A stretch of DNA of 64,000 nt from Spirochaeta cellobiosiphila DSM 17781 (GTDB lineage: Bacteria > Spirochaetota > Spirochaetia > DSM-17781). The stretch lies in assembly GCF_000426705.1 (NCBI RefSeq), contig NZ_KE384555.1:1-64000 (forward strand), written 5' to 3'. Shown here piece by piece: positions 1 through 64,000 of this stretch. The first letter of the stretch is position 1; every line of letters begins with the position of its first letter. Under the pieces are notes generated by a model that was given only the letters and a program-made list of their open reading frames with translations, did not search any database and had not been told where the DNA came from. The position numbers and the translations under genes were made by a program.

Positions 1-147
1 TATCCCCAACTTCTAGGTAGATCACCTACGTGTTACTCACCCGTTCGCCACTCTCATCAAGTGCAAGCACTTGAATCCCGTTCGACTTGCATGCTTAAAA
101 CGCGCCGCCAGCGTTCGTTCTGAGCCAGGATCAAACTCTCCATTATC
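1..147 (-). rRNA. rrs: 16S ribosomal RNA, 5' end only (partial)
   Basis: On the minus strand this is the start of a small-subunit rRNA: the conserved AGAGTTTGATCCTGGCTCAG stretch reads from about 140 down to 121, followed by the conserved GAACGCTGGCGGCG block and, near 30-50, the conserved GGCGAACGGGTGAGTAACACG region. The gene runs off the left edge, so only about the first 145 bases are present. The exact 5' end (about 147) is placed by analogy with the usual 7-8 bases before AGAGTTTG. An rRNA promoter lies about 215 bases upstream. Confidence 0.97.
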
Positions 148-361
148 TATTTACTCATCATAAAGATGAGCTTTTCTTTATTCTAATAAAGAGTATTTGC
201 ATCTGTTTGCTCTTTAAAGAGTTGTGTCTCTTTAACTCTTAGAAACCTCTCAAGGTTCCTTCTCTCCCTTCCCTATCTCTTTGTCAAATAACAATTTAAA
301 AAAACAAACTATTCAGTATTGCGAATAATCTGTTTAACACCCTTACTTAAGGACGAGGGGT
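148..361 (-). other. 16S rRNA leader region
   Basis: Transcribed spacer between the rRNA promoter and the mature 16S 5' end. It contains no credible reading frame. It holds a small hairpin next to the 16S start (CTCATC at 154-159 pairing with GATGAG at 165-170) and a CTCTTTAAAGAG palindrome near 220 that resembles the boxA region of rRNA antitermination leaders. The boxA reading is an inference. Confidence 0.6.
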
Positions 362-390
362 AATCTAACTGTATCACGGATTTTTGTCAA
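362..390 (-). promoter_or_regulatory. rRNA operon promoter
   Basis: Minus-strand TTGACA (385-390), a 17-base spacer and TAGATT (362-367). The -35 is a perfect sigma70 consensus hexamer. The site overlaps the last codons of the gene at 387-719, so rRNA transcription starts at the 3' end of that gene. Confidence 0.8.
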
Positions 391-719
391 CTCATTTTGT
401 CATTTTTCTCATCACTATTTAAATGTTCTTCTTTTATAGTGATATTTCCCTCTATATCTTCTATCAAAGTCCATAGATCTTTAAGCTCTGCTGTCTTCAA
501 ACTAACCGAGCCACGCCCTTGATCCATTAAAATAGACTTAACCGTCTTTCCTAGCTGTTTATACGTTTTATCCAAATCCTGACGCAACTGAGTCAACTCC
601 AGGTGAATTACGCTTTTCTCTCCCAAATCTTGTGCTTTTTCCTTGGCTATAGAGATAGCTCTTTTTGATCCCCTAACACCGTAAGAAAAGCGCTCTTTTA
701 CATCATCCCATAAAGACAT
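387..719 (-). CDS. Small cytoplasmic coiled-coil protein, unknown function
   Basis: Encodes 110 residues with no signal peptide or membrane segment. The middle (about residues 25-65) is a long charged helix, followed by a second helical stretch and an acidic/lysine-rich tail, which suggests a helical bundle or coiled coil. A G-rich Shine-Dalgarno (AAGGGGGG on the minus strand) precedes the ATG. The stop codon sits on the -35 hexamer of the rRNA promoter. The next gene rightwards is divergent. I do not recognise the family and infer no function. Confidence 0.7.
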   Translation of the reverse strand: MSLWDDVKERFSYGVRGSKRAISIAKEKAQDLGEKSVIHLELTQLRQDLDKTYKQLGKTVKSILMDQGRGSVSLKTAELKDLWTLIEDIEGNITIKEEHLNSDEKNDKMS

Positions 720-753
720 ACTACAAACCCCCCTTATGCTATACTATATTAAT

Positions 754-975
754 ATGGAATATAAAGAATTCAAAGCATGTATAACATGCGGTACTTATGT
801 GCCTTTGCAAAGCATTATAAAGGGGTTATACTGCTCGCCGGAATGTGCAATTGCCTACAAACAGTGCCCAACATGTAACAAGCACTTTCCTTATACATCA
901 GAAGAATCTGAGTTCTGCAGTGAAGAATGCAGTATTATTTACAGCCACAGATTACCTGATTACTTAAAGGAGTAA
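754..975 (+). CDS. Small zinc-ribbon/treble-clef protein
   Basis: Encodes 73 residues with four Cys pairs in order: CITC, CSPEC, CPTC and CSEEC. This is two zinc-finger-like units of the CxxC...CxxxC kind, as in small zinc-binding proteins of the DUF2116/MYM type. I prefer the ATG at 754 over an in-frame ATG at 736, because 736 lies just before the apparent -10 element (TACTAT, 742-747), which ends 6 bases before 754. No clear -35 is present. It is followed after 3 bases by adk, whose ribosome site overlaps this gene's stop, so the two are probably cotranscribed. A role in nucleic-acid or protein binding is only inferred from the fold. Confidence 0.72.
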   Translation: MEYKEFKACITCGTYVPLQSIIKGLYCSPECAIAYKQCPTCNKHFPYTSEESEFCSEECSIIYSHRLPDYLKE

Positions 976-978
976 AAA

Positions 979-1605
979 ATGAATCTTATCTTCCTTGGCC
1001 CTCCAGGAGCAGGAAAGGGAACAGTAGCAGTAAAACTAAAGGATGAGAAAAAGCTTCCCCACATCTCTACAGGAGACCTATTTAGAGCAGCCATTAAAAG
1101 CGAAAGCGATCTTGGTTTACAAGTTAAGGCGATTGTAGATAGAGGAGATTTAGTACCAGATGAACTAACTGTTGCAATCGTTAAAGAACGATTAGACCAA
1201 GCAGATTGTCAAAATGGTTTCATACTTGATGGATTCCCCCGTACAGAAGCTCAAGCAGAAGCCTTACAGAAAATAACCAATATAGATAAAGCCTTAAATT
1301 TTTATGTAGAAGAAGAAGAACTAATCAAAAGATTAAGCGGAAGACGGGTCTGTAAACAATGTGGAGCCTCCTTCCATGTTCTATTTGTTCCACCTAAAAA
1401 AGAAGGCATATGTGACCACTGCGGTGGAGAGCTTTATACTCGAAAAGATGACGAAATCGAGTCAATCAAAAATAGACTATCCGTATATAAAGAACAAACC
1501 CAACCCCTTATTGATTACTACAACAACAAGCAATTGCTAGTAGATATCAATGCAGCAGAAGCTCCAGAAAATGTATTCACATCTGTTTTAAATATTCTCA
1601 AGTAA
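979..1605 (+). CDS. adk: Adenylate kinase
   Basis: Catalyses ATP + AMP = 2 ADP in the cytoplasm. The 208 residues start with the P-loop GPPGAGKGT (residues 7-15), then the AMP-binding STGDLFR and the DGFPRT motif near residue 85. The LID region carries two Cys pairs (CKQC and CDHC, about residues 124-150), so this is the long, zinc-type form seen in many Gram-positives and spirochaetes. A good ribosome site (AAAGGAG) precedes the ATG. It lies directly downstream of the small zinc-finger gene and convergent to the next gene. Confidence 0.97.
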   Translation: MNLIFLGPPGAGKGTVAVKLKDEKKLPHISTGDLFRAAIKSESDLGLQVKAIVDRGDLVPDELTVAIVKERLDQADCQNGFILDGFPRTEAQAEALQKITNIDKALNFYVEEEELIKRLSGRRVCKQCGASFHVLFVPPKKEGICDHCGGELYTRKDDEIESIKNRLSVYKEQTQPLIDYYNNKQLLVDINAAEAPENVFTSVLNILK

Positions 1606-1623
1606 TCCGATAAGACTGTTCAT

Positions 1624-2526
1624 CTAATGGGCAGTCTTATCATCTCCTTTCAAGCTAATTCCATGTTCATCTAAAATAGAATCAAAAGTCTTAACATCCA
1701 CATCATCAATTTTATCACGAAGATTAGATATCAACTCATCATCCTTAAACCCTTTTTCAATTGCCATCCTAATATCTTCCCATCCAGCGTCTTTTTCACC
1801 TAAATAAAGAATATACAAACGTCCTCTGAGAAATAAAAACAATCCATCGGCTCTTCTTATATTATCACTATACAAATCAACAGCTTTTCCATATAGCTTC
1901 TCGCCTTCATAGGCTTTTCCAAGATACTCTAAGCCATGGAAATTATTTTCATCTTTTGACAAACTTAGTATAGCAACCTGCTCCATCAATAGATAATTCT
2001 CCACATGATCAGCAAAAACCAATATTTTATCTAACTGATTCAAAGAAAGCTCATTGAAAGGAGACAGTTTATCCAAATAACCATTAGCCTTAGCTTCATC
2101 AACATCTTTGGTTAATATAAATAAGTTCCAAATAACATCAAAATCAAACTCATTTAACAACAAAACCCTATTGTACAGATCAATCGAGTGAGAAAAATCA
2201 CCCTTTTTATAATATAGATAAGCCTGGGCTTTAAGAATTTTAGTATTCGACGGGTCCTGGGCCAATAATTCATCAAGAAAAACTTCTGAATCTTCCCATA
2301 CACCTTGTTCAGCCAGAACTATAGCCAGGTTATACGAAGCTGCTTTTAAATGAGGATCCCACTTAAGCGCTTTTTCAAGAGCAGAAGCAGAATCATCATA
2401 TTTTTTTAGCTCTGAATAACTAAGTGCCAAATTATAATAAGCAGCCCCAATATTCTTATGTTCTTCATTAAATGATGAACAGCCCATAAAAAATAGAAAA
2501 CTAAACCCCAAGAATAGTTTCTTCAA
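1624..2526 (-). CDS. TPR-repeat lipoprotein
   Basis: Encodes 300 residues with a lipoprotein signal: MKKLFLGFSFLFFMGC, Cys16 being the likely lipidated residue. Several tetratricopeptide repeats follow (for example AYYNLALSYSELKKYDDSA and AASYNLAIVLAEQGVWEDSE), so it is probably a membrane-tethered scaffold in the periplasm. The start is TTG at 2526, preceded by GAGG and overlapping the last 26 bases of the upstream phosphoribosyltransferase-like gene, which implies translational coupling. The partner of the TPRs cannot be told from sequence. Confidence 0.85.
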   Translation of the reverse strand: MKKLFLGFSFLFFMGCSSFNEEHKNIGAAYYNLALSYSELKKYDDSASALEKALKWDPHLKAASYNLAIVLAEQGVWEDSEVFLDELLAQDPSNTKILKAQAYLYYKKGDFSHSIDLYNRVLLLNEFDFDVIWNLFILTKDVDEAKANGYLDKLSPFNELSLNQLDKILVFADHVENYLLMEQVAILSLSKDENNFHGLEYLGKAYEGEKLYGKAVDLYSDNIRRADGLFLFLRGRLYILYLGEKDAGWEDIRMAIEKGFKDDELISNLRDKIDDVDVKTFDSILDEHGISLKGDDKTAH

Positions 2527-3565
2527 TTTTCCTCACCTGCCAACGATAAAGATCAACAATATTGGTTCCATAATCAGCTATTAATTGTAAAATATTCCTG
2601 GGATAATCTTCTGCATCTACCCCATTCAATCGATCACCGGCATCACCCAACCCTGGCATAATATAGGCTAGATCATTCAAAACGGGATCCATCCACAAAG
2701 TATACATCTCTACAGAGTCAAGTGCACGAACAACATTCAATGCGCCCTTCAAAGCACTAATAACATTAAAAAACTTAATGCTTTTCGGTTTGATATTATT
2801 TTGTTCAAGATAAGTAACAATAGTAACAAAACTACCACCTGTTGCATTCATTGGATCGGCAAAAATCAAATCCTTACCATTAAGTTGATCCAGATCAAAG
2901 TAAGACTTATCTAAATCAAGGATGTACTCCATATTGGAAGCTTTTTTCTCATCGTTTCTTTTTATTTTAAATAACGCGAAAGGAGTTACATATCCTGTAG
3001 AGGAATACTCCTGAATCTCTTTACTCATGATCATAGACGGCAAAAGCGCCCCACGCAACATGACGCACATGACAGAATTCTCTATAAGGTTATCAATATC
3101 CGGTATTTTGTGAACAGCAAAATTCTGTGTGGGAACATTTACAGGAGTTTTAACAATAAGGTGGTTCTTATTTTCTTTAACCGCCCCACCAAATGCTAAA
3201 TTAAACAGCAACTCATAAGCTCTTTGAATATAATACACAAATTCCTGATGGTCCGTTCTGGTATTCCTTAACTTAGCAATAAGCCGACTAGCCTCTCCAT
3301 GAACCTGACTGGGTGTTTCAAATGAATAGACATGAATACGAGGGAACTCTTTTAAGATATTCTGCATTTTTTGTCCCATTTCATTGTAGAGATTAATTAA
3401 CTTCTGTTTTTCCTTAAGAACAGTCCCTTCATTTGGATTTCCATCCAGGATTTTGCACGATTTTAAAGCTTGATCAAATAAACTATGCATATCTTCCAGA
3501 ACAAGCTTATCACTCTCATTTAAAAATCCATCCAAATCTTCTGCTCTTAATATTTCCTTAGACAT
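2501..3565 (-). CDS. Uracil phosphoribosyltransferase-like protein with N-terminal extension
   Basis: The C-terminal two thirds match the UPRT family: the PRPP-binding loop DPMNATGGS (family usual DPMLATGGS), the uracil-recognition segment PGLGDAGDR, and an N-terminal SRLIAKLRNTRTD stretch similar to the UPRT start. UPRT makes UMP from uracil and PRPP. At 354 residues it is about 145 longer than typical UPRT; roughly 85 extra residues precede the UPRT homology and there is a C-terminal tail. I choose ATG 3565 because AGGAG lies 5 bases upstream; an in-frame GTG at 3571 is the alternative. It shares a transcript with the TPR lipoprotein. Confidence 0.85.
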   Translation of the reverse strand: MSKEILRAEDLDGFLNESDKLVLEDMHSLFDQALKSCKILDGNPNEGTVLKEKQKLINLYNEMGQKMQNILKEFPRIHVYSFETPSQVHGEASRLIAKLRNTRTDHQEFVYYIQRAYELLFNLAFGGAVKENKNHLIVKTPVNVPTQNFAVHKIPDIDNLIENSVMCVMLRGALLPSMIMSKEIQEYSSTGYVTPFALFKIKRNDEKKASNMEYILDLDKSYFDLDQLNGKDLIFADPMNATGGSFVTIVTYLEQNNIKPKSIKFFNVISALKGALNVVRALDSVEMYTLWMDPVLNDLAYIMPGLGDAGDRLNGVDAEDYPRNILQLIADYGTNIVDLYRWQVRKIEETILGV

Positions 3566-3606
3566 CCTCACTCCTATACCATTTGGTTAATTTCCATTCC
3601 CATCAA

Positions 3607-3635
3607 TTGACAGATCGACTATACTATAATAGATA
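3607..3635 (+). promoter_or_regulatory. Promoter of the small barrel gene
   Basis: TTGACA (3607-3612), 17-base spacer, TAGATA (3630-3635). Transcription should start near 3642, giving a leader of about 29 bases that holds the AGGAG ribosome site. It is a conventional arrangement, in contrast to the leaderless promoters elsewhere in the window. Confidence 0.65.
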
Positions 3636-3670
3636 TTTGTATGTATGATAACAATTATGTAGGAGTTAAT

Positions 3671-4141
3671 ATGAAAAAGATCATTATAGCCCTGGCCTTT
3701 CTTAGTATTTCAGTTGGTGCTTTTGCACAAACAGGATTAGGAGCTGCGTTTCACTTCATGAATGGCCCAACACCAGGCATATCCTTTAATATTGCATCAC
3801 CCAAAATCCCCGGGACTGTGCTCGGCCTCTCACTAAACATTGATGCTGATTCGTTTGATGTGGGAATGTATGATGACTGGTGGTTATACCGTCAAATGAT
3901 AGCAGGACCTTTAAGCGTCTACCTGGGACCAGGTTTTTATGTACGCATAAAAGGGGATGGAGATACAATAGATCCTAACTTTGGAGCAAGGATGCCAATC
4001 GGATTACAATTCTTCCCCATAGAACCACTTGAACTCTTTATTGAGGGAGCACCAACAGCCGGTATTCAGGTTGGTGATAACTTTCAATTTCCCGTGTGGG
4101 GTTTTCAGGCTGGCCTAGGACTTAGGTTCTGGTTCAACTAA
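3671..4141 (+). CDS. Small outer-membrane beta-barrel protein, spirochaete type
   Basis: Encodes 156 residues: a Sec signal peptide (MKKIIIALAFLSISVGAFAQ, cleavage after AFA) followed by alternating hydrophobic/polar strands rich in Gly and aromatic residues and ending in LGLRFWFN, a C-terminal aromatic typical of barrels inserted by BamA. Size fits an eight-stranded barrel resembling the small DUF3996-type spirochaete proteins; that family link is tentative. ATG 3671 has AGGAG at the right distance; an upstream ATG at 3641 has none and would bury the signal peptide. A strong terminator follows. Confidence 0.8.
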   Translation: MKKIIIALAFLSISVGAFAQTGLGAAFHFMNGPTPGISFNIASPKIPGTVLGLSLNIDADSFDVGMYDDWWLYRQMIAGPLSVYLGPGFYVRIKGDGDTIDPNFGARMPIGLQFFPIEPLELFIEGAPTAGIQVGDNFQFPVWGFQAGLGLRFWFN

Positions 4142-4164
4142 AGCGTTAAACTCACAAATAAAAA

Positions 4165-4191
4165 AAACACACCGCATGGTGTGTTTTTTTT
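4165..4191 (+). terminator. Rho-independent terminator
   Basis: AAACACACC (4165-4173), loop GCAT, GGTGTGTTT (4178-4186), then a T-run to 4191. It ends the transcript of the small barrel gene. The A-run on the left side means it could also act on minus-strand transcription from the tRNA genes. Confidence 0.9.
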
Positions 4192-4251
4192 ATCCCAATC
4201 ATTCGCTAGTATAAAAAAAGACCTTCATCACTAATAGTAATGAAAGCCTAA

Positions 4252-4323
<72 letters not shown>

Positions 4324-4331
4324 ACAATCAA

Positions 4332-4404
4332 TGAGCCGCACTGGATTCGAACCAGTGACCCACGCCTTAAAAGGGCGTTGCTCTACCTGCTGAGCTAGCG
4401 GCCC
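4332..4404 (-). tRNA. tRNA-Lys (TTT)
   Basis: Acceptor GGGCCGC pairs with GCGGCTC, discriminator A, D-arm GCTC...GAGC, anticodon stem ACGCC around CTTTTAA giving anticodon TTT, and a standard TTCGAAT T-loop. CCA is not encoded. First gene of a two-tRNA transcript read leftwards. Confidence 0.96.
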
Positions 4405-4419
4405 TTGAGCACGGAAAGG

Positions 4420-4448
4420 AATATATAGTTTTTACAAAAAAGTGTCAA
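4420..4448 (-). promoter_or_regulatory. Promoter of the tRNA-Lys/tRNA-Glu pair
   Basis: Minus-strand TTGACA (4443-4448), 17-base spacer, TATATT (4420-4425). Expected transcription start about 9 bases upstream of the tRNA-Lys 5' end. Confidence 0.82.
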
Positions 4449-4471
4449 CCACATATTAAATCTATAATTTC

Positions 4472-5623
4472 TTAATAGGAAAACTCCATTCCTAATCGTA
4501 AGTTATAGACTGACTTTACTCCTGGTTCAGTGCTTAGTTCCTTTCCATAAATAGCTAAATTTAATCTTAAAAATTGTAAATTCATACCCATACCAGCATT
4601 TAATAAAGCTTGATAGACACCTAATCGAAGAGACAAAATATCCAGTAATGTAACCTCAGATCCTATACCAAGATGCAAAATAGGATTAACACCATTTTTT
4701 GGCTGAAGAAGAAAATCAAACATATCCGAGTAATCTGCCATTAACTTCCAGTCAGATAAGTACTTATTATTTTTCAAAAAAGAAGGTCTATACATGACAC
4801 CCAAATTAATTCGCTGTGGTAAAAACTCATTATTAGTACTTAGTTCATTTGTTTGAGCATTTTTCATAAAACCATCTAATGAGGAATAGATCTTCATATT
4901 TTCATAAGTGATCAGATCCATAACAGACATTCCGACCTTCAGCCGGCTTTTGTAACTGTATAAAAAACCTAAATCACTTCCCATGCCTGTTGTAAAGATA
5001 AAGGGCTGTTCAGACAAATAATTAGAACTCATACTGCTTATCACATCTACAACATCGACAAGAGATTCTGAGAGATTCACACCACCGGAAACATATCCCT
5101 TTAGATTAAATCCTGCATCTACCCGATGAATATCTGATTTAATAGGCAAATTAAAGCTGTACCCTCCTACAAGAATAGTGGATTCCTCAAAGGCAGCATC
5201 AACATCAGTGGATGTCTTCATTGTCACACCTGATTTATTAAACAAACCAACCCCTAAACCATTACCTACATAGGCAAAGCTTAAAGGACCAGCTAAATCC
5301 ATCCCCGCATACAAACCGGTCAAAGTTTCCACTGCTCCATCCGGCAAGCCGCCTGAGGAATCTTTATTAGAAAGAAAAACATTGGCAATAGTAAATACCG
5401 GTCCCGTCAATAGTAGGTCTAATTGGGTAATAGTGATCTCAGGCTCTGCTGTAAGGTATCCAGCAGGGTTCGTAAACAAAGCATCCCTATCATCAGCTAG
5501 AGCAGCATGAGGGCCTCCTATAGCTGATCTACGTACTGTTGATATATCATAAGCACTTATAAAGTACTGACTAAAAAAAAAGAGAACCACTATAGCGATG
5601 GGGGTCTTATTACTTATCAACAT
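4472..5623 (-). CDS. Outer-membrane beta-barrel protein (spirochaetal FadL/TraF-like), copy 2 of a tandem pair
   Basis: Encodes 383 residues with a signal peptide ending near residue 24 (FFFSQYFISAYD). After it comes AIGGPHAALADDRDALFTNPAGY, the Ala/Asp-Asn-Pro-Ala-Gly signature at the N-terminus of FadL-like and PorV/TraF-like barrels, in which an early small-residue segment precedes amphipathic strands. The protein ends in LRLGMEFSY with a terminal aromatic, as barrels do. A matching gene lies at 6328-7497. Each is preceded by a lipoprotein gene, in the order lipoprotein-barrel-lipoprotein-barrel. Probably an outer-membrane transporter or porin; the substrate is unknown. Ribosome site AGGAG. 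Confidence 0.78.
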   Translation of the reverse strand: MLISNKTPIAIVVLFFFSQYFISAYDISTVRRSAIGGPHAALADDRDALFTNPAGYLTAEPEITITQLDLLLTGPVFTIANVFLSNKDSSGGLPDGAVETLTGLYAGMDLAGPLSFAYVGNGLGVGLFNKSGVTMKTSTDVDAAFEESTILVGGYSFNLPIKSDIHRVDAGFNLKGYVSGGVNLSESLVDVVDVISSMSSNYLSEQPFIFTTGMGSDLGFLYSYKSRLKVGMSVMDLITYENMKIYSSLDGFMKNAQTNELSTNNEFLPQRINLGVMYRPSFLKNNKYLSDWKLMADYSDMFDFLLQPKNGVNPILHLGIGSEVTLLDILSLRLGVYQALLNAGMGMNLQFLRLNLAIYGKELSTEPGVKSVYNLRLGMEFSY

Positions 5624-5634
5624 ATTGCTCCTTT

Positions 5635-6282
5635 TTAAGAAATCATAGTATTCAGCTGATCCACTAAGTTGGCTAAATCCGTTCCTTCTTCTGCATTAAT
5701 TTGTCCTACTAAAGCTAAAGCAGCATCCGTTCGTGGCGTACCCGATGTTAATGAGTCTAAATCATTAGTACCTGTTTCTTTTGCCTGTTTCAAAGCTAAT
5801 CCGGCAGCCAGAAACAAGAGTTGATCGTCATCCAGTTTGGAGGAATCGATATTAGAAACATTACTGTAAGCCGTATCAAAATAGTCTAAATCCAAACTAC
5901 TTGATGTAAGGATATCATTCAATGCAGAACCAATATCACCACCATCACTGGTAGTATCGGCTAATGAAGTAATCGCGTCCTCGACCCCACTCGCTTTAAC
6001 GGCTAAATCAACAGATAGCCCTACGATATCTTCATAATCACTATCTGAAGGACTCTTATCCCCTAATATTTTTTGTATTGCATTAAAAGCCTCATCAGCT
6101 TCGCCAGGATCGTCTGAATAGAGAGCTTGTTCTGCTCGTTCAATTTGAGCACTTACAGGGAGAGAGGAGTAATCCCTTTGTAGATAGGAGGCTAAACTCA
6201 TGGTAAACAAATCTTCACAAGAAACGAATAAACTAAGAATAGCTAAACTAATTATCATCTTTATAAACAAGGTCTTTTTCAT
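5635..6282 (-). CDS. Lipoprotein, partner of the barrel at 4472-5623
   Basis: Encodes 215 residues. The signal MKKTLFIKMIISLAILSLFVSC has a lipobox with Cys22. The mature part is acidic, Ser/Asp-rich and mostly helical (AEQALYSDDPGEADEAFNAIQ), looking like helical repeats with no catalytic motif. It stops 11 bases before the barrel gene start, so the two are cotranscribed. The lipoprotein at 7508-8347 shares the same kind of segments (counting-type helices around ADLIDxM/ALALVGQI) and the same position, but the similarity is weak by eye. Probably periplasmic and accessory to its barrel. Confidence 0.72.
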   Translation of the reverse strand: MKKTLFIKMIISLAILSLFVSCEDLFTMSLASYLQRDYSSLPVSAQIERAEQALYSDDPGEADEAFNAIQKILGDKSPSDSDYEDIVGLSVDLAVKASGVEDAITSLADTTSDGGDIGSALNDILTSSSLDLDYFDTAYSNVSNIDSSKLDDDQLLFLAAGLALKQAKETGTNDLDSLTSGTPRTDAALALVGQINAEEGTDLANLVDQLNTMIS

Positions 6283-6327
6283 TATCGCTCCCTTAACTTA
6301 AGTCCTAAATATTTTCGGCACAGAGTT

Positions 6328-7497
6328 TTATATTCTCAATGCTATTTCTATCATATATCCAGTTCTTTTATCTGCCTGGGCAGCATAATTACCCAACTCT
6401 TCACTAAATCCTACTAAATTTATATCAAATACTGCAAAATGAACCCCACCACCAAGACTAACATCTCCGCCATTTAGTCCAGCACGAAGAGTGAAATATT
6501 TGAACAAAGTTAGCTCTGTACCAAAATGAGTCTGAGTTAAAAAACTTTTTTCCTTTTCTGTAGATATCTCATGTCTATACTCTGCACTAAAAGAAGGATC
6601 TATGTATTTTTTCCTCATTCTCAAGTCAGGATGATAGGATGCGCCTAAAGCAATAGTCATAGGTGTAGATGCTTGTGCATTTCTTCCCTCACTGGAATCT
6701 AAATTACTAGCCCCCTTATCAAAAACTTCAGATATAGTTTCCTTCGAATAATACATCCTAGTACCAAACAAATCTCTGATACTAAATCCTATTGTGAACT
6801 CATTAATTTCAGCGATCAAACCAGCATCTATACCAAGACCAAAACCTTGATAGACAATTGTTTCATCTAAGGATGTTGAATTATCATCAGAACTCTTATT
6901 TGATATGACATTTTTCAACAAGGGATTTGTTTTAATTCTATAAACAGGCCTTATGTCACCACCTAAATGAATTGGAAAACCGGAAAAATCAAACTTATGT
7001 GATAAACCAGCTACAAAAGAAGTATCAGAGATAAGCTCAACCTCAACTCCTAACAAGCTTTCACCACTAGCATATATATCAGTAGACTGAAAGAATCCCA
7101 ATCCCAATCCTTTACCAACAATTCCGATTGCACTACCATTCCCATTAAGCCCAACCCCAGTATCCAATAAAAGAGAATTCATAATACTCACAAACTCATC
7201 ATTATCCAATAAGTCGTCACTATTAGAATCAGTCATGTAATCAATGACTCGCTTCAAATCTTTAGGATTCCCCCAGGTCCCAATAGAGGCACTAATGAAG
7301 GTAACATCCCCCCCTTCACGGCTGAAACCAGCGGGATTTGTAAACAACGACACATAGCCATGAGCAGTTGCAACACTAGTATCGCCTTTACCTAATAATA
7401 TAGGATTATACACCTTGAATGGCTTATCGTAATTATCTTCAGCATAGAGAGAGGTGAAAGCAGTCAAAACAATAATCATCAATAATATACGTCTCAT
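6328..7497 (-). CDS. Outer-membrane beta-barrel protein (spirochaetal FadL/TraF-like), copy 1 of a tandem pair
   Basis: Encodes 389 residues: signal peptide cleaved near LYAE, then YNPILLGKGDTSVATAHGYVSLFTNPAGF, the same small-residue plus TNPAG motif as in the neighbouring barrel, many amphipathic strands, and the C-terminus MIEIALRI. ATG 7497 is chosen because GGAGG lies 5 bases upstream; an in-frame GTG at 7503 is too close to it. Sits 10 bases downstream of its lipoprotein partner. Both barrels keep a predicted strand rich in GLGxGLF/GLGLGFF near residue 130, which supports a duplication. Confidence 0.78.
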   Translation of the reverse strand: MRRILLMIIVLTAFTSLYAEDNYDKPFKVYNPILLGKGDTSVATAHGYVSLFTNPAGFSREGGDVTFISASIGTWGNPKDLKRVIDYMTDSNSDDLLDNDEFVSIMNSLLLDTGVGLNGNGSAIGIVGKGLGLGFFQSTDIYASGESLLGVEVELISDTSFVAGLSHKFDFSGFPIHLGGDIRPVYRIKTNPLLKNVISNKSSDDNSTSLDETIVYQGFGLGIDAGLIAEINEFTIGFSIRDLFGTRMYYSKETISEVFDKGASNLDSSEGRNAQASTPMTIALGASYHPDLRMRKKYIDPSFSAEYRHEISTEKEKSFLTQTHFGTELTLFKYFTLRAGLNGGDVSLGGGVHFAVFDINLVGFSEELGNYAAQADKRTGYMIEIALRI

Positions 7498-7507
7498 AAT
7501 CACCTCC

Positions 7508-8347
7508 TTAAAAAGTTAGACCAGAAGTGTCTAACACTAATTCTAAATACTGATAACTTGTGTTACCAGATCCTGTAGAATCCATAATACCAGTTAGTTC
7601 ATCAATATTATTTTGTAAACCTGTCTCATTTATAATCTTATCATAGCCAACTGTATTTCCTTTATATACGAAATCATTATCTCCATTAACATCTGCAGTT
7701 AACAAGATATAAAAGGCCTCTTCTGTACTGTAACCCGAAGAGTTAGAACTCTTTATAATATCCACAATCATGCTAATTGCTGTTACCACAATAGCTTGCT
7801 GAACGAGAGTACTCAAGGCAGCCTCATCCATATCGAGTAACACTTGTGAGGAACTTACATTGAATACTGCAAGAGCATCTTCAACTGTGGTCATAATATC
7901 AATAAGATCTGCCACCTCTTCAATACTTGAAGGACTCCCCAAGAGATTAGTAAACAGCTCTTGTGTTATAGAGGGCTTGCTTCCAATGTCACTGGAATCA
8001 CTAAGTAATGTATTAATAACATAAGGTACATTGTTTACAGCTGTATTGCCCTCAGATCTACTAAGCTTAAGATCCACCATCAAGAGAGCAGCCTCCTGCT
8101 TGTCTGTTGTAGACCCTTGACTCATGGTCTTTTGCAAAGATTCGCTCATTTTTGCGACATCACTACTACTCAGATCATCGGGATTAACATTATTGAGAAT
8201 TTTCGCTATGTCATGATTTGACATACTGGAACTTACATTATATTGATATTTATCTATACTTTCAAAAAGGTTGGTACCAATTACATCACAATTACTGAGA
8301 CTTAAGGCGGTAATGATGACTGACATAATGATTGCTTTTGTTTTCAT
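7508..8347 (-). CDS. Lipoprotein, partner of the barrel at 6328-7497
   Basis: Encodes 279 residues. MKTKAIIMSVIITALSLSNC gives a lipobox (LSNC, Cys20). The mature chain is Ser/Asp/Asn-rich and helical (for example LMVDLKLSRSEG and EVADLIDIMTTVEDALAVF) without known catalytic residues. It is the first gene of a four-gene minus-strand unit, with a strong GAGGAGG ribosome site. Likely periplasmic face of the outer membrane, acting with the barrel encoded next to it. I do not recognise a named family. Confidence 0.72.
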   Translation of the reverse strand: MKTKAIIMSVIITALSLSNCDVIGTNLFESIDKYQYNVSSSMSNHDIAKILNNVNPDDLSSSDVAKMSESLQKTMSQGSTTDKQEAALLMVDLKLSRSEGNTAVNNVPYVINTLLSDSSDIGSKPSITQELFTNLLGSPSSIEEVADLIDIMTTVEDALAVFNVSSSQVLLDMDEAALSTLVQQAIVVTAISMIVDIIKSSNSSGYSTEEAFYILLTADVNGDNDFVYKGNTVGYDKIINETGLQNNIDELTGIMDSTGSGNTSYQYLELVLDTSGLTF

Positions 8348-8448
8348 GGTATCCTCCTCACTAACAGTTCACATCATATATTATACTTCATTTCTTATAA
8401 AAATCTTATACTACTAATATCTCCAATGATGGCATAGTTAACAAGTAT

Positions 8449-8476
8449 AAAAAAACTCTCCCCTGTAGGGAGAGTT
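8449..8476 (-). terminator. Rho-independent terminator
   Basis: Stem AACTCTCCC (8454-8462) with GGGAGAGTT (8468-8476) around a 5-base loop. On the minus strand it is followed by a T-run (8455 down to 8449). It ends the bactofilin-TPR transcript. Confidence 0.9.
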
Positions 8477-8505
8477 CTCTATATAGTACAAGAATAGATA
8501 AATAC

Positions 8506-9120
8506 TTAACCTTGTTGACTACGCTCTAAACCACGGATAGCATCTTCCAATCCAGGATTAAGTTCAAGAGCCTTCTGATAAGCCACCTTGGCCCAGGTAT
8601 AATCTTTAGCTCTTTCCCGGGCATACCCTAGACGAGCCCACCATCTGGCCACATTGGGAGCATGATGAACTGCTGTAGATAAAGCTATATCCGCATGGTG
8701 ATACTCTCCTAATCGAATAAAAATCTCCCCCATAAAAAAGAAAACAGTATCAATTCTGTCCTCAGAAGGAGCTATGCTTGAATACTCTTCAAAGTATTTC
8801 AGGGCATCCAAATTCCGTCCTAGATAAAAATAGCTTTCCCCTAAGGATTCAATAATCCTATAATCATAACGTCTAACCTTAAGGGCTTTCTCCATTTCAA
8901 TCCGGGCCTGATCATAACTACCTTTTCGAACAAGACTCCAGCCCATAATGGTATAAGCATCCATATTCTCTGCATTCATCTGCAAATCAGCACGACAAGC
9001 AGCAATAGCCTCATCATACTTACCTTCTCGATATAAGGCTAAGGCATCGGCCCTCTGGGAAAACAAAGGAAGAGAGAAAGAAAGCAACAATCCTATTACA
9101 ATAAAGAAACCTTTATTCAT
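8506..9120 (-). CDS. Exported TPR protein
   Basis: Encodes 204 residues: signal peptide MNKGFFIVIGLLLSFSLPLFSQ, then about five tetratricopeptide units (ALYREGKYDEAIAACRADLQ, AYTIMGWSLVRKGSYDQARI, ARLGYARERAKDYTWAKVAY). ATG 9120 has GGGAG upstream and overlaps the stop of the bactofilin gene (ATGAATAA), so translation is coupled; a longer frame from 9147 would run into the bactofilin gene and hide the signal peptide. Probably a periplasmic scaffold working with the bactofilin, for example in cell shape, but this link is from position only. Confidence 0.85.
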   Translation of the reverse strand: MNKGFFIVIGLLLSFSLPLFSQRADALALYREGKYDEAIAACRADLQMNAENMDAYTIMGWSLVRKGSYDQARIEMEKALKVRRYDYRIIESLGESYFYLGRNLDALKYFEEYSSIAPSEDRIDTVFFFMGEIFIRLGEYHHADIALSTAVHHAPNVARWWARLGYARERAKDYTWAKVAYQKALELNPGLEDAIRGLERSQQG

Positions 9121-9472
9121 TATCCTCTCCCATAACCATATTACCATTAAACTTTGCCCCTGCTTCCATGATAACTTCAGGACTAATCATATTTCCTGAT
9201 ACTTCAGCAGAAGAATACAGCTCAACTCTACGAGAACAGGACATCTCCCCTTTTAAAGCACCTCGTATAGATAAAAGAGGGGCTTTAATATCAGCTTCCA
9301 CACGAGCTTCAGCCCCTATATATAATTCGCCCTGGCTTTTGATTTGTCCATGAAAGCGTCCCTTGATCATCAAAGGTTCGGTAAATGTTAGTTCACCACT
9401 GAAGTCAATATCCTCAGCAAGAATCGTGTCGATCTCACGTTCATCTACTCGTTTCAAATGTAAATCTGGCAC
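9113..9472 (-). CDS. Bactofilin family cytoskeletal protein
   Basis: Encodes 119 residues covering a single bactofilin domain (PF04519 type): a repetitive beta-helix with regularly spaced hydrophobics and glycines (DIDFSGELTFTEPLMIKG, GRFHGQIKSQGELYIGAEA, GNMISPEVIMEAGAKFNGN). Bactofilins polymerise without nucleotide and help set cell shape or position partners. The short flanks are typical. GTG start at 9472 with AAGGAG upstream. It overlaps the following TPR gene by 8 bases. Confidence 0.9.
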   Translation of the reverse strand: MPDLHLKRVDEREIDTILAEDIDFSGELTFTEPLMIKGRFHGQIKSQGELYIGAEARVEADIKAPLLSIRGALKGEMSCSRRVELYSSAEVSGNMISPEVIMEAGAKFNGNMVMGEDNE

Positions 9473-9519
9473 CTACTAATTCTCCTTATTAACTATCCTA
9501 ACTTCGCCCTCATGGGATG

Positions 9520-10251
9520 TCAAGAATGGTGTAATTCCTTCATAATCTTATTCATTGCCTTTTTTAGATCCTGGCGCATATCATAGGTATAAGGATTATA
9601 ATGTTGTAGATCAACAAATAACTGCCAGGGATCATTACAGGTTTGCTGTCTAATCTCTAACAAACGCTGATACCCATAGGTTCCAATAGGACTGCTCTCC
9701 AGACTCAACTCATCAAGAACGCGGCCTATGAAATGGGTAATCCCCTGGGTATAGGCAGCTTGTTGATCATGCTCCTCAGGTGTCATAATATAAACCCTCA
9801 TTCCCATCTCTGCAAAAACATCTTTCCAATACGCTAAATCTTTCTCGCTATTAGTGACAGGAGTTAAAACAACGGGTAAGCCCTTAACGCCCTCTTTGGC
9901 AGAATCAGGTCCAAACATAGGATGAGTACCCATAATAGGATTGGTGTCACCTAACAATCGTTCCAGGGTCTTCAATGGTTCAACCTTGACAGAACAAGTA
10001 TCCACGATAAGAGTATTACTCTTTAAAACCGGTATTAAAGACCTTGCAGTTTCTTCCATACTTGATATGGAAGTACACAAATACAGAACATCTACCTCTG
10101 CTAAATCCTCCAGGGAATTCACCCGGACAACACCCTTTGGGGTGGGTCTCTGAGAACTTCTTGTATATCCATATACTTCAAACTTAGTACTAAGAAGACC
10201 AGCCCAGAAGGAACCGAATCTTCCTAGGCCGTAAACGCCTATTTTAATCAT
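9520..10251 (-). CDS. tyrA: Prephenate dehydrogenase (TyrA family)
   Basis: Tyrosine biosynthesis: oxidative decarboxylation of prephenate to 4-hydroxyphenylpyruvate with NAD(P). The 243 residues begin with a Rossmann GLGRFGSFWA (residues 8-17). MGTHPMFGPDSAKEG (about 107-121) is the classical TyrA substrate segment, and GITHFIGR supplies the second conserved His. No chorismate mutase or ACT domain is fused. Slightly short for the family. The start is preceded by a promoter ending 6 bases before the ATG and no ribosome site, so the mRNA is probably leaderless. Confidence 0.92.
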   Translation of the reverse strand: MIKIGVYGLGRFGSFWAGLLSTKFEVYGYTRSSQRPTPKGVVRVNSLEDLAEVDVLYLCTSISSMEETARSLIPVLKSNTLIVDTCSVKVEPLKTLERLLGDTNPIMGTHPMFGPDSAKEGVKGLPVVLTPVTNSEKDLAYWKDVFAEMGMRVYIMTPEEHDQQAAYTQGITHFIGRVLDELSLESSPIGTYGYQRLLEIRQQTCNDPWQLFVDLQHYNPYTYDMRQDLKKAMNKIMKELHHS

Positions 10252-10257
10252 GGCCCT

Positions 10258-10286
10258 ATATTAGGATAATTGAGAATCTTTTTCAA
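10258..10286 (-). promoter_or_regulatory. Leaderless promoter of tyrA
   Basis: Minus-strand TTGAAA (10281-10286), 17-base spacer, TAATAT (10258-10263), then 6 bases and the ATG. Transcription should start at or within a base of the start codon. Confidence 0.8.
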
Positions 10287-10297
10287 AGGCTTTTTGC

Positions 10298-10326
10298 TTG
10301 TCTTTTTAATATGAAAAACTCATAAT
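10298..10326 (+). promoter_or_regulatory. Promoter of pta
   Basis: TTGTCT (10298-10303), 17-base spacer, CATAAT (10321-10326). Start expected near 10333, leaving a leader of about 37 bases with AGGAG before the ATG. Confidence 0.6.
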
Positions 10327-10369
10327 AATTTCGGTTAACTTTTAAATTCAATTAATCAGGAGTGTATAA

Positions 10370-11365
10370 ATGACTTTTACCGAAAGGATGTGGGAAAGCG
10401 CCCGCCAAAAGAAAGGAACTCTAGTCCTTCCTGAAGGAACAGAACCTAGAACAGTCAAAGCTTGTTCACCTATCTTAACAGAAGGATTAGCAAAAGAAGT
10501 TATTCTCTTAGGAAAAGAAGGGGAAATCAAAAAAGTAGCTGAAGCTGAAGGGGCTGATTTAACGGGTATTACCATTATAGATCCTACAACCAGTGAACGG
10601 TTAGAAGGCTATGCTCAGGAATACTATGAACTTCGTAAGCACAAAGGGATCTCAATAGAAGATGCTAAAGCCAAAATCATTGATCCTCTTCATTTTGGTG
10701 CCATGATGGTTAGAAAAGGAGATGCTACTGCAATGGTAGCTGGTGCGGAAAATGCTACAGGCAAGGTTTTAGTAGCTGCTTTTACCATTATTAAAACGGC
10801 TCCTGGTGTTAAATCAGCTTCCAGTTGCTTTGTCATGGATATGCCCGATAAAAAATGGGGCAAAGATGGTTTAATGATCTTCTCTGATTGTGCCACCATA
10901 CCAGATCCAACAGCCGAACAATTAGCAGAAATCGCTGCCGCAGCTGCAAAATCCTGTAAGGACTTCCTACAAACCGAGCCAAAAGTCGCTATGTTAAGCT
11001 TTTCTACAAAAGGTTCTGCTAAACACGAACATGCCCAAAAGGTTATTGATGCCCTGGCTATTGTTAAGGAAAAACATCCAGAACTTAATGTAGACGGTGA
11101 AATGCAAGCAGATGCAGCCATTATCCCCTCTGTTGCAGAAAAGAAAGCTCCCGGATCTCCAGTGGCAGGACAAGCCAATACATTAGTATTCCCTGACCTA
11201 CAGTCTGGCAATATTGGATACAAATTAGTACAACGTTTTGCTGGTGCAGATGCCTATGGTCCGTTCCTACAAGGATTTGCAAAGCCTGTATCTGACTTAT
11301 CCAGAGGTTGTTCTGTTGAAGAAATCATCAACACAAGCGCAGCCACATTAGCTCAAGCAGAATAA
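10370..11365 (+). CDS. pta: Phosphate acetyltransferase
   Basis: Converts acetyl-CoA and phosphate to acetyl phosphate and CoA, the first step of acetate formation with acetate kinase. The 331 residues match the single-domain Pta: the LVLPEGTEPRTVKA start, MVAGAENATGKVLVAAF near residue 120, FSTKGSAKHEHAQKV near 205, and the C-terminal LVFPDLQSGNIGYKLVQRF followed by GPFLQGFAKPVSDLSRG. It lacks the N-terminal regulatory domain of long Pta. Clear AGGAG ribosome site. No acetate kinase gene is in the window. Confidence 0.96.
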   Translation: MTFTERMWESARQKKGTLVLPEGTEPRTVKACSPILTEGLAKEVILLGKEGEIKKVAEAEGADLTGITIIDPTTSERLEGYAQEYYELRKHKGISIEDAKAKIIDPLHFGAMMVRKGDATAMVAGAENATGKVLVAAFTIIKTAPGVKSASSCFVMDMPDKKWGKDGLMIFSDCATIPDPTAEQLAEIAAAAAKSCKDFLQTEPKVAMLSFSTKGSAKHEHAQKVIDALAIVKEKHPELNVDGEMQADAAIIPSVAEKKAPGSPVAGQANTLVFPDLQSGNIGYKLVQRFAGADAYGPFLQGFAKPVSDLSRGCSVEEIINTSAATLAQAE

Positions 11366-11373
11366 TATAATAT

Positions 11374-11397
11374 CCCTCCTTCAAATAAGAAGGGGGG
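11374..11397 (+). terminator. Probable terminator after pta
   Basis: CCCTCCTTC (11374-11382), loop AAATAA, GAAGGGGGG (11389-11397): nine pairs with one G-T. The following T-run is weak, so read-through into dapB is possible. Confidence 0.55.
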
Positions 11398-11404
11398 AAT
11401 CTCC

Positions 11405-11433
11405 TTGCACCTTTCTCAAAATCTTACTAGTAT
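11405..11433 (+). promoter_or_regulatory. Leaderless promoter of dapB-dapA
   Basis: TTGCAC (11405-11410), 17-base spacer, TAGTAT (11428-11433), then exactly 6 bases to the ATG at 11440. No Shine-Dalgarno sequence lies before the start. Confidence 0.8.
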
Positions 11434-11439
11434 CAAACC

Positions 11440-12186
11440 ATGAATGTAGTAATAGTCGGATATGGCCAAATGGGTCATGAAATCGAAAAAATATTGATAG
11501 ACCGGGGACATAAGATAATATCAAGGATAGATTTACATAAAGAGTCCGCCGATTACAGTGAACTATGTCCAGAGGCTATAGAAGGTTCAGATTTGGCTAT
11601 AGACTTCAGTCTGCCTACAAAGGTAATGGCCAACATAAAATTCTATGGAGAACATAGACTTCCTGTTGTGATGGGAACAACAGGCTGGTTAGATCATCTG
11701 GAAGAGGTGAAAGAACTCATTGAGTCATCTGGGAGTTCTTATATCTATGGATCGAACTTCTCCATAGGAGCCCATCTATTTTTTAAAATGGTAGAAAAAA
11801 CTGCCGCCCTCATCAACCCTGTACCAGAATATGACGTGATGGTAACCGAATACCACCATAAATTCAAAAAGGATTCCCCTTCAGGGACAGCCCTGACAAC
11901 AGCCCAGAAGATCATAGATAATGTGGATCGAAAAACTATTATTCAGCCGGAAAAACTGGATCGACAGATAGAACCACAGGAACTCCATGTCGCAAGCATT
12001 CGGGGAGGAAACATCCCGGGGACTCATAAAGTCACAGTTGATTCCCTCTTTGATACTATTGAAGTCACACACACAGCACGCTCCAGAGGAGGATTTGCCC
12101 TGGGTGCTGTCTTAGCAGGTGAATGGCTAATTAATAAAAAAGGCTTCTACAGTGTAGAAGATTTTATAGAACAATTCTTTGACTAG
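11440..12186 (+). CDS. dapB: 4-hydroxy-tetrahydrodipicolinate reductase
   Basis: Second step of the diaminopimelate/lysine branch: reduces 4-hydroxy-tetrahydrodipicolinate with NAD(P)H. The 248 residues show the nucleotide-binding GYGQMGHEI (residues 7-15), GTTGW, SNFSIGAHLFFKM, the catalytic EYHHKFKKDSPSGTA (about 137-151), and the IRGGNIPGTH motif near residue 188. The gene overlaps none; dapA follows 10 bases later with its own AGGAG. The dapB start itself has no ribosome site and appears leaderless. Confidence 0.95.
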   Translation: MNVVIVGYGQMGHEIEKILIDRGHKIISRIDLHKESADYSELCPEAIEGSDLAIDFSLPTKVMANIKFYGEHRLPVVMGTTGWLDHLEEVKELIESSGSSYIYGSNFSIGAHLFFKMVEKTAALINPVPEYDVMVTEYHHKFKKDSPSGTALTTAQKIIDNVDRKTIIQPEKLDRQIEPQELHVASIRGGNIPGTHKVTVDSLFDTIEVTHTARSRGGFALGAVLAGEWLINKKGFYSVEDFIEQFFD

Positions 12187-12196
12187 GAGATAAATA

Positions 12197-13084
12197 ATGT
12201 TTAAAGGAACCTATACCGCCTTAGTAACCCCCTTCGATAAGGAAGGAGCTGTAGTCAAAGATCAGCTATCTCGGATTATTGAGGAACAAATAGCACAAGG
12301 CATCACAGGTATTGTCCCCATGGGATCCACAGGGGAAAGCCCCACCATGAGTCATCTGGAACATGCGGAAGTGATCAAAATGGTTATTGAAATGACCAAA
12401 GGACGTACACAGGTGATTGCCGGAACCGGTTCAAATGCTACTGTGGAAGCCATATCTCTCACAAAACAAGCAAAAGAAATGGGTGCAGATGCGAGTCTGC
12501 AAGTATCCCCTTATTATAACAAACCTAATCAGGAAGGTCTGTACCGACACTTTATGACCATAGCAGACAGTGTAGAAATCCCCTTGATTATCTATAATAT
12601 TCCTGGAAGAACAGGTCGAAATATTGAAGTTGAGACTTTATTGAGATTAGCAGAACATCCTAACATCGTAGGAGTAAAGGAAGCCAGTGGTGACATCAAT
12701 CAAATATTTGAGATTATCCGCCAAGCACCGGAGGATTTCTCAGTAATATCAGGAGACGATGGATTGACAGTACCCCTCGTTCTAATGGGGGGACATGGTG
12801 TTATTTCTGTCACAAGTAATATAGCTCCCAAAACCATGGGTAGACTGGTCGAAATGGCTTTACAGGGGGAAGTAGAAAACGCAAGGGAAGAACATTATCG
12901 TTTAACCCCTCTATTTAAGGCTCTGTTCTGTGAGATAAACCCTACTCCAATCAAAGCCGCCATGGCTTATATGGGATATATGGAACCCAACTATCGGCTT
13001 CCTTTGGCTCCACCAGCACCGGCCAACCAGGCTTTGCTTGAGAAAACCTTAAAAGATTATGGATTTACCAATAAAATGCTATAA
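12197..13084 (+). CDS. dapA: 4-hydroxy-tetrahydrodipicolinate synthase
   Basis: First committed step of the diaminopimelate pathway: condenses pyruvate with aspartate semialdehyde. The 295-residue TIM-barrel contains GSTGESPTM (about residues 43-51), YYNKPNQEGLY, the Tyr-bearing IYNIPGRTG, and the Schiff-base lysine in GVKEASGD (Lys near 162). SD AGGAGATAAATA before the ATG. Cotranscribed with dapB and followed by a perfect terminator. The product feeds peptidoglycan and lysine synthesis. Confidence 0.96.
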   Translation: MFKGTYTALVTPFDKEGAVVKDQLSRIIEEQIAQGITGIVPMGSTGESPTMSHLEHAEVIKMVIEMTKGRTQVIAGTGSNATVEAISLTKQAKEMGADASLQVSPYYNKPNQEGLYRHFMTIADSVEIPLIIYNIPGRTGRNIEVETLLRLAEHPNIVGVKEASGDINQIFEIIRQAPEDFSVISGDDGLTVPLVLMGGHGVISVTSNIAPKTMGRLVEMALQGEVENAREEHYRLTPLFKALFCEINPTPIKAAMAYMGYMEPNYRLPLAPPAPANQALLEKTLKDYGFTNKML

Positions 13085-13110
13085 AATAATACAAGACGAA
13101 TTGAGTATCA

Positions 13111-13138
13111 AGCCATCAGTTAACTGATGGCTTTTTTT
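13111..13138 (+). terminator. Rho-independent terminator of dapB-dapA
   Basis: A perfect 22-base palindrome: AGCCATCAGTT paired with AACTGATGGCT (13111-13132), then seven T residues. Confidence 0.93.
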
Positions 13139-13172
13139 AGAATCATAAAAAAATTATAAAAAGGAGACATAA

Positions 13173-14015
13173 ATGATTAAAAAAGTAGGCGTTCTTCTGA
13201 GCCTTATATTACTGTATTCCTGTCATTCTACTCAAAGCATCAACCTAAAAAAGCTATCCGAGTCAGCTTCTATTGATATCATCTCAGTCAAACCAGACAC
13301 AAATCTTGTGGATGGATTAGAGACGCAATTCACTATAGAATTGGAATATCAATTCGAAGACCTTGAGGAAGCCCTGATCTTGGTAGGCTTCAATTCACAG
13401 AAAATACTAGAGTACAAAATGGATCCTTCACAAAGAATCATCGTTTCCAAAGGCTCCGGACGTAGAATAATTAAAACAACAGCCATTCCCCGTGATTGGA
13501 AAGAAAAAGGAGACTTTGTACTGGATGTCAACCTAAGTCCCCTCTCTTCAAAGTCTGATAAGGGAACCTTTGCCTTTGATACCTATCCTTTACAGTTCGC
13601 TACACCAGAACAACAGGAAGAAGCCATTAAAACGATTCTTAAACAAAACAAGGAAGTTCCTATTCCCAAAGGATCCCTCTCAATCGTCTCTATAACACCC
13701 GAATCTAACCTCATAAATGGGAAAAGAACAAAATTCATTGTTGAAGTTGCCTATGAGTTAACGGGAGCCACAAAAGGCGAAATAACCTTGGGATTTAATA
13801 CTGATCAACCAGATATATTTACCATGAGTCCTCATTGGAACAAAGTAATCCCCTCTGGTAAGGGGCATTACAAATTCAAGGTCACTGCCATTCCCAAATA
13901 TTGGGGCTACGAAGGATCTTTCCAGGTAAATGTCAATTTAAGCTCCTATCCGGACTACCTGGAACGGAAGGTTGTAGCCTATGATAAGCGGATATTAAGT
14001 TTTGGAAATGATTAA
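13173..14015 (+). CDS. Lipoprotein with two tandem copies of one domain
   Basis: Encodes 280 residues with lipobox LYSC (Cys17). The mature part is an internal duplication: residues about 34-140 and 166-275 both run SI-I-S(V/I)-(K/T)P(D/E)(T/S)NL(V/I)(D/N)G, then T-F-(I/V)E(L/V), LGFN, SGxG, TAIP(R/K)xW and a closing VNLS-(P/S) strand. The pattern of short strands suggests paired beta-sandwich domains facing outward or into the periplasm. I do not recognise a named family. SD AAAGGAG; it stands alone between two hairpins. Confidence 0.78.
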   Translation: MIKKVGVLLSLILLYSCHSTQSINLKKLSESASIDIISVKPDTNLVDGLETQFTIELEYQFEDLEEALILVGFNSQKILEYKMDPSQRIIVSKGSGRRIIKTTAIPRDWKEKGDFVLDVNLSPLSSKSDKGTFAFDTYPLQFATPEQQEEAIKTILKQNKEVPIPKGSLSIVSITPESNLINGKRTKFIVEVAYELTGATKGEITLGFNTDQPDIFTMSPHWNKVIPSGKGHYKFKVTAIPKYWGYEGSFQVNVNLSSYPDYLERKVVAYDKRILSFGND

Positions 14016-14022
14016 AAGATAA

Positions 14023-14051
14023 AGCCAGCCAATCTAGGAAGATGGCTGGCT
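14023..14051. terminator. Hairpin between convergent genes
   Basis: AGCCAGCC(A)ATC (14023-14034) pairs with GATGGCTGGCT (14041-14051), one bulged base. It lies between the converging lipoprotein and GH3 genes. A T-run is lacking on both sides, so it is a weaker candidate terminator. Confidence 0.5.
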
Positions 14052-14073
14052 ATAAATCACTAAGCCCTTGTAT

Positions 14074-16806
14074 CTATTCAGGCTTTCTTAAGAAAAGAAA
14101 TAAAGCAAATGTCCCTACAAGGACCATATCTAAGGCAATCAGTATAAAAATCCAAAAGGGGAATTGGGGTACTGAAATCTCTTGGGCATCACTATTAGAG
14201 ATCGTGTAGAGTATGTGATGAGCAGCTTCTTGCATGGCCTCAATCCCTCGAGTATCCTGGGTAGTAGCCTTAGAAACTGTTGCACCAGTAGAAGTAAGCA
14301 TCATATCCGTACCCATTCGCACAGCTATATCAGGATTCTTATAATTATCGACAACATAATCAGAAATCACAAAACCTTTAAAACCCCATTCTGATCTTAA
14401 AACATTTTGTAATAGAGCCTTATTCTGTCCTGTCCAAGTTAGACCAAGTCGAACATCCGCGGCCATCACAGCAGTAGCAACACCTTCTTTTACAGCCAAT
14501 TCAAATGGCTTAAAATACACTTCCCGCATAGACTGTTCTGTAGCCCAGGAACTCATACCTAAACGATTGACTTCCTGTGGGTTCATGGCAAAGTGTTTAA
14601 TATAAGGATAAATACCTTGAGAACGTGCACCTTTGATAAAAGCAGCTGCGATTTTTCCAGCCAAAACACCATCCTCAGAATAATACTCAAAATTACGTCC
14701 ACCAAAGGGTGTCCTATGAATATTCATTGCAGGTCCGTATAGTCCACTTACCCCATATGCTCTAGCTTCTGTACCTACCGTTTCTCCCAGCTTTTGAACC
14801 AGCTCTTTATTCCAGGTTGAGGAAACAACAACAGCACTAGTATAGTGGTTACCTGAAGCACCATTAACCAAACCATTGATACCTGCAGGACCATCAAGAT
14901 CACTTGTTTTGTACTTTTCAATTGATGGAACACTAGCAGTGGCAAAGCCTCCATAGCCCAACAAAGTCACTAACTCTTGAACAGGAATTTGTTTTATAAG
15001 CTGTGACCATTTAGGATCATCATAGGGAACACCTTTCAAATCATTAAGAACCAAATGATTATTCTCTGGTTTATAGGACTTAAGAGCGGTTCCTTGTTCC
15101 ACGGAATCATCTTCAATCTTCCTAACCATCTCAGGGGTGGCGTCTTTAGGCTCAGGTCTAACAGTAGGAAGAGTCCCTTCCCAATCCGCTCTAGTCACAT
15201 ACTGATTATTATTAGCAAAGGATACATCATCAAAGTGATTGACAGCAGCTACTTGATCACTGGGCCTCTTATTATTTTCATTGTAAACAACTTTTTCTGG
15301 GATATTTAGTTTTCGTGATTCAATCAAATCATGAGCATTATCCATAAGCTTGATCTCATAGGTCCCTTTATCAAGCACATAAGCCCTATCAGTAATATAA
15401 TCATAGGAAGCTAAATCTTCCTTGGCAAAGGATATGGTTAATGTCTCCCTTTCCCCAGGCTGTAGCATCTTTGTCTTATCAAAATCCAGTAAAGACACAA
15501 ATGGTTTTTCTATCCCACCAATAGTGTAGGGAGCAGTCACATATACTTGAACCACATCTTTACCTGGAACATTTCCTATATTGGTTACCTTTACTGTAAG
15601 CTCATAATGATCACCTGACTCATGTAACCCTTCAATACTTTGTGTAAAGTCTGTGTAACTTAACCCATAACCAAAGGGATATTGAACAAGCTTATGATAA
15701 GCTTCTTCATCCATTCTATTTGTTCTGTTGTCTACAAATCTTGTCTCATAGAATCTATATCCAACATAAATACCTTCGATATAATCAACGTAAGAATAAT
15801 GATCAAGATCTACATACATAGCATCGTAAATATTGTTAGTGTTAAGATATTGGAAATCCCCGAAGTTATAGTATGCAGGAGCTGATTCCAACTCATAAGC
15901 ATAAGTATCAGCCAAGGCACCAGAGGGATTAATTTCACCATCCAAAACTTTAGCAACACTTATGGTACCAGTGGAACCGGGGCCCCCTATCCACAATGCG
16001 GCTTTTATCTTGGGATCATCCAGAAACCCTAACTCCATAGCATTACTTGAGTTAATAAGCACAACAATCTTATTAAAGTTCTTTTTGACTATATCAAGCA
16101 TGCTTCTTTCATTATTAGTTAGCTCTAGATAGTGCTGCCCCTGGGCTCCCCCTGTATAATCTGCCGTATCATAAGGGAGATCACCCCCTTCTCCACCATT
16201 ACGGGTAAAAACTACAAAAGCGACATCTGAATAATCTTTTGCCTCTTGTATCAAAGTATCTGAGAACTGAGAAGCTTCTGGCTCATAGTTATTGTAGTCC
16301 CCCCCTATTAGGTGAAAGACATTCGTTTTTTGCTTCTCCTGAATATGCTGCTGATAGAAGGATATAAGAGAAGGATTAGCTTCATACCCCTGATCTTCAA
16401 GAGCTTTTATTAATGAGACATTCTTTTTCTCATCACCTGCCCCGGATCCACTCCCCCCATAGGTTATGTTAATAGAAGTGTAACCGAATAAATTAACCTT
16501 TTGGGATGTCATAGGTAATAGATCATCTTCATTTTTTAAAAGGACTATTCCTTCTGCCTGAACATCTTCGGTCATCTCTTTAGCCTTCGCCCTCGCCTCT
16601 TTGGTTACTGGTGCATCCTCATCCATTTTTGTGAAATAGATATCTATTACATTGCTGTAACGTATGGTACCAATGTGTATTCCAACTACTAAAATAGTCA
16701 GGAGTAGAAATACAGTAAAAAGCTTTACTCTTTTTCTGCTCTTCCACAACAGTAAAGCAGAAAGGAGTAAAGTAATAACTAAGCTAGTAATTATTATTTG
16801 ATTCAA
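14074..16806 (-). CDS. Membrane-anchored, domain-permuted GH3 beta-glucosidase-like enzyme
   Basis: Encodes 910 residues. Two N-terminal membrane helices (about 2-20 and 29-50) come first, then the GH3 C-terminal alpha/beta sandwich (LLKNEDDLLP, FGYTSINITYGGSGSG) and a fibronectin-III-like domain (about 395-500, ending GTYEIKLMD). The (beta/alpha)8 barrel comes only after these (about 590-870: TSDLDGPAGINGL, IKHFAMNPQE, nucleophile Asp816 in VISDY). A third membrane helix (about 883-904) closes the protein. This is the permuted order known for a subset of GH3 enzymes; usual GH3 has the barrel first. TTG start with AGGAG. A MarR gene is divergent. The substrate is probably a beta-glucoside, but this is inferred. 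Confidence 0.87.
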   Translation of the reverse strand: MNQIIITSLVITLLLSALLLWKSRKRVKLFTVFLLLTILVVGIHIGTIRYSNVIDIYFTKMDEDAPVTKEARAKAKEMTEDVQAEGIVLLKNEDDLLPMTSQKVNLFGYTSINITYGGSGSGAGDEKKNVSLIKALEDQGYEANPSLISFYQQHIQEKQKTNVFHLIGGDYNNYEPEASQFSDTLIQEAKDYSDVAFVVFTRNGGEGGDLPYDTADYTGGAQGQHYLELTNNERSMLDIVKKNFNKIVVLINSSNAMELGFLDDPKIKAALWIGGPGSTGTISVAKVLDGEINPSGALADTYAYELESAPAYYNFGDFQYLNTNNIYDAMYVDLDHYSYVDYIEGIYVGYRFYETRFVDNRTNRMDEEAYHKLVQYPFGYGLSYTDFTQSIEGLHESGDHYELTVKVTNIGNVPGKDVVQVYVTAPYTIGGIEKPFVSLLDFDKTKMLQPGERETLTISFAKEDLASYDYITDRAYVLDKGTYEIKLMDNAHDLIESRKLNIPEKVVYNENNKRPSDQVAAVNHFDDVSFANNNQYVTRADWEGTLPTVRPEPKDATPEMVRKIEDDSVEQGTALKSYKPENNHLVLNDLKGVPYDDPKWSQLIKQIPVQELVTLLGYGGFATASVPSIEKYKTSDLDGPAGINGLVNGASGNHYTSAVVVSSTWNKELVQKLGETVGTEARAYGVSGLYGPAMNIHRTPFGGRNFEYYSEDGVLAGKIAAAFIKGARSQGIYPYIKHFAMNPQEVNRLGMSSWATEQSMREVYFKPFELAVKEGVATAVMAADVRLGLTWTGQNKALLQNVLRSEWGFKGFVISDYVVDNYKNPDIAVRMGTDMMLTSTGATVSKATTQDTRGIEAMQEAAHHILYTISNSDAQEISVPQFPFWIFILIALDMVLVGTFALFLFLRKPE

Positions 16807-16857
16807 ATTGATTCTCCTGTTTAAAAAAGATAGCTAGCATATTAACTATCTCTTATC

Positions 16858-16877
16858 CAGAAGTCAAAGACTTTCTG
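16858..16877. promoter_or_regulatory. Possible MarR operator
   Basis: Imperfect inverted repeat CAGAAGTC-AAA-GACTTTCTG between the divergent GH3 and MarR starts. MarR proteins bind such short palindromes and often autoregulate. The link to this MarR is inferred from position. Confidence 0.45.
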
Positions 16878-16900
16878 CTTTTTTTGAGTAATAAGCTATG

Positions 16901-16929
16901 ATGACATAAAAAATATATCTTTGTATAAT
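16901..16929 (+). promoter_or_regulatory. Leaderless promoter of the MarR gene
   Basis: ATGACA (16901-16906), 17-base spacer, perfect TATAAT (16924-16929), then 7 bases to the ATG. No ribosome site is present. Confidence 0.85.
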
Positions 16930-16936
16930 AGAGACC

Positions 16937-17410
16937 ATGGATAAAATAACTATAAAAAAAAAGATCTTTGGACCACCGGAAAACTATCTACCAAGACTGA
17001 TTCATGAACTAGACAAGATGGTAGTTTTTGTACAGAACATTCACTTAAGTAATTTAAACATGAGCTTTCTCCAGTTGCTTATCATTGTGCACTTAAAAAT
17101 CAATGGAGAAAATGGGGTTAACCAGAAGAATTTAGAAAAGACATTTGGAGTCACAAGCCCGGTTATCACTCATTCCCTTAAGTCTATGCAAAAAAAAGGA
17201 TATATCTCTAAAGAAGTGAATGCAGCAGATACTCGCCATTTTATTATTAAACTCAACGATAAGGGAGAGGAAGTATTTCCTCAGTGCAGTGAGTCCTTAT
17301 CCAAAATGGAAGAAACTTTCCTGAAAAGACTAACTCCTGAAGAACTAAAAGATTTTATCAGATTAAGTTATAAGCTTTTAGGCCCTGATTACGATATGAC
17401 TAAATTCTAA
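16937..17410 (+). CDS. MarR-family transcriptional regulator
   Basis: Encodes 157 residues. It has the winged-helix layout of MarR: helices with QLLIIVHLKINGENGVNQKNLEKTF, recognition helix VTSPVITHSLKSMQKKGYI (about 77-95), wing DTRHFIIKLNDKGEEVFP, and a C-terminal dimer helix LTPEELKDFIRLSYKLL. It resembles MarR regulators that read phenolic or glycoside signals. Being divergent from the GH3 gene, it probably controls it and itself. The start lies 7 bases after a perfect -10, so the message looks leaderless. Confidence 0.88.
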   Translation: MDKITIKKKIFGPPENYLPRLIHELDKMVVFVQNIHLSNLNMSFLQLLIIVHLKINGENGVNQKNLEKTFGVTSPVITHSLKSMQKKGYISKEVNAADTRHFIIKLNDKGEEVFPQCSESLSKMEETFLKRLTPEELKDFIRLSYKLLGPDYDMTKF

Positions 17411-17438
17411 ATAATAATGGTTGTGAATTACAGACCTT

Positions 17439-17690
17439 TTACAGGGTCTGGCCATTATCAACTATCACAAGTTGCCCCGTCATTGAGGGACTAGCCATCA
17501 CAGCTAAGGTTAATTCTGCTATATCTTCAGGGGTAGAGATATGACCTAAGGGCAACTATCCTGCCAGCATTTCCATCTTATCTTCATCACCTGCCCACCA
17601 TCTCGTCTCAACAGCACCAGGAACAATACAGTTCCCCCTCACATCAGGTTCACCGCCTGTTACGATTGCGATTTTGTTCTTGTAATTCAT
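17439..17690 (-). pseudogene. Internally deleted short-chain dehydrogenase (SDR) relic
   Basis: Reading leftwards from ATG 17690 gives MNYKNKIAIVTGG, the start of an SDR Rossmann fold. It jumps directly to DVRGNCIVPGAVETRWWAGD and then PLGHISTPEDIAELTLAVM and SPSMTGQLVIVDNGQTL, the last third of an SDR. About 130 central codons, including the YxxxK catalytic motif, are missing while the frame is kept. A TAG (17558-17556) also interrupts the frame at codon 45, so the remnant cannot be active. It lies tail to tail with the MarR gene and next to another decayed gene. Confidence 0.85.
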
Positions 17691-17720
17691 GGAGACCTCC
17701 TACTCTAGGGTAATGGGGAT

Positions 17721-17876
17721 TTATGATTTACTTAAATACCGGCAAGTGGAGACATGATATTTAGAGCCTGTTTTGGTGATATAGACAGTATTAGTCTGAG
17801 AATCAGCAAAAACCAACCCGGATAGCACAAAAAGAAACAACAAAGACAAAGCAATAACAGATCTTTTTATCTTCAT
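17721..17876 (-). pseudogene. Truncated exported protein with a KYH-TCRYL motif
   Basis: From ATG 17876 (AAGGAG upstream) 51 residues are encoded: signal peptide MKIKRSVIALSLLFLFVLSGLVFA in two parts, then NTVYITKTGSKYHVSTCRYL SKS and a TAA at 17723. The segment matches small proteins in which ITKTGxKYHxxxCRYLxKSKIPI is followed by a GYxPCxxC tail. Here the stop falls where Lys is usual (AAA to TAA), and the frame continues as IPITLE before a TAG (17702-17700). The gene thus seems to be a decayed copy; a short functional peptide cannot be ruled out. Confidence 0.68.
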
Positions 17877-18005
17877 CTACGACACTCCTTATAGTGAAGT
17901 ATAAAGAGCCTAGCAACCAAAATGCCAATTTGGTCTAAGCATTTCTCCGCTTTGCTTGAACCATTTCATTACTTTGATTCAAGCATTTACCTCATATATC
18001 AAAAT

Positions 18006-18869
18006 CTATTTGTTTTGGAGTTTATTGGAGACACCGATGTATTGCTCCACAGATATGGTCTCTGGTCGTAACTTAATATCGATCCCCATATCTGAGAAAG
18101 CATCCAGAACACGTTCCCTGCCAAGGGAGTTAGCCAAAGGCGAACCTAGAATGTTATTTTTTAAAGTCTTTCTTTTAGAAGAAAAGAGTTCACGAACCAA
18201 TTTGAAGAATTGATCCTTATTAATGATATCCTCTATGTGACCATGAGGTTTCATCTGAGCTATACTGGACACAACCTCGGGACGAGGGAAGAAACTTCCG
18301 GGCTTCAAGTCCCCTGTTAACTTCACATCGAAAGTTGATTGACATAGGATAGAGAAGCTGGAATAGTTTTTATTACCAGGCTTGGCAATCATTCGTTCAG
18401 CCATTTCTTTCTGAACCGTAATGACTAATACTTCTGGATAATATTGGGCATCGATAAAACTCGATATGATAGAGCTAGCAGCGTTATAAGGAAGATTCCC
18501 AACAACACGGGCAGCCTCCCCTTTTTCTGCTCTAACAGACTTCCAGGTCTTGATCACATCCCCTTCAACAATAGAGAAGCCTTCTATATCACCAAACCAT
18601 TTTTGCAATAAAGCGATATAACCGGGATCGATTTCAAATACAGTAAGATGAGAACTAACGTCTAATAGATGATGAGTAATGGCTCCCAGTCCCGGCCCTA
18701 CTTCCCACACAGACATATCTCTTTCCAATTGAAGAGCTTCCACTATCCGTATCCGGGCTTGGGGATTAATGAGAAAATTTTGTCCCCATTTCTTCCTTGG
18801 ATTAAAACCAAAACTCTGTAATAAATCTTTTATATCGTTAGGACTATCGTAATTCAAATGATCAAACAT
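18006..18869 (-). CDS. rsmA: 16S rRNA (adenine1518/1519-N6) dimethyltransferase
   Basis: Dimethylates two adjacent adenines in the 3' hairpin of 16S rRNA during ribosome assembly. The 287 residues show the KsgA order: KKWGQNFLINP (about 26-36), SAM-binding VWEVGPGLGAITHHLL, acidic FEIDPG, GDVIKTW, catalytic GNLPYN (about 124-129) and FFPRPEVVS in the target-recognition part. No Shine-Dalgarno precedes the ATG; a TAGACT lies 8 bases before it without a good -35, so a leaderless start is possible but not strong. Confidence 0.96.
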   Translation of the reverse strand: MFDHLNYDSPNDIKDLLQSFGFNPRKKWGQNFLINPQARIRIVEALQLERDMSVWEVGPGLGAITHHLLDVSSHLTVFEIDPGYIALLQKWFGDIEGFSIVEGDVIKTWKSVRAEKGEAARVVGNLPYNAASSIISSFIDAQYYPEVLVITVQKEMAERMIAKPGNKNYSSFSILCQSTFDVKLTGDLKPGSFFPRPEVVSSIAQMKPHGHIEDIINKDQFFKLVRELFSSKRKTLKNNILGSPLANSLGRERVLDAFSDMGIDIKLRPETISVEQYIGVSNKLQNK

Positions 18870-18907
18870 AGGCAGCTAGTCTAAACTATTGCTTTAATTA
18901 GGGGAAG

Positions 18908-20122
18908 TTACAGATTATACAGGGGAGGGAATTTTGCAAAAACTTCTAAGGCCATGATAAAGAATTGATAAGACCAGGAGAGTAAGGGTTGGCAATCCCT
19001 AATCATAAGAGTCAACAGACCTGCCAGTATAAACAAAACCATGGGAAAGACAAGAAGGGTATTGCTAATCAAACCAACCCAATAGAGAACATCAAAGGAC
19101 TTTATTAATAGAGGGGAAGTAAAGAGGAAGACACTCAAAGGCACAGTGAATTTATTTAATAGACACAAAGGATACTCCTTCCATAAGAGATTTTTTAATA
19201 AAGGAGCTCCGTACATGATGCCAAATAATGCAGCATAGGATAGTTGAAAGCTCAGGGAATATAGATTCGCCGGTTGAATCAGGGTGTGTATTAAAAAAGT
19301 AAGTCCCAGAGTATTGCCAGGGTATCTCTGATAATCTGTGAGGGCCCATAATCCTGATATGATCACAAGAAGAACGGCTCTTATCAAACTGGGGCCTGGA
19401 TTAATCAAATAAAGGTATAAAACAAGAAAGACAACCTGTAAGGCATAGGCTATTCTTCTCTCAGGGATAAACTGAAAACACAGAGCTATCAAGGCTATGT
19501 GCAAACCTGAAAGGGCCAGTAAAGGAGCGGCTCCTGACATGGTAAATAAGGATTTCACCTCTTCACTCAAACCTATCCGTTCTCCTGTCGTTAAGGCTAA
19601 CCAAAGACTACCTTCTTCTCTCTTCCATGACAACATTTGCTTATCAAGGGCCTGCCAGAAAGCAGCTCTCACGGGATAAGGAGAATCATTATAGAGGTGA
19701 AGTTCTGGATCCATACGGAGGATCTGCCCTCGATAGAGCCTCCTTGATGTGACAATAGGGACATAGGCTTTTTTATAGCCCTTTTGTTTTATAGAATTAT
19801 CCTTACTAGTCCTAAGAATTAACACTTTGGACCAGGCCCCTTTTGCCTCTGCTCCGGGAGCTACGTCTTCTAATAAGAGCATTGTTTTATTGATTTCCCT
19901 ATTTTTCACATAGGGTATGGGCTCTTTATTCCTAATAGATAGACCATGAACGGCTCCTATTAGCAAGCATAAACCTATGATCCTAATTCTTTTAGGTAAA
20001 AGACATAAACAAGGTAAAATGATAATAAGAGCAGGGAGAGGTAATATCACAAAGAGCAAAGAAGAGAACAGAATAAGAGAAAGGGGATCAAAGGGTGTTA
20101 GCTGCTGGGACTGCATACCCAT
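18908..20122 (-). CDS. comEC: Short ComEC/Rec2-type DNA-uptake channel protein
   Basis: Encodes 404 residues with many hydrophobic helices. N-terminal helices are followed by an OB-like extracytoplasmic stretch (about 75-165), then the competence core: WLALTTGERIGLSEEVKSLF and LLALSGLHIALIALC, the signature of the ComEC channel that carries single-stranded DNA across the inner membrane. The usual C-terminal metallo-beta-lactamase domain (nuclease) is absent; the protein ends soon after the last helices. Start ATG 20122 without a clear ribosome site; a second ATG two codons on is equally possible. Confidence 0.83.
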   Translation of the reverse strand: MGMQSQQLTPFDPLSLILFSSLLFVILPLPALIIILPCLCLLPKRIRIIGLCLLIGAVHGLSIRNKEPIPYVKNREINKTMLLLEDVAPGAEAKGAWSKVLILRTSKDNSIKQKGYKKAYVPIVTSRRLYRGQILRMDPELHLYNDSPYPVRAAFWQALDKQMLSWKREEGSLWLALTTGERIGLSEEVKSLFTMSGAAPLLALSGLHIALIALCFQFIPERRIAYALQVVFLVLYLYLINPGPSLIRAVLLVIISGLWALTDYQRYPGNTLGLTFLIHTLIQPANLYSLSFQLSYAALFGIMYGAPLLKNLLWKEYPLCLLNKFTVPLSVFLFTSPLLIKSFDVLYWVGLISNTLLVFPMVLFILAGLLTLMIRDCQPLLSWSYQFFIMALEVFAKFPPLYNL

Positions 20123-20162
20123 AGAACAGAGGAAATCCAGAGCATGCTTCAGATAGGATTAT

Positions 20163-20924
20163 TTACAAAGTAAAGGCTAGGCCTAAGACAGGGCCTGTTA
20201 GCATGGCATTGCTGTTACCAAACCATCCCCATCCTCCCCGAAGAGCCAGGGAGCCCCTGTGATAAGACAGGAGAGCTTCTCCTTCATAAAGAGCGCTTGA
20301 AGTATTATTTTGACTTATCATATTGGGAGTCATATCAAGAAATAGATGATCTGTTAATCCAATTTTAATGGGCATCGTGAGCACGAGACCTGTCCTTTCC
20401 CTATTGCCATAAAATAACTGAAGTCCGGATCCTAAGCCCCACTCTATTTTGTTGCCCAGGGATACTCTTAGGATTCCTAAAAACTGATGAGTAAAAAGAG
20501 TATCATCATAACCTTCAAAGATATTTTGTCCCCTGTAGCGAAAAGCTACCGGCCCTATTCCTAATTCGACCTGGTTTCTCATTTCCACTTTATCTGTTCC
20601 TAGATATTGGCCCAGAGTACTAACCTGAATCAGAGGGAGTAAGGGTTCTCCCACCTTACGAGGAATGACACTTAAATCCTCATGAGAGGATTTCATACCA
20701 GAACGCATCATACTATAATCTACACCGGCAAAAACTATGATTCCCATAATGTGAAAACAACCTTCCGCGCAGCCATCCCAACAGCCATCTGTCCCGCTGT
20801 TATCCTTTTGGGGGGATGAAGGGGGATTTTGTTTGTTTATATCACGTTCAAAGTCATCTAAATCACCGGAGAAAAGGAAATAGGGAATCAACAGGAGCAG
20901 GATTATTCCTAACTTTCTATTCAT
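20163..20924 (-). CDS. Exported protein with Cys-rich segment and beta-rich C-terminus
   Basis: Encodes 253 residues: signal peptide MNRKLGIILLLLIPYFLFSG, a polar linker, then a tight cysteine cluster CWDGCAEGCF (about 48-57) beside a hydrophobic helix, and from about residue 100 amphipathic strands ending LTGPVLGLAFTL, which suggests an outer-membrane barrel. ATG 20924 has AAGGAG at good distance; a longer frame from 20963 would overlap the PilZ gene and hide the signal peptide. Its SD lies inside the PilZ stop region, so they are coupled. Function unknown. Confidence 0.7.
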   Translation of the reverse strand: MNRKLGIILLLLIPYFLFSGDLDDFERDINKQNPPSSPQKDNSGTDGCWDGCAEGCFHIMGIIVFAGVDYSMMRSGMKSSHEDLSVIPRKVGEPLLPLIQVSTLGQYLGTDKVEMRNQVELGIGPVAFRYRGQNIFEGYDDTLFTHQFLGILRVSLGNKIEWGLGSGLQLFYGNRERTGLVLTMPIKIGLTDHLFLDMTPNMISQNNTSSALYEGEALLSYHRGSLALRGGWGWFGNSNAMLTGPVLGLAFTL

Positions 20925-20925
20925 T

Positions 20926-21948
20926 TTAGACTCTCCTTTTTGTTCGTTCTTCCCGTTCATCAAAGATATTGTACACGTAGCTAAGAATGGAATTCTTTAT
21001 ATGATTGCTAGGAGGATTCGCCTGTATATGCAAGAGGGAACGGTTAGATTTTTCATCAAAGGTAACCCCCTTTACAACCCCACACATAACAAGGGCAAAC
21101 TCTGATAAGGTAAATTGAACCTTTAATGGCAAACCAACCTTGGCCCGTCCTCCTACGAGAATAGCCAGACCGTCTTCGGATATGTCCATTAAACGACCTC
21201 GTAAACCACTCCCCCTCTCAAAGTTTTCATTGGCATTCTCTATATTCTCCAGATTAAAGATAGCAACAGGGCCATTAGCTTCTACCCGGACGGACCGCCT
21301 TTTTTGACTTCGAATCAAAGAATCCGAATGTTCAATATAGAGAAGGGGATATTTTCTATCTAAAAAGTCATCAATCACTCTGGTTTCAAAGAAATAACCT
21401 GCATCTTCTCCACGCCAGAAGTAAATGTTTAGTTTCTTACCCTTCCAGGAATATCCCATAGGGAGTTTCTTGCCTTGTGGATAGGATATGGCGATATAAC
21501 GGCGCAAGTTTTCAATCACTTGAGAATGATAAGTGCCAATACCGTGCACGTTTATTCTTATTTTTTGATGAGGAGATATTCCTCTAGTGGAGTTCAAGCC
21601 TAGGCGATATTTGGGAGTATTAAACTCTACTTGTTTACGGAAATCATAGAGTTTACCAATAAACTCTTCCGTATCAGGATGTTCATTACTTCCTTTAGCT
21701 TTGGCTTTAATAATCACAGCCCGGATCATCCTATCTAACTTATTTATAGACCAAAAGAGTGAGATAGGATTATCCAGCCGCGTCTCACGAGCAGCTTTAC
21801 CTAGAAGCTGGATCTCCTTGATGCTAAAACCGGATTCGCGGCCTTTAAAATAAAACTGAAACCAGGGGAAACTCTTTCCCTCTGATACTTTATACCCGAC
21901 CAAACCCAGTGCAGCTAATAGAAGTAGAACCAGGACTAATATTAACAT
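20926..21948 (-). CDS. Membrane-anchored PilZ-domain protein
   Basis: Encodes 340 residues: one N-terminal membrane helix (MLILVLVLLLLAALGLVGY), a helical stretch, a YcgR-like/PilZN3-type domain (about 115-200), and a C-terminal PilZ domain with the cyclic-di-GMP motifs RRSVR (about 217-221) and DISEDG (near 258). It should bind cyclic di-GMP and signal to a membrane-linked target. AGGG-type ribosome site 7 bases before the ATG. It sits before the Cys-rich barrel gene, and a second PilZ protein is encoded at 62286. Confidence 0.86.
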   Translation of the reverse strand: MLILVLVLLLLAALGLVGYKVSEGKSFPWFQFYFKGRESGFSIKEIQLLGKAARETRLDNPISLFWSINKLDRMIRAVIIKAKAKGSNEHPDTEEFIGKLYDFRKQVEFNTPKYRLGLNSTRGISPHQKIRINVHGIGTYHSQVIENLRRYIAISYPQGKKLPMGYSWKGKKLNIYFWRGEDAGYFFETRVIDDFLDRKYPLLYIEHSDSLIRSQKRRSVRVEANGPVAIFNLENIENANENFERGSGLRGRLMDISEDGLAILVGGRAKVGLPLKVQFTLSEFALVMCGVVKGVTFDEKSNRSLLHIQANPPSNHIKNSILSYVYNIFDEREERTKRRV

Positions 21949-22005
21949 GTATAGGACTCCCTAAACTCTACTTTTATATATGATATCGTCAATATGTAGC
22001 AAAGC

Positions 22006-22034
22006 TTTACTTTTATCCCTTATTTGGCTATATA
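22006..22034 (+). promoter_or_regulatory. Leaderless promoter of the CPBP protease gene
   Basis: TTTACT (22006-22011), 17-base spacer, TATATA (22029-22034), then 6 bases to GTG 22041. The AGAGGG just before the GTG touches it and is too close to act as a normal ribosome site. Confidence 0.68.
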
Positions 22035-22040
22035 AGAGGG

Positions 22041-22706
22041 GTGAACAAGAACAAAATATCCCTCTATGAACCTCTACTAATCTTTGCTGTTTTTTACTTA
22101 CCTGGAATCTTTACGGGTACTTTAGGTAATCTGACATTCAGCCAATACAGGTTCCATTTCCTCTATGCCCTCAGTACGATTCCGGAAGTCCTTTTGTTGG
22201 TTTATATTGTGTACCTCAAGGACAAAAGGCTTTTACCAATCATGGGTATCCGTAAATGGAACAAAAGGGATAGCCGTCATTTAGGATTTCACTTTCTTGT
22301 ATTAATTGCTGTTATTATTCTCATACAGTCAATTCTTTATTTGGCAACTCTCTTGATTCCCATTCCTGAAGTACCCGCTTTACCTTCCACACCATTAAGT
22401 ATGATTCCCTTTTTATTAATCACAAGTTTATTAACAGGAATAAGGGAGGAACTCTATTTTCGTTCCTATTTATTGACCCTGTGGAAACCACCCTATATAT
22501 CAGCGGCAAGGGGCATACTGCTATCAAGCCTGCTCTTTGCCAGTGGTCATTTGTATCTGGGATGGCCGGGGGTGATCAATTCTTTTATTCTTGGATTGTT
22601 TTTTTGCTGGTTGTATAAACGGACTCGTAGTTTGTGGCAAAATGCCCTCATTCATGGTTTGTATGACTTTTCCATTCTTTTAATAGTCACCTTAATTCCG
22701 ACTTAA
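22041..22706 (+). CDS. CPBP-family intramembrane metalloprotease
   Basis: Encodes 221 residues with about six to seven hydrophobic helices. The CPBP (Abi) motifs are present in order: EELYFR (about 138-143, the EExxxR motif), FASGHLYLG (His near 169) and ALIHGLYD (His near 206). The family includes prenyl-protein processing enzymes such as Rce1 and bacterial bacteriocin-immunity proteins. Starts with GTG. Stands alone before the TlpA gene. The substrate is unknown. Confidence 0.88.
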   Translation: MNKNKISLYEPLLIFAVFYLPGIFTGTLGNLTFSQYRFHFLYALSTIPEVLLLVYIVYLKDKRLLPIMGIRKWNKRDSRHLGFHFLVLIAVIILIQSILYLATLLIPIPEVPALPSTPLSMIPFLLITSLLTGIREELYFRSYLLTLWKPPYISAARGILLSSLLFASGHLYLGWPGVINSFILGLFFCWLYKRTRSLWQNALIHGLYDFSILLIVTLIPT

Positions 22707-22759
22707 ATCATTGTTTATTTTCTATTCTTTGGTATATTTCTATATATAAGAGGTTTACT

Positions 22760-23302
22760 ATGAAAATAAATAAGGTACTAGTTTTTATTCTTTTAGCTCT
22801 CCCTTTAGGGGGCATATGGGCAGAAGAAAACAGCATAAATAATCAACTTTCCAGTCTTGGTTTTGATCTACCTACTGAAAACTTTAAGGTTCCCCAGTTT
22901 CAATTGGAAGATCTACAGGGGACCATGAAACCTATATCTACTTATGAAGGGAAAGTTGTCTTATTAAACTTTTGGGCAACCTGGTGTCCTCCCTGCCGAG
23001 AAGAAATGCCCAGTATGCAAAAACTTTATAATGAATGGTCCGGAAAAGGTTTTGAAATCGTCGCTATCAACCTTAGTGAGAAGAAAGACACGGTTCAAAG
23101 CTTTTTAACAGACAATGCTTATACTTACCCTGTGTTAATGGACTATGATGGAGCTATCGGAAGTCAATGGTTTGGTGTTACAGGGATTCCAACCACCTTT
23201 GTATTAGATAAGAATGGAATGGTTCGCGGTCGTCTTGTGGGAACAAGAGATTGGAACCAAAAGGATGTAAAAGATCTATTGGCTCAACTGATTGCGGAAT
23301 AG
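22760..23302 (+). CDS. TlpA-like periplasmic thioredoxin
   Basis: Encodes 180 residues: signal peptide ending near IWAEE, then an AhpC/TSA-Redoxin fold with catalytic WCPPC in NFWATWCPPCREEMPSM (about 72-88) and the cis-Pro region GIPTTFVLDKNG. Such proteins reduce disulfides in the periplasm, for example during cytochrome or cysteine-protein maturation. A second TlpA-like protein is encoded at 63499. AAGAGGT ribosome site. Separated from fabZ by 82 bases. Confidence 0.93.
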   Translation: MKINKVLVFILLALPLGGIWAEENSINNQLSSLGFDLPTENFKVPQFQLEDLQGTMKPISTYEGKVVLLNFWATWCPPCREEMPSMQKLYNEWSGKGFEIVAINLSEKKDTVQSFLTDNAYTYPVLMDYDGAIGSQWFGVTGIPTTFVLDKNGMVRGRLVGTRDWNQKDVKDLLAQLIAE

Positions 23303-23384
23303 ATCTGGGCTAAACTGAAAATATACTTGCCTATATTCAGCTATATAGCTATACTCCAGGAAAAACACAACCGAGGAAGGTATC

Positions 23385-23807
23385 ATGGTAGATAATATCA
23401 AGGAACTTCTCCCTCACAGGGAGCCTTTTCTTTATGTGGATAAACTTGATAATGTAACTGATGAAGGTTTGACAGCCTATAGGGTTTATAAAGAGGATGA
23501 GTACTTTTTTAAAGGTCACTTCCCGGAATATCCCGTTGTACCCGGTGTTATTCTGATAGAAACTATGGCACAAGCTGGAGGAGCAGGAATCCGCCACTTA
23601 GGTAAACTGGGTGACAAGGCCCTTTTCTTCCTGGCCACTGTTGATAAGGTAAAATTCCGAAGACAGGTAAGACCTAATGATGAGGTTCGCATGGAAATAA
23701 CCAATGTTAGAATCTCAGCAAGAATGATCAAACAATCTGGAAAAGCTTATGTTGGTGATGAAATAGCCGCAGAAGCAGACTGGATGTGTCTTGTAGGGGA
23801 AGCGTAA
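23385..23807 (+). CDS. fabZ: 3-hydroxyacyl-[acyl-carrier-protein] dehydratase FabZ
   Basis: Dehydrates 3-hydroxyacyl-ACP in fatty-acid synthesis. The 140 residues have the hot-dog motif LLPHREPFLYVDKL at the N-terminus, the catalytic His in FKGHFPEYPVVPGVILIE (His near 49), then ETMAQAGGAG carrying the conserved Glu. Length is normal for FabZ. Ribosome site GAGG. The terminator hairpin begins inside the last codons, with the stop codon in its loop. Confidence 0.94.
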   Translation: MVDNIKELLPHREPFLYVDKLDNVTDEGLTAYRVYKEDEYFFKGHFPEYPVVPGVILIETMAQAGGAGIRHLGKLGDKALFFLATVDKVKFRRQVRPNDEVRMEITNVRISARMIKQSGKAYVGDEIAAEADWMCLVGEA

Positions 23808-23820
23808 AGCTTCCCTTCTT
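23797..23820 (+). terminator. Terminator overlapping the fabZ stop
   Basis: GGGAAGC (23797-23803), loop GTAAA containing the TAA stop, GCTTCCC (23809-23815), then a T-rich tail. Confidence 0.75.
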
Positions 23821-23893
23821 TCCTTATAATCCTATCCAAAAATAAAAATCTATACATTTCTTTTCTTATTCAGAAGTAGTAAACTATAGAGAC

Positions 23894-24943
23894 ATGTCAC
23901 TAACAAAAGTAGAATTATTAGTTAACCAGCTTTTTGATAAAGCACCAGCCTTTCCTCTTACTGATGAAGATCGTTTTGTAGTTTTAAGTGATTTTCACAT
24001 GGGTAATGGCTCTAAAAGGGATGATTTTCGCTTAAGCTCATCCATCGTCTATTCCGCACTAGTCGATTATTATATGCCCCAGGGTTATACGCTTATCCTG
24101 AATGGGGACATTGAAGAACTTCAGAAGTACCGAATGGATAAGATTATAAAAGCATGGCCTCAGATTTATGAAGCTTTTGATGCCTATCACAATAAGGGAA
24201 AATTATTCAAAATTCATGGTAATCATGATGAAAGTTTGTTTTTTAAAATAGAAGGTTTCAATCGTTACCCTATCTATAATGCTATCAAATACCTGTATCA
24301 TGATAAGGAACTTTTCTTCTTTCATGGTCATCAGCTGAATCAAAGATATAACAAATATAATAACATGATTGAGTTCCTTCTTAGGTACTTAGTCAAACCT
24401 TTAGGGATCAAGAACTACTCTGTGGCCTACAACTCACACAGACAATTTAGTGTAGAGAAGAACGGGTACAAGTGGTCTGTAAACAAGGGGATCATGAGCT
24501 TTATTGGACATACCCATAGACCCTTATTCGAATCCCTGTCGGGAGAAGACTCTATTAAGTTTCGTATTGAACATTTATGCCGCCATTATCATGAATATAA
24601 CGAACAGCAGCAGCAATCGGTGATCCTTGAGATCAATCATCTCAAAGAAGAACTTGAACAATTATTGAGTCAAAAGAAAGAATTGAGTCATCGATTATAC
24701 TCAGAAAATGTTATTGTCCCCTGTCTCTTTAACTCAGGAACCGCTGTAGGCAAGAGAGGAGTAACGGCAATCGAATATGATAAGGGTCGCCTCAATCTGG
24801 TGCATTGGTATGACAATCACCTTAAAAAGCGTTTTTCCATCTCTCCCAATCCTTCAGAGGAAGTGACAGAAAACACCTTCAGGACTGTCTTAAGGACAGA
24901 CAAAATCGAATATATACTTAATAAAATCCAATTACTCGGATAA
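23894..24943 (+). CDS. Metallophosphoesterase, LpxH/UDP-diacylglucosamine-hydrolase-like
   Basis: Encodes 349 residues of a calcineurin-like phosphoesterase with all metal motifs: VVLSDFHMGNG (about 30-40), LNGDIEEL (near 73), IHGNHDES (near 107), FFHGHQLN (near 146) and FIGHTHRP (near 208). Only the DxH, GDxxE (GDIEEL, not GDLVE), GNHD and GH pattern is kept, so the exact substrate is uncertain. It is longer than LpxH (about 240) and ends in coiled-coil and beta sections. It is convergent with the FecR-barrel gene, overlapping by 12 bases. Confidence 0.8.
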   Translation: MSLTKVELLVNQLFDKAPAFPLTDEDRFVVLSDFHMGNGSKRDDFRLSSSIVYSALVDYYMPQGYTLILNGDIEELQKYRMDKIIKAWPQIYEAFDAYHNKGKLFKIHGNHDESLFFKIEGFNRYPIYNAIKYLYHDKELFFFHGHQLNQRYNKYNNMIEFLLRYLVKPLGIKNYSVAYNSHRQFSVEKNGYKWSVNKGIMSFIGHTHRPLFESLSGEDSIKFRIEHLCRHYHEYNEQQQQSVILEINHLKEELEQLLSQKKELSHRLYSENVIVPCLFNSGTAVGKRGVTAIEYDKGRLNLVHWYDNHLKKRFSISPNPSEEVTENTFRTVLRTDKIEYILNKIQLLG

Positions 24944-26173
24944 TCCTATTAGCTGACCAGCATTAATGTAGAATCCCAAACCGATCCTTGGAATGTAATC
25001 ACCAAAATTAGTCAAACTATCTTTGGGAATTAAGTAACCATAGTCTAAAAATAAAGAGAAAGTTGAGAACTTTAGACCAGCTTTGGTAAAGACAGTGGCA
25101 TAGGTCGTAGCGGAACTATTCCCAGAGGATGAAGCTCCCCATATATCAATCCCGGCCTGAGGTTGAATAAATAAAGGCCCGTAAGACATAGGCATTGTTA
25201 GTTGAACAGGAATAGAATAGGAAGTCGAACTGGACTCACCACTTTCTACAGTAGATCCTTGATAATAGCCTGTTTCAAGACCTATCCCCCAATTCTTGAC
25301 AGGTTTATAGGCGATATGAACAGTACCACCTAATCTTAAGGCCAATAAGCTTACAAGGGTCGATAAGAACTGACCTTCCTTCGATCCATCGTTATCAGGA
25401 ACTAAAGTATAAAGACCTACCCCTGTTTCTAGGGATACATGTTTTAATCCGGCTAAACCAGGCAAATACTGTCCTAATAAACCACCCGAATCCTTTGGCT
25501 CTGTTTTATCTGCTACACTAGGAGCAGGACTAATCTCCTGGGGAGGCTGAACAGGCTCAGGTGCCGGCTCAGGAGTTTTGCCGGTATTTACAAATTCTTT
25601 AACATCCTTTCCCTGTTCTGCAACAGCGACTTTTCCTTCTCCATCTGTTAAGGCAGAAACCTCTCCTGTTTCAACAGAAGTGACATCAACGGTGCCTCCT
25701 ATGGAGGTAAGAGATTCTTCCTGTTTTCCTGTTTCAGGATTTACAACAATCTTATACTCTACTTTTGCAGAATCCTGACTAGTCGATATATCAAAATCAC
25801 CTATTCTAGCTTGTCCAGCATTGGTTAACTCCATATCTACTTTTCCATAAACCATATTGATATCCGGTTCTTCATTAGCTGGATTCACAAAGAAGGTCAA
25901 ACTTGTGTTCTCATATACATTAAGAACTTTGTAGTTACCTTCCAGCTGAATAAGTAAGGTAGTCTCTTCCCGGGTAGATATAAAGTCCCCTTCCAAAAAC
26001 TCTGTTCCTGTTTGATCTTCTGTGAAGTCATACTCCTGAGATTTACCTTGTCGAACCAGAAGGAATCCCTCTCCCTCATAATCTAACAAAACACCAAGCC
26101 GTTTGGGGCCTTCCTGAGCTAGGATGATCATAGGAAAGAAGGCAAATAAAGCTATAAAAGTAGTGATTTTCAC
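24932..26173 (-). CDS. FecR-domain protein with C-terminal outer-membrane barrel
   Basis: Encodes 413 residues: signal peptide cleaved after LAQ, then a FecR-type domain (about 25-190) with the pattern GEGFLLVRQG, LEGDFISTREETTLLIQL, VYENTSLTFF, YGKVDMEL. A Pro/Glu-rich linker (about 195-235) follows. From about 250 there are amphipathic strands (LETGVGLYTL, YGPLFIQPQAGIDIWG, RIGLGFYINAGQLIGL) that look like an outer-membrane barrel. FecR domains sense or bind in the periplasm. Joining one to a barrel in one chain is unusual. GTG start with AAGGGG upstream. Confidence 0.75.
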   Translation of the reverse strand: MKITTFIALFAFFPMIILAQEGPKRLGVLLDYEGEGFLLVRQGKSQEYDFTEDQTGTEFLEGDFISTREETTLLIQLEGNYKVLNVYENTSLTFFVNPANEEPDINMVYGKVDMELTNAGQARIGDFDISTSQDSAKVEYKIVVNPETGKQEESLTSIGGTVDVTSVETGEVSALTDGEGKVAVAEQGKDVKEFVNTGKTPEPAPEPVQPPQEISPAPSVADKTEPKDSGGLLGQYLPGLAGLKHVSLETGVGLYTLVPDNDGSKEGQFLSTLVSLLALRLGGTVHIAYKPVKNWGIGLETGYYQGSTVESGESSSTSYSIPVQLTMPMSYGPLFIQPQAGIDIWGASSSGNSSATTYATVFTKAGLKFSTFSLFLDYGYLIPKDSLTNFGDYIPRIGLGFYINAGQLIGLSE

Positions 26174-26189
26174 AAATATCCCCTTAATA

Positions 26190-26780
26190 CTATTTTAAAT
26201 AAACATCAATGCCATTAAGAAGCATTTGTACACTCATTGTTGTCAGGATCATTCCCATTAATCGTTCAGCGGCTCTTAAACCACGTCTACCTAAAAGTTT
26301 ATTAAAAAAGGCACTAGATACAAGTATAACTAATGTAACAGCCCAAGCAATAATCAAAGCGATCAACCAATCAATCTTACGATCTGGATACTGAGAGGCC
26401 ATAAGCATAAGGGTGGCCATACAAGAAGGGCCGGCAATCATAGGAATAGCCATAGGAACGATAAACGGATCATCTTCCTGTTCAACACTTTCCTTTTCCT
26501 TCTTCGTTTCTGATGGGAAGATCATTTTTATGGATATCAAAAACAGGATAATCCCCCCTGCCAGACCTAAGGCGGGTTGAGTAATATGCAGTCCGTTCAT
26601 GATGTAACGACCAAAGAAGAGAAACATTATCAAAATAAAGAGGGCAATAATCATTTCACGAATAATGATCTTGCGTTTCTTTTTAGGATCAAAATTCTTC
26701 AGAATAGATAAGAAGAGAGGGATGTTCCCAAAAGGATCCATAATCAATATTAAAGTTATGACAGCAGACGTAAATTCCAT
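26190..26780 (-). CDS. MarC-family membrane protein
   Basis: Encodes 196 residues with six hydrophobic helices, matching MarC/UPF0056: MDPFGNIPLFLSIL near the start, ALGLAGGIILFLISIKMIF in the middle, PMAIPMIAGPSCMATLM, and LLGRRGLRAAERLMGMILTTMSVQMLLNGI at the end. The family is poorly characterised; the old multidrug-resistance role was not confirmed. A leaderless promoter sits directly upstream. The FecR-barrel gene follows it after 16 bases. Confidence 0.92.
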   Translation of the reverse strand: MEFTSAVITLILIMDPFGNIPLFLSILKNFDPKKKRKIIIREMIIALFILIMFLFFGRYIMNGLHITQPALGLAGGIILFLISIKMIFPSETKKEKESVEQEDDPFIVPMAIPMIAGPSCMATLMLMASQYPDRKIDWLIALIIAWAVTLVILVSSAFFNKLLGRRGLRAAERLMGMILTTMSVQMLLNGIDVYLK

Positions 26781-26786
26781 GTACTA

Positions 26787-26815
26787 AAGTTATCACACCT
26801 TCCCTCTTGTGCCAA
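26787..26815 (-). promoter_or_regulatory. Leaderless promoter of the MarC gene
   Basis: Minus-strand TTGGCA (26810-26815), 17-base spacer, TAACTT (26787-26792), then 6 bases to the ATG. The -10 is weak (three of six consensus bases) but the spacing fits the other leaderless promoters. Confidence 0.6.
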
Positions 26816-26835
26816 TCTATAATACAATCTCCGCC

Positions 26836-27375
26836 ATGCGAATCACCGGTGGCCTATACAAGGGCCGTATCATTAAAATGCCTAAAGGGGAAATACGTCC
26901 TGCCATGGATAGAATGAGAGAATCCATGTTCTCCATCCTGGGCTCTCTGGAAGGTAAACGATTTCTGGATGTGTTCTCCGGTTCCGGATGCGTTGGGATT
27001 GAAGCAGCCAGTCGGGGAGCTGTAAACGTAGATCTGGTAGAAAAGGACAGAATCAAGAGATCGGTTATTCTGGAAAATATTTCCATTGTTGAATGCCCCA
27101 TTAAATTAATCATGATGCCTGCAGAGCGTTTTCTAAAATTCGCTAAGGGTCAATGGGATGTTATTCATCTGGATCCCCCCTTTCCTTACAAGTACAAATT
27201 AGACCTACTTAAAACAATAGCGTCAAAGGATCTTGTAACACCTGGAGGATACTTAATGATGCATTACCCGGGAGAAGAATCATATCCCGAAACCATAGGC
27301 CTTTATAACAGAGTTGATTTTCGGGAATATGGCAGATCCCACCTGATCTTCTATCAACGGTCGGTTTCAGAATAA
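26836..27375 (+). CDS. rsmD: 16S rRNA (guanine966-N2)-methyltransferase RsmD
   Basis: Encodes 179 residues: MRITGGLYKGRII is the classical RsmD start, RPAMDRMRESMFSIL follows, then the SAM loop DVFSGSGCVGIEAASRGA (about 50-67) and the catalytic DPPFPY (near 115). It methylates the N2 of G966 in 16S rRNA. I use ATG 26836; an in-frame GTG at 26809 would add nine residues not found in the family. A TATAAT (26818-26823) suggests a very short 5' leader. Overlaps the convergent NlpC/P60 gene by 22 bases. Confidence 0.94.
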   Translation: MRITGGLYKGRIIKMPKGEIRPAMDRMRESMFSILGSLEGKRFLDVFSGSGCVGIEAASRGAVNVDLVEKDRIKRSVILENISIVECPIKLIMMPAERFLKFAKGQWDVIHLDPPFPYKYKLDLLKTIASKDLVTPGGYLMMHYPGEESYPETIGLYNRVDFREYGRSHLIFYQRSVSE

Positions 27376-28121
27376 TTGATTGTTAAGTCCGCTAGAACCT
27401 GATCCTCTGATTTCACGATTAATCGCCATTGGCCCTCTTCATTTGGATTCAAAGTTAGTTGCCTTTCCTTATGGGAAAGATACATAGCTCTATTGATTAT
27501 CACCTTATCTTCCCTTTGCCAGCTAAGAACAACTCTTTGAGGTTCAGTAGAAGTAAGAGCGAGACTTAGATCTTCATTTCCTGATATAGAAGGAAGTGTT
27601 TCTTCTATTTTATTACTATCAAGATTTAGTTTAACCTGTAGAGAATCTGACAGAAAACGACGATTTTGATAAAAGTGCTTTGTATAATAAGGGGAAGTAA
27701 TTCGCGATTCGATAACCCCTTCATAGGATCCTTCAGAAGCAGCATGAATAACCTTTCCCTGCCCTACATAGATTCCTACATGACTGGGACCAGCCCCTTC
27801 TGTGTCATAAAAGATAACATCTCCCGGTCTCAAGGGCCCTTGTAAGGCCTCACCCCAATGGACTTGATCCCTTACAACTCGGGGTATATCTTTAATACCT
27901 ACATGGTTAAAAACATCCTGGACAAAAGCACTGCAATCCAGCCCATATCTCCCTTGTCCTGCCAGTTCATAAGGAACAGACAGATAAGACCGTGCGATAG
28001 CTACAATCCTGGGACGCAGATCATCTTGAGGTTGAGAGACAATTTTTATGTCAGAAGCAAAAAGAACACTAATTCCTAGATTAAAAAGTAAGAAATATAA
28101 CCATCTCATAATCCTCTTCAT
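27354..28121 (-). CDS. NlpC/P60 peptidoglycan hydrolase
   Basis: Encodes 255 residues: signal peptide (LYFLLFNLGISVLFAS), then an NlpC/P60 domain: PYELAGQGRYGLDCSAFVQDVF with catalytic Cys in DCSAF (about residue 63), RPGDVIFYDTEG, and SHVGIYVGQGKVIHAAS with the catalytic His. It should cleave gamma-D-Glu-diaminopimelate bonds in the cell wall. A C-terminal 100-residue beta-like tail is unassigned. ATG 28121 has AAGG upstream; a further ATG at 28109 is possible and an ATG at 28190 would give an improbable charged extension. Confidence 0.9.
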   Translation of the reverse strand: MKRIMRWLYFLLFNLGISVLFASDIKIVSQPQDDLRPRIVAIARSYLSVPYELAGQGRYGLDCSAFVQDVFNHVGIKDIPRVVRDQVHWGEALQGPLRPGDVIFYDTEGAGPSHVGIYVGQGKVIHAASEGSYEGVIESRITSPYYTKHFYQNRRFLSDSLQVKLNLDSNKIEETLPSISGNEDLSLALTSTEPQRVVLSWQREDKVIINRAMYLSHKERQLTLNPNEEGQWRLIVKSEDQVLADLTINYSETDR

Positions 28122-28200
28122 CGGCCTTTTTCCTTTATAGACTTTATTAGAAATAATGATTTTGTTATAGTGAGGCTTAACTTTATACATTGGAGGTCTT

Positions 28201-29283
28201 ATGGCGAAGGAAAGACATAAGCTTTTGCAGATCCCCCAGGGGACTGAAACATTTTATCTTGAAGAGGCCTCCCGACATCGTCATTTGGCCAGACAATTAG
28301 AGAACTTATTCGATTCATGGGGATATCTGCCTGTTCAGACTCCTGTGTTCGACTTTTATGATATCTATCAGGCCCTCATTGATAGAGACAAGGCAGAAGA
28401 CATTTACCGTCTCTTTGATAGGAAAGGGGAACTACTCATGTTACGTAGTGATATAACCCTCTTTCTGGCAAAGCAAATGGGTGTGATTCTGGAAGACAAA
28501 GATCTACCAGTTCGCGTTAGTTATGCAGACTCCATTCTTCGCTATCAACATAGTGAAGATATATCCAGACAGGAATTCTTCCAGGTTGGTGCCGAATTAA
28601 TTGGAAAAGAAGGAAGTGATGCCGATCTGGAAGTGCTATTACTCTTAATCGAGAGTCTGGAGGCTTTAAAACTTCCTCCTTCCCAGATCCATTTGGGAAC
28701 TCATCGCATATTAACGGATCTGTTCGGGGATTTAGATCCTTCCCTTAAAGTTCAGTTAGCCAAACATATTAGACAGAGGAATTGGAGTGCTCTTGAAGCC
28801 CTATTAGATGATACGGATTATGACACAAAAAAGCTCCTGGACCTCTTATCCTTTGTAGGGTCGCCCGAGGAATCGGAAGAGACGTTAAAGAATGCTGTCA
28901 AAGATTTTCCTCAACTAACAGGAGCAATCAATGACCTGAAACTGCTCTTTGCAGAATTAACAAAGCTGGATAAGCAAAACTGGATTACTTTGGATTTTTC
29001 TGAAGTCGGTCAGAAAAGTTATTACACCGGTATCTTTTTTGAGGTGTATACAGAAGGTATTCCTACAGAAATTGCTACAGGTGGTCGGTATGACAAATTA
29101 TTGTCCCACTTTGGATTTGATGCACCTAGTGCAGGATTTAGCTTATTTCTTCGCAAAGTAGAATCTGTAACAGAAAGCGTTAAGGATAAGGAAGTAATGA
29201 CAATAGGTGAAGGAGCATCCTTTGCAGAACGTTATCAAAAGGCAAAACTCCTTCGTCAAGAAGGGAAAAAGGTGATTTTCTAA
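28201..29283 (+). CDS. hisZ: ATP phosphoribosyltransferase regulatory subunit HisZ
   Basis: Catalytically inactive class-II aminoacyl-tRNA-synthetase-like subunit that binds and regulates short HisG in the first step of histidine synthesis. The 360 residues show HisRS-like parts: IPQGTETFYLEEASRHRHL, LLMLRSDITLFLAKQM (motif 2-like RSDIT), TGIFFEVYTEG and TGGRYDKLLSHFG (motif near 297). It overlaps hisG by 1 base (ATG within TAATG). Ribosome site GGAGG. Promoter about 50 bases upstream is only weak. Confidence 0.95.
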   Translation: MAKERHKLLQIPQGTETFYLEEASRHRHLARQLENLFDSWGYLPVQTPVFDFYDIYQALIDRDKAEDIYRLFDRKGELLMLRSDITLFLAKQMGVILEDKDLPVRVSYADSILRYQHSEDISRQEFFQVGAELIGKEGSDADLEVLLLLIESLEALKLPPSQIHLGTHRILTDLFGDLDPSLKVQLAKHIRQRNWSALEALLDDTDYDTKKLLDLLSFVGSPEESEETLKNAVKDFPQLTGAINDLKLLFAELTKLDKQNWITLDFSEVGQKSYYTGIFFEVYTEGIPTEIATGGRYDKLLSHFGFDAPSAGFSLFLRKVESVTESVKDKEVMTIGEGASFAERYQKAKLLRQEGKKVIF

Positions 29284-29918
29284 TGAAAGAGACGAATATA
29301 GAACCATTAACACTAGCCCTTCCCAAAGGGCGATTATTTGACCAGACACAGGAGTACTTTGCCAAAGCGGGAATCCATTTCTCCTTTGAAAAAAGAAAAC
29401 TTGTAGCATGGGATCAAGAAAGAACCCTTAAGATAATGCTTGTAAAAAACGGAGACCTTCCCACCTATGTCCATCACGGAATTGCCGGATTAGGAGTTTG
29501 TGGAGACGATGTTATATACGAATCAGGACTTCAATTTAACAAACTAAGGACTTTACCCTTTGGTAGTACTAAGATTTGTTTGGCCGGGAAGAAAGATTCT
29601 CCTATGGATGAGACAAAAGGTTCTCTTACATTGGCTACCAAGTTTACTAAATTCACTACGGATTATTTCCATAAATTGGGGATTCCCGTCAAAATCATAA
29701 AACTCAACGGTAGTGTTGAGTTGGCCCCTATATTAGGTTTGGCCCCTTATATTGTGGATTTAGTCGAAACAGGGGGTACACTTAAAGCGAATCATCTGGA
29801 AGTCATTAAGAAGTTAGCCGATATTGAAGTGTATTTTATTGCTAATCCTGCTTACTACAAACTAAGATACAAGCAAATCAATACCTTACTTCAGACCATA
29901 GCCAAGGGGGATGAATAG
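29283..29918 (+). CDS. hisG: ATP phosphoribosyltransferase, short form
   Basis: First committed step of histidine synthesis: ATP + PRPP gives phosphoribosyl-ATP. The 211 residues are the short (about 205) HisG that needs HisZ: LALPKGRLFDQTQEYF at the start, VHHGIAGLGVCGDDVI, and the PRPP loop LVETGGTLKANHL near residue 160. Overlaps hisZ upstream and runs into hisB. Together with hisZ and hisB it forms a three-gene operon; the other his genes are not in the window. Confidence 0.96.
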   Translation: MKETNIEPLTLALPKGRLFDQTQEYFAKAGIHFSFEKRKLVAWDQERTLKIMLVKNGDLPTYVHHGIAGLGVCGDDVIYESGLQFNKLRTLPFGSTKICLAGKKDSPMDETKGSLTLATKFTKFTTDYFHKLGIPVKIIKLNGSVELAPILGLAPYIVDLVETGGTLKANHLEVIKKLADIEVYFIANPAYYKLRYKQINTLLQTIAKGDE

Positions 29919-29919
29919 C

Positions 29920-30498
29920 TTGATACAGATTACCCGTAAAACAAAAGAAACAGACATTGATCTGACTTTTTCCTTTGATAATAACTCTGAGGTGGCTATC
30001 TCCACTTCCGTTCCTTTTCTTGATCATATGCTTACAGCTATGGCTTTTCATGGAAACTTTTCCTTAAAAATAAGAGCCACAGGTGATACAGAAGTGGATT
30101 ACCACCACTTAGTAGAGGATGTGGGTTTAGTCCTGGGAGACGCTTTTAGCCAATGGCAAAAGGATGTGACCCGAATTCAACGCTATGGGGATGCTCGAAT
30201 ACCTATGGATGAAGCCTTGAGTACTGTTGTTATCGACGTATGCAATAGACCAACATTGGTGTATAAAGCGGATTATCCCCAGGCCGTGGTGGGGACATTC
30301 GATATGGCATTATTCAGAGAATTTTTCCTGGCCTTTGTCCAACGTTCGGCCATAGCCCTGCACCTTAACTGTGTGTATGGAGAGAACAGTCATCATATGA
30401 TTGAAGCTTTATTCAAAGCTTTCGGTAAAGCGCTAAAAAAAGCCTATGCCCCACTCACAGGTGATGAGAGCCAAATGTCCACTAAGGGTTCTTTATAA
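29920..30498 (+). CDS. hisB: Imidazoleglycerol-phosphate dehydratase
   Basis: Converts imidazoleglycerol phosphate to imidazole-acetol phosphate in histidine synthesis. The 192 residues carry the metal motifs FLDHMLTAMAFHG, DYHHLVEDVGLVLG, and HLNCVYGENSHHMIEALFKAFGKAL near the end. I place the start at TTG 29920 (IQITRKTKETDI follows, as in the family); AAGGGGG lies 9 bases before it. An ATG at 29911 touches that site and overlaps the hisG stop, so it is the less likely start. Single-domain form, no phosphatase. Confidence 0.94.
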   Translation: MIQITRKTKETDIDLTFSFDNNSEVAISTSVPFLDHMLTAMAFHGNFSLKIRATGDTEVDYHHLVEDVGLVLGDAFSQWQKDVTRIQRYGDARIPMDEALSTVVIDVCNRPTLVYKADYPQAVVGTFDMALFREFFLAFVQRSAIALHLNCVYGENSHHMIEALFKAFGKALKKAYAPLTGDESQMSTKGSL

Positions 30499-30551
30499 AA
30501 ACTCTTGATTTTAGGTTATTTTTCTCTTACATTGACAAGTATTAAAAGTTT

Positions 30552-30911
30552 ATGAAGAAAAGCCGAGTAGATACAGCTTTGGATATGATTCCTCATGATG
30601 GTTTCCTCAAGCTTACTGGAGATACACAAACAAACCTAACCTCTGCTCAACGTGCGGTTCTTATTCGCAGAGGTAACGAGCTCTTTAACCAAGGCAAAAT
30701 AGACCAAGCAAAGCGGATCTTCGTAACAACTTCCTATACGGATGGAATGATTCGTGTGGGAGATCTGTACATGAAACAGAATCAACCACTAGAAGCGTTT
30801 CGAATGTATAAGTTAGCCCCTTCCCCTGATAAGACGGAGTTTTTAATTGAAAAAATGAGTCAAATAATAAGTGGGTGGATTAAAGAAGAATTAAATATTA
30901 AGAAGGGATAA
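30552..30911 (+). CDS. Small helical protein, unknown function
   Basis: Encodes 119 residues, cytoplasmic, no signal peptide. The region from about 38 to 95 (LIRRGNELFNQGKIDQAKRIF and IRVGDLYMKQNQPLEAFRMY) looks like one and a half TPR-type helix pairs. It precedes a long TPR gene by 3 bases, so the two are cotranscribed and may form one complex. Similar two-gene arrangements occur in treponemes as far as I recall, but I cannot confirm this. No clear Shine-Dalgarno. Confidence 0.75.
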   Translation: MKKSRVDTALDMIPHDGFLKLTGDTQTNLTSAQRAVLIRRGNELFNQGKIDQAKRIFVTTSYTDGMIRVGDLYMKQNQPLEAFRMYKLAPSPDKTEFLIEKMSQIISGWIKEELNIKKG

Positions 30912-30914
30912 AAA

Positions 30915-32048
30915 ATGATTGACGATTTTGAAGATTTTTTTAGTGATGATCAAAATTTAGATGATGAAACTGTCAATGAGATATCAGAGCTTTCAAAACG
31001 CGGATATCAACTACTAAAAGAAAACCTCCTTGAAAGAGCTGAAGAAGCCTTTCGAGAAATATTAAGTTTGGACGATAACAATAATTATGCCCTTGTTGGC
31101 TTAGGTGATGTTTTTAGAAAAAAGCGATCCTTCCGTGTGGCTATAAGCTATTATCAACAATGTCTTGAACTTCATCCAGATAACAATTATGCCCTTTTTG
31201 GACTAGCAGATTGTTATAAAGCTCTGAATCAATTCAATAGGGCGATTGATATATGGGAAAGGTATCTACAACATGATGATACTAACGTAACAGTACTAAC
31301 TCGAGTGGCAGATGCTTATCGTAAAGTAAGAAATTTTCAAAGAAGTAAAGAGTTATATCTTCAAGTCTTGGAAATGGAAGAAAACAACCCCTATGCCCTT
31401 ATTGGTTTGGGACACTTACATTATGACTTTAAAGAATTTAAAGATGCCCTTTATTATTGGGAACGAATGCTTCAAGTCAATGATAATGTGGATATAAGAG
31501 TCCTAACCTCCTTAGGTAACTGTCACAGAAAAATGAAGACCTACGAACAAGGTGTTCCCTACTTCGATAGAGCCCTGGAAATGGAACCTAATAACTTCTA
31601 CGCTCTTTTTGGCTTAGCTGATTGTTATCGAGGTATGAACAGACAAGATAAATCACTAGAGTACTGGGAAAGAATACTCGATAGAGATCCACGTAATAAA
31701 GTTATCTTAACAAGAGCTGGTGATGCTTATCGTAACATGGGCCTCTATGACAAGGCGGAAGAGTTCTACAAAAGAGCACTTAACATCGAATTTGATATCT
31801 ATGCCATCCTTGGTTTAGCATTGATCAATAAGGCCAAAGGTAACCACGAAGAAGCCATTGTCAGCCTTAAAGGGTTGATTAAGAATGACCCTAAGAATCA
31901 CAGACTATATACAGAGATTGCTGAAAGTTATATGGCTGTAGGACAAAAAGAAGAAGCCATGGATATTTTAGCTTCTTTTATGCGCATGGGTATCAGAAAT
32001 ACCTTTGTCATGGAAATGTATGAGAAAATAAAATTCGGGGAACTTTAA
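30915..32048 (+). CDS. TPR-repeat protein
   Basis: Encodes 377 residues, cytoplasmic. It consists almost wholly of tetratricopeptide repeats, about ten, with the motif NNYALxGLxDxxRKxxxFxxAI (for example NNNYALVGLGDVFRKK, DNNYALFGLADCYKAL, NNFYALFGLADCYRGM). The acidic N-terminus (about 1-20) is not repeat. Preceded by AAGGGA and coupled to the small helical gene. A bidirectional terminator follows. Probably a protein-interaction scaffold; the partner is unknown. Confidence 0.88.
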   Translation: MIDDFEDFFSDDQNLDDETVNEISELSKRGYQLLKENLLERAEEAFREILSLDDNNNYALVGLGDVFRKKRSFRVAISYYQQCLELHPDNNYALFGLADCYKALNQFNRAIDIWERYLQHDDTNVTVLTRVADAYRKVRNFQRSKELYLQVLEMEENNPYALIGLGHLHYDFKEFKDALYYWERMLQVNDNVDIRVLTSLGNCHRKMKTYEQGVPYFDRALEMEPNNFYALFGLADCYRGMNRQDKSLEYWERILDRDPRNKVILTRAGDAYRNMGLYDKAEEFYKRALNIEFDIYAILGLALINKAKGNHEEAIVSLKGLIKNDPKNHRLYTEIAESYMAVGQKEEAMDILASFMRMGIRNTFVMEMYEKIKFGEL

Positions 32049-32087
32049 TCCACTCATCTCACAATTATATTTATCAGAGGATATAAA

Positions 32088-32110
32088 AAAACCCGCTTTT
32101 AGCGGGTTTT
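32088..32110. terminator. Bidirectional terminator
   Basis: AAAACCCGCT (32088-32097), loop TTT, AGCGGGTTTT (32101-32110), with A-run on the left and T-run on the right. It serves the TPR gene and the convergent alaS. Confidence 0.88.
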
Positions 32111-32134
32111 CCTAGTTATAAGACAAATCATTAT

Positions 32135-33925
32135 CTAATGGCTAAGAACAGCTCTAATACGTCTTACACCAGAAGAACTGGATTGTTCTTTTTGTATTTT
32201 AAAGGTACCTAGGGATTTTGTATTCTCCACATGAGGGCCACCACAAACTTCCATACTAAAATCACCTATACTGTAAACCTTCACAACTTCATCGTATTTG
32301 TTCGTAAATAAAGCCATAGCCCCCTGGGACTTAGCTTCTTCAACAGTCAACATTTCCATGAAAACAGGAAGTTCTCTTTTGATCTGTTCATTTACTATAT
32401 CTTCTACCTTTTGCACTTCTTCTGGGGTCATCTTATCAGGATGACTAAAGTCAAACCTAAGACGTTCAGCGGTTATATTAGAACCTTTTTGTTCTACATG
32501 ATCACCGAGTACCATGCGAAGAGCTTTATGAAGAAGGTGGGTTGCTGTATGGAGGGCTGTTGTCATTTCTGAGTTATCAGCTAATCCTCCTTTGAACGTT
32601 TTCTCACTACCCTTTTTACTTAATTCCTGATGCTTTTCATAAGAGCTATTAAAGCCCTCTTTATCAACGGTTAATCCATTTTCCTGGGCCAATTCCTCAG
32701 TGATTTCAACTGGAAAACCATAAGTATCATAAAGCTTAAAAGCCATTCGTCCAGGAATGATCTTCTTTGGATTTTTTAAGAGATTAGGAAGGAGCTTTTC
32801 AAATTCTTTTTCACCCTTTTCCAAAGTCTTAAGGAACTTCTCTTCTTCTTTATCAAATTCCGCAAGAATAAGGTCTTTTCGTTCAACCAGTTCTGGATAA
32901 ACTTCGGCATACATATCAATAACAATAGAAGCCGGCTTTCCTAGGAACTTCCCTTCATAACCTAATTTACGGCCATGTCTAAGGGCTCTTCTAATCAACC
33001 GACGCAGGATATACCCCTGACCTAAGTTTGAAGGGGTAATGCCATGATCATCACCCAAAATAAATGTGGAGGTTTTCACATGATCCGAAATAATTCTGAT
33101 AGAATTATCTATACTATCATCCTGTCCATATTTCTTACCGCAATCTGCTTCTATACACTTAAATATAGGTTGAAATAACTCTGTATCATAAACAGACTTC
33201 TTACCTTGAAGCATCGTAATTGTTCGTTCAATTCCCATACCGGTATCAACACATTTTCTTGTTAAGGGTTTAAAGGAACCATCAGCCTGTTTATTATACT
33301 GCATGAAAACATTATTCCAGATCTCAAAATACTTACCGCAATGACAGCCTGGACGACAATCAGGACCACAAGCTTCCTTACCAGTATCATAGAATATCTC
33401 AGAATCTGGACCACAGGGTCCTGTTTCGCCAGCAGGTCCCCACCAGTTGTCTTCTTTGGGAAGGTAATAGATACGTTCTGAAGGAACACCGAGTTTCAAC
33501 CATATTGAGGCAGATTCTTCGTCCTTTGGAGCATCGTCATCTCCTGCGAAAACAGTAACAGAGATGCGTTCTTTCTCTAAACCAAGCCATTGGGATGATG
33601 TTAAGAACTCCCAACTCATAGGAAGGGATAGATCTTTGAAATAATCCCCTAATGACCAGTTGCCAAGCATTTCAAAGAATGTTAAGTGGGAAGGATCCCC
33701 TACTTCATCAATATCACCGGTACGAATACACTTCTGAACGTCTGTCAAACGGTTCCCAGCCGGGTGAGGTTCACCTAATAAGTAAGGAACTAAGGGATGC
33801 ATCCCGGCAGTGGTAAATAACACAGTGGGATCATTTTCTGGAATCAAGGATTTACCTGATATTTCTACATGATCATGTGATACAAAAAAATCTATGTATT
33901 TTCGTCTTAATTCATTCGCTGTCAT
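32135..33925 (-). CDS. alaS: Alanyl-tRNA synthetase, short form
   Basis: Charges tRNA-Ala. Encodes 596 residues, against about 875 in most bacteria, and lacks the C-terminal C-Ala domain, as in Borrelia and Treponema. It starts ANELRRKYIDFFVSHDHVEI, has motif region FTTAGMHPLVPYLLG, the AlaRS-specific DNWWGPAGETGPCGPDSEIFYD (split here as two known parts), the editing-domain HTATHLLHKALR (HxxxH) and CGGPHVENT. Both catalytic and editing parts are therefore present. Its promoter ends 7 bases before ATG, so the message looks leaderless. Confidence 0.96.
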   Translation of the reverse strand: MTANELRRKYIDFFVSHDHVEISGKSLIPENDPTVLFTTAGMHPLVPYLLGEPHPAGNRLTDVQKCIRTGDIDEVGDPSHLTFFEMLGNWSLGDYFKDLSLPMSWEFLTSSQWLGLEKERISVTVFAGDDDAPKDEESASIWLKLGVPSERIYYLPKEDNWWGPAGETGPCGPDSEIFYDTGKEACGPDCRPGCHCGKYFEIWNNVFMQYNKQADGSFKPLTRKCVDTGMGIERTITMLQGKKSVYDTELFQPIFKCIEADCGKKYGQDDSIDNSIRIISDHVKTSTFILGDDHGITPSNLGQGYILRRLIRRALRHGRKLGYEGKFLGKPASIVIDMYAEVYPELVERKDLILAEFDKEEEKFLKTLEKGEKEFEKLLPNLLKNPKKIIPGRMAFKLYDTYGFPVEITEELAQENGLTVDKEGFNSSYEKHQELSKKGSEKTFKGGLADNSEMTTALHTATHLLHKALRMVLGDHVEQKGSNITAERLRFDFSHPDKMTPEEVQKVEDIVNEQIKRELPVFMEMLTVEEAKSQGAMALFTNKYDEVVKVYSIGDFSMEVCGGPHVENTKSLGTFKIQKEQSSSSGVRRIRAVLSH

Positions 33926-33932
33926 GGGATAG

Positions 33933-33961
33933 ATAGTATGTTTAAGTCTGGTTTATGTCAA
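33933..33961 (-). promoter_or_regulatory. Leaderless promoter of alaS
   Basis: Minus-strand consensus TTGACA (33956-33961), 17-base spacer, TACTAT (33933-33938), then 7 bases to the ATG with no ribosome site. One of the clearest examples in the window. Confidence 0.85.
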
Positions 33962-33963
33962 TA

Positions 33964-34464
33964 TTAAAGGACTTCCCAATCGGATCCATCAATAGGATCA
34001 GTCATGAAATCCGGAAAGAAATAGACAAGAGATCCTGACTTACGAACCTTGATCTCTGCAAAACCTTTACTGACTAACTTATCCAGCTGAGCTTGGGCTT
34101 TTTCAATGCTAATATCCGAACTTAAAGCCAGTTCAGAAGGAGATACAACGCCATTATTTTTCTTAGCTAGTTTTAATACCTTTCTTTCCAGAGTATCCTT
34201 TGATTCTGATTTGTAATAATGATGATTGGCATAGGCTTCCGCCCCATGTTGAATCATTGCTTTGCGATAAGATAAACGGATATTAGCTTCTTCTATTTGA
34301 CCGGGCAGTGTGAAAAAATCATACACAGACCCAATCATTCCAAGGCCACCGGAAAACAAGTACAGAACTCCTGTTCCAAATTTCCCCATATAAAATCTAT
34401 GTAATCCGAGAGCTCCAAAACCACCTAAGGCCCACAGAAGATAAGCTATTGGAAGAGAATACAT
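33964..34464 (-). CDS. TM2-domain membrane protein with C-terminal winged-helix-like segment
   Basis: Encodes 166 residues. Residues 1-60 form a TM2 domain: two membrane helices around the GLHRFYMGKFGTGVLYLFSGG motif (two short blocks, near 20-40). After a charged region, residues about 95-160 read like a winged helix: LERKVLKLAKKNNGVVSPSELA, DISIEKAQAQLDKLVSKGFAEI and KSGSLVYFFPDF as the wing. A TM2 domain fused to such a module suggests a membrane sensor or adaptor. Ribosome site AGGAG. The gene follows the FliG-like gene in the same direction. Confidence 0.8.
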   Translation of the reverse strand: MYSLPIAYLLWALGGFGALGLHRFYMGKFGTGVLYLFSGGLGMIGSVYDFFTLPGQIEEANIRLSYRKAMIQHGAEAYANHHYYKSESKDTLERKVLKLAKKNNGVVSPSELALSSDISIEKAQAQLDKLVSKGFAEIKVRKSGSLVYFFPDFMTDPIDGSDWEVL

Positions 34465-34524
34465 TTCATACTCCTATCTTTAATAATGGTACTATTATAC
34501 TATTTTTTATGGGGACTACCAAAT

Positions 34525-35286
34525 TTATTCGATCCATTCATCTGATTTAAGACGAAGATTACCATCGAGAACCCCTTGTTTAAGCTGTTCAAGAAAGCTG
34601 TCTTTTATAGCGGCCCTTTCACTGGCAGAAGGAGGAGGAGAGCTCTTAAGGTACTGAATAATAAAAGCCTGTCGTCTCTTGGATAATTGATTCAGAATGA
34701 GATCGGCACTCTTATCTCCATAGACGGCCATAAGAGTGAGAATAGTATTATCATCCAATGAGGATAAAAACTCTTGCCTGTCCCGTTCTACAACATCCTC
34801 CAGAGTGCGAAGCTCTACCACTTTATTCTCAATCAGTCTGGCTATATCAGGAGAGCTTTGGTGGAGATCTTTGAGAAGACTCTGTCTCTCCAGAGGATTC
34901 ATTTCGAGCATAATCGCCGACAAAACAGAAGGTCCATCGATACGATCAGCTTTATCCTTCTCTAGCAAAGCCACTTTTTCTCTTAGCCTTTTAGATATTG
35001 TCTGTTGTTCACCATCCATAAGAACCTGCTTTGACAATAAGCCCTTGATGACAGCCTGTTGTTTGGCAGGAAGAAGAGAATTGATGACGATCTTCTTTCT
35101 GGCAGTATCCAGCAAAGGCAACACCTTAGTTAAGGTTCCCGGATCTTCATCATTGAATAAATATTTTATATCCTCATCAGGGACATCAGAAAGGAAGGCA
35201 AAAAGATCTTCATCTTTTTCAGAAGCCTCCTTCACTGTATTCAATGTTTTGCGATAGGCATTAATGCCATGCTGATTATACTTCAT
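34525..35286 (-). CDS. FliG-like protein
   Basis: Encodes 253 residues of all-helical protein. It resembles parts of flagellar switch protein FliG: short helical repeats with VLPLLDTARKKIVINSLLPAKQQ (about 53-75), and MLEMNPLERQSLLKDLHQSSPDIARLIENK followed by LRTLEDVVERDRQEFLSSLDDN in the FliG middle-domain style. It is shorter than FliG (about 335) and lies between a phospholipase-like gene and the TM2 gene, not in a flagellar operon. Likely a FliG paralogue; whether it acts in the motor is unknown. The start has a leaderless promoter that lies inside the end of the preceding gene. Confidence 0.7.
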   Translation of the reverse strand: MKYNQHGINAYRKTLNTVKEASEKDEDLFAFLSDVPDEDIKYLFNDEDPGTLTKVLPLLDTARKKIVINSLLPAKQQAVIKGLLSKQVLMDGEQQTISKRLREKVALLEKDKADRIDGPSVLSAIMLEMNPLERQSLLKDLHQSSPDIARLIENKVVELRTLEDVVERDRQEFLSSLDDNTILTLMAVYGDKSADLILNQLSKRRQAFIIQYLKSSPPPSASERAAIKDSFLEQLKQGVLDGNLRLKSDEWIE

Positions 35287-35292
35287 GTTATC

Positions 35293-35321
35293 ATCATAAC
35301 TAGGCTACTGTTTGCCGTCAA
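35293..35321 (-). promoter_or_regulatory. Leaderless promoter inside the upstream gene's 3' end
   Basis: Minus-strand TTGACG (35316-35321), 17-base spacer, TATGAT (35293-35298), then 6 bases to the ATG of the FliG-like gene. The -35 lies in the last codons (Asp-Gly-Lys-Gln-stop) of the phospholipase-like gene. Confidence 0.75.
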
Positions 35322-36327
35322 GAATGGAATATTCCTGCTTAAGGATATCTGGGAGAGGAAAAGGTTTGGTGAACACAGGAGAATGGCTCTTTCCATCCAG
35401 ATCCCCTACATTCCAGGTTCGGGAGGTTATGATATCTTTTAAAGCTTCCAGACTATTATGGCCCTGAAGAGAGTCAGCCAGGATAGCTCCTGCTTTCAAG
35501 ACCCTCTCCTTTGCTCGATCATAGATGTCCTCCCATGAGTCATAAACAGGTTCTCCCGATACAGGATGCTGCCACTTCTGATGATTCTGATTGAGAAAAT
35601 CATAGGCGTCCAGGTCACCTACAGGATGGAACAGAGCCAGACGATTCCGTCCTCCTTGTTCACCATCCTCCTGATCCCTCTGAGCCGCCCATAAGGCATT
35701 ATCGCGACGGCTGGGGTCACTATACTGTAAGAAACCAATAGTATCCCGATAAGCATTATGAATACGAAGGGAGCGGTCAGGCTGGCGAACCTTCTCACCA
35801 TAGGTCAACTCAAGAGCTAGTCCCAGAGCATCCAAAATCGTTCTTTCTGGTAAACTATTTAGATCAAAGCCTTTTCCTTCCTGCCAATGAGCAAACAAAG
35901 ATTGACCTGTTCTTTGCTCAAACCATAATCGATCCATGATGCGTTCAAAGAAAGGATGCATTTGATACCACTTTTTGCGCATACTTCCAGTAGGATTAAC
36001 AGCAGTAGAAAAATACACAACATAGGGATGGCCTTCCTGATCTAGTATGGCATGTGTCATAAACGCCAGCCAGAATAAAGGATGGCTCTGACCGATCTGT
36101 TTGGCCAGGTTCATAAGAAAGGAATCCCCATCCCTGCGGTGCATTAAAGCACCATAGGAGACACCACTGGGCATACTATGTTGATTATGATAAAAAACAT
36201 CTCCTCCCTGAGAGGCTAGAAAAAGCCACCCGGGATCGCTCTTGTCTTCCTTATACAAGGGATGAGTATTTTGAAGAATCTCTTTGACTTCGTTAAAAAA
36301 TAACCAATGGGTAATTTGGGCTGGCAT
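35305..36327 (-). CDS. Zinc-dependent phospholipase C-like protein
   Basis: Encodes 340 residues. Features resemble the zinc-dependent phospholipase C / S1-P1-like family (PF00882 type): the N-terminal PAQITHWLFFNEV and GGDVFYHNQHSM with His/Asp metal candidates, then AFMTHAILDQEGHPYVVYF carrying further His residues. No signal peptide, so it may be cytoplasmic, unlike secreted phospholipase C. The start has TAGTAT 6 bases upstream and lies in a leaderless setting. The substrate is unknown and the family call is moderate. Confidence 0.7.
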   Translation of the reverse strand: MPAQITHWLFFNEVKEILQNTHPLYKEDKSDPGWLFLASQGGDVFYHNQHSMPSGVSYGALMHRRDGDSFLMNLAKQIGQSHPLFWLAFMTHAILDQEGHPYVVYFSTAVNPTGSMRKKWYQMHPFFERIMDRLWFEQRTGQSLFAHWQEGKGFDLNSLPERTILDALGLALELTYGEKVRQPDRSLRIHNAYRDTIGFLQYSDPSRRDNALWAAQRDQEDGEQGGRNRLALFHPVGDLDAYDFLNQNHQKWQHPVSGEPVYDSWEDIYDRAKERVLKAGAILADSLQGHNSLEALKDIITSRTWNVGDLDGKSHSPVFTKPFPLPDILKQEYSILDGKQ

Positions 36328-36333
36328 GACCCT

Positions 36334-36339
36334 ATACTA
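36334..36339 (-). promoter_or_regulatory. -10 element of a leaderless start
   Basis: Minus-strand TAGTAT ends 6 bases before the ATG of the phospholipase-C-like gene. The matching -35 position (TACAAA) is poor, so only the -10 is called. Confidence 0.55.
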
Positions 36340-36370
36340 CTAGAAGTATTTCTTTTTTTGTAGTCACTAG

Positions 36371-36399
36371 TTGACACTTTTCACCTCATAAGCTATAAA
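36371..36399 (+). promoter_or_regulatory. Promoter of the tRNA-Phe genes
   Basis: TTGACA (36371-36376), 17-base spacer, TATAAA (36394-36399). Start expected near 36406, a few bases before the first tRNA. Confidence 0.82.
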
Positions 36400-36412
36400 T
36401 TGTTTCCGTTAA

Positions 36413-36485
<73 letters not shown>

Positions 36486-36500
36486 TTAACATTTATAAGA

Positions 36501-36528
36501 AGCATCCAGCTTTTTGGATGCTTTTTTT
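36501..36528 (+). terminator. Terminator-like hairpin between the tRNA-Phe copies
   Basis: AGCATCC (36501-36507), 8-base loop, GGATGCT (36516-36522), then a T-run up to 36528, two bases before the second tRNA. No space remains for another promoter. Confidence 0.82.
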
Positions 36529-36529
36529 C

Positions 36530-36602
<73 letters not shown>

Positions 36603-36603
36603 A

Positions 36604-36632
36604 AACCTGATCCTGTGATCAGGTTTTTTTTT
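36604..36632 (+). terminator. Rho-independent terminator after tRNA-Phe
   Basis: AACCTGATC (36604-36612), loop CTGT, GATCAGGTT (36617-36625), T-run to 36632. Confidence 0.9.
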
Positions 36633-36697
36633 GCCCAAATACTGACTTTTCTTGACACTCAACCTCTGTACAGGAGAAAATCCCATCAGGAGGTAAT

Positions 36698-37975
36698 ATG
36701 ATTTCAATAGGGGTTAATGAAAAGCCTGAACTCAAAAAATGGATTCCCTTAAGTTTTCAACATGTCTTTGCCATGTTCAGTTCGACCGTTTTGGTTCCCA
36801 TATTAACGGGATTACCAACATCATCCGCTTTGTTTACCAGCGGTGTAGGGACTCTTATCTATATTTTGATTACAAAAGGTAAAGTCCCAGCCTATCTAGG
36901 TTCCAGTTTTGCCTTTATTACACCCATTATTATGATCAGTCAAAGCTTCGGTGTAGCCTATGCCTTAGGGGGAGCTTTTGCGGTTGGTATTTTTTATATC
37001 ATTATTTCACAGATCATCCGTTTCTTTGGCTATAAGTGGATAGATAGAGTTCTACCTCCTGTTGTCATTGGTTCTGTCATCATGGTAATCGGTCTCAAAC
37101 TGGCTCCTACAGCTATGGATATGGCTATGACAGGAGGAACAGAAGATTACCATCTCAGCTACTTTTTAATCGCAGCGGTAACCCTGGGAATTGCTATTTT
37201 TGCAACGATATTCCTAAAAGGATTTTTCACAGTAGTCCCTGTTTTGATCGGTATCATAGGTGGTTACCTTTTTACTTTGATCATGGGACTCTTTTTTCCA
37301 AGCTTTCATCTGATTGACTTCACCGCTGTAGGTAAGACAGCCTGGTTTGGCCTACCCCATTTTGCCATTCCCAAATTTGGTATTATTCCTATCATCACCT
37401 TTTTGATTGTGTCTCTGGCAACCATCGCAGAACATCTGGGAGATACTTTGGTTATGTCCCGGGTAGCGGGAAAGGATTTTTACAAAGATCCCGGGCTGCA
37501 TAGAACCTTAGCCGGTGACGGAGCAGCTACGGCTTTTGCCTCCTTTTTTGGTGGTCCTCCCAATACTACTTATGGGGAAAACATTGGAGTTATGGCTATC
37601 ACCCATGTGTATTCTGTATGGGTGATTGGAGGAGCCGCTGTAGTAGCAACCTGTCTATCCTTTATACATAAGTTCGGTGCCTTGATACAGACTATTCCCA
37701 GCCCTGTTATGGGAGGAATCAGTATGATGCTCTTTGGTATTATAGCCAGTGCGGGGATAAGAACTGTGGTTGAAAGTGGTGTCGATTATTCCTGTAAACG
37801 TAACTTGACCATCACTTCTGTTATCCTGGTCTTAGGTATTGGTGGAGGTCTTATTCAATTCCCTATCACTTCCAGTCTTAACTTTGAATTAGGGGGCGTA
37901 GCCCTGGCTACCCTCGTTGGTATTGTTCTGAATTTAATTCTTCCTCAGAATTTGAACAATAAAGAAGAAGAGTAA
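36698..37975 (+). CDS. uraA: Uracil/xanthine permease (NCS2 family, UraA-like)
   Basis: Nucleobase:cation symporter with 425 residues and about 12-14 membrane helices. Family motifs are seen: WIPLSFQHVFAMFSSTVLVP at the start, FITPIIMISQSFG near residue 72, ATIAEHLGDTLVMSRVAGKD (the conserved Glu-His in helix 8) and FFGGPPNTTYGENIGVMAIT (about 287-306, the NCS2 signature). UraA-like proteins import uracil. GGAGG ribosome site. It is followed by a terminator and, tail to tail, by the TGS-uridine-kinase-like gene, a matching salvage enzyme. Confidence 0.93.
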   Translation: MISIGVNEKPELKKWIPLSFQHVFAMFSSTVLVPILTGLPTSSALFTSGVGTLIYILITKGKVPAYLGSSFAFITPIIMISQSFGVAYALGGAFAVGIFYIIISQIIRFFGYKWIDRVLPPVVIGSVIMVIGLKLAPTAMDMAMTGGTEDYHLSYFLIAAVTLGIAIFATIFLKGFFTVVPVLIGIIGGYLFTLIMGLFFPSFHLIDFTAVGKTAWFGLPHFAIPKFGIIPIITFLIVSLATIAEHLGDTLVMSRVAGKDFYKDPGLHRTLAGDGAATAFASFFGGPPNTTYGENIGVMAITHVYSVWVIGGAAVVATCLSFIHKFGALIQTIPSPVMGGISMMLFGIIASAGIRTVVESGVDYSCKRNLTITSVILVLGIGGGLIQFPITSSLNFELGGVALATLVGIVLNLILPQNLNNKEEE

Positions 37976-37994
37976 AGAAGCTCATATTAAGCAG

Positions 37995-38022
37995 GCCCAC
38001 CTGGTGTAAGGTGGGCTTTTTC
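37995..38022 (+). terminator. Rho-independent terminator of uraA
   Basis: GCCCACC (37995-38001), 8-base loop, GGTGGGC (38010-38016), then T-rich tail. Confidence 0.85.
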
Positions 38023-38111
38023 TTTTTTACGCTTTTAGGGGCGTCTCCCTTTAACAGGATATTGCCTTGTCCAGTGTTTCATATGGATGTTTTCTAAGGC
38101 TAGAAAGAATG

Positions 38112-38172
38112 TTAGAAGGTCCTTCTAAAACTTTTAGAAGGGCCAGCTAAAAAAGTTAGAAGGCCTTTCTAA
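38112..38172. repeat. TTAGAAGG repeat cluster
   Basis: TTAGAAGG occurs at 38112, 38134 and 38156, exactly 22 bases apart. Opposite-strand copies CCTTCTAA at 38121 and CCTTTCTAA (one base longer) at 38164 create palindromes, including the 21-base CCTTCTAAAACTTTTAGAAGG (two arms around one C). On the minus strand the last palindrome is followed by CTTTTTT and may end the kinase transcript. The rest of 37976-38187 shows no gene. Confidence 0.7.
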
Positions 38173-38187
38173 TTTTATTCCTCAGTA

Positions 38188-39831
38188 CTAATAATGAAAT
38201 CCACTGTGGCCTATGAACTCTCGAAGGATGCTATAAGGGGGCACTGTGATCTCAGAGATCATGGCAAAGTTGTCCAGGAACTCCAAAAGACGTAATGCCT
38301 CAGAGTATTCTTTGTGATAGGGTTTAATCTGACGTAATAACAAATCCGCCCTGCCCCTGAGGACACCTAGTTCATAATCCAGAGCAGAATTAAAATGTCC
38401 ATCAGCACTTTCCTGATAGGGGAAAATATTACGCTCCTCCCCTTTTCGAACACTAGGCCAGCGTTTTATAGTCTCTAACGCAGAATACCCTCTAAAATTA
38501 TAATCACGAACGATACGTCTAATAAGACGATTATCTGTCGTTGATATTCGGTTGTGATTGTCAAGATTCAGCTGGGTCAAGGCGGAGACATAGATTAAGA
38601 ATTTATCACTTCTCTTGATGCGAGGGGTTAACTCGGGATTGAGGCCATGAATTCCTTCTATAAGAAGAATAGATTTAGGTCCTAATGATAAGCGAGGTCC
38701 ATCTGTGGACACTCCGGTTTTAAAATCAAAACGGGGTAAAGTAATCTTCTGACCTGCGAAAAGCTGTAAGAGATCATCATTCAATCGATCCACGTTGATG
38801 GCTTCAATAGCTTCAAAATCATACTCACCATGTTCATCCAGGGGAGTCTTCTCCCTATCCAGAAAGTAATCATCCAGGGATATTTGATCGGTCTCAAGGC
38901 CTAACACATTGAGTTGAATACTTAGTTTCTTCGTAAAAGTTGTTTTCCCTGAAGAAGAAGGGCCGGCAATGAGCACAACCTTTGATTCACTGGCCACAAC
39001 CTTATCAGCCAGTTGGGCAATCTTCTTGTCCTGTAAGGCTTCTGCCAGATTAATGAATTGGGGAATGGATTTTTCCTTGTTGATTTTGTTGAGAGCTCCT
39101 ACTGAACTCACACCTAAAATATGCCCCCATTCTTTGTATTCCTGATAAACATTGAATAGCTTGGGATAGTCTTTAAAGGAAGCCAATCTGTTCACATGTC
39201 CCTTCAAGGGGCCTCTGAGCAGTATACCTTGTCCATAGGGCTTTAGTTCAAAGGTGTCTAAGTATTTTGTATTATCCACTAAGGTAGTGTGAGCCACATC
39301 CCAATACTCCCCACATTGATATATGGATACCTGATAGGAATTCTGGTGAGCTAGCAATTCCAAAGTTTGCTTTTGTTTGTATTGTCTGAAGTATTGAATA
39401 CTGTCTTCATAACTAAGGGTAATTCTGTCTATGGACAGAGCCTCTTGTACGAAAACTTTCATTCTTTGAGTCAAGCGATCTGTATAGAGAGAAAGATCTT
39501 CCTCTTCACTGTAGTAGTAATAGCCATCTCCAAGGGAATGACTGATATTGATTGACAATTGAGGGATCTCTTCCCTTGCTGCCAGGCAGAGGAGATATCC
39601 TAAACTATCTCTGTAAATATGCATGCCCTCTGTAGAGTCTTTTTTGACTAACTCTATCTGACAATTACTCTTTACTCGATAACTCATATTGACAGTTCTA
39701 TTATTGGCTTTCACAGCAAGAGGATTATCTTCAGTAGAGAGAGGATGAGTCCCAAATAAATCTTTTAATCGAGTCCCGTAGGGTACTTCATAAACATCAC
39801 CGGAAGGGTAAGAAACTTTAACTTTATCCAT
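38188..39831 (-). CDS. TGS/SAD-fused uridine kinase-like P-loop protein
   Basis: Encodes 547 residues. It has an N-terminal TGS domain (VSYPSGDVYEVPYGTRLKDL, in two parts), then a threonyl-tRNA-synthetase-like second additional domain (about 80-230, LSINISHSLGDGYYYY), and a C-terminal phosphoribulokinase/uridine-kinase domain: P-loop AGPSSSGKTTF (about 286-296), SLDDYFLDREKTP, IEGIHGLNPEL. This three-part architecture recurs in several bacterial phyla and is thought to phosphorylate nucleosides; I do not assign the substrate. The start has TACATT 6 bases upstream and no ribosome site. Neighbour of uraA. Confidence 0.84.
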   Translation of the reverse strand: MDKVKVSYPSGDVYEVPYGTRLKDLFGTHPLSTEDNPLAVKANNRTVNMSYRVKSNCQIELVKKDSTEGMHIYRDSLGYLLCLAAREEIPQLSINISHSLGDGYYYYSEEEDLSLYTDRLTQRMKVFVQEALSIDRITLSYEDSIQYFRQYKQKQTLELLAHQNSYQVSIYQCGEYWDVAHTTLVDNTKYLDTFELKPYGQGILLRGPLKGHVNRLASFKDYPKLFNVYQEYKEWGHILGVSSVGALNKINKEKSIPQFINLAEALQDKKIAQLADKVVASESKVVLIAGPSSSGKTTFTKKLSIQLNVLGLETDQISLDDYFLDREKTPLDEHGEYDFEAIEAINVDRLNDDLLQLFAGQKITLPRFDFKTGVSTDGPRLSLGPKSILLIEGIHGLNPELTPRIKRSDKFLIYVSALTQLNLDNHNRISTTDNRLIRRIVRDYNFRGYSALETIKRWPSVRKGEERNIFPYQESADGHFNSALDYELGVLRGRADLLLRQIKPYHKEYSEALRLLEFLDNFAMISEITVPPYSILREFIGHSGFHY

Positions 39832-39837
39832 ACTTTC

Positions 39838-39866
39838 AATGTAATAGGCCTTATCCGGGAGTACAA
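39838..39866 (-). promoter_or_regulatory. Leaderless promoter of the TGS-kinase gene
   Basis: Minus-strand TTGTAC (39861-39866), 17-base spacer, TACATT (39838-39843), then 6 bases to the ATG. The -35 is weak (TTG only). Confidence 0.55.
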
Positions 39867-39868
39867 GG

Positions 39869-40027
39869 TTATTTCTTATTTCTCTGAAGGTCTTTTATGA
39901 AGTTTAGCCAGGGTCCAGGGCCCACATACTTTATCTTTGGGGAAAGGTCTTTCATAAGATCCAGAGCATCCTTGTAAGCCACAGGGCTAGTCCAGTGGAT
40001 AGATGTTTTATTATTGTTTTGTGACAT
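39869..40027 (-). CDS. Small 52-residue protein of unknown function
   Basis: An open frame of 52 codons plus stop: ATG 40027, AGGAG 9 bases upstream, TAA at 39869. The product begins MSQNNNKTSIHWTSPVAYKD and ends LNFIKDLQRNKK, with a central LMKDLSPKIKYVGPGPWL stretch. The ribosome site overlaps the stop of the preceding gene, whose last codons are 13 bases away, so it belongs to the HD-GYP/unknown operon. No relative is recognised. It is too short for most automatic calls. Confidence 0.68.
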   Translation of the reverse strand: MSQNNNKTSIHWTSPVAYKDALDLMKDLSPKIKYVGPGPWLNFIKDLQRNKK

Positions 40028-40039
40028 AGACAAGAACTC

Positions 40040-41143
40040 CTAGAATAATTCTAATTGTTTTGTAGGTTCTGTTACAGGGGATTCTTTTACAGGGACGGGC
40101 TTGTCCTTCTTTTCAATGATTTCAATCCTTTTCAGTAAGGGGGGGCCATCCCACTTAATGAGATCTCCTATAGAGGTAAGGCTGTCTTCAATGTCCATAG
40201 CATGCTCCAGAGTTGTCCATTTAGAACCGAACTCACTGATCAGTTCTCTAGCTAGTATGTTTAATAGTATCCGTAAATGTTCACGGAATTCTTCATCAGA
40301 TAAGGATTCCGGTCCCAATTCTGTACAGAGTGATAGAAGATAGTTTAAGCCTTCTTCAATGCTCTCCAGCTCTTGCCCTTCTCTTATATAATGGGTCAGA
40401 CTTTGAATCAAGAAGAGAATAGAACCTTCCAGATCATAAGGAACTAAAGATAAGGCGATAAGCCTGTTTCCTTCTGATTTTCCAAATATATTTTGCACAT
40501 AAGGATAAATATCATCACATTGCAAATCCTCTGTGATAACAAGATGGAGGGCTCTAAGAGTCAGACGCTGTATTTGTTCATAGTTATCATCTATAAGTTT
40601 ATCGACCACATATTGAAAGGATTCAAAGAAGAGATCTTCGAATCCACTTAGAGCGGCCTCCTCTATTTGCTGAAGAGCGGAGAGAACATCATCCTGGGGT
40701 TCGGTAAGTTCTGAAAGGAGTTTCGATCCGGCTTTACTGGATATCATATTTTGATCAAATAAAAAATCCAGGTTATGCAGAATGTGATTCTTAGGAATCT
40801 GATGATAGAGGGCTTTCGCTCGGTCCCTACCCCCTGTATACAAAGCTTCCAAGAGATAAATGAATATCCTCCATTCATAATAGGGATGCTTTGGAGGAAT
40901 GGTCTCCAGCTTATTAAAAACTTGGGGATTCAACATACCATTTGTTGTAGATTCTAAAGCATCTAAAATGGTAAGAGAATCTTCCTTTAGCCAATGAGTA
41001 TCCTTGATATGAGAGGAATGATAAACATCTCTGGGATTAAGTAAGGAGTTATCTATATCCATACCCAGAGTATCTTCCCAGCTAGGGTATCGATCTAATC
41101 GTATTAATAATAAACGGAGTGAATCTTGATTGTACCTGTTCAT
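40040..41143 (-). CDS. Helical protein ending in a QLELF motif, unknown function
   Basis: Encodes 367 residues from ATG 41143, cytoplasmic, alpha-helical, with acidic and Leu-rich segments like helical repeats (for example QRLTLRALHLVITEDLQ). The C-terminal tail (VPVKESPVTEPTKQLELF) is low in complexity and ends in QLELF, the form of a beta-sliding-clamp-binding pentapeptide. The start is uncertain: GTG 41206 would overlap the HD-GYP gene by 44 bases, and neither start has a good ribosome site. Cotranscribed between the HD-GYP gene and the small gene at 39869. No family recognised. Confidence 0.62.
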   Translation of the reverse strand: MNRYNQDSLRLLLIRLDRYPSWEDTLGMDIDNSLLNPRDVYHSSHIKDTHWLKEDSLTILDALESTTNGMLNPQVFNKLETIPPKHPYYEWRIFIYLLEALYTGGRDRAKALYHQIPKNHILHNLDFLFDQNMISSKAGSKLLSELTEPQDDVLSALQQIEEAALSGFEDLFFESFQYVVDKLIDDNYEQIQRLTLRALHLVITEDLQCDDIYPYVQNIFGKSEGNRLIALSLVPYDLEGSILFLIQSLTHYIREGQELESIEEGLNYLLSLCTELGPESLSDEEFREHLRILLNILARELISEFGSKWTTLEHAMDIEDSLTSIGDLIKWDGPPLLKRIEIIEKKDKPVPVKESPVTEPTKQLELF

Positions 41144-41162
41144 GTCCCATCCAACGGAAATT

Positions 41163-42320
41163 CTAGGAAGGGAGTATTCCCCTATCCCGTAATTTGCTGA
41201 CTTCACTCATATCAAGAACCCGGCTTATCTGAAGTTCAGAATCTTCACTTGTTTTAAGAACACGAGGTTCTGGCAAGGAAGCACCATGCTCATCTGTTAG
41301 TAATTTGAGCATGGGAAATCTGGGTTCCTGGGTATTCGTATCAACAATTTGGGCAATTGAGCCGCTATTCAGAATCACATAGGATCCGAGTGGATAGATA
41401 CTAATGATAAATACCAAACGTTTCAAGATTTGTTCATCATAGATTCTGCCAGAACCTTTTAGCAGTTCTACTATACTAGTGTGACCATTCCGTGCTTCCC
41501 TATAAGGTCGGGAAGATATCTGAGCACTATAATTACTAGCGATGGCAATAATCCGTGCATTCATACTGATGCGATCACCGCTCAAGCCTTGGGGATATCC
41601 GGTTCCGTCCATTCGTTCCTGATGTTCCAGAATCGCTAAAGTAATATTAGCAGGAAGGGAGAACTCTTTAAGGACTCTATATCCTATAATGGGATAGGCT
41701 GTGAGAGCTTTTTTCTCTTCTGCTGACAAAGGATTAGTTTGATTACGAAGAGCCGGGGGAAGCCGGAACATTCCTATCTTGTGTAATAAGCCGGCAATTC
41801 CCAATTCAATAAGTTTATGGGCAGGCATACGCATGTCCTCCCCAATAACGATGGCCAGAACACAGGTCTTGACCGATTGGATTATGAGAAAGTCATAATC
41901 AGTACTACCTAGCTCAGCAAGGCGAAGGATGTATTTTTTATTTTTCTTAACCATGGCTATGATTTCTTTTACCATATCCGTAGCAGGAGCAATCGCTAAG
42001 TCTGATTTCCTCAAAAAGTCATCAAACAGCTTTTCTGTATAATCCAGGCTTTTATCAAAAAGTTCATTAACTTCTTTCAAGGCTTCTTTTTCTTTTATGT
42101 CTGAATCAAACTGGCCAATACCATCCATACCAGGAATGGTCATCTTACCAGAGGTAGATCCTTCTGTAACAATTTCTGTATATTTCCATTTGCTCAGGCG
42201 CTTAATAAGCTCCTCTGTAACAGGTGTTTCTGGTGTTAATAAGATGTACTTATCATCCAAGTATATATCTGAGTCATAATAAGTATTAGGTTTAATTGTA
42301 TTGGTAGAGATACTTTTCAT
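41163..42320 (-). CDS. HD-GYP-domain protein with altered catalytic motif
   Basis: Encodes 385 residues. The N-terminal part (about 1-130) is not assigned. The rest matches HD-GYP cyclic-di-GMP phosphodiesterases: LLHKIGMFRLPPALR, LEHQERMDGTGYPQGLSGDRI (HxxxxDGxGYP and G-DRI) and the following ARIIAIASNYSAQISSRPYR. The HD motif itself reads HK (CAC AAG), losing the Asp metal ligand, whereas the GYP part is intact. Activity is therefore doubtful; a sensing role is possible. Ribosome site GGAG 9 bases upstream. Confidence 0.82.
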   Translation of the reverse strand: MKSISTNTIKPNTYYDSDIYLDDKYILLTPETPVTEELIKRLSKWKYTEIVTEGSTSGKMTIPGMDGIGQFDSDIKEKEALKEVNELFDKSLDYTEKLFDDFLRKSDLAIAPATDMVKEIIAMVKKNKKYILRLAELGSTDYDFLIIQSVKTCVLAIVIGEDMRMPAHKLIELGIAGLLHKIGMFRLPPALRNQTNPLSAEEKKALTAYPIIGYRVLKEFSLPANITLAILEHQERMDGTGYPQGLSGDRISMNARIIAIASNYSAQISSRPYREARNGHTSIVELLKGSGRIYDEQILKRLVFIISIYPLGSYVILNSGSIAQIVDTNTQEPRFPMLKLLTDEHGASLPEPRVLKTSEDSELQISRVLDMSEVSKLRDRGILPS

Positions 42321-42392
42321 TAAGGAAACTCCGTTGACCTTTCATCATCTGTCACTTAAACTTCTATTATTATATTATAGGAGTCTTTCCAG

Positions 42393-43226
42393 GTGAAGTT
42401 TAAGACAATTTTCATTCTTTTCAATTCTATCATCATTATATCATTCTTATTTGTGTTTTTAATGCCAATTATGATATTAGGAGCGGATTATGGACATCTT
42501 TTTTTAAAAAACAATTGGTATGTGGCTTTATTGTTTGTATTGGCCATGGTTGTCCTGAATATTTACTTCCTGCTGAATTGGAAAATGTTTCAATACTTGG
42601 AGAAAGAAGATTGGTCAGGACTCTTTGACTACTTATCAGCGAAACTTCAAAAAAGAGGACAATTATCAATCCGTCAAATACGAATGTATCTAAACACAGC
42701 ATTGGTATTGTCTAAGGTCGATGAAATTGTTGAACTTAGAGATAAATTGAAAGCCAATGCCCCCAGAAAGTTTAATAAGTTTGTTCTGGAACTGGGTATC
42801 CCCTACCTCGTGGACGGCCAATCCCTGGAGGGCTATAATTACTTCAATAACTTTTCCAGTACAAGTAATCAAAGGGACTGGATTCATTGGGCCAAAGCAT
42901 TTTGTTTGCTGAATTTACAACGACGAGAGGACGGAAAGGAAGTACTGGTTCAATTATTGGGTCAGACAAAGAATCCCATCATCATTCTTATGTCGACATA
43001 TCTCTTAACCTCATTAGGAATGGATGATGATGACACAGCGAAGATATTATCCACTTATAAGGATATGTTAAATGAGAAGTTTTCAAAAGCACAGCTTAAC
43101 AAGAAGATGAATGTTCAGAAGGAGACCAATTTACTTCTATTATTGTTTGGAAAAGTCTACACAGAGGCTCTAGATTGGTGCTTTGACCATTCCTTGCCAA
43201 GTTCCGAAAAAATCGTTTCCCAGTGA
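42393..43226 (+). CDS. Membrane protein with two N-terminal helices, unknown function
   Basis: Encodes 277 residues: two membrane helices (about 5-30 and 42-62), then a cytoplasmic or periplasmic helical domain that looks like degenerate TPRs (QIRMYLNTALVLSKVDEIVEL and AKAFCLLNLQRREDGKEVLVQ). GTG start, with GGAG 9 bases upstream. It is convergent with aat and overlaps it by 57 bases, an unusually long overlap. The family is not recognised. Confidence 0.72.
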   Translation: MKFKTIFILFNSIIIISFLFVFLMPIMILGADYGHLFLKNNWYVALLFVLAMVVLNIYFLLNWKMFQYLEKEDWSGLFDYLSAKLQKRGQLSIRQIRMYLNTALVLSKVDEIVELRDKLKANAPRKFNKFVLELGIPYLVDGQSLEGYNYFNNFSSTSNQRDWIHWAKAFCLLNLQRREDGKEVLVQLLGQTKNPIIILMSTYLLTSLGMDDDDTAKILSTYKDMLNEKFSKAQLNKKMNVQKETNLLLLLFGKVYTEALDWCFDHSLPSSEKIVSQ

Positions 43227-43883
43227 GTTAAGGGATAACTCTTCTAAAAAATCATCCCGTTTAATATGCTGAGCCCCTAGGGATTCCAAGTGTTCTGTGT
43301 GGACCTGACAGTCTATACAGAACAAACCTTGTTGTTCTAATGTTTTGACTAATGTGATAAAGGCAGCTTTCGATGCATTTGGGGCTAAAGCAAACATGGA
43401 TTCACCAAAGAAATACCTTCCTAAGCTGACACCATATAATCCACCACAAAGATTACCTTTGTCATCCCAGGCTTCCACAGAATGGGCATATCCTAATTCA
43501 TGAAATTTGTTGTAAGCAGATTCCATATCATCTGTGATCCAGGTTCCAGGCTGTCCAGGTCTATACACATTGGAGCAATTCTTGATGACTTGATCAAAGG
43601 CTGTATCAAAACTTATATCATAGACCCCTTTGCGAAGAACTTTTTTCATACTCTTTGATATATGTAAATGTTGAGGATATAAGACAAAACGAGGATCTGG
43701 AGACCACCACAAAAGGGGCTCATCTGGAGAGAACCAAGGGAAGATTCCCTGTTTATAAGCAGATAATAACATACCTGGACTGAGATTCCCCCCTACGGCC
43801 ACAACTCCTTCTGATGTAGCCGTATTGGGATGGGGGAATTGAAAATACTCTTCTGTACTAAGATAAGGAAACTGTAGATCCAT
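43170..43883 (-). CDS. aat: Leucyl/phenylalanyl-tRNA-protein transferase
   Basis: Adds Leu or Phe from tRNA to N-terminal Arg or Lys of substrates, making N-degrons for ClpS/ClpAP. The 237 residues have the family blocks FPHPNTATSEGVVAVGGNLSP (two parts), LLSAYKQGIFPWFS, WWSPDPRFVL and GGLYGVSLGRYFFGESMFA. It overlaps clpA upstream (26 bases) and is the last gene of the clpS-clpA-aat operon. Normal length. Overlaps the convergent membrane-protein gene by 57 bases. Confidence 0.96.
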   Translation of the reverse strand: MDLQFPYLSTEEYFQFPHPNTATSEGVVAVGGNLSPGMLLSAYKQGIFPWFSPDEPLLWWSPDPRFVLYPQHLHISKSMKKVLRKGVYDISFDTAFDQVIKNCSNVYRPGQPGTWITDDMESAYNKFHELGYAHSVEAWDDKGNLCGGLYGVSLGRYFFGESMFALAPNASKAAFITLVKTLEQQGLFCIDCQVHTEHLESLGAQHIKRDDFLEELSLNSLGNDFFGTWQGMVKAPI

Positions 43884-46137
43884 TTTTAACCTGATGGGCG
43901 ATTTTTCCTTTCTTCATGTAGAGACGAACAGTACCACCGTTAAGCAGGCGTCCGAAAAGGACTTCATCCACAAACCAGGATTTTACTTCCTGTTCTATAA
44001 CCCGTCCAATATTTCGAGCGCCATATTCTGGGTCATAACCAGTTTCTGCTAAGAACTGAATAACCTTAGGACTAACTTCCAGGGTAACATTCCGTTCCTC
44101 TAGCATGCTTTCAAACTCATGTATTTCTTTCCATACGATCTTTTGTATGATGTCTTCAGGCAGTCTACCGAATGTGACGACCTTATCTAATCTGTTACGG
44201 AACTCTGGTGTAAAGATCTTGTTCACAGCATCATTGACAACAGAATCTGTTAATACAGGGGATCCGAAGCCAATGATAGGTTTACCGATATCCCGTGCCC
44301 CTGCATTGGATGTCATTATTATTATGACATTTCTAAAGTCAGCCTTTCTTCCTGAATTATCTGTCAAAGTAGCATAATCCATTACTTGAAGCAGGATATT
44401 GAAGATCTCTGGATGAGCCTTTTCTATCTCATCCAAGAGGAGAACCGCATGGGGTGTCTTACGGATGGCATCTGTTAGAAGCCCACCCTCTTCATATCCT
44501 ACATAACCAGGAGGAGAACCTATGAGACGAGACACGGTGTGTCGTTCCTGATACTCGGACATATCGAATCGATGCATGGCAATTCCCAATACATCAGCCA
44601 ATGATTTGGCCAACTCTGTTTTTCCCACACCTGTAGGTCCCGCAAAGAGGAAATTCGCAACAGGACGTTCCTTTTTATGGAATCCAGCCCGGGATCTTCT
44701 TACCGCTTGAACCACTTGTTCAAGGGCTTGATCTTGACCAAAGACTCTTGCTTTTAGATTCACCTCCAGGTCTTTGAGACGGCCTAACTCTCCTGTGGTA
44801 ACACTCTTCTCAGGAATATGGGCAATCTTTGATACAATCTTCTCTATCATTTCAGAACCAATGACATCAGGGGTTTCCGGATTTTTGGTTCTTAACATTC
44901 TACTAAGAGCACCTGCTTCATCAATAACATCAATAGCCTTATCAGGCTGATGTCTATCATTGATATATTGTGTTGAAAGACTTACCGCCTCTTCTAGAGC
45001 GGTCTCTTCATAGCGTACTTGATGATATTCTTCATATTTGGGGGCCAGGCCTTTGATAATCTGAATTGTTTCACCAGGTGTTGGTTCAGGTACATCAATC
45101 TTTTGAAAACGTCTGGCCAAGGCTCTGTCTTTTTCAAAGAATCTCTTATACTCATCATATGTTGTGGAACCGATACATCTTAATTTACCTGAAGTAAGAG
45201 CTGGTTTTAACAAATTACTGGCATCCATGGAACCTCCAGAAGTGGCTCCTGCTCCTACTATGGTATGAATTTCATCAATGAAGAGGATAATATCCTTTTT
45301 GGTTTCCAGTTCTTTCATGATGCCTTTGATACGTTCTTCAAAATCTCCCCTATAACGGGTACCAGCCAATAATGATCCCATATCCAAAGAATAGATGGTG
45401 AAGTTTTTAAGTAACTCTGGCACATTGCCTTCTGCTATACGCTGGGCAAGTCCTTCTGTTATAGCGGTCTTACCTACTCCAGGTTCACCAACGTGAATAG
45501 GATTATTCTTAATTCGGCGACACAAGACCTGAAGAGTTCTTTCGATGATCTCTTCACGTCCGATAACAGGCTCTAGTTCGCCATCACGGGCTGCTTGAGT
45601 TAAATCTCTGGTAAACTGTTCTAAAAAGGTAGCCTTCCCTTTTGAACTTTGTTCGGTTGTCGTATCTTCATCACTATCCATATCAAAGGTTTCTGCATCT
45701 TCCCAAGAGTCTTCCGCTAAAGGCCCATGACTGATCACTTCTAATAACCGCAACCGTGTTAATCCCGCTCTGAGTAGATAGTAGGTAGCAAAGCTTTCTT
45801 TATCTTCAAGGATAGCCACAAAAATGTCACCAATCCCTACGGTTTGCTTACTGGAGGCTTCTGTATGGAAGAGAGCCCTCTCAATGACTGTTTGAAAACC
45901 AATGGATTGTGTTGGTTCCCCTTCATCAATAAAAGTCATCTCCGTATCAAGATATTCTGTTACTTTATTTTTAACATCTTCAATATCTACATCACAGGCC
46001 TTTAATATACCGATGGGACGATCAAACTTGAAAGATGCTAATAATATATGTTCTGGGGTTAAATATTCATGCCCCTTTTCTTTTGCTTCTTGGTAAGCAG
46101 AATTGATTACATCCTGCACTGTCTCACTAATATTCAT
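43858..46137 (-). CDS. clpA: ATP-dependent Clp protease ATP-binding subunit ClpA
   Basis: AAA+ unfoldase that feeds ClpP. The 759 residues show the N-terminal Clp repeat domain (about 1-150), first AAA module with [15 protein letters not shown] and Walker B LFIDEIHT, second AAA module with [12 protein letters not shown] and [13 protein letters not shown], then the Clp D2 small domain. It lacks the middle coiled-coil of ClpB and pairs with clpS, so ClpA is the right name. SD ATAGGTG. Lies 4 bases after clpS. Confidence 0.96.
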
Positions 46138-46141
46138 ACAC

Positions 46142-46456
46142 CTATGCCTTTTCGTAAGTACATTTAAGAGGATACTCAGCTTTTTCTGCCATTTGTGTCA
46201 CTTGAATCACCTTTGTTTTGGCAATATCAAGTGAGTAAAGTCCCACTAAGCCTTTACCTTTCGTATGTACATCTAACATAATTTTTGAGGCTTCATCTGT
46301 TGATTTACGAAAAACGACCATCAACACATGCACGACAAATTCCATTGTTGTATAGTGATCATTATGAAGGATCACCTTATACTTATTAGGTTCTTGAACT
46401 TCGTCCTTTTCCCTACTTTTAATTTTCTCACTAATGTCTGATTTATTTCCAGCCAA
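46142..46456 (-). CDS. clpS: ClpS adaptor protein
   Basis: Recognises N-degrons and delivers them to ClpA. The 104 residues contain the ClpS core: PNKYKVILHNDHYTTMEFVV (ligand pocket with the conserved His-Asn-Asp-Tyr), VLMVVFRKSTDEASKIMLDVH, TKGKGLVGLYSLDIAKTKV. TTG start with a good AGGAGG. First gene of the operon with clpA and aat, which together complete the N-end-rule pathway. Confidence 0.95.
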   Translation of the reverse strand: MAGNKSDISEKIKSREKDEVQEPNKYKVILHNDHYTTMEFVVHVLMVVFRKSTDEASKIMLDVHTKGKGLVGLYSLDIAKTKVIQVTQMAEKAEYPLKCTYEKA

Positions 46457-46504
46457 GAAACAACCTCCTGGGGATATTTATAGACAAATTTACTGCTTTT
46501 TTAT

Positions 46505-47383
46505 TCAACCATCAACTCCCGGCCTAAAATGACTATACTGATATTGAACCCTTAGGAATTCTTGCAAATCCTTCAAACTTCGATCGATAGTCAATTCATC
46601 AATATCAAACTCTTTTCCCGTTAGAAATTTAAGTTTGTATCTTGATAGCCTAGCCCCCCGAAAATAATAAACTTGCTTATGTATTACATCCAGTTTATTT
46701 ACCAAGAATATGGTTTCTCCTAATAGGTACCTTATTCTTATCTGCTCCTTAAGAAAGACATACTGTCTTGGTATCATGAAAACCATTCTAAATAGCAAGT
46801 AAGCTATGAATATAATAACAACTGACTGAAAACCCAAAGCAAAAATTACACGTTCACTATTATAGAGTAATAGAAACATTCGATACCCGAACCAAGAGGT
46901 TAACACAATGAGAAAAGCAAATACGAAATAACTAAAACGTTCTGTATTAATGACAAAGGGAGCTTTGAACCTTTTATGTCCTGAGTTTTCAATCATCCGG
47001 CGTTCAATATTGTCAGCCAGGATATCAAAATCCTTAAGGTTTCTTGAAATATGGATCTTTGTATCCTGTCCATTCACATAGGAAACGCCAGCACTAGGAT
47101 TAATCACAAAGGACTTTATATTTTTGTATAATATTGTTTTTTGAAAAAAGAGTCCTTTTATTGATAATCGATTATCATCAATAATGTATTGAGCTTGTAA
47201 CTGAAAGAGTCTGATCGTAAGGACAATAGCCAATATGGCCATAACAACACTAACACCTAACTTGAAAGGCCAATAAAGGGAATCGGTATAAATGTTTGTA
47301 TAAACAATCATAGATAAGGATAAAAGTATTCCTATACCATTGATGAGCTTATTATGTTTGGGATATTTGAAAGTCTGATACAT
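46505..47383 (-). CDS. Membrane protein with two bacterial PH-like domains
   Basis: Encodes 292 residues made of two similar halves. Each half has two membrane helices (about 14-55 and 150-205) followed by a beta-rich segment, LQAQYIIDDNRLSIKGLFFQKTI for the first and MIPRQYVFLKEQIRIRYLLGETI for the second; the strands suit bacterial PH-like (bPH) domains. The gene overlaps the end of the SRAP gene by one base (TAATG), so translation is coupled. Function unknown; possibly lipid or peptide binding near the membrane. Confidence 0.68.
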   Translation of the reverse strand: MYQTFKYPKHNKLINGIGILLSLSMIVYTNIYTDSLYWPFKLGVSVVMAILAIVLTIRLFQLQAQYIIDDNRLSIKGLFFQKTILYKNIKSFVINPSAGVSYVNGQDTKIHISRNLKDFDILADNIERRMIENSGHKRFKAPFVINTERFSYFVFAFLIVLTSWFGYRMFLLLYNSERVIFALGFQSVVIIFIAYLLFRMVFMIPRQYVFLKEQIRIRYLLGETIFLVNKLDVIHKQVYYFRGARLSRYKLKFLTGKEFDIDELTIDRSLKDLQEFLRVQYQYSHFRPGVDG

Positions 47384-48060
47384 TACTCATTCCATAATTC
47401 CAGCTGTTCAGGATTGTGATAAATATCAGTAGTCGATGGTTCATCAATCATCCTCTTTATGGGATGAATCTTGATTTTATCTTCAGTGATATCTCTGTAA
47501 TTATCTATTATCCAATAGGGATTGGTCAACCAATCCTCATATTCATTGTTTGTTGCTAATACGATAGGCATACGGGGATGTATTCTTTCCATAGTACCTG
47601 TTGATGGCTGTGTTATTACCGTAAAAGACCACCCTAAATCATCAAACTTTTTCTTGCTTGCCAATCCTGCTAAGGCAAAAAGTGGTGAATTGCCACAATA
47701 ACAATAATAGGGATAACGTTTTTTATCTCGAGCTTTCCATTCAAAAAAACCTGTGACAGGAATCAGGATAGGTTGATTAAGTGCTTCTTTAAAACTGACC
47801 TTAGTCCTCAATGTTTCTATGCGAGCATTTATTGTATTTTTCTTTATACTATTGGCTTTTTCCAATGAGGAGACCCAATGGGGGATCAATCCCCATTCCC
47901 CTTTGAATATTTGGTGGTTCTGTAAGATAATAGGGTAGAAATCCTTCTTATATGGTGTAAAATGGTAGTAAGGAAGAGAGGGAAAGTTATCTTGTTGGTA
48001 GGCGTTAAAATGCCGTTCCAACTCTTTTGCCTTCCTGTCCAAGGACAAGTTATAACACAT
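47383..48060 (-). CDS. SRAP-family DNA abasic-site protein (HMCES/YedK-like)
   Basis: Forms a covalent crosslink with abasic sites in single-stranded DNA and protects them. The 225 residues keep the SRAP signature: Cys2 directly after the initiator Met (MCYNLSL), the loop NTINARIETL (about 90-99, with Asn and Arg), the conserved TGFFEWKA (Glu near 125) and HPRMPIVL with the catalytic His near 160. Ends with EQLELWNE. The promoter is leaderless and shares its -35 with the divergent gene at 48146. Confidence 0.95.
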   Translation of the reverse strand: MCYNLSLDRKAKELERHFNAYQQDNFPSLPYYHFTPYKKDFYPIILQNHQIFKGEWGLIPHWVSSLEKANSIKKNTINARIETLRTKVSFKEALNQPILIPVTGFFEWKARDKKRYPYYCYCGNSPLFALAGLASKKKFDDLGWSFTVITQPSTGTMERIHPRMPIVLATNNEYEDWLTNPYWIIDNYRDITEDKIKIHPIKRMIDEPSTTDIYHNPEQLELWNE

Positions 48061-48066
48061 AAAACC

Positions 48067-48095
48067 AATCTATCAAAATAGATAATAAGTTGCAA
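48067..48095 (-). promoter_or_regulatory. Leaderless promoter of the SRAP gene
   Basis: Minus-strand TTGCAA (48090-48095), 17-base spacer, TAGATT (48067-48072), then 6 bases to the ATG. The -35 is the palindrome TTGCAA and is also the -35 of the opposite promoter. Confidence 0.78.
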
Positions 48096-48117
48096 ATTTC
48101 TTTTAATGAGATATACT
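48090..48117 (+). promoter_or_regulatory. Divergent promoter sharing the -35 TTGCAA
   Basis: TTGCAA (48090-48095), 16-base spacer, TATACT (48112-48117). Start expected near 48124, leaving about 22 bases with AGAGGGGGG before the TTG start. The same six bases face both directions. Confidence 0.72.
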
Positions 48118-48145
48118 GTAGCCAGATTTAAAGAGGGGGGTTCAT

Positions 48146-48844
48146 TTGAAAAATCTTGCATTAGTTTTGATGTTAATACTTACAACATCCGTATTTGGTG
48201 AATTCTGGAATGATGTTCCCGAAATGCTTAGACCCGATCTTGCAGATGCCTATTATCAAGCAGGTGAGCAATATGCCAAAAGCAATCAAGCTGAGAAAGC
48301 AAAACAGTACAAAGCTATGGCACTTAAAATATATCCAGAATATAAACCTGGCCAAGAAGTTCCTAAAATGTCAGTACCTCAAACAGATAAAGAGGCTGAA
48401 TCCATTCCATCTTCAGAGAATATCAAAGAAGAAGTGGTTACCAGAGTTAGACAGCAAAATCTACAAGTGGAAAGACTTGTCCATTATCAATTCACAAAAG
48501 CGGTCCGAGCCTTAGTAACAGAAAACACAGGAATGCTTCTATCTGTTCTTGATTCACAGCTTTATGTTGGGAATATGGATAATAAAATCGATAGGAATCA
48601 GTTGGAAATACAATTGCCTAAGATGTTTGAATCAAGGGATTTTACATCTATACCACCTAATGCCTTGTATGACTTAAGCTCTATAACTATTGGTCATAGA
48701 GAAGATGGGACCTATGCCCTAACGGTCTCAACAAACAGCACTTATGATAACCAAATGGCACAGATATTTACTTTTTGGAACAGTGAACAAACTTTTATTT
48801 TCACACCATCCGGTAAAACATGGCTTATTTCCGGAATTGAATAA
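48146..48844 (+). CDS. Exported protein, unknown function
   Basis: Encodes 232 residues: signal peptide (about 1-18, TTSVFGEF), a TPR-like pair near the start (LADAYYQAGEQYAKSNQAEKAKQY), a polar linker, and a C-terminal domain of about 120 residues (VHYQFTKAVRALVTENTGMLLS and FTFWNSEQTFIFTPSGKTWLIS) like a small NTF2-type or stress-type fold. TTG start with AGAGGGGGG before it. The family is not recognised. Confidence 0.75.
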   Translation: MKNLALVLMLILTTSVFGEFWNDVPEMLRPDLADAYYQAGEQYAKSNQAEKAKQYKAMALKIYPEYKPGQEVPKMSVPQTDKEAESIPSSENIKEEVVTRVRQQNLQVERLVHYQFTKAVRALVTENTGMLLSVLDSQLYVGNMDNKIDRNQLEIQLPKMFESRDFTSIPPNALYDLSSITIGHREDGTYALTVSTNSTYDNQMAQIFTFWNSEQTFIFTPSGKTWLISGIE

Positions 48845-48852
48845 AACTTCTT

Positions 48853-50874
48853 TTATTCTAAGGGGGCGAAATATCCACTTTCGTCCCTACCACTTCTTTG
48901 AAGAATCTTTGATTCTACTTCCAGAGGAAGGTACCTTCTACCAAAATCAGTATCTGCTTTGGAATTATACTTAAAAACGTAAAGCCCCTCAGGAATCTTA
49001 GTTAAGGTATCAGGATACTCAGTTAATCCTTCAGGATTCAGTATTGGTATAAACTTACCATTAGTCTTTTGAACAAGATACTTCAATTCCTCATCTGGTT
49101 CATTGGAAGACATAATAATAACGTCTAACCGAATTTGATTATTTTTTAGAAAATCTGCTAACTGAGTAACATTATATTGGTCAAAATCATTAGGATCTAT
49201 CTTACCTGTTGAGAAATACGTTATCACTTTGTGATGAGAACCTGGTAATAGACTATTACCGGCTAAACGTAGCCCCAGGTCTATTTGTCCTTCATTAGAA
49301 TCGACCAGGTTTCCATTATTCAGGCTAACATTATCCTGTATACCATTTTGCCTTAGGTATTCAGGTTGTGGTCCTGCTTTAATAATATTAAAATCATTAT
49401 ACCCTCTAGCTGTTAGGGAAGACGTAAGTTCTAACAGGGCCTGTCTTAGAGGTCCTTGATACTCTTTCATATCTTCAGATTCTTCGATAACCATGGACAA
49501 TTTGATCCTATTGATATCCGAACTGGTGGCTGTTAAATCAAAATTCTCTAATTGTATATCATTTTCAGATAACACAAAGTTGCTTTTATCTAATCCCACC
49601 ATAGGAATACCTTTATAGTCCTCTACTGCCACTTCAACCCAAACTTGAGGATAATTATCGCTAACGACTCGCTGAATCTTTACAAATAAACCGGAATACA
49701 TTGCCGGGAGTTCTACAAGAGCATCTATTTGGGATCCTTTAAAGTCAGATACCCATAAATTACCATTAATATCAGGTTGGGCCATGATATAGTTATGGTC
49801 ACCTTTGTTGGACTTTTCCCATATCTGGGTATGGATTTCATTCTTTATATCAAGAGTATATATTCCCTTATCCTCGGCAATATAAAAAACCTCTCCTTCC
49901 CTTGCCCAGCTTATTCCTTCAGGCTGAAAGAGCATTTTTTCAGCTATCGTTCTTAGATAATTACCACTATCATCAAAAACCAATATGGAATTCAATTGCT
50001 TATCAGCTACATAGAGTAAACCTGAATCGTATAATATCCCTGTTGGTTCTTCCAATCCTTCAAAACCACTGGCTTTTTTCCCAAATACAAGGATAAAGTC
50101 ACCTTCTCTGCTGAACTTACTTACCCTTTTATTCCCCCACTCTGTAACATAGATATTTCCATAATCATCTTCTGTTAGGAATTGCGGACCTAAGAGTTGA
50201 CCAGGATTACGTCCTGTAAGACCGATTGTCTTGGAATGAAGACCATCCAGAGAGAGAATACGAAGCATATCCCTTCGAAACTCTGAGATAACAACATCAT
50301 CATCCCTAATCATAATGTCAAAAGGGGCGTCAATGCCTTCAATCCCCCCTTTTATTCTATCAAGAATGGATCCATTCATATTCAATCTGACTAACTCCTG
50401 TGATCCATAGGAAGCCATCCATAGACTTCCATTGTTCAAAGGACGGAAACCTGCTGGCTGCAGGAAGAGAGGAGGCTCAGCACTTGTTCCTTCCAGGGAC
50501 AGAGCTTGTACCAGCCGGGATGTATTATTGTCAGAAAGAAGAGATCCTCGACGGCTAGATAAGATAGAAATCCAATTATTGAGAACGCCATTCTCTTCTT
50601 TGGCCGTTACTTTTTGCCATTCACTGATAGCCAAACCTTCGAATCCACTATAATAGTAGGCCCGCCCCAGCCATTGGCGAAATAACAAATTATTGGGCTT
50701 AAAACTTAAAGATCTTTCCAAACCTAAAATGGCTTCATTATACCGACCTTGATGGAAGGCTCTTACAGACCAGCCAAACTCATCATTGGCTTTAACTTGT
50801 TCCATATCCACTTGAGCCATTAGAGAAGAAATACTTATAAGGATAAACATTATAGAGAATATAATTTTTTTCAC
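48853..50874 (-). CDS. Exported TPR-NHL-repeat protein with VWFA-related part
   Basis: Encodes 673 residues: signal peptide ending LMAQ, a TPR-like start (about 25-105, VRAFHQGRYNEAILGLERSLS), an NHL-type beta-propeller (about 130-410; FLTEDDYGNIYVTEWGNKRV, GLLYVADKQLNSILVF), then a VWFA-related portion (about 415-640; VWVEVAVEDYKGIPMVGLDKSNF, KVITYFSTGKIDPNDFD). GTG start, AAGGAAGG upstream and stop-start overlap with the preceding TPR gene. Probably a periplasmic protein-interaction platform. Comparable TPR/NHL proteins occur in treponemes, from memory. Confidence 0.76.
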   Translation of the reverse strand: MKKIIFSIMFILISISSLMAQVDMEQVKANDEFGWSVRAFHQGRYNEAILGLERSLSFKPNNLLFRQWLGRAYYYSGFEGLAISEWQKVTAKEENGVLNNWISILSSRRGSLLSDNNTSRLVQALSLEGTSAEPPLFLQPAGFRPLNNGSLWMASYGSQELVRLNMNGSILDRIKGGIEGIDAPFDIMIRDDDVVISEFRRDMLRILSLDGLHSKTIGLTGRNPGQLLGPQFLTEDDYGNIYVTEWGNKRVSKFSREGDFILVFGKKASGFEGLEEPTGILYDSGLLYVADKQLNSILVFDDSGNYLRTIAEKMLFQPEGISWAREGEVFYIAEDKGIYTLDIKNEIHTQIWEKSNKGDHNYIMAQPDINGNLWVSDFKGSQIDALVELPAMYSGLFVKIQRVVSDNYPQVWVEVAVEDYKGIPMVGLDKSNFVLSENDIQLENFDLTATSSDINRIKLSMVIEESEDMKEYQGPLRQALLELTSSLTARGYNDFNIIKAGPQPEYLRQNGIQDNVSLNNGNLVDSNEGQIDLGLRLAGNSLLPGSHHKVITYFSTGKIDPNDFDQYNVTQLADFLKNNQIRLDVIIMSSNEPDEELKYLVQKTNGKFIPILNPEGLTEYPDTLTKIPEGLYVFKYNSKADTDFGRRYLPLEVESKILQRSGRDESGYFAPLE

Positions 50875-51545
50875 TTTATCCTTCCTTTGGCCTTCTTGAC
50901 AATCTTATAATGATCTTGAATAACTGGATTATCAGGTGCTAGTTTAAGTGCTTTTCCAATAAATTCTTCTGCCTTGATCGAATCTTTTTTCTGATGATAT
51001 ATCCAGCCCAAACTATCTAAATAGGCAGGATTACCTGGTTGCTCTTTGATAGCTTTCAAACAAAACTGAAAGGCCTTATCCAAATACATACCTTTTTCTG
51101 CCAATATATAGGCTGTTGAGTTAAGAGCTGTTGTATTATTGGGGTCCTGGGCAAGAGCCTTTTGCAGGGTTGTAAGAGCTCCGGTCATATTACCCATTTG
51201 CCAGTAGATATGTCCAAGAGCTGAAAAAACCATAGGGCTTTCATACCCTTCTTCTCTAATACTATCTAACTCTTTGACAGCGAGGGGATATTCTTCAAGC
51301 TCTGTATAAATTAAAGCTTTAACCATACGACTTTGATAGGTATATACCAAATCAAAGTCTTGAGAAATTACTTGCTCAAAATATTCCAGGGCTTTTTCAT
51401 ACTCCTTTAGTTTAGTACAAGCTAAACCCAGATAATATGGTAAGGAAGGGAACTCTTCTTCATTGAGAGCATCAAATACTTTTAACGCTTGTTCATAATG
51501 TCCTTCCCTGTATAATCGAATCCCCTCATCAAGATCTAAACTCAT
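50871..51545 (-). CDS. TPR-repeat protein
   Basis: Encodes 224 residues of about six tetratricopeptide repeats (GIRLYREGHYEQALKVFDAL, YYLGLACTKLKEYEKALEYF, ALGHIYWQMGNMTGALTTLQ, LGWIYHQKKDSIKAEEFIG) and a basic tail. No signal peptide, so cytoplasmic. ATG overlaps the surE stop, and its own end overlaps the following NHL gene start; the surE-TPR-NHL genes are one coupled unit. A scaffold role is likely; the partner is unknown. Confidence 0.85.
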   Translation of the reverse strand: MSLDLDEGIRLYREGHYEQALKVFDALNEEEFPSLPYYLGLACTKLKEYEKALEYFEQVISQDFDLVYTYQSRMVKALIYTELEEYPLAVKELDSIREEGYESPMVFSALGHIYWQMGNMTGALTTLQKALAQDPNNTTALNSTAYILAEKGMYLDKAFQFCLKAIKEQPGNPAYLDSLGWIYHQKKDSIKAEEFIGKALKLAPDNPVIQDHYKIVKKAKGRIK

Positions 51546-52282
51546 GGTTTTGTAAATTCCACCTTTTGATAAACATTATTATCATGATTAAGTGGATGTA
51601 TATAGATAGAAGAAATGGATATCATTCCCTGTTGAACAGCAGCCCAATCAGAGTTGGCTTCTGGAACAACATCATGTAAAGCACCTTGAACAAAACAATA
51701 CACCCCTTTGTCAGGGGCTGTATAAGTATGAATTGTATCATTATAATACCTACGGGCTGGTGTTGTTATTTGAACATCATACTCCTTGTCCAAGTTAGGA
51801 ATATTAATATTCAGAAAGTGGTCAGGATCAGCTTTTCTCACAAATATATCTGTATTGGCAGCAATAAACTGTGCAGCCGCTTCATAATTATAGGGACCAC
51901 GTAATGATGCCATACTTACAGCGACAGCAGGTAAACTCATAAGAGCCGCCTGTCTGGCTGCAGCAGCTGTTCCTGAATAGATAATATCTGTCCCCAAGTT
52001 GGGTCCATTATTGATGCCGCTGATTATCAGATCAGGATTTAAATCCAATGGCCCCTTTACAGCCAAAGTAGTACAATCTGCAGGCGTTCCAGAACAGGAA
52101 TAGATATTTTTGTCCTGTTCCTTGATAACCATAGGCTCTCTTATGCTAATCCAATGACTAGTAGCACTCCGTTCTCTATCGGGAGCAAGAATGGTGACAT
52201 TGCATTTATCCTTTAACGCCTTATATAAAGCCTGGATACCGGGGGCAAAATACCCATCATCGTTTGTTAATATTATGTTCAT
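51542..52282 (-). CDS. surE: 5'/3'-nucleotidase SurE
   Basis: Dephosphorylates nucleoside monophosphates, with a survival role. The 246 residues start with the metal-binding ILTNDDGYFAPGIQAL (Asp-Asp), continue with VLAPDRERSATSHWISI and end the core with ISGINNGPNLGTDIIYSGTAAAARQA (two blocks), the SurE signature. Length normal. It lies 15 bases after galK and its stop overlaps the next TPR gene. Confidence 0.96.
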   Translation of the reverse strand: MNIILTNDDGYFAPGIQALYKALKDKCNVTILAPDRERSATSHWISIREPMVIKEQDKNIYSCSGTPADCTTLAVKGPLDLNPDLIISGINNGPNLGTDIIYSGTAAAARQAALMSLPAVAVSMASLRGPYNYEAAAQFIAANTDIFVRKADPDHFLNINIPNLDKEYDVQITTPARRYYNDTIHTYTAPDKGVYCFVQGALHDVVPEANSDWAAVQQGMISISSIYIHPLNHDNNVYQKVEFTKP

Positions 52283-52297
52283 GATTATTAGTCTCTG

Positions 52298-53509
52298 TTA
52301 TAAAGTATTTTCGAATCTCAAACCATCTGACGGTTCAAGAATCATGTATTCTGGTGTGAACCCAAATATTCTATCATATTCTTCTAAATGTTTTGTATAC
52401 TCTTCTAAGGCTAATTTTGTCATTAATGAAACAGTACAGCCTCCAAATCCCTCTCCAGTCATCTTGGATCCGTAGACTCCTGGGGTCTCCCATGCCCTTT
52501 TGACAAGCCAATCAATTTCAGGACAACTCACTTCCCACATATCCCTTAATCCCTCATGAGAACGATTCATCAGGCGACCAAAAGATTCGAAATCACCTTT
52601 TTCCAAATAGTTTATCCCATCTTCAACTCTTTCAGATTCCTCTAAAAGATGAATACAACGACGCCGAACCTCTTCTGATATTTTGCCAACAACTTCTCGT
52701 AAATCATCCTTTGAAAAATCCCTCAACGAAGAGCCTGATTTACGTTTTCCCAGATAAGTGACTAAATCCTTTATTTCCTGTTGATAGTCAATACCATCAG
52801 ATTCAAAACTATTTTGAGGCACTTTGGAATCTGTTAAGACAAAAAAAGCATCCCCTCGAGGATAGTCTATGGAAGTATTCTCCAGATTCTTAAGATCTGT
52901 AAAAAGAAGTTTACCTTTTTCAGATTTCAGAGCGGCCATAGCCTGCCCCATCCCTGTATATTGTCCAAGGAATAGAACTTCCGATTGTCTGGCTGCATCT
53001 AAAATCTGGAAGGTACTCAACTCTAGAGAAAAGACTTGGCAAATGGCCGAAGCAGCTGCAATACATAGAGCAGCACTAGAACCAAGACCGACACCCTGTG
53101 GTATGTCACCTTGTATAGTAATATCCATTCCTTTAATAGGATGTCCACTATTAAGAAAAGCGAAGATAACACCTTTTATATAATTGGCCCAGCGATCTTC
53201 CCGTTTGTATTTCAGGCCGGATAAACTACTTTTTTTACGCTCCCCTAAGTCAACAGAATAAAATCTAAGACTATTATCACTGCGGGGAGAACAAGCGACA
53301 TAAAGCCTTTTATCTATGGCTAATTGCAAGAGAAGACCGTCGCCGGGGCTTGAAAATTCCCCTAACAAGGAAACCCGGCCAGGGGCTGAAACGACACTGA
53401 AAGGGTTCTTCCCGTATTCTCCGCTATGATGCTCTAAGATGGGATGCACGGCTCCTCCATTTTGATCCTTACCATTAATAGTAAGGCATTTGGCATAACA
53501 ATTCAACAA
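52298..53509 (-). CDS. galK: Galactokinase-like GHMP kinase
   Basis: Encodes 403 residues. The GHMP pattern is clear: APGRVSLLGEFSSPGDG (about 41-57, standing for the usual GRVNLIGEHTDYNGG), GVGLGSSAALCIAAA (ATP loop, about 141-155), and KMTGEGFGGCTVSLM (third motif, near residue 350). The first motif departs from the galactokinase consensus (no HTDY), so the sugar may differ; a GalK assignment is the best guess. TTG start at 53509; weak ribosome site. Confidence 0.78.
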   Translation of the reverse strand: MLNCYAKCLTINGKDQNGGAVHPILEHHSGEYGKNPFSVVSAPGRVSLLGEFSSPGDGLLLQLAIDKRLYVACSPRSDNSLRFYSVDLGERKKSSLSGLKYKREDRWANYIKGVIFAFLNSGHPIKGMDITIQGDIPQGVGLGSSAALCIAAASAICQVFSLELSTFQILDAARQSEVLFLGQYTGMGQAMAALKSEKGKLLFTDLKNLENTSIDYPRGDAFFVLTDSKVPQNSFESDGIDYQQEIKDLVTYLGKRKSGSSLRDFSKDDLREVVGKISEEVRRRCIHLLEESERVEDGINYLEKGDFESFGRLMNRSHEGLRDMWEVSCPEIDWLVKRAWETPGVYGSKMTGEGFGGCTVSLMTKLALEEYTKHLEEYDRIFGFTPEYMILEPSDGLRFENTL

Positions 53510-53559
53510 ATTATTTACCTAGGCCATAGTCCACGAAAGGCAAGACTGCTATTTTTATA

Positions 53560-53589
53560 TTGTAAACAACAGTACTAAACATATATATT
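53560..53589 (+). promoter_or_regulatory. Leaderless promoter of the AI-2E permease gene
   Basis: TTGTAA (53560-53565), 18-base spacer, TATATT (53584-53589), then 7 bases to the ATG. No ribosome site. Confidence 0.72.
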
Positions 53590-53596
53590 TAGTACC

Positions 53597-54664
53597 ATGA
53601 AAAACCGTATTATCTTGACAACTTTATTATTAGCTGTGTCTATATTATTCCTCTATATGACCCGTTTTTTTCTTTTACCATTGATGTTGAGCCTAACAAT
53701 CGTTGTGCTTATTAATCCTTTCTATCATAAATTAGAGAAAAAACTTAATAATAAGAGTAACTTAGCTGCAGTCATCACGACTTTATTAATTCTCTTAATT
53801 ATACTGATTCCTGTAGGATTCTTTTTACAGGTTTTGATCAAACAGTCTTTTGAAGTCTATTCCAAAATACAAACTTATCTGAAAGATCCAGGCATAGGTC
53901 AGTTTATTCAAACGGTCAATGATTGGCCACTTCTCGATCGGATTAATCTTAATGAAATTGATTGGCAATCCCTAATATCACAGGGGATATCCCAAATAAC
54001 AAAATTTACGACAAAAGCCGTTAATACCACATCTAACGGGGTATTCCAAAGTATAGCCTATTTGTTCATAGTTTTATTTTCTTTATTTTTCTTTTTAAAA
54101 GATCAGGAACGTATGATGGAGGGTCTTAAGAAATTACTTCCTTTGGAACCTACTGTTATTGATCATTTAGCTCAAAAATTTAAAGGGACAAGTAAGTCTG
54201 CTGTACAGGCCACTTTATTTATTGGTGTCCTTCAAGGAGTCATTGGCTCGATTACTTTTATTATTGTTGGAATAGATACCTGGATGTTGTGGGGGGCTGT
54301 TATGACCATATTGTCTATAGTCCCTCTCGTAGGATCTTATATTATAATGGTTCCAGCAGCTCTTATATTTCTGGCAGGTGGTCATATCTGGCAATTTATC
54401 TTCATCTTGTTCACCGCAACAGTTGCGTCCTATGGGGTAGATAACTTACTTCGTCCTGTGTTCTTAAGCAAAGATACCAGAATGCATGAACTATTGGTAT
54501 TCATTAGTTCATTAGGAGGAATGGGCCTTTTTGGATTAACAGGTTTTATTGCTGGACCAGTCATAGCAGCGACCCTCCTTTCACTGCTACAGATATATAA
54601 AGAGGGTCCCATATCACATAAAAAGGATAGACTACATACTCGAATCAGAAGACTCAGGCAATAA
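53597..54664 (+). CDS. AI-2E/PerM-family membrane transporter
   Basis: Encodes 355 residues with about seven or eight helices. AI-2E family features: hydrophobic start, a long amphipathic middle (about 70-150), then [42 protein letters not shown] and the C-terminal [25 protein letters not shown]. Family members move small molecules or ions; the AI-2 function is not general. The C-terminal coding overlaps the chemoreceptor gene by 33 bases. Confidence 0.9.
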
Positions 54665-56587
54665 CATTCTGTCTTCTGATTCTTTACTCACTTGAAAGAA
54701 ATGTATTTCATTCATGAGACTAAGAGCCTGTCCCGAAAACTCTTCTGCTGTTGCAGCTAATTCTTCAGCAGAAGCAGAAGAGGATTGCACAACCTCTTCT
54801 AACTGGGTCATTGTTTTATTGATCTGACCGAGGCCAATCTTTTGCTCTTGGACGGAGGAGGATATTTCTTCTATAAGTTCTGAGGTTTTTTGAATATCCG
54901 GAATTAATTTTTTCAATAACACACCAGCTGTTTTAGAAACATCCACCGACTGTGCTGATAACTGACTAATCTCGCTTGCAGCCATGCCACTTCTTTCAGC
55001 TAGCTTTCGGACTTCTGAGGCGACAACCGCAAAGCCTTTTCCTGTTTCACCTGCTCTTGCCGCTTCAATCGCGGCATTCAGAGCAAGGAGATTAGTTTGA
55101 CGGGCTATTTCCTCAATAATACTGGTTTTTTCTGCTATCAGACTCATGGCATCCACCGTTTCTTCAACAGCATGTCCACTCTTACGCGCATCATCTACAA
55201 CAGCTTGTGCTATAGCATTTGTCTGTCTGGCATTGTCAGCAGTATGTTCAACATTAGCAGATATTTCTTCTATGGCTGCTGATGTTTCTTCTGTAGAAGC
55301 AGCTTGTTCGGTAGCGCCCTGAGCCAAATTCTGGGCACTTTCAGCAACCTGATCAGCTCCGGAGTTGACATGTCCTGATATTAAATTAATTGAAGCGACT
55401 ATACCCTTTAATTTATTAGCCATAGTAACGAGGGCACGAACCAAAGCACCAATTTCATCTTTAGAATTGATATCAAATTGTTCTACAGCATATAGATGAC
55501 CACTAGCCAGAGACTCGGTTAAATGTAGTCCTTTACTGATATTTTTACTGATATCATAGGCTAACTTAATGACAATACTAACAGAGAGAACAACAGCAAG
55601 TATAAGCGTGATTATTGAGGATAGGATGTCACGATTTATCTCCATGAGCAGTTCCTTCGCTCGAGCATCTGAATAAGAGGCAAGACCATCGGATAAGGTA
55701 TTAATATCTTCTCTCATAGTCCTAAACGCTTCCTCAGTTTGTGGTTGTAAGGAAAGCATGTTCACGTAATCATCAAAATTCTGTTGAGACAAATTAATAG
55801 TTTCTTCGGAATACTTAAACCATTCTTCATAGTCCCCAATAAAGGAGTCTCTGATAGACAGAGCTCTCCCCCCAAAGATATTAGCAGCTTCTGATACACG
55901 ATCAATTGTTTGCTGGGCATTTTCAGAAAAACTATCAGCATAGCCCATCATATCCTCTTTCGCTTTACTGTCGATGATCAATAACTGGGCGACATAGGCT
56001 TGATAAACATCTCTGTCTCCATTAAGAACCAAGGATAAGGCACTTTCAAGATTGGCCCTTCTTGCAGAGGAGATATTTGTCTTAAGAGAACTATCAATCA
56101 ACTCGCCTAGTGAATCAATATGATCACGCATAGCATCAAAACGCTTAACGGCCTTGGCATTGGAATCATCAATCTGAACACGAGATGCGACTACTGATAA
56201 TGCATGTACTAGAATCTCTTTATTCAGTTCATCCCAGGTTTTAAATTTAGTTCTAAAATCCTCTAAAATCTTTGACAATTCATCATCATATATTTCACTA
56301 CCAGCATTAATCCGCTCCCATGTCTGGTCTCGATTCTTATTGTAATCATCTTCTAAATTACGTGCTTCTTCTAAACTGGAACTATTAAAAATGGCAACAA
56401 TATCTGCATATGCCTGGTAAGCATCTCTATCACCATTAAGAAGTAAAGCGCGATACTCTTCAATTTGTTGATTTAACTCTGTTACTTCACGTATAGCAAG
56501 GAAGCCAGTTAGTCCTATAATAAAAACTATGACTGCAGAAAGAATAGGAATAGCAACCATAATACCGAGCTTGCCACGAATCTTCAT
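54632..56587 (-). CDS. Methyl-accepting chemotaxis protein with duplicated sensor
   Basis: Encodes 651 residues: membrane helix (about 8-30), a periplasmic sensor (about 31-320), second helix (about 322-343), HAMP (about 345-395) and the signalling domain with [31 protein letters not shown] hairpin (two parts, near 490-520). The sensor contains two NGDRDxYQAY motifs, at 51-60 and 189-198, each followed by a similar helical stretch, so it is a tandem duplication in the helical-bimodular style. Ligand unknown. AAGGGG ribosome site. Confidence 0.93.
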
Positions 56588-56660
56588 CTATAAAACCCCT
56601 TAACTGTCATTACTTTTAAGTATTAGTTAAGGGACAAGGAAATGCAAAAAATAGAATAAA

Positions 56661-57431
56661 TTATCTTAGTCTATCCCATATTTCCTTAATGGTCTGATCC
56701 AGATCATTCTGAAAAGTAAAGGAGAAGGAGGATTCTACACCTGTAAGCTCTTGATTGATCAGTAGAGAGGAGACGTTTTTGACCCAATCCAAGGCAATAC
56801 CTGCAACAGGATGAACCTGGAGACTTGTTCCTAGTACCAGGATGAAGTCCGCTTTTGGTGGATTCCTGACAACTCGATAAAACTCATCGGGCAGAGCTTC
56901 ACCAAAAAAAACCACATCAGGTTTTATGATACCTCCGCATTGGCAGATGGGAATTTGATCTGATTGAATATCTTGAGCATACTCATCATATTGATAGCTT
57001 GTTTGACACTCCATACAATGGCCTGTTAAGTATGAACCATGACATTCAAGAACTTTTTCATTTCCTGCTTTTGTATGAAGCATATCGATATTCTGGGTAA
57101 GAATAAGTTCCAATTTATTTTTACTTTCCAACCAAGATAGAAATTCATGTACAGGAGAGGGATGAATATCCTGGGCCAGCAGTTCTTTAGACAACATAAA
57201 GAAAGGCTCAGGATGTTTATGAAAGTAGTTGATATCAAAGATAGCTTCTGGATAAGGTAGATTGTATTTCTTTTCTGCGAATGAATATAGACCATTAGGG
57301 CCACGAAAATCAGGTATTCCTGAAGAGGTACTGACTCCTGCTCCTGTAAAAACAACTATGTTCTTAGCCTCTTTCAATTGTTGGACAGCTTCATCCATTC
57401 TATTCATATCATCTATCCTTCCAGTATTCAT
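56661..57431 (-). CDS. Sirtuin-family NAD-dependent protein deacetylase
   Basis: Removes acyl groups from lysines using NAD. The 256 residues have the sirtuin order: FTGAGVSTSSGIPDFRGP (about 29-46), TQNIDMLHTKAG (near 115), the catalytic His in LECHGSYLTG, a zinc ribbon CMEC...CQCGG, and VLGTSLQVHPVAG. The start ATG 57431 touches the stop of the GH1 gene; a shorter start at the second Met is possible. It lies at the end of the tcdA-speA-GH1-sirtuin run. Confidence 0.93.
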   Translation of the reverse strand: MNTGRIDDMNRMDEAVQQLKEAKNIVVFTGAGVSTSSGIPDFRGPNGLYSFAEKKYNLPYPEAIFDINYFHKHPEPFFMLSKELLAQDIHPSPVHEFLSWLESKNKLELILTQNIDMLHTKAGNEKVLECHGSYLTGHCMECQTSYQYDEYAQDIQSDQIPICQCGGIIKPDVVFFGEALPDEFYRVVRNPPKADFILVLGTSLQVHPVAGIALDWVKNVSSLLINQELTGVESSFSFTFQNDLDQTIKEIWDRLR

Positions 57432-58765
57432 TTACCCGAATCAATAAAATCTTTATACCACAATGCAGAATCCTTTGGGATACGTTGTTGGGTGTCATAA
57501 TCTACGTAATGTAACCCATAGCGAATTGTATATCCTGCAGCCCATTCAAAATTATCCATGAGGGACCATACAAAATATCCATTTAAGGGGATATTATCCT
57601 TAACAGCCCTTAAAGCCTGATCAAAATGATCTTGAAGGAATTTAACCCTTCCCGGATCATGAACTCTATTGCTATCCAGGCTATCAATATGATCATCGTA
57701 GGCAGCTCCATTTTCAGTAACGTATAGACTCTTAAAGCCATAATCTTTGTATAAGCGTTCTAAAGTGTCATATAGACCCTCTGGATAAATGTCACGATCA
57801 GCGGTCCATTCTAAATGGGGTTGGTCAACACTTGCCGTATGAAGAAGTTTATCCTCTTCACTCCAAGTATACCAGTTAGAATTATAATAATTAACTCCTA
57901 AGAAATCGATATCACTGGCGATAATCTCCATATCCCCTGATTCAACCTTTGGACATAGAGGACCATAAAGATTCAACATATCTTCCGGATATCCTCTTCC
58001 TACAAGAGGATCTAAGAACCATCTATTAAAATAACCATCAAAGTTAGCAGCCGCTTTTCTATCCCTTTCTTTGTCAGGATCCTGAGGATAAGAAGGTAAA
58101 AAGTTAGGGGCAATACCAAGGTTAAGATCTTGCCCTGTACTTCGCATGGCCCGAATAGCCATCCCATGAGAGACTAAAACACCATGAGCTACTTGAAGAG
58201 CATTCTTAAAATTACTTTCTCCAGGGGCAAATATGCCTTGATGATGACCTAACATCGCCGTACACCACATTTCATTATGGGTCATCCAGTTCTTGACCTT
58301 GTCACCTAATACATGAACCATCGTCCCGGCATATTCTTCAAAAGCTTTAAGAGTATCCCTGTTCATCCAGCCACCTTCATCATAAAGGCATTGGGGAAGA
58401 TCCCAATGATATAAGGTTAAAAAAGGTTCTATGTTATTCTCTAAGAGTTCATCTACTAGTTTTTTGTAAAAATCCATCCCTTCTTGGTTAACTTCACCAT
58501 AACCTTTAGGAAAAACTCTGTTCCATGAGGTAGAAAAACGGTAGGCTCCGACTCCTAAGTTTTTGATTAGTTGAACATCATCTTTGTATAGATGATAATG
58601 ATCACAGGCTATATCGCCATTATGATTTAACTCTGTCTTTCCAGGAGTATGACTGAAGGTATCCCATATGGAAGGGGTTCTCCCCCCTTCTCCTACAGCA
58701 CCTTCAATTTGGTAAGCACTGGTAGCCACACCAAATACAAAATCATGGGGAAAATCGTTGTTCAT
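57428..58765 (-). CDS. GH1 beta-glucosidase
   Basis: Hydrolyses beta-glucosides such as cellobiose. The 445 residues begin FPHDFVFGVATSAYQIEGA, with the TIM-barrel marks FSTSWNRVFPKG, LYHWDLPQ, acid-base Glu in THNEM, and nucleophile Glu in YVTENGAAY. Normal length for bacterial GH1. AGGAG ribosome site. Cytoplasmic (no signal peptide), thus acting on imported sugar. Sits between speA and the sirtuin. Confidence 0.95.
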   Translation of the reverse strand: MNNDFPHDFVFGVATSAYQIEGAVGEGGRTPSIWDTFSHTPGKTELNHNGDIACDHYHLYKDDVQLIKNLGVGAYRFSTSWNRVFPKGYGEVNQEGMDFYKKLVDELLENNIEPFLTLYHWDLPQCLYDEGGWMNRDTLKAFEEYAGTMVHVLGDKVKNWMTHNEMWCTAMLGHHQGIFAPGESNFKNALQVAHGVLVSHGMAIRAMRSTGQDLNLGIAPNFLPSYPQDPDKERDRKAAANFDGYFNRWFLDPLVGRGYPEDMLNLYGPLCPKVESGDMEIIASDIDFLGVNYYNSNWYTWSEEDKLLHTASVDQPHLEWTADRDIYPEGLYDTLERLYKDYGFKSLYVTENGAAYDDHIDSLDSNRVHDPGRVKFLQDHFDQALRAVKDNIPLNGYFVWSLMDNFEWAAGYTIRYGLHYVDYDTQQRIPKDSALWYKDFIDSGK

Positions 58766-58777
58766 AAATACTCCTAA

Positions 58778-60688
58778 CTAATTCTCTTCGAAATATGTAT
58801 ATCCACGGAGTCCCGAATCAAATACTTCTAAAATATGTCTTCGCTCTGGTCCTGTTATCAGCTTTTGTCGAACTCCGCTCTCCGCAAGTTGTCTAAAGGA
58901 TTCCTTAAGGAATTTGATATCGTATTCAACATAAGACAGGACATCTTCAACGGAATCACCGGCCAGTTCCTCTTTGTATTCAATCTCTCCGTCATTGGCC
59001 AAAGTAACACCGACAACATTAGTATCACCAAATAGGTTATGAAGATCACCAAGTGTTTCTTGGTAGGCCCCTACTAAAAAGACACCAACGATATATGGTT
59101 TCTTATCGAGGTTATGAAGAGGAAGGTATGGTTTTACCCTATAATCATCTATAAAATTACTTACTTTACCATCGCAATCACAGGTTATATCTGCCAAAAT
59201 AGCATGGGAGGACGGTTTTTCTTCCAATCGATGGATAGGCATAACTGGGAATAATTGGTCAATAGCCCAAGCATCAGGTAAAGATTGAAAAACACTAAAG
59301 TTTGCATAGTAGATTTCACTCAGGTTCTTCTCTATATTCTGTAGTTCATCCGGAATACGTTCTAATCCACCAAGATGTTGATTGATAATTTTGAGAGTCG
59401 CCCAAAAGATCTCATCCCCTAAAGCTCTTTCTCTTAGGGATATTTTACCAACTTGAAAAAGATTTCTAATCTCATCACGATAATAGATGGCATCGTGATA
59501 AGATTCTTGTAAGTTGTTTTCATTTAGGTCTTTATGAACACCAAATAAATACTCCAAATGCTGGCTCATTCCATCTGGTAACTCTGAGGGCATTCCTTTT
59601 TCTGTCAGACTGTTAGTATCAAGAATATTGAAAAGCAGAACAGAAGAATAAGCACTGATGGCACGACCAGATTCGGTAATGATATTAGGATGATCTATTT
59701 GAGCATCATCCAGGTTCTTTTTAACGACCTCAATAACATCAGCACAGTATTCCATCAAGGAGTAGTTACGACTATTATCATTCGCAGCTTTAGAACCATC
59801 ATAATCAACACCTAATCCACCGCCTATATCAAGGATCCCCATGGGAGCTCCTTCCTGAACAAGACTAATATAATATCTAGTAGCTTCATCTACAGCTTTA
59901 CGGACACTTCGTATCTTGGGAATCTGTGAGCCTAAATGATAATGAAGTAATTTAAGATGTTGTAACATATTTTCATTTTTAAGAGTATCTAAAGCCTCTA
60001 CCATTTGACTTGAGGTTAAGCCAAAGATGGAGTGATCACCTGCAGATTCAGCCCACTTGCCTTCTACAGTGGAACTCAACTTAGCCCTTATTCCAATATT
60101 AGGACTGATATTTAAAGCTCTTGATCGTCGAATGATGGTTTCTATCTCTCCTGGTCGTTCTGCTACAAGAAAGACTGGAAGCCCTAATTTACACCCCCAC
60201 AAGGCAAGATCTATGAATTCAGCATCCTTATACCCATTACATACAATATAAGATTCTGGATCTTTTATATAAGCTAAGGCGATAAGCAATTCTGCTTTAC
60301 TTCCCGCTTCTAATCCATGGTGGTATTTGACTCCATAATTAACGACTTGTTCGACTACTTGCTCTTGCTGATTAACTTTTATAGGATAAACACCGCGGTA
60401 GACACCATTGTATTCATATTCTTTGATAGCTTTACGAAAGTTCTCATTTAGTTCTTTTATTTGACCTTGAATTAAATCTGGGAAACGTAATAGAACAGGC
60501 ATATTGATACCTCGAGAATCTAATCCTTCAACCATTTCATATAAACTACAAAGCTTCTTACCTTTTGGACTATTGAGGTAAACCCCCACATGGCCATCCT
60601 GGGTGACTTCAAAATAATCATGTCCCCAATTATTAATACGATAGAGTTGGCAAGCGTCATTGATTGACCAACTAGATTGTTCAGACAT
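58778..60688 (-). CDS. speA: Biosynthetic arginine decarboxylase
   Basis: PLP-dependent decarboxylation of arginine to agmatine, the start of one polyamine route. The 636 residues show the SpeA pattern: YPIKVNQQEQVVEQV (PLP lysine near 105), GLEAGSKAELLIAL, LHYHLGSQI, LDIGGGLGVDYDGS and a C-terminal catalytic Cys region DITCDCDGKV. GGAGG ribosome site. Stop-start contact with tcdA (overlap 1 base). No agmatinase in the window. Confidence 0.96.
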   Translation of the reverse strand: MSEQSSWSINDACQLYRINNWGHDYFEVTQDGHVGVYLNSPKGKKLCSLYEMVEGLDSRGINMPVLLRFPDLIQGQIKELNENFRKAIKEYEYNGVYRGVYPIKVNQQEQVVEQVVNYGVKYHHGLEAGSKAELLIALAYIKDPESYIVCNGYKDAEFIDLALWGCKLGLPVFLVAERPGEIETIIRRSRALNISPNIGIRAKLSSTVEGKWAESAGDHSIFGLTSSQMVEALDTLKNENMLQHLKLLHYHLGSQIPKIRSVRKAVDEATRYYISLVQEGAPMGILDIGGGLGVDYDGSKAANDNSRNYSLMEYCADVIEVVKKNLDDAQIDHPNIITESGRAISAYSSVLLFNILDTNSLTEKGMPSELPDGMSQHLEYLFGVHKDLNENNLQESYHDAIYYRDEIRNLFQVGKISLRERALGDEIFWATLKIINQHLGGLERIPDELQNIEKNLSEIYYANFSVFQSLPDAWAIDQLFPVMPIHRLEEKPSSHAILADITCDCDGKVSNFIDDYRVKPYLPLHNLDKKPYIVGVFLVGAYQETLGDLHNLFGDTNVVGVTLANDGEIEYKEELAGDSVEDVLSYVEYDIKFLKESFRQLAESGVRQKLITGPERRHILEVFDSGLRGYTYFEEN

Positions 60689-61416
60689 TAAGCCCTCCTT
60701 AAATAATCAATTACTGATGTAGCAAGTGAAAAACCAAATATACCCGTCAGTGAAGCTAGACTTCCTAAAGTACGCCTGGGAGGTCCCTTTAAAAACTCTG
60801 AGCCTTCTTCTTCCGGAGGACGATATTCATAATTAATGACTTCTGGTGAATAGACACAGGTAATGCCCTTACCTATTCCTCTTCTACGTAATTTACGACG
60901 TATCACTCTAGCCAAGGGACAGCCTTCTGTATCCATGAGATCTGCGATTTGGACCTTGGTGGGATCAGTTTTTAAAGCAGCTCCCATAGAGGAAAATATA
61001 GGAATATTTTTTTTGTATGCTTCTGAAAGAAGAGTTACCTTTGCCCCCACAGAGTCAATAGCATCAACGATAAGATCAGGAGAAAGAGAGAGGAGGTCTT
61101 CACTATTTTCATAATTAAAGTAAGTGTCTATGGTTTGTATTTGTACATCAGGATTGATAGATAATGCTCGTTCTTTGGCTACTTCAACTTTAGATCTACC
61201 CATAGTGGCGTCCGTAGCAAGAATCTGCCTATTAATATTAGTCATTCCTACTCTATCAAAATCAACTATTATTAAACGCTTTATGCCACTCCGGACCAAG
61301 CCTTCAAAGGCATATCCTCCAACAGCACCCAAACCTACTATCATAACAGTATGATCTATAAGTTTAGCAAATTCATTATCTCCATACAAACGCCTAGTTC
61401 TTAAAAAACGATCCAT
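60688..61416 (-). CDS. tcdA: tRNA threonylcarbamoyladenosine dehydratase (TcdA/ThiF family)
   Basis: ATP-dependent dehydration of t6A to cyclic t6A in tRNA. The 242 residues start DRFLRTRRLYGDNEFAKL and show the E1-like nucleotide site GLGAVGGYAFEGLVRSG (about 31-47), VDFDRVGMTNINRQ, DAIDSVGAK and a CPLARVIRRKLRRRGI segment typical of TcdA. I start at ATG 61416, where a promoter ends 6 bases earlier; a GTG at 61422 would lie inside the promoter-start gap. Overlaps speA by one base. Confidence 0.93.
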   Translation of the reverse strand: MDRFLRTRRLYGDNEFAKLIDHTVMIVGLGAVGGYAFEGLVRSGIKRLIIVDFDRVGMTNINRQILATDATMGRSKVEVAKERALSINPDVQIQTIDTYFNYENSEDLLSLSPDLIVDAIDSVGAKVTLLSEAYKKNIPIFSSMGAALKTDPTKVQIADLMDTEGCPLARVIRRKLRRRGIGKGITCVYSPEVINYEYRPPEEEGSEFLKGPPRRTLGSLASLTGIFGFSLATSVIDYLRRA

Positions 61417-61422
61417 TGGCAC

Positions 61423-61451
61423 ACTATATATATTTGTTATTAACTTGACAA
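61423..61451 (-). promoter_or_regulatory. Leaderless promoter of tcdA-speA
   Basis: Minus-strand TTGTCA (61446-61451), 17-base spacer, TATAGT (61423-61428), then 6 bases to the ATG. No ribosome site before the ATG. Confidence 0.82.
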
Positions 61452-61468
61452 TAATTTACCAATACTGA

Positions 61469-62203
61469 TTAAAAATACAGACCACCAGTTTGATAAATTA
61501 AATCCTGAACAGTAACTAAAAGTCCTTTTTCTACAGCATTTTGTTTTTTGAGTAAGTCTATACGCCTAATGGTTTCGTTAACAAGATTCTTGTTAACGAC
61601 AGCTTGTATTAGAGTATCATTGATGACAGCCACCTGCCCCCCTGAGATTTGTGACAGAAGCCTAATCAGCTCAGACCTGATATTATCTACTTGCAGTATG
61701 ATATTAAACAAACAGGAAGGGCCTTTGCTCACTAATGTTGTTTGGCCGAAAAGCTCAACCACCTTTTCATAAAGCTCCCTTTTATTCTTACATAAATCGA
61801 GTAATTTTAAATTTTCTTCCTGTTTAAAGGTAAGACTTAGGGAGCTCAAAATCTGAACATGCACGTCCCGTTCTTCTTCCGGGGCCAAAATAAAGAAAAA
61901 GTACCGAGAGGATTCACCATCAAAAGAGTCAAAGGGCACCCCATCAGGAACCATTAATAAACCAAGAAGAAACTGTTTTAACCCTGGAATCCGACAATGA
62001 GGTATGGCCACACCTTTAAGAAACCCCGTACTGGATAGCACTTCCCTATCTGTTAAACGTTCAAGTATTTCAACCTCTGACATCTCCTCTAAGAGAGGAG
62101 AACGTTTAGCTAGATAAGTGATAGCCCTGAGGACATCTTCTTTTGTGGAGGGTTTGGCATCAATTCTTATACAATTACGATCAAGGGCATCAATTATGTT
62201 CAT
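61469..62203 (-). CDS. PTS EIIA (fructose/PtsN type) with C-terminal extension
   Basis: Encodes 244 residues. The first 150 or so are an EIIA-Fru/Ntr domain, with phospho-His69 in GVAIPHCRIPG and LTDREVLSSTGFLKG before it. A C-terminal part (about 160-244) follows: CLFNIILQVDNIRSELIRLLS and ALLVTVQDLIYQTGGLY-like beta/alpha segments, possibly an ACT- or PII-like fold. PtsN proteins usually regulate metabolism. ATG 62203 follows a TACATT by 6 bases; an upstream TTG at 62224 is unlikely. Confidence 0.84.
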   Translation of the reverse strand: MNIIDALDRNCIRIDAKPSTKEDVLRAITYLAKRSPLLEEMSEVEILERLTDREVLSSTGFLKGVAIPHCRIPGLKQFLLGLLMVPDGVPFDSFDGESSRYFFFILAPEEERDVHVQILSSLSLTFKQEENLKLLDLCKNKRELYEKVVELFGQTTLVSKGPSCLFNIILQVDNIRSELIRLLSQISGGQVAVINDTLIQAVVNKNLVNETIRRIDLLKKQNAVEKGLLVTVQDLIYQTGGLYF

Positions 62204-62209
62204 GAACCT

Positions 62210-62238
62210 AATGTAGTGCTGCACTCATAAATAAACAA
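62210..62238 (-). promoter_or_regulatory. Leaderless promoter of the EIIA gene
   Basis: Minus-strand TTGTTT (62233-62238), 17-base spacer, TACATT (62210-62215), then 6 bases to the ATG. The -35 keeps only TTG, so confidence is moderate. Confidence 0.55.
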
Positions 62239-62285
62239 GTAAATTTTGTGGAAAAACAAGGGAACTTATCATAAACTTCAAGAGG

Positions 62286-62654
62286 ATGAGTAAACGAAAT
62301 TTTGATAGAACAGGATTTGAATCCAGTTGCCAAATAAGCCTGGATGGACAAGTTTGGACAGGTGAGTCAGAGAACCTCTCATTGAAGGGGGTGTTAGTTG
62401 AGTTTAATACAACTCACAGCTTTAAAATTGGTCAAGAAGTTACCTTTACTTTGTTTTTAAACAATCAAGAGATTACCTTAGATTTTGAAGCTACTGTTGC
62501 TCATTGTTTTGATACAAAAGTGGGACTCACTTTTACTGAAACAGACTCGGAAACCTTCACCCATCTGCGTCGACTGTTGGAATGGAATCTTGCAGATGCA
62601 GGTGAAGTCACTAGAGAGATAAAAGAACTTAAGTCTCATCATCCTCAGGAATAG
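62286..62654 (+). CDS. Single-domain PilZ protein
   Basis: Encodes 122 residues. The cyclic-di-GMP motifs are RNFDR (residues 4-8, RxxxR) and ENLSLKG (about 29-35, NxSxxG), followed by short strands and a C-terminal helix. It should bind cyclic di-GMP and act on another protein; the target is unknown. The AGAGG before the ATG leaves no spacer, while TAAACT lies 8 bases before, so a leaderless message is possible. Divergent from the EIIA gene; overlaps the HU-fusion gene by 26 bases at the 3' end. Confidence 0.85.
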   Translation: MSKRNFDRTGFESSCQISLDGQVWTGESENLSLKGVLVEFNTTHSFKIGQEVTFTLFLNNQEITLDFEATVAHCFDTKVGLTFTETDSETFTHLRRLLEWNLADAGEVTREIKELKSHHPQE

Positions 62655-63483
62655 GTAATTGAGAAGTTCTTTCTTTAAGATAAGAACTGAATCGGAAATC
62701 AGGAGCCATATGCTCATCTCGAGCTGCTATGGTTAATTCTTGACCGGTTTTAGGATTTCTTCCTAGGCGAGCCTTCCGGGCTGCTTTCTTTTTAACCGCG
62801 AACTTACCCAGACGACCAATATTGATGGACTGTTGTAATAGGATGGCTGTTTCCATTGTCATATGGTAGTCATCCAACAATTGTCTCACTTGTTTTTTAG
62901 TTAAACCATTCTTTTTAGCTAGATAGGAAAGTATGTTTTGTCTATTGAATTGATCAAAAGGAACTTCTTTGTTCATTGTTAGTTCCCGATTCAACTTAAC
63001 AAAGGAATTAGTCAAAAAGATAGTGGCTTCTCTCACACGCTTATCCTGCTCACCTGTATCTATGCCTTCTTTGCATACAGCAATACGATAGAGGGCAGAG
63101 GTGTTTTTGACAGGCCCACCTTTTATACTTAATGTTTGCTTGATAGTAGGAGCGCTTTCCCACTTTATGTTATCAGATAGGAGAATATCCGGGACATCAT
63201 TCCTTAATTTAATACTTGCGTATTCAAACCATCGATGAGGACCGCAACCAATACTGATAAGTGAACCAGAATAGGTTAAGATAAGCACAGCTCTCGAATC
63301 ATCTTCAGATAAAGATTCAACTTCTTCCATTCCGAGCAAACGTATTTGTTCTTCAAAGAGGATATCTTTTTGCTCCCAGGTCAATTTAATATTATCCCAG
63401 GCTCCTTCTTCCTTAGCCCAATCACCATCTGAAGTTTGAATTAATCCTTTTAGATGGTTCTCAATTTCTGTTGGTAAAGCCAT
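62629..63483 (-). CDS. HU/IHF-like domain fused to an unknown N-terminal domain
   Basis: Encodes 284 residues. The last third is HU-like: helices about 185-222 (LTKKQVRQLLDDYHMTMETA), then GRLGKFAVKKKAARKARLGR (223-242) and NPKTGQELTI with the DNA-binding arm residues NP. In HU the arm also reads R-NP-TG. The N-terminal 180 residues (for example LILTYSGSLISIGCGPHRWFEY) are unassigned, cytoplasmic, and rich in charged residues. It may be a DNA-binding protein with an extra sensing or binding module. SD AAGGAAGG. Confidence 0.8.
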   Translation of the reverse strand: MALPTEIENHLKGLIQTSDGDWAKEEGAWDNIKLTWEQKDILFEEQIRLLGMEEVESLSEDDSRAVLILTYSGSLISIGCGPHRWFEYASIKLRNDVPDILLSDNIKWESAPTIKQTLSIKGGPVKNTSALYRIAVCKEGIDTGEQDKRVREATIFLTNSFVKLNRELTMNKEVPFDQFNRQNILSYLAKKNGLTKKQVRQLLDDYHMTMETAILLQQSINIGRLGKFAVKKKAARKARLGRNPKTGQELTIAARDEHMAPDFRFSSYLKERTSQLPIPEDDET

Positions 63484-63498
63484 ATACCTTCCTTTTAT

Positions 63499-64000
63499 TT
63501 ATTTTGAGTTGTATTTTAACCAATCATAACTTACAACCCCTTCAAACCTGATGGCTCGATTGTCTTTTATTATGATGGTTGTAGGAAGAGTTTCAACATT
63601 GTATAAAGCTGACAACGCTCCTGTGACATCTCTATAAATAGGATAGCCTATTTGATCAGCGATTTCAGTAAATTGTTTATTATCTTTCTCTGTTTGAGAT
63701 ACATTAATAGCTAATAATTGCCCCGGCCAATCCTCATTATAGATATTTAATTCGGGGATTTCTGCTTTACAAGGGGGACACCAACTGGCCCAAAAGTTAA
63801 GTATTACCGTATCCTGAGAAGATATAAGATCTTCATAATCAACAGCTTCTCCATCCATGGCATATAAAACAATAGTCTTGTCAGTACTAACAACTTCTTC
63901 TCTATTTATTGCCGTACTCGCTCCTATAATAGAGGCTATACCTACAAACAAAATAACATAAGAAATCAGCATTCTTTTGGATAATAAATTTCTAAAGTAA
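63499..64000 (-). CDS. TlpA-like thioredoxin, N-terminus cut by the window end (partial)
   Basis: At least 157 residues are visible: an N-terminal hydrophobic helix (ISYVILFVGIASIIGAS), then a Redoxin fold with WCPPC in LNFWASWCPPCKAEIPEL and the cis-Pro region ETLPTTIIIKD. An ATG at 63972 has no ribosome site, and the frame stays open to 64000 (encoding FRNLLSKR before it), which looks like the natural lead-in to the membrane helix, so the real start is probably outside. Membrane-anchored thiol-disulfide protein. Paralogue of 22760. Confidence 0.86.
   Translation of the reverse strand, partial: YFRNLLSKRMLISYVILFVGIASIIGASTAINREEVVSTDKTIVLYAMDGEAVDYEDLISSQDTVILNFWASWCPPCKAEIPELNIYNEDWPGQLLAINVSQTEKDNKQFTEIADQIGYPIYRDVTGALSALYNVETLPTTIIIKDNRAIRFEGVVSYDWLKYNSK

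Follow-up and report, generated by a model that had tools for sequence, protein, structure and literature searches.

In the genome of Spirochaeta cellobiosiphila DSM 17781, two predicted outer-membrane barrel genes lie in one unit and each is preceded by a lipoprotein gene, which raises the question of whether each lipoprotein belongs to its own barrel and what such a pair would do. We analyzed this unit within a window of 64,000 nucleotides. The initial annotation had read it as the duplication of a two-gene module in which each barrel has a dedicated lipoprotein. We favor, with a probability of roughly 0.55, the reading that a two-gene module was duplicated in tandem long ago and that each copy encodes a predicted barrel-lipoprotein outer-membrane complex with tail docking and a hydrophobic cargo.

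Organization of the locus

The order, strand and coordinates of the four minus-strand open reading frames, LIP1, BAR1, LIP2 and BAR2, agreed with the initial annotation (Table 1). The genes are separated by gaps of 10 nt (LIP1-BAR1; 4 nt if BAR1 begins at GTG 7503), 45 nt (BAR1-LIP2) and 11 nt (LIP2-BAR2). The host genome harbors a single locus of the module, which adjoins housekeeping genes. The gene order of the unit was found again in many families of the class, indicating that the arrangement is not due to chance. A conserved gene of about 450 aa located between the TPR and LIP1 genes in relatives was considered as a third barrel and rejected, because it reads as a radical-SAM enzyme of the MtaB type.

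Table 1. Features of the LIP1-BAR1-LIP2-BAR2 unit and its flanks, with positions in the window
Feature	Position	Strand	Description
Promoter-like TTGACA-17-TATATT	4420..4448	-	For the tRNA-Lys and tRNA-Glu genes that closely follow BAR2
BAR2	4472..5623	-	Predicted FadL/PorV-type outer-membrane barrel, 383 aa; ancient paralogue of BAR1
BAR2 NPA hatch motif	5462..5470	-	N52-P53-A54, invariant in 26 BAR2
LIP2	5635..6282	-	Lipoprotein, 215 aa, lipobox FVSC, Cys22, predicted all-helical; predicted partner of BAR2
LIP2 lipid-proximal tail CEDLFTMSL	6193..6219	-	F-T-x-S variant of the tail
BAR1	6328..7497	-	Predicted FadL/PorV/TraF_2-type outer-membrane barrel, 389 aa, ATG 7497 (GTG 7503 possible)
BAR1 NPA hatch motif	7330..7338	-	N54-P55-A56, invariant in 32 BAR1
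LIP1	7508..8347	-	Lipoprotein, 279 aa, lipobox LSNC, Cys20; predicted partner of BAR1
LIP1 lipid-proximal tail CDVIGTNLFES	8258..8290	-	Carries the N-[LIVMA]-[FY] signature
Possible unit promoter TTTATA-17-TATGAT	8373..8401	-	9/12, weak; such sites are not more numerous than expected by chance
Strong intrinsic terminator	8450..8480	-	14-pair stem and T run; ends the upstream TPR gene and sets the unit apart

Relationship of the two barrels

Both barrels carry FTNPAG, which includes the TNPAG entry motif recorded initially. Sequence comparison of BAR1 and BAR2 gave 24% identity (E 4e-10), and profile-profile comparison aligned them as full-length paralogues (hhalign E 2e-51). The barrel tree was divided into two clean clades of 99 and 82 sequences with a support of 1.0 and no misplaced sequence. 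Such cleanly parted clades indicate that the duplication was ancient and not local. The clear paralogy of the barrels supports the duplicated two-gene module proposed earlier.

Profile searches with BAR1, BAR2 and their relatives revealed matches at the superfamily level to TraF_2, Toluene_X, DUF5723, PorP_SprF, UPF0164 and PorV_fam; those to Toluene_X, DUF5723, PorP_SprF and UPF0164 in the relatives were sub-threshold. BAR1 scored 25.3 bits against TraF_2 (PF13729; curated cut-off 25.0) in a partial match covering residues 152-254, and TraF_2 matches at E<=0.1 were obtained for 19 of 32 BAR1 and 12 of 26 BAR2 sequences. Three of the 26 BAR2 sequences matched the FadL profile PF03349 at E<=0.1 (best 3e-4), and a search of the host genome with this profile gave no match at E<=1 (curated cut-off 29.7 bits). 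Judged from sequence, these profile matches and the NPA hatch motif place BAR1 and BAR2 in the FadL/PorV/TraF_2 superfamily of outer-membrane barrels. Their fold is probably a 14-stranded barrel with an N-terminal hatch bearing the NPA motif. Large insertions in BAR1 were confined to families f31 and f41, and the idea that they compensate for a lost LIP1 was set aside because these events are too few.

Lipoproteins and their lipid-proximal tails

As annotated initially, both lipoproteins have a lipobox, and the lipidated Cys was invariant in the LIP2 family and in the LIP1 family, which was delimited by position and had hits across the class. Their likeness to each other was confirmed in part: LIP1 and LIP2 share the tail after the Cys and a weaker co-linear similarity, but no BLAST similarity was found. 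Starting at the Cys, hhalign aligned the mature profiles co-linearly at 97% with an E value of about 1e-10, against 0.0-6% for unrelated controls. Most of this signal came from the first 15 residues, the value being 26% without them and 13% without the first 25, with reversed controls of at most 0.8%. Past the tail, the homology of LIP1 and LIP2 is weak.

The lipid-proximal tail was the best conserved part of the lipoproteins and followed the pattern C-x(0-10)-N-[LIV]-[FY], or FTxS in LIP2. The N-[LIVMA]-[FY] motif was observed in 44 of 48 LIP1, in 18 of 21 partners in family f9, in 20 of 21 partners of barrels nearly all outside the class of the host, and in 1 of 15 control lipoproteins, the pattern having been tightened after a looser first version matched 9 of 19 controls. 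The FTxS variant was present in 58 of 69 LIP2. A TPR profile search gave no match in LIP1 or LIP2 of the window; some LIP2 relatives matched below threshold (best 0.0023). TPR was detected behind the same tail in 7 of 10 out-of-class partners, once over the cut-off (TPR_8, 27.3 vs 25.7) and six times below it. The LIP1 and LIP2 bodies are acidic, Ser/Asp-rich and fast-evolving. The predicted structure of LIP1 was poor (pLDDT 40) and that of LIP2 moderate (pLDDT 70), and a fold search with the LIP2 model returned no match at E<=0.001.

Linkage of lipoprotein and barrel genes across spirochaetes

LIP2 or another lipobox gene lay directly upstream of BAR2 in 78 of 82 testable loci. Locus L071 is a 79th with LIP2; its apparent LIP2-BAR2 fusion of 613 aa was rejected, because the N-terminal part is an Arg-rich wrong-frame translation and the real LIP2 lies in another frame. 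LIP1 was recognized by HMM directly upstream of BAR1 in 50 of 89 testable loci. No recognizable LIP1 was present at about 32 of the 89, or roughly 40% of testable BAR1 loci in the class, suggesting that BAR1 can function by itself or has a partner that escaped recognition. In family f9, a lipobox gene preceded the barrel in 21 of 28 loci, and in the remaining seven the upstream gene reads as the same kind with the lipobox missed or cut; the f9 partners had no demonstrable homology to LIP1 or LIP2. Assignment of f9 to the treponemes was rejected, because two genomes from its genus g9 were without FlaA and the genome resembling T. pallidum sits in f24. Barrels of this family drawn nearly all from other spirochaete classes had an upstream lipoprotein in 22 of 24 cases. 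The baseline was 8 of 222 ordinary neighboring gene pairs with a lipobox gene upstream, and control loci of UPF0164 FadL-like barrels had an upstream lipoprotein in 0 of 15.

The lipoproteins, in turn, did not occur mostly without a barrel. When the class was searched as a whole, LIP2 was recovered from 83 genomes and LIP1 from 65, in both cases almost only beside such a barrel or at a contig end, and LIP2 was nearly always single-copy in a genome and adjoined a barrel. Many genomes of the class are without the module. The pair nevertheless recurs across the whole spirochaete phylum, with the lipoprotein-first order kept in several classes while the other neighbors change.

Distance correlation of the pairs

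Partial distance correlations given TPR (n=20) were 0.69 for LIP1-BAR1 vs 0.31 for LIP1-BAR2, and 0.70 for LIP2-BAR2 vs 0.36 for LIP2-BAR1, though BAR1 and LIP2 are also adjacent. Bootstrap values for the cognate versus non-cognate contrast were 0.0025 and 0.01. At n=46, the correlation was 0.65 for cognate vs 0.38 for non-cognate pairs (bootstrap 0.018); all of these values come from small trees, and joint transfer of linked genes could contribute to the correlations. Position and the higher correlation of cognate pairs thus back the earlier claim that each barrel has a dedicated lipoprotein.

Proposed function and alternative explanations

From these results, we infer that each module would produce a beta-barrel of the FadL/PorV superfamily and its own helical lipoprotein, anchored next to the barrel in a physical complex. 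Docking on the barrel may occur through the lipidated N-terminal tail of the lipoprotein, whose body, helical and of TPR ancestry, would gate the barrel or take over its cargo. The cargo would most likely be hydrophobic (lipid or fatty-acid-like) and pass through the hatch. Transport of a hydrophobic substrate is the likeliest predicted role.

The main rival is an assembly role, in which the barrel holds the lipidated tail and the complex helps other outer-membrane proteins to fold and assemble. In the Bacteroidota BAM complex, the FadL-family barrel BamG binds the lipidated N-terminal tail of the surface lipoprotein BamH, and both are essential (PMC12611786, PMC12578637). The conservation of the tail above all other parts of the lipoprotein and the housekeeping genes beside the only locus of the host would suit such a role. 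However, the PDB chains to which the barrel profiles gave matches did not include BamG, BamH as described is not helical/TPR, and the module is missing from many genomes of the class, unlike an essential core factor. By eye, NPA lies about 33 (BAR1) and 28 (BAR2) residues past the likely cleavage site, and an N-terminal extension of the BamG type is not apparent. We regard an assembly role as unlikely.

A PorV-like shuttle, in which the barrel would deliver secreted proteins or lipoproteins to the cell surface and the neighboring lipoprotein would serve as cargo or cargo receptor, is improbable. It would agree with the composition and fast evolution of the lipoprotein bodies and with a weak N-terminal similarity over the hatch to PorV (6h3i, E 0.0042) and PorV_fam (NF033709). 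The PorV_fam scores of the window barrels were 27.1 and 25.2 bits, however, far under the curated cut-off of 90, and a single lipoprotein per barrel, with the higher correlation of cognate pairs, is more in keeping with a subunit than with cargo of a general kind. Still more doubtful is that independent proteins share a transcript and are adjacent through co-regulation of envelope genes: the short gaps, the unit's own boundaries and the occurrence of BAR1 or BAR2 without a lipoprotein in some lineages would allow it, but the lipoprotein-first order outlasts changes of neighbors over several classes, UPF0164 barrels show no such partner, and cognate correlation exceeds that of the equally adjacent BAR1-LIP2.

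Returning to the transport complex, a bolder form of it is tentative and at somewhat less than even odds: a phylum-wide spirochaete system in which a FadL-type barrel would be plugged or gated by the N-x-F tail of a TPR-derived lipoprotein, duplicated in one class into two specialized side-by-side channels. As the initial annotation had supposed, we found no earlier description of the pair in the literature. How T. pallidum takes up fatty acids has been described as a question of long standing, and FadL-like barrels count among the vaccine candidates (PMC8407342). The pair bears on a largely open field, namely how spirochaetes move lipids and nutrients across their unusual outer membrane, or how they build it. 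It would represent a second FadL-type family in the phylum, distinct from UPF0164, with a constant lipoprotein partner and a short, testable putative docking motif, and would extend the barrel-plus-lipoprotein principle of BamG-BamH, SusCD and LptDE to spirochaetes.

Comparison with known systems

FadL proteins (Toluene_X, PF03349), which transport hydrophobic compounds, resemble BAR1 and BAR2 in the superfamily-level matches, the invariant NPA hatch and the glycine-rich strands. To our knowledge, FadL has no lipoprotein partner. The TraF_2 family is named after TraF of the F plasmid, whereas the neighbors of the window unit are not conjugation genes. For PorV and PorQ of type IX secretion, which the window barrels weakly resemble over the hatch, we know of no lipoprotein pair of this kind.

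The role of the NPA motif in the FadL hatch has been described together with the T. pallidum FadL-like proteins TP0548, TP0856, TP0858, TP0859 and TP0865, three of which have a C-terminal TPR-like helical domain (PMC8407342). These UPF0164 proteins are likewise spirochaete FadL-like barrels with an NPA/NAA hatch, but they form a separate paralogous family. BAR1 and BAR2 were rejected as their orthologues because the host has a separate UPF0164 gene (C4:110659-111534); the window barrels were not among the matches of a UPF0164 search of the host genome. A BAR2-profile search of genome G076 (1,139,633 bp, five UPF0164 genes) gave no match.

BamG-BamH has no detectable sequence relation to the pair described here, and the lipoprotein partners of this barrel family are TPR/helical and not of the BamH fold. 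Common to both is a FadL-fold barrel with a lipoprotein, whose tail binding was observed in BamG-BamH and is predicted here from sequence.

Gene organization

The window carries two lipoprotein genes, LIP1 and LIP2, each followed by a gene for a FadL/PorV/TraF_2-type outer-membrane barrel, BAR1 and BAR2. The initial annotation had placed these four ORFs on the minus strand, and we recovered the same coordinates. The intergenic gaps were 10 nt (LIP1-BAR1), 45 nt (BAR1-LIP2), and 11 nt (LIP2-BAR2). Because a terminator lies upstream and a promoter-like site for tRNA genes downstream, the four genes look like a single transcription unit, and the promoter candidate for this unit is a weak guess.

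Features of the lipoprotein-barrel unit and its boundaries
Feature	Positions	Strand	Remark
LIP1	7508-8347	minus	
BAR1	6328-7497	minus	
LIP2	5635-6282	minus	
BAR2	4472-5623	minus	
Terminator, 14-pair stem	8480-8450		ends TPR gene upstream of LIP1
Promoter-like site	4448-4420		start of tRNA-Lys/tRNA-Glu genes downstream of BAR2

The terminator lies in the interval (8347-8506) that separates the TPR gene from LIP1; at this point many relatives carry an MtaB-type radical-SAM gene (~450 aa), which is absent from the window. Several genomes encode, close to this locus, relatives of a small outer-membrane-barrel-like protein of 166 aa (3641-4141, plus strand), and a 356 aa protein with a DPMNATGGS motif (2501-3571), which looks like a phosphoribosyltransferase, lies beside the locus in many relatives. 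FlaA had three matches in the host genome (best E 2.9e-76) and none in 14 well-known control genomes, which identifies the host as a spirochaete.

Linkage of lipoproteins and barrels

Of the 82 testable BAR2 loci in the sampled class, 73 had a LIP2-profile match upstream of the barrel and 5 others had a different lipobox gene there; at one locus (L071), LIP2 was present in a different reading frame. LIP1 was detected by HMM upstream of BAR1 in 50 of 89 testable loci, and 7 more upstream ORFs passed the lipobox filter, at least one falsely (an MtaB-type gene, locus L080). Class-wide, LIP2 and LIP1 were present in 83 and 65 of 297 genomes, and nearly all matches adjoined a barrel or stood at a contig end, as judged by eye from tables, with sequence retrieved for doubtful places. 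One LIP2 had no barrel match downstream (L181, 633-1289); its C-terminal part resembles unrelated sequence, and the gene appears truncated or chimeric, and broken.

In genome family f9, the filter was passed upstream of 21 of 28 barrels, and the other 7 had the same kind of gene by reading, with the lipobox missed or cut. A lipoprotein also preceded 22 of 24 barrels of the out-of-class set, nearly all from other classes; we inferred class and other ranks below phylum for relatives. The baseline among ordinary neighbouring gene pairs was 8/222, and the filter differed slightly between counts. The control, the FadL-like UPF0164 family, had an upstream lipoprotein in 0 of 15 loci, 5 of them in one genome, probably T. 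pallidum. The single UPF0164 gene of the host (L266; G000 C4:110659-111534), away from the unit, likewise had no lipoprotein upstream. Genome G233 has a second lipoprotein-barrel pair (L186, 3100-5401) beside a UPF0164 gene.

In families f31 and f41, BAR1 without a recognisable LIP1 has a large insertion behind the hatch, the N-terminal part with the NPA motif (NPA-to-GLG spacing 153-208 residues vs a median of 64). Insertion-bearing BAR1 occurs at L095 (7133-8788) and L096 (6851-8521), where the insertion is helical-looking, and at L117, L124, L126, L127, and L144.

Cognate pairing

Tree distances were compared by partial correlation, using the adjacent TPR protein to control for species distance. 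At n=20, r was 0.69 for LIP1-BAR1 vs 0.31 for LIP1-BAR2 (bootstrap fraction 0.0025), and 0.70 for LIP2-BAR2 vs 0.36 for LIP2-BAR1 (0.01). At n=46, LIP2-BAR2 (0.65) was compared with LIP2-BAR1 (0.38; 0.018) and BAR1-BAR2 (0.49; 0.10). The cognate excess is greater than adjacency by itself explains, because BAR1 and LIP2 adjoin as well.

Barrel ancestry

BAR1 and BAR2 share 24% identity, and their profiles align over full length (E 2e-51). BAR1 narrowly passed the TraF_2 cut-off; relatives matched TraF_2, DUF5723, PorP_SprF, Toluene_X, and UPF0164, mostly weakly. Setting aside unrelated chance matches, the nearest solved chains, each matched across the hatch region, were PorV (E 0.0042) and CymD (E 0.1). 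Both families have an invariant N-P-A, a motif that FadL requires for opening induced by substrate (PMC8407342). The duplication is old, because a tree of 181 barrels separated 99 BAR1 from 82 BAR2 with none misplaced (support 1.0). A tree that included out-of-class barrels and was rooted on the distant UPF0164 family was compatible with duplication before or after the origin of the class. BAR1 and BAR2 are the only barrels of their family in the host genome, where a profile search found no PF03349 FadL.

Lipoprotein tails

The mature LIP1 and LIP2 profiles align from the lipidated Cys (97%), with most of the signal in the first 15 residues, the tail. N-[LIVMA]-[FY] occurred in the tails of 44/48 LIP1, 20/21 out-of-class partners, and 18/21 f9 partners (searched over 30 residues in f9, 15 elsewhere), and FTxS in 58/69 LIP2. 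N-x-F occurred in 1/15 control lipoproteins; an earlier, looser pattern also matched 9/19 controls. Because the final pattern was picked after the data were seen, the motif is a hypothesis-grade signature.

In out-of-class partners, TPR directly follows the tail (7/10 have a TPR-model match at E<=0.01, which in one case exceeds the model's cut-off), and their profile aligns with LIP2 (88%) and TPR profiles (94% and 81%). LIP2 is predicted to be all-helical (pLDDT 70). These results suggest that LIP2 may be a degenerate TPR lipoprotein, as perhaps LIP1 is too. Profile comparison gave no tie between f9 partners and LIP1 or LIP2.

Comparison with known systems

We favour a putative complex in which the lipoprotein would dock on the barrel through its tail and the two would handle hydrophobic substrates. 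In the openly accessible literature searched, we found work on the T. pallidum FadL-like proteins and no description of the pair. The main rival is a putative assembly role like that of BamG-BamH of the Bacteroidota BAM complex, in which a FadL-fold barrel binds a lipidated lipoprotein tail, an anatomy resembling LIP/BAR; however, none of the features that define BamG or BamH was seen in LIP/BAR. PorV-like shuttling is possible, with weak support.
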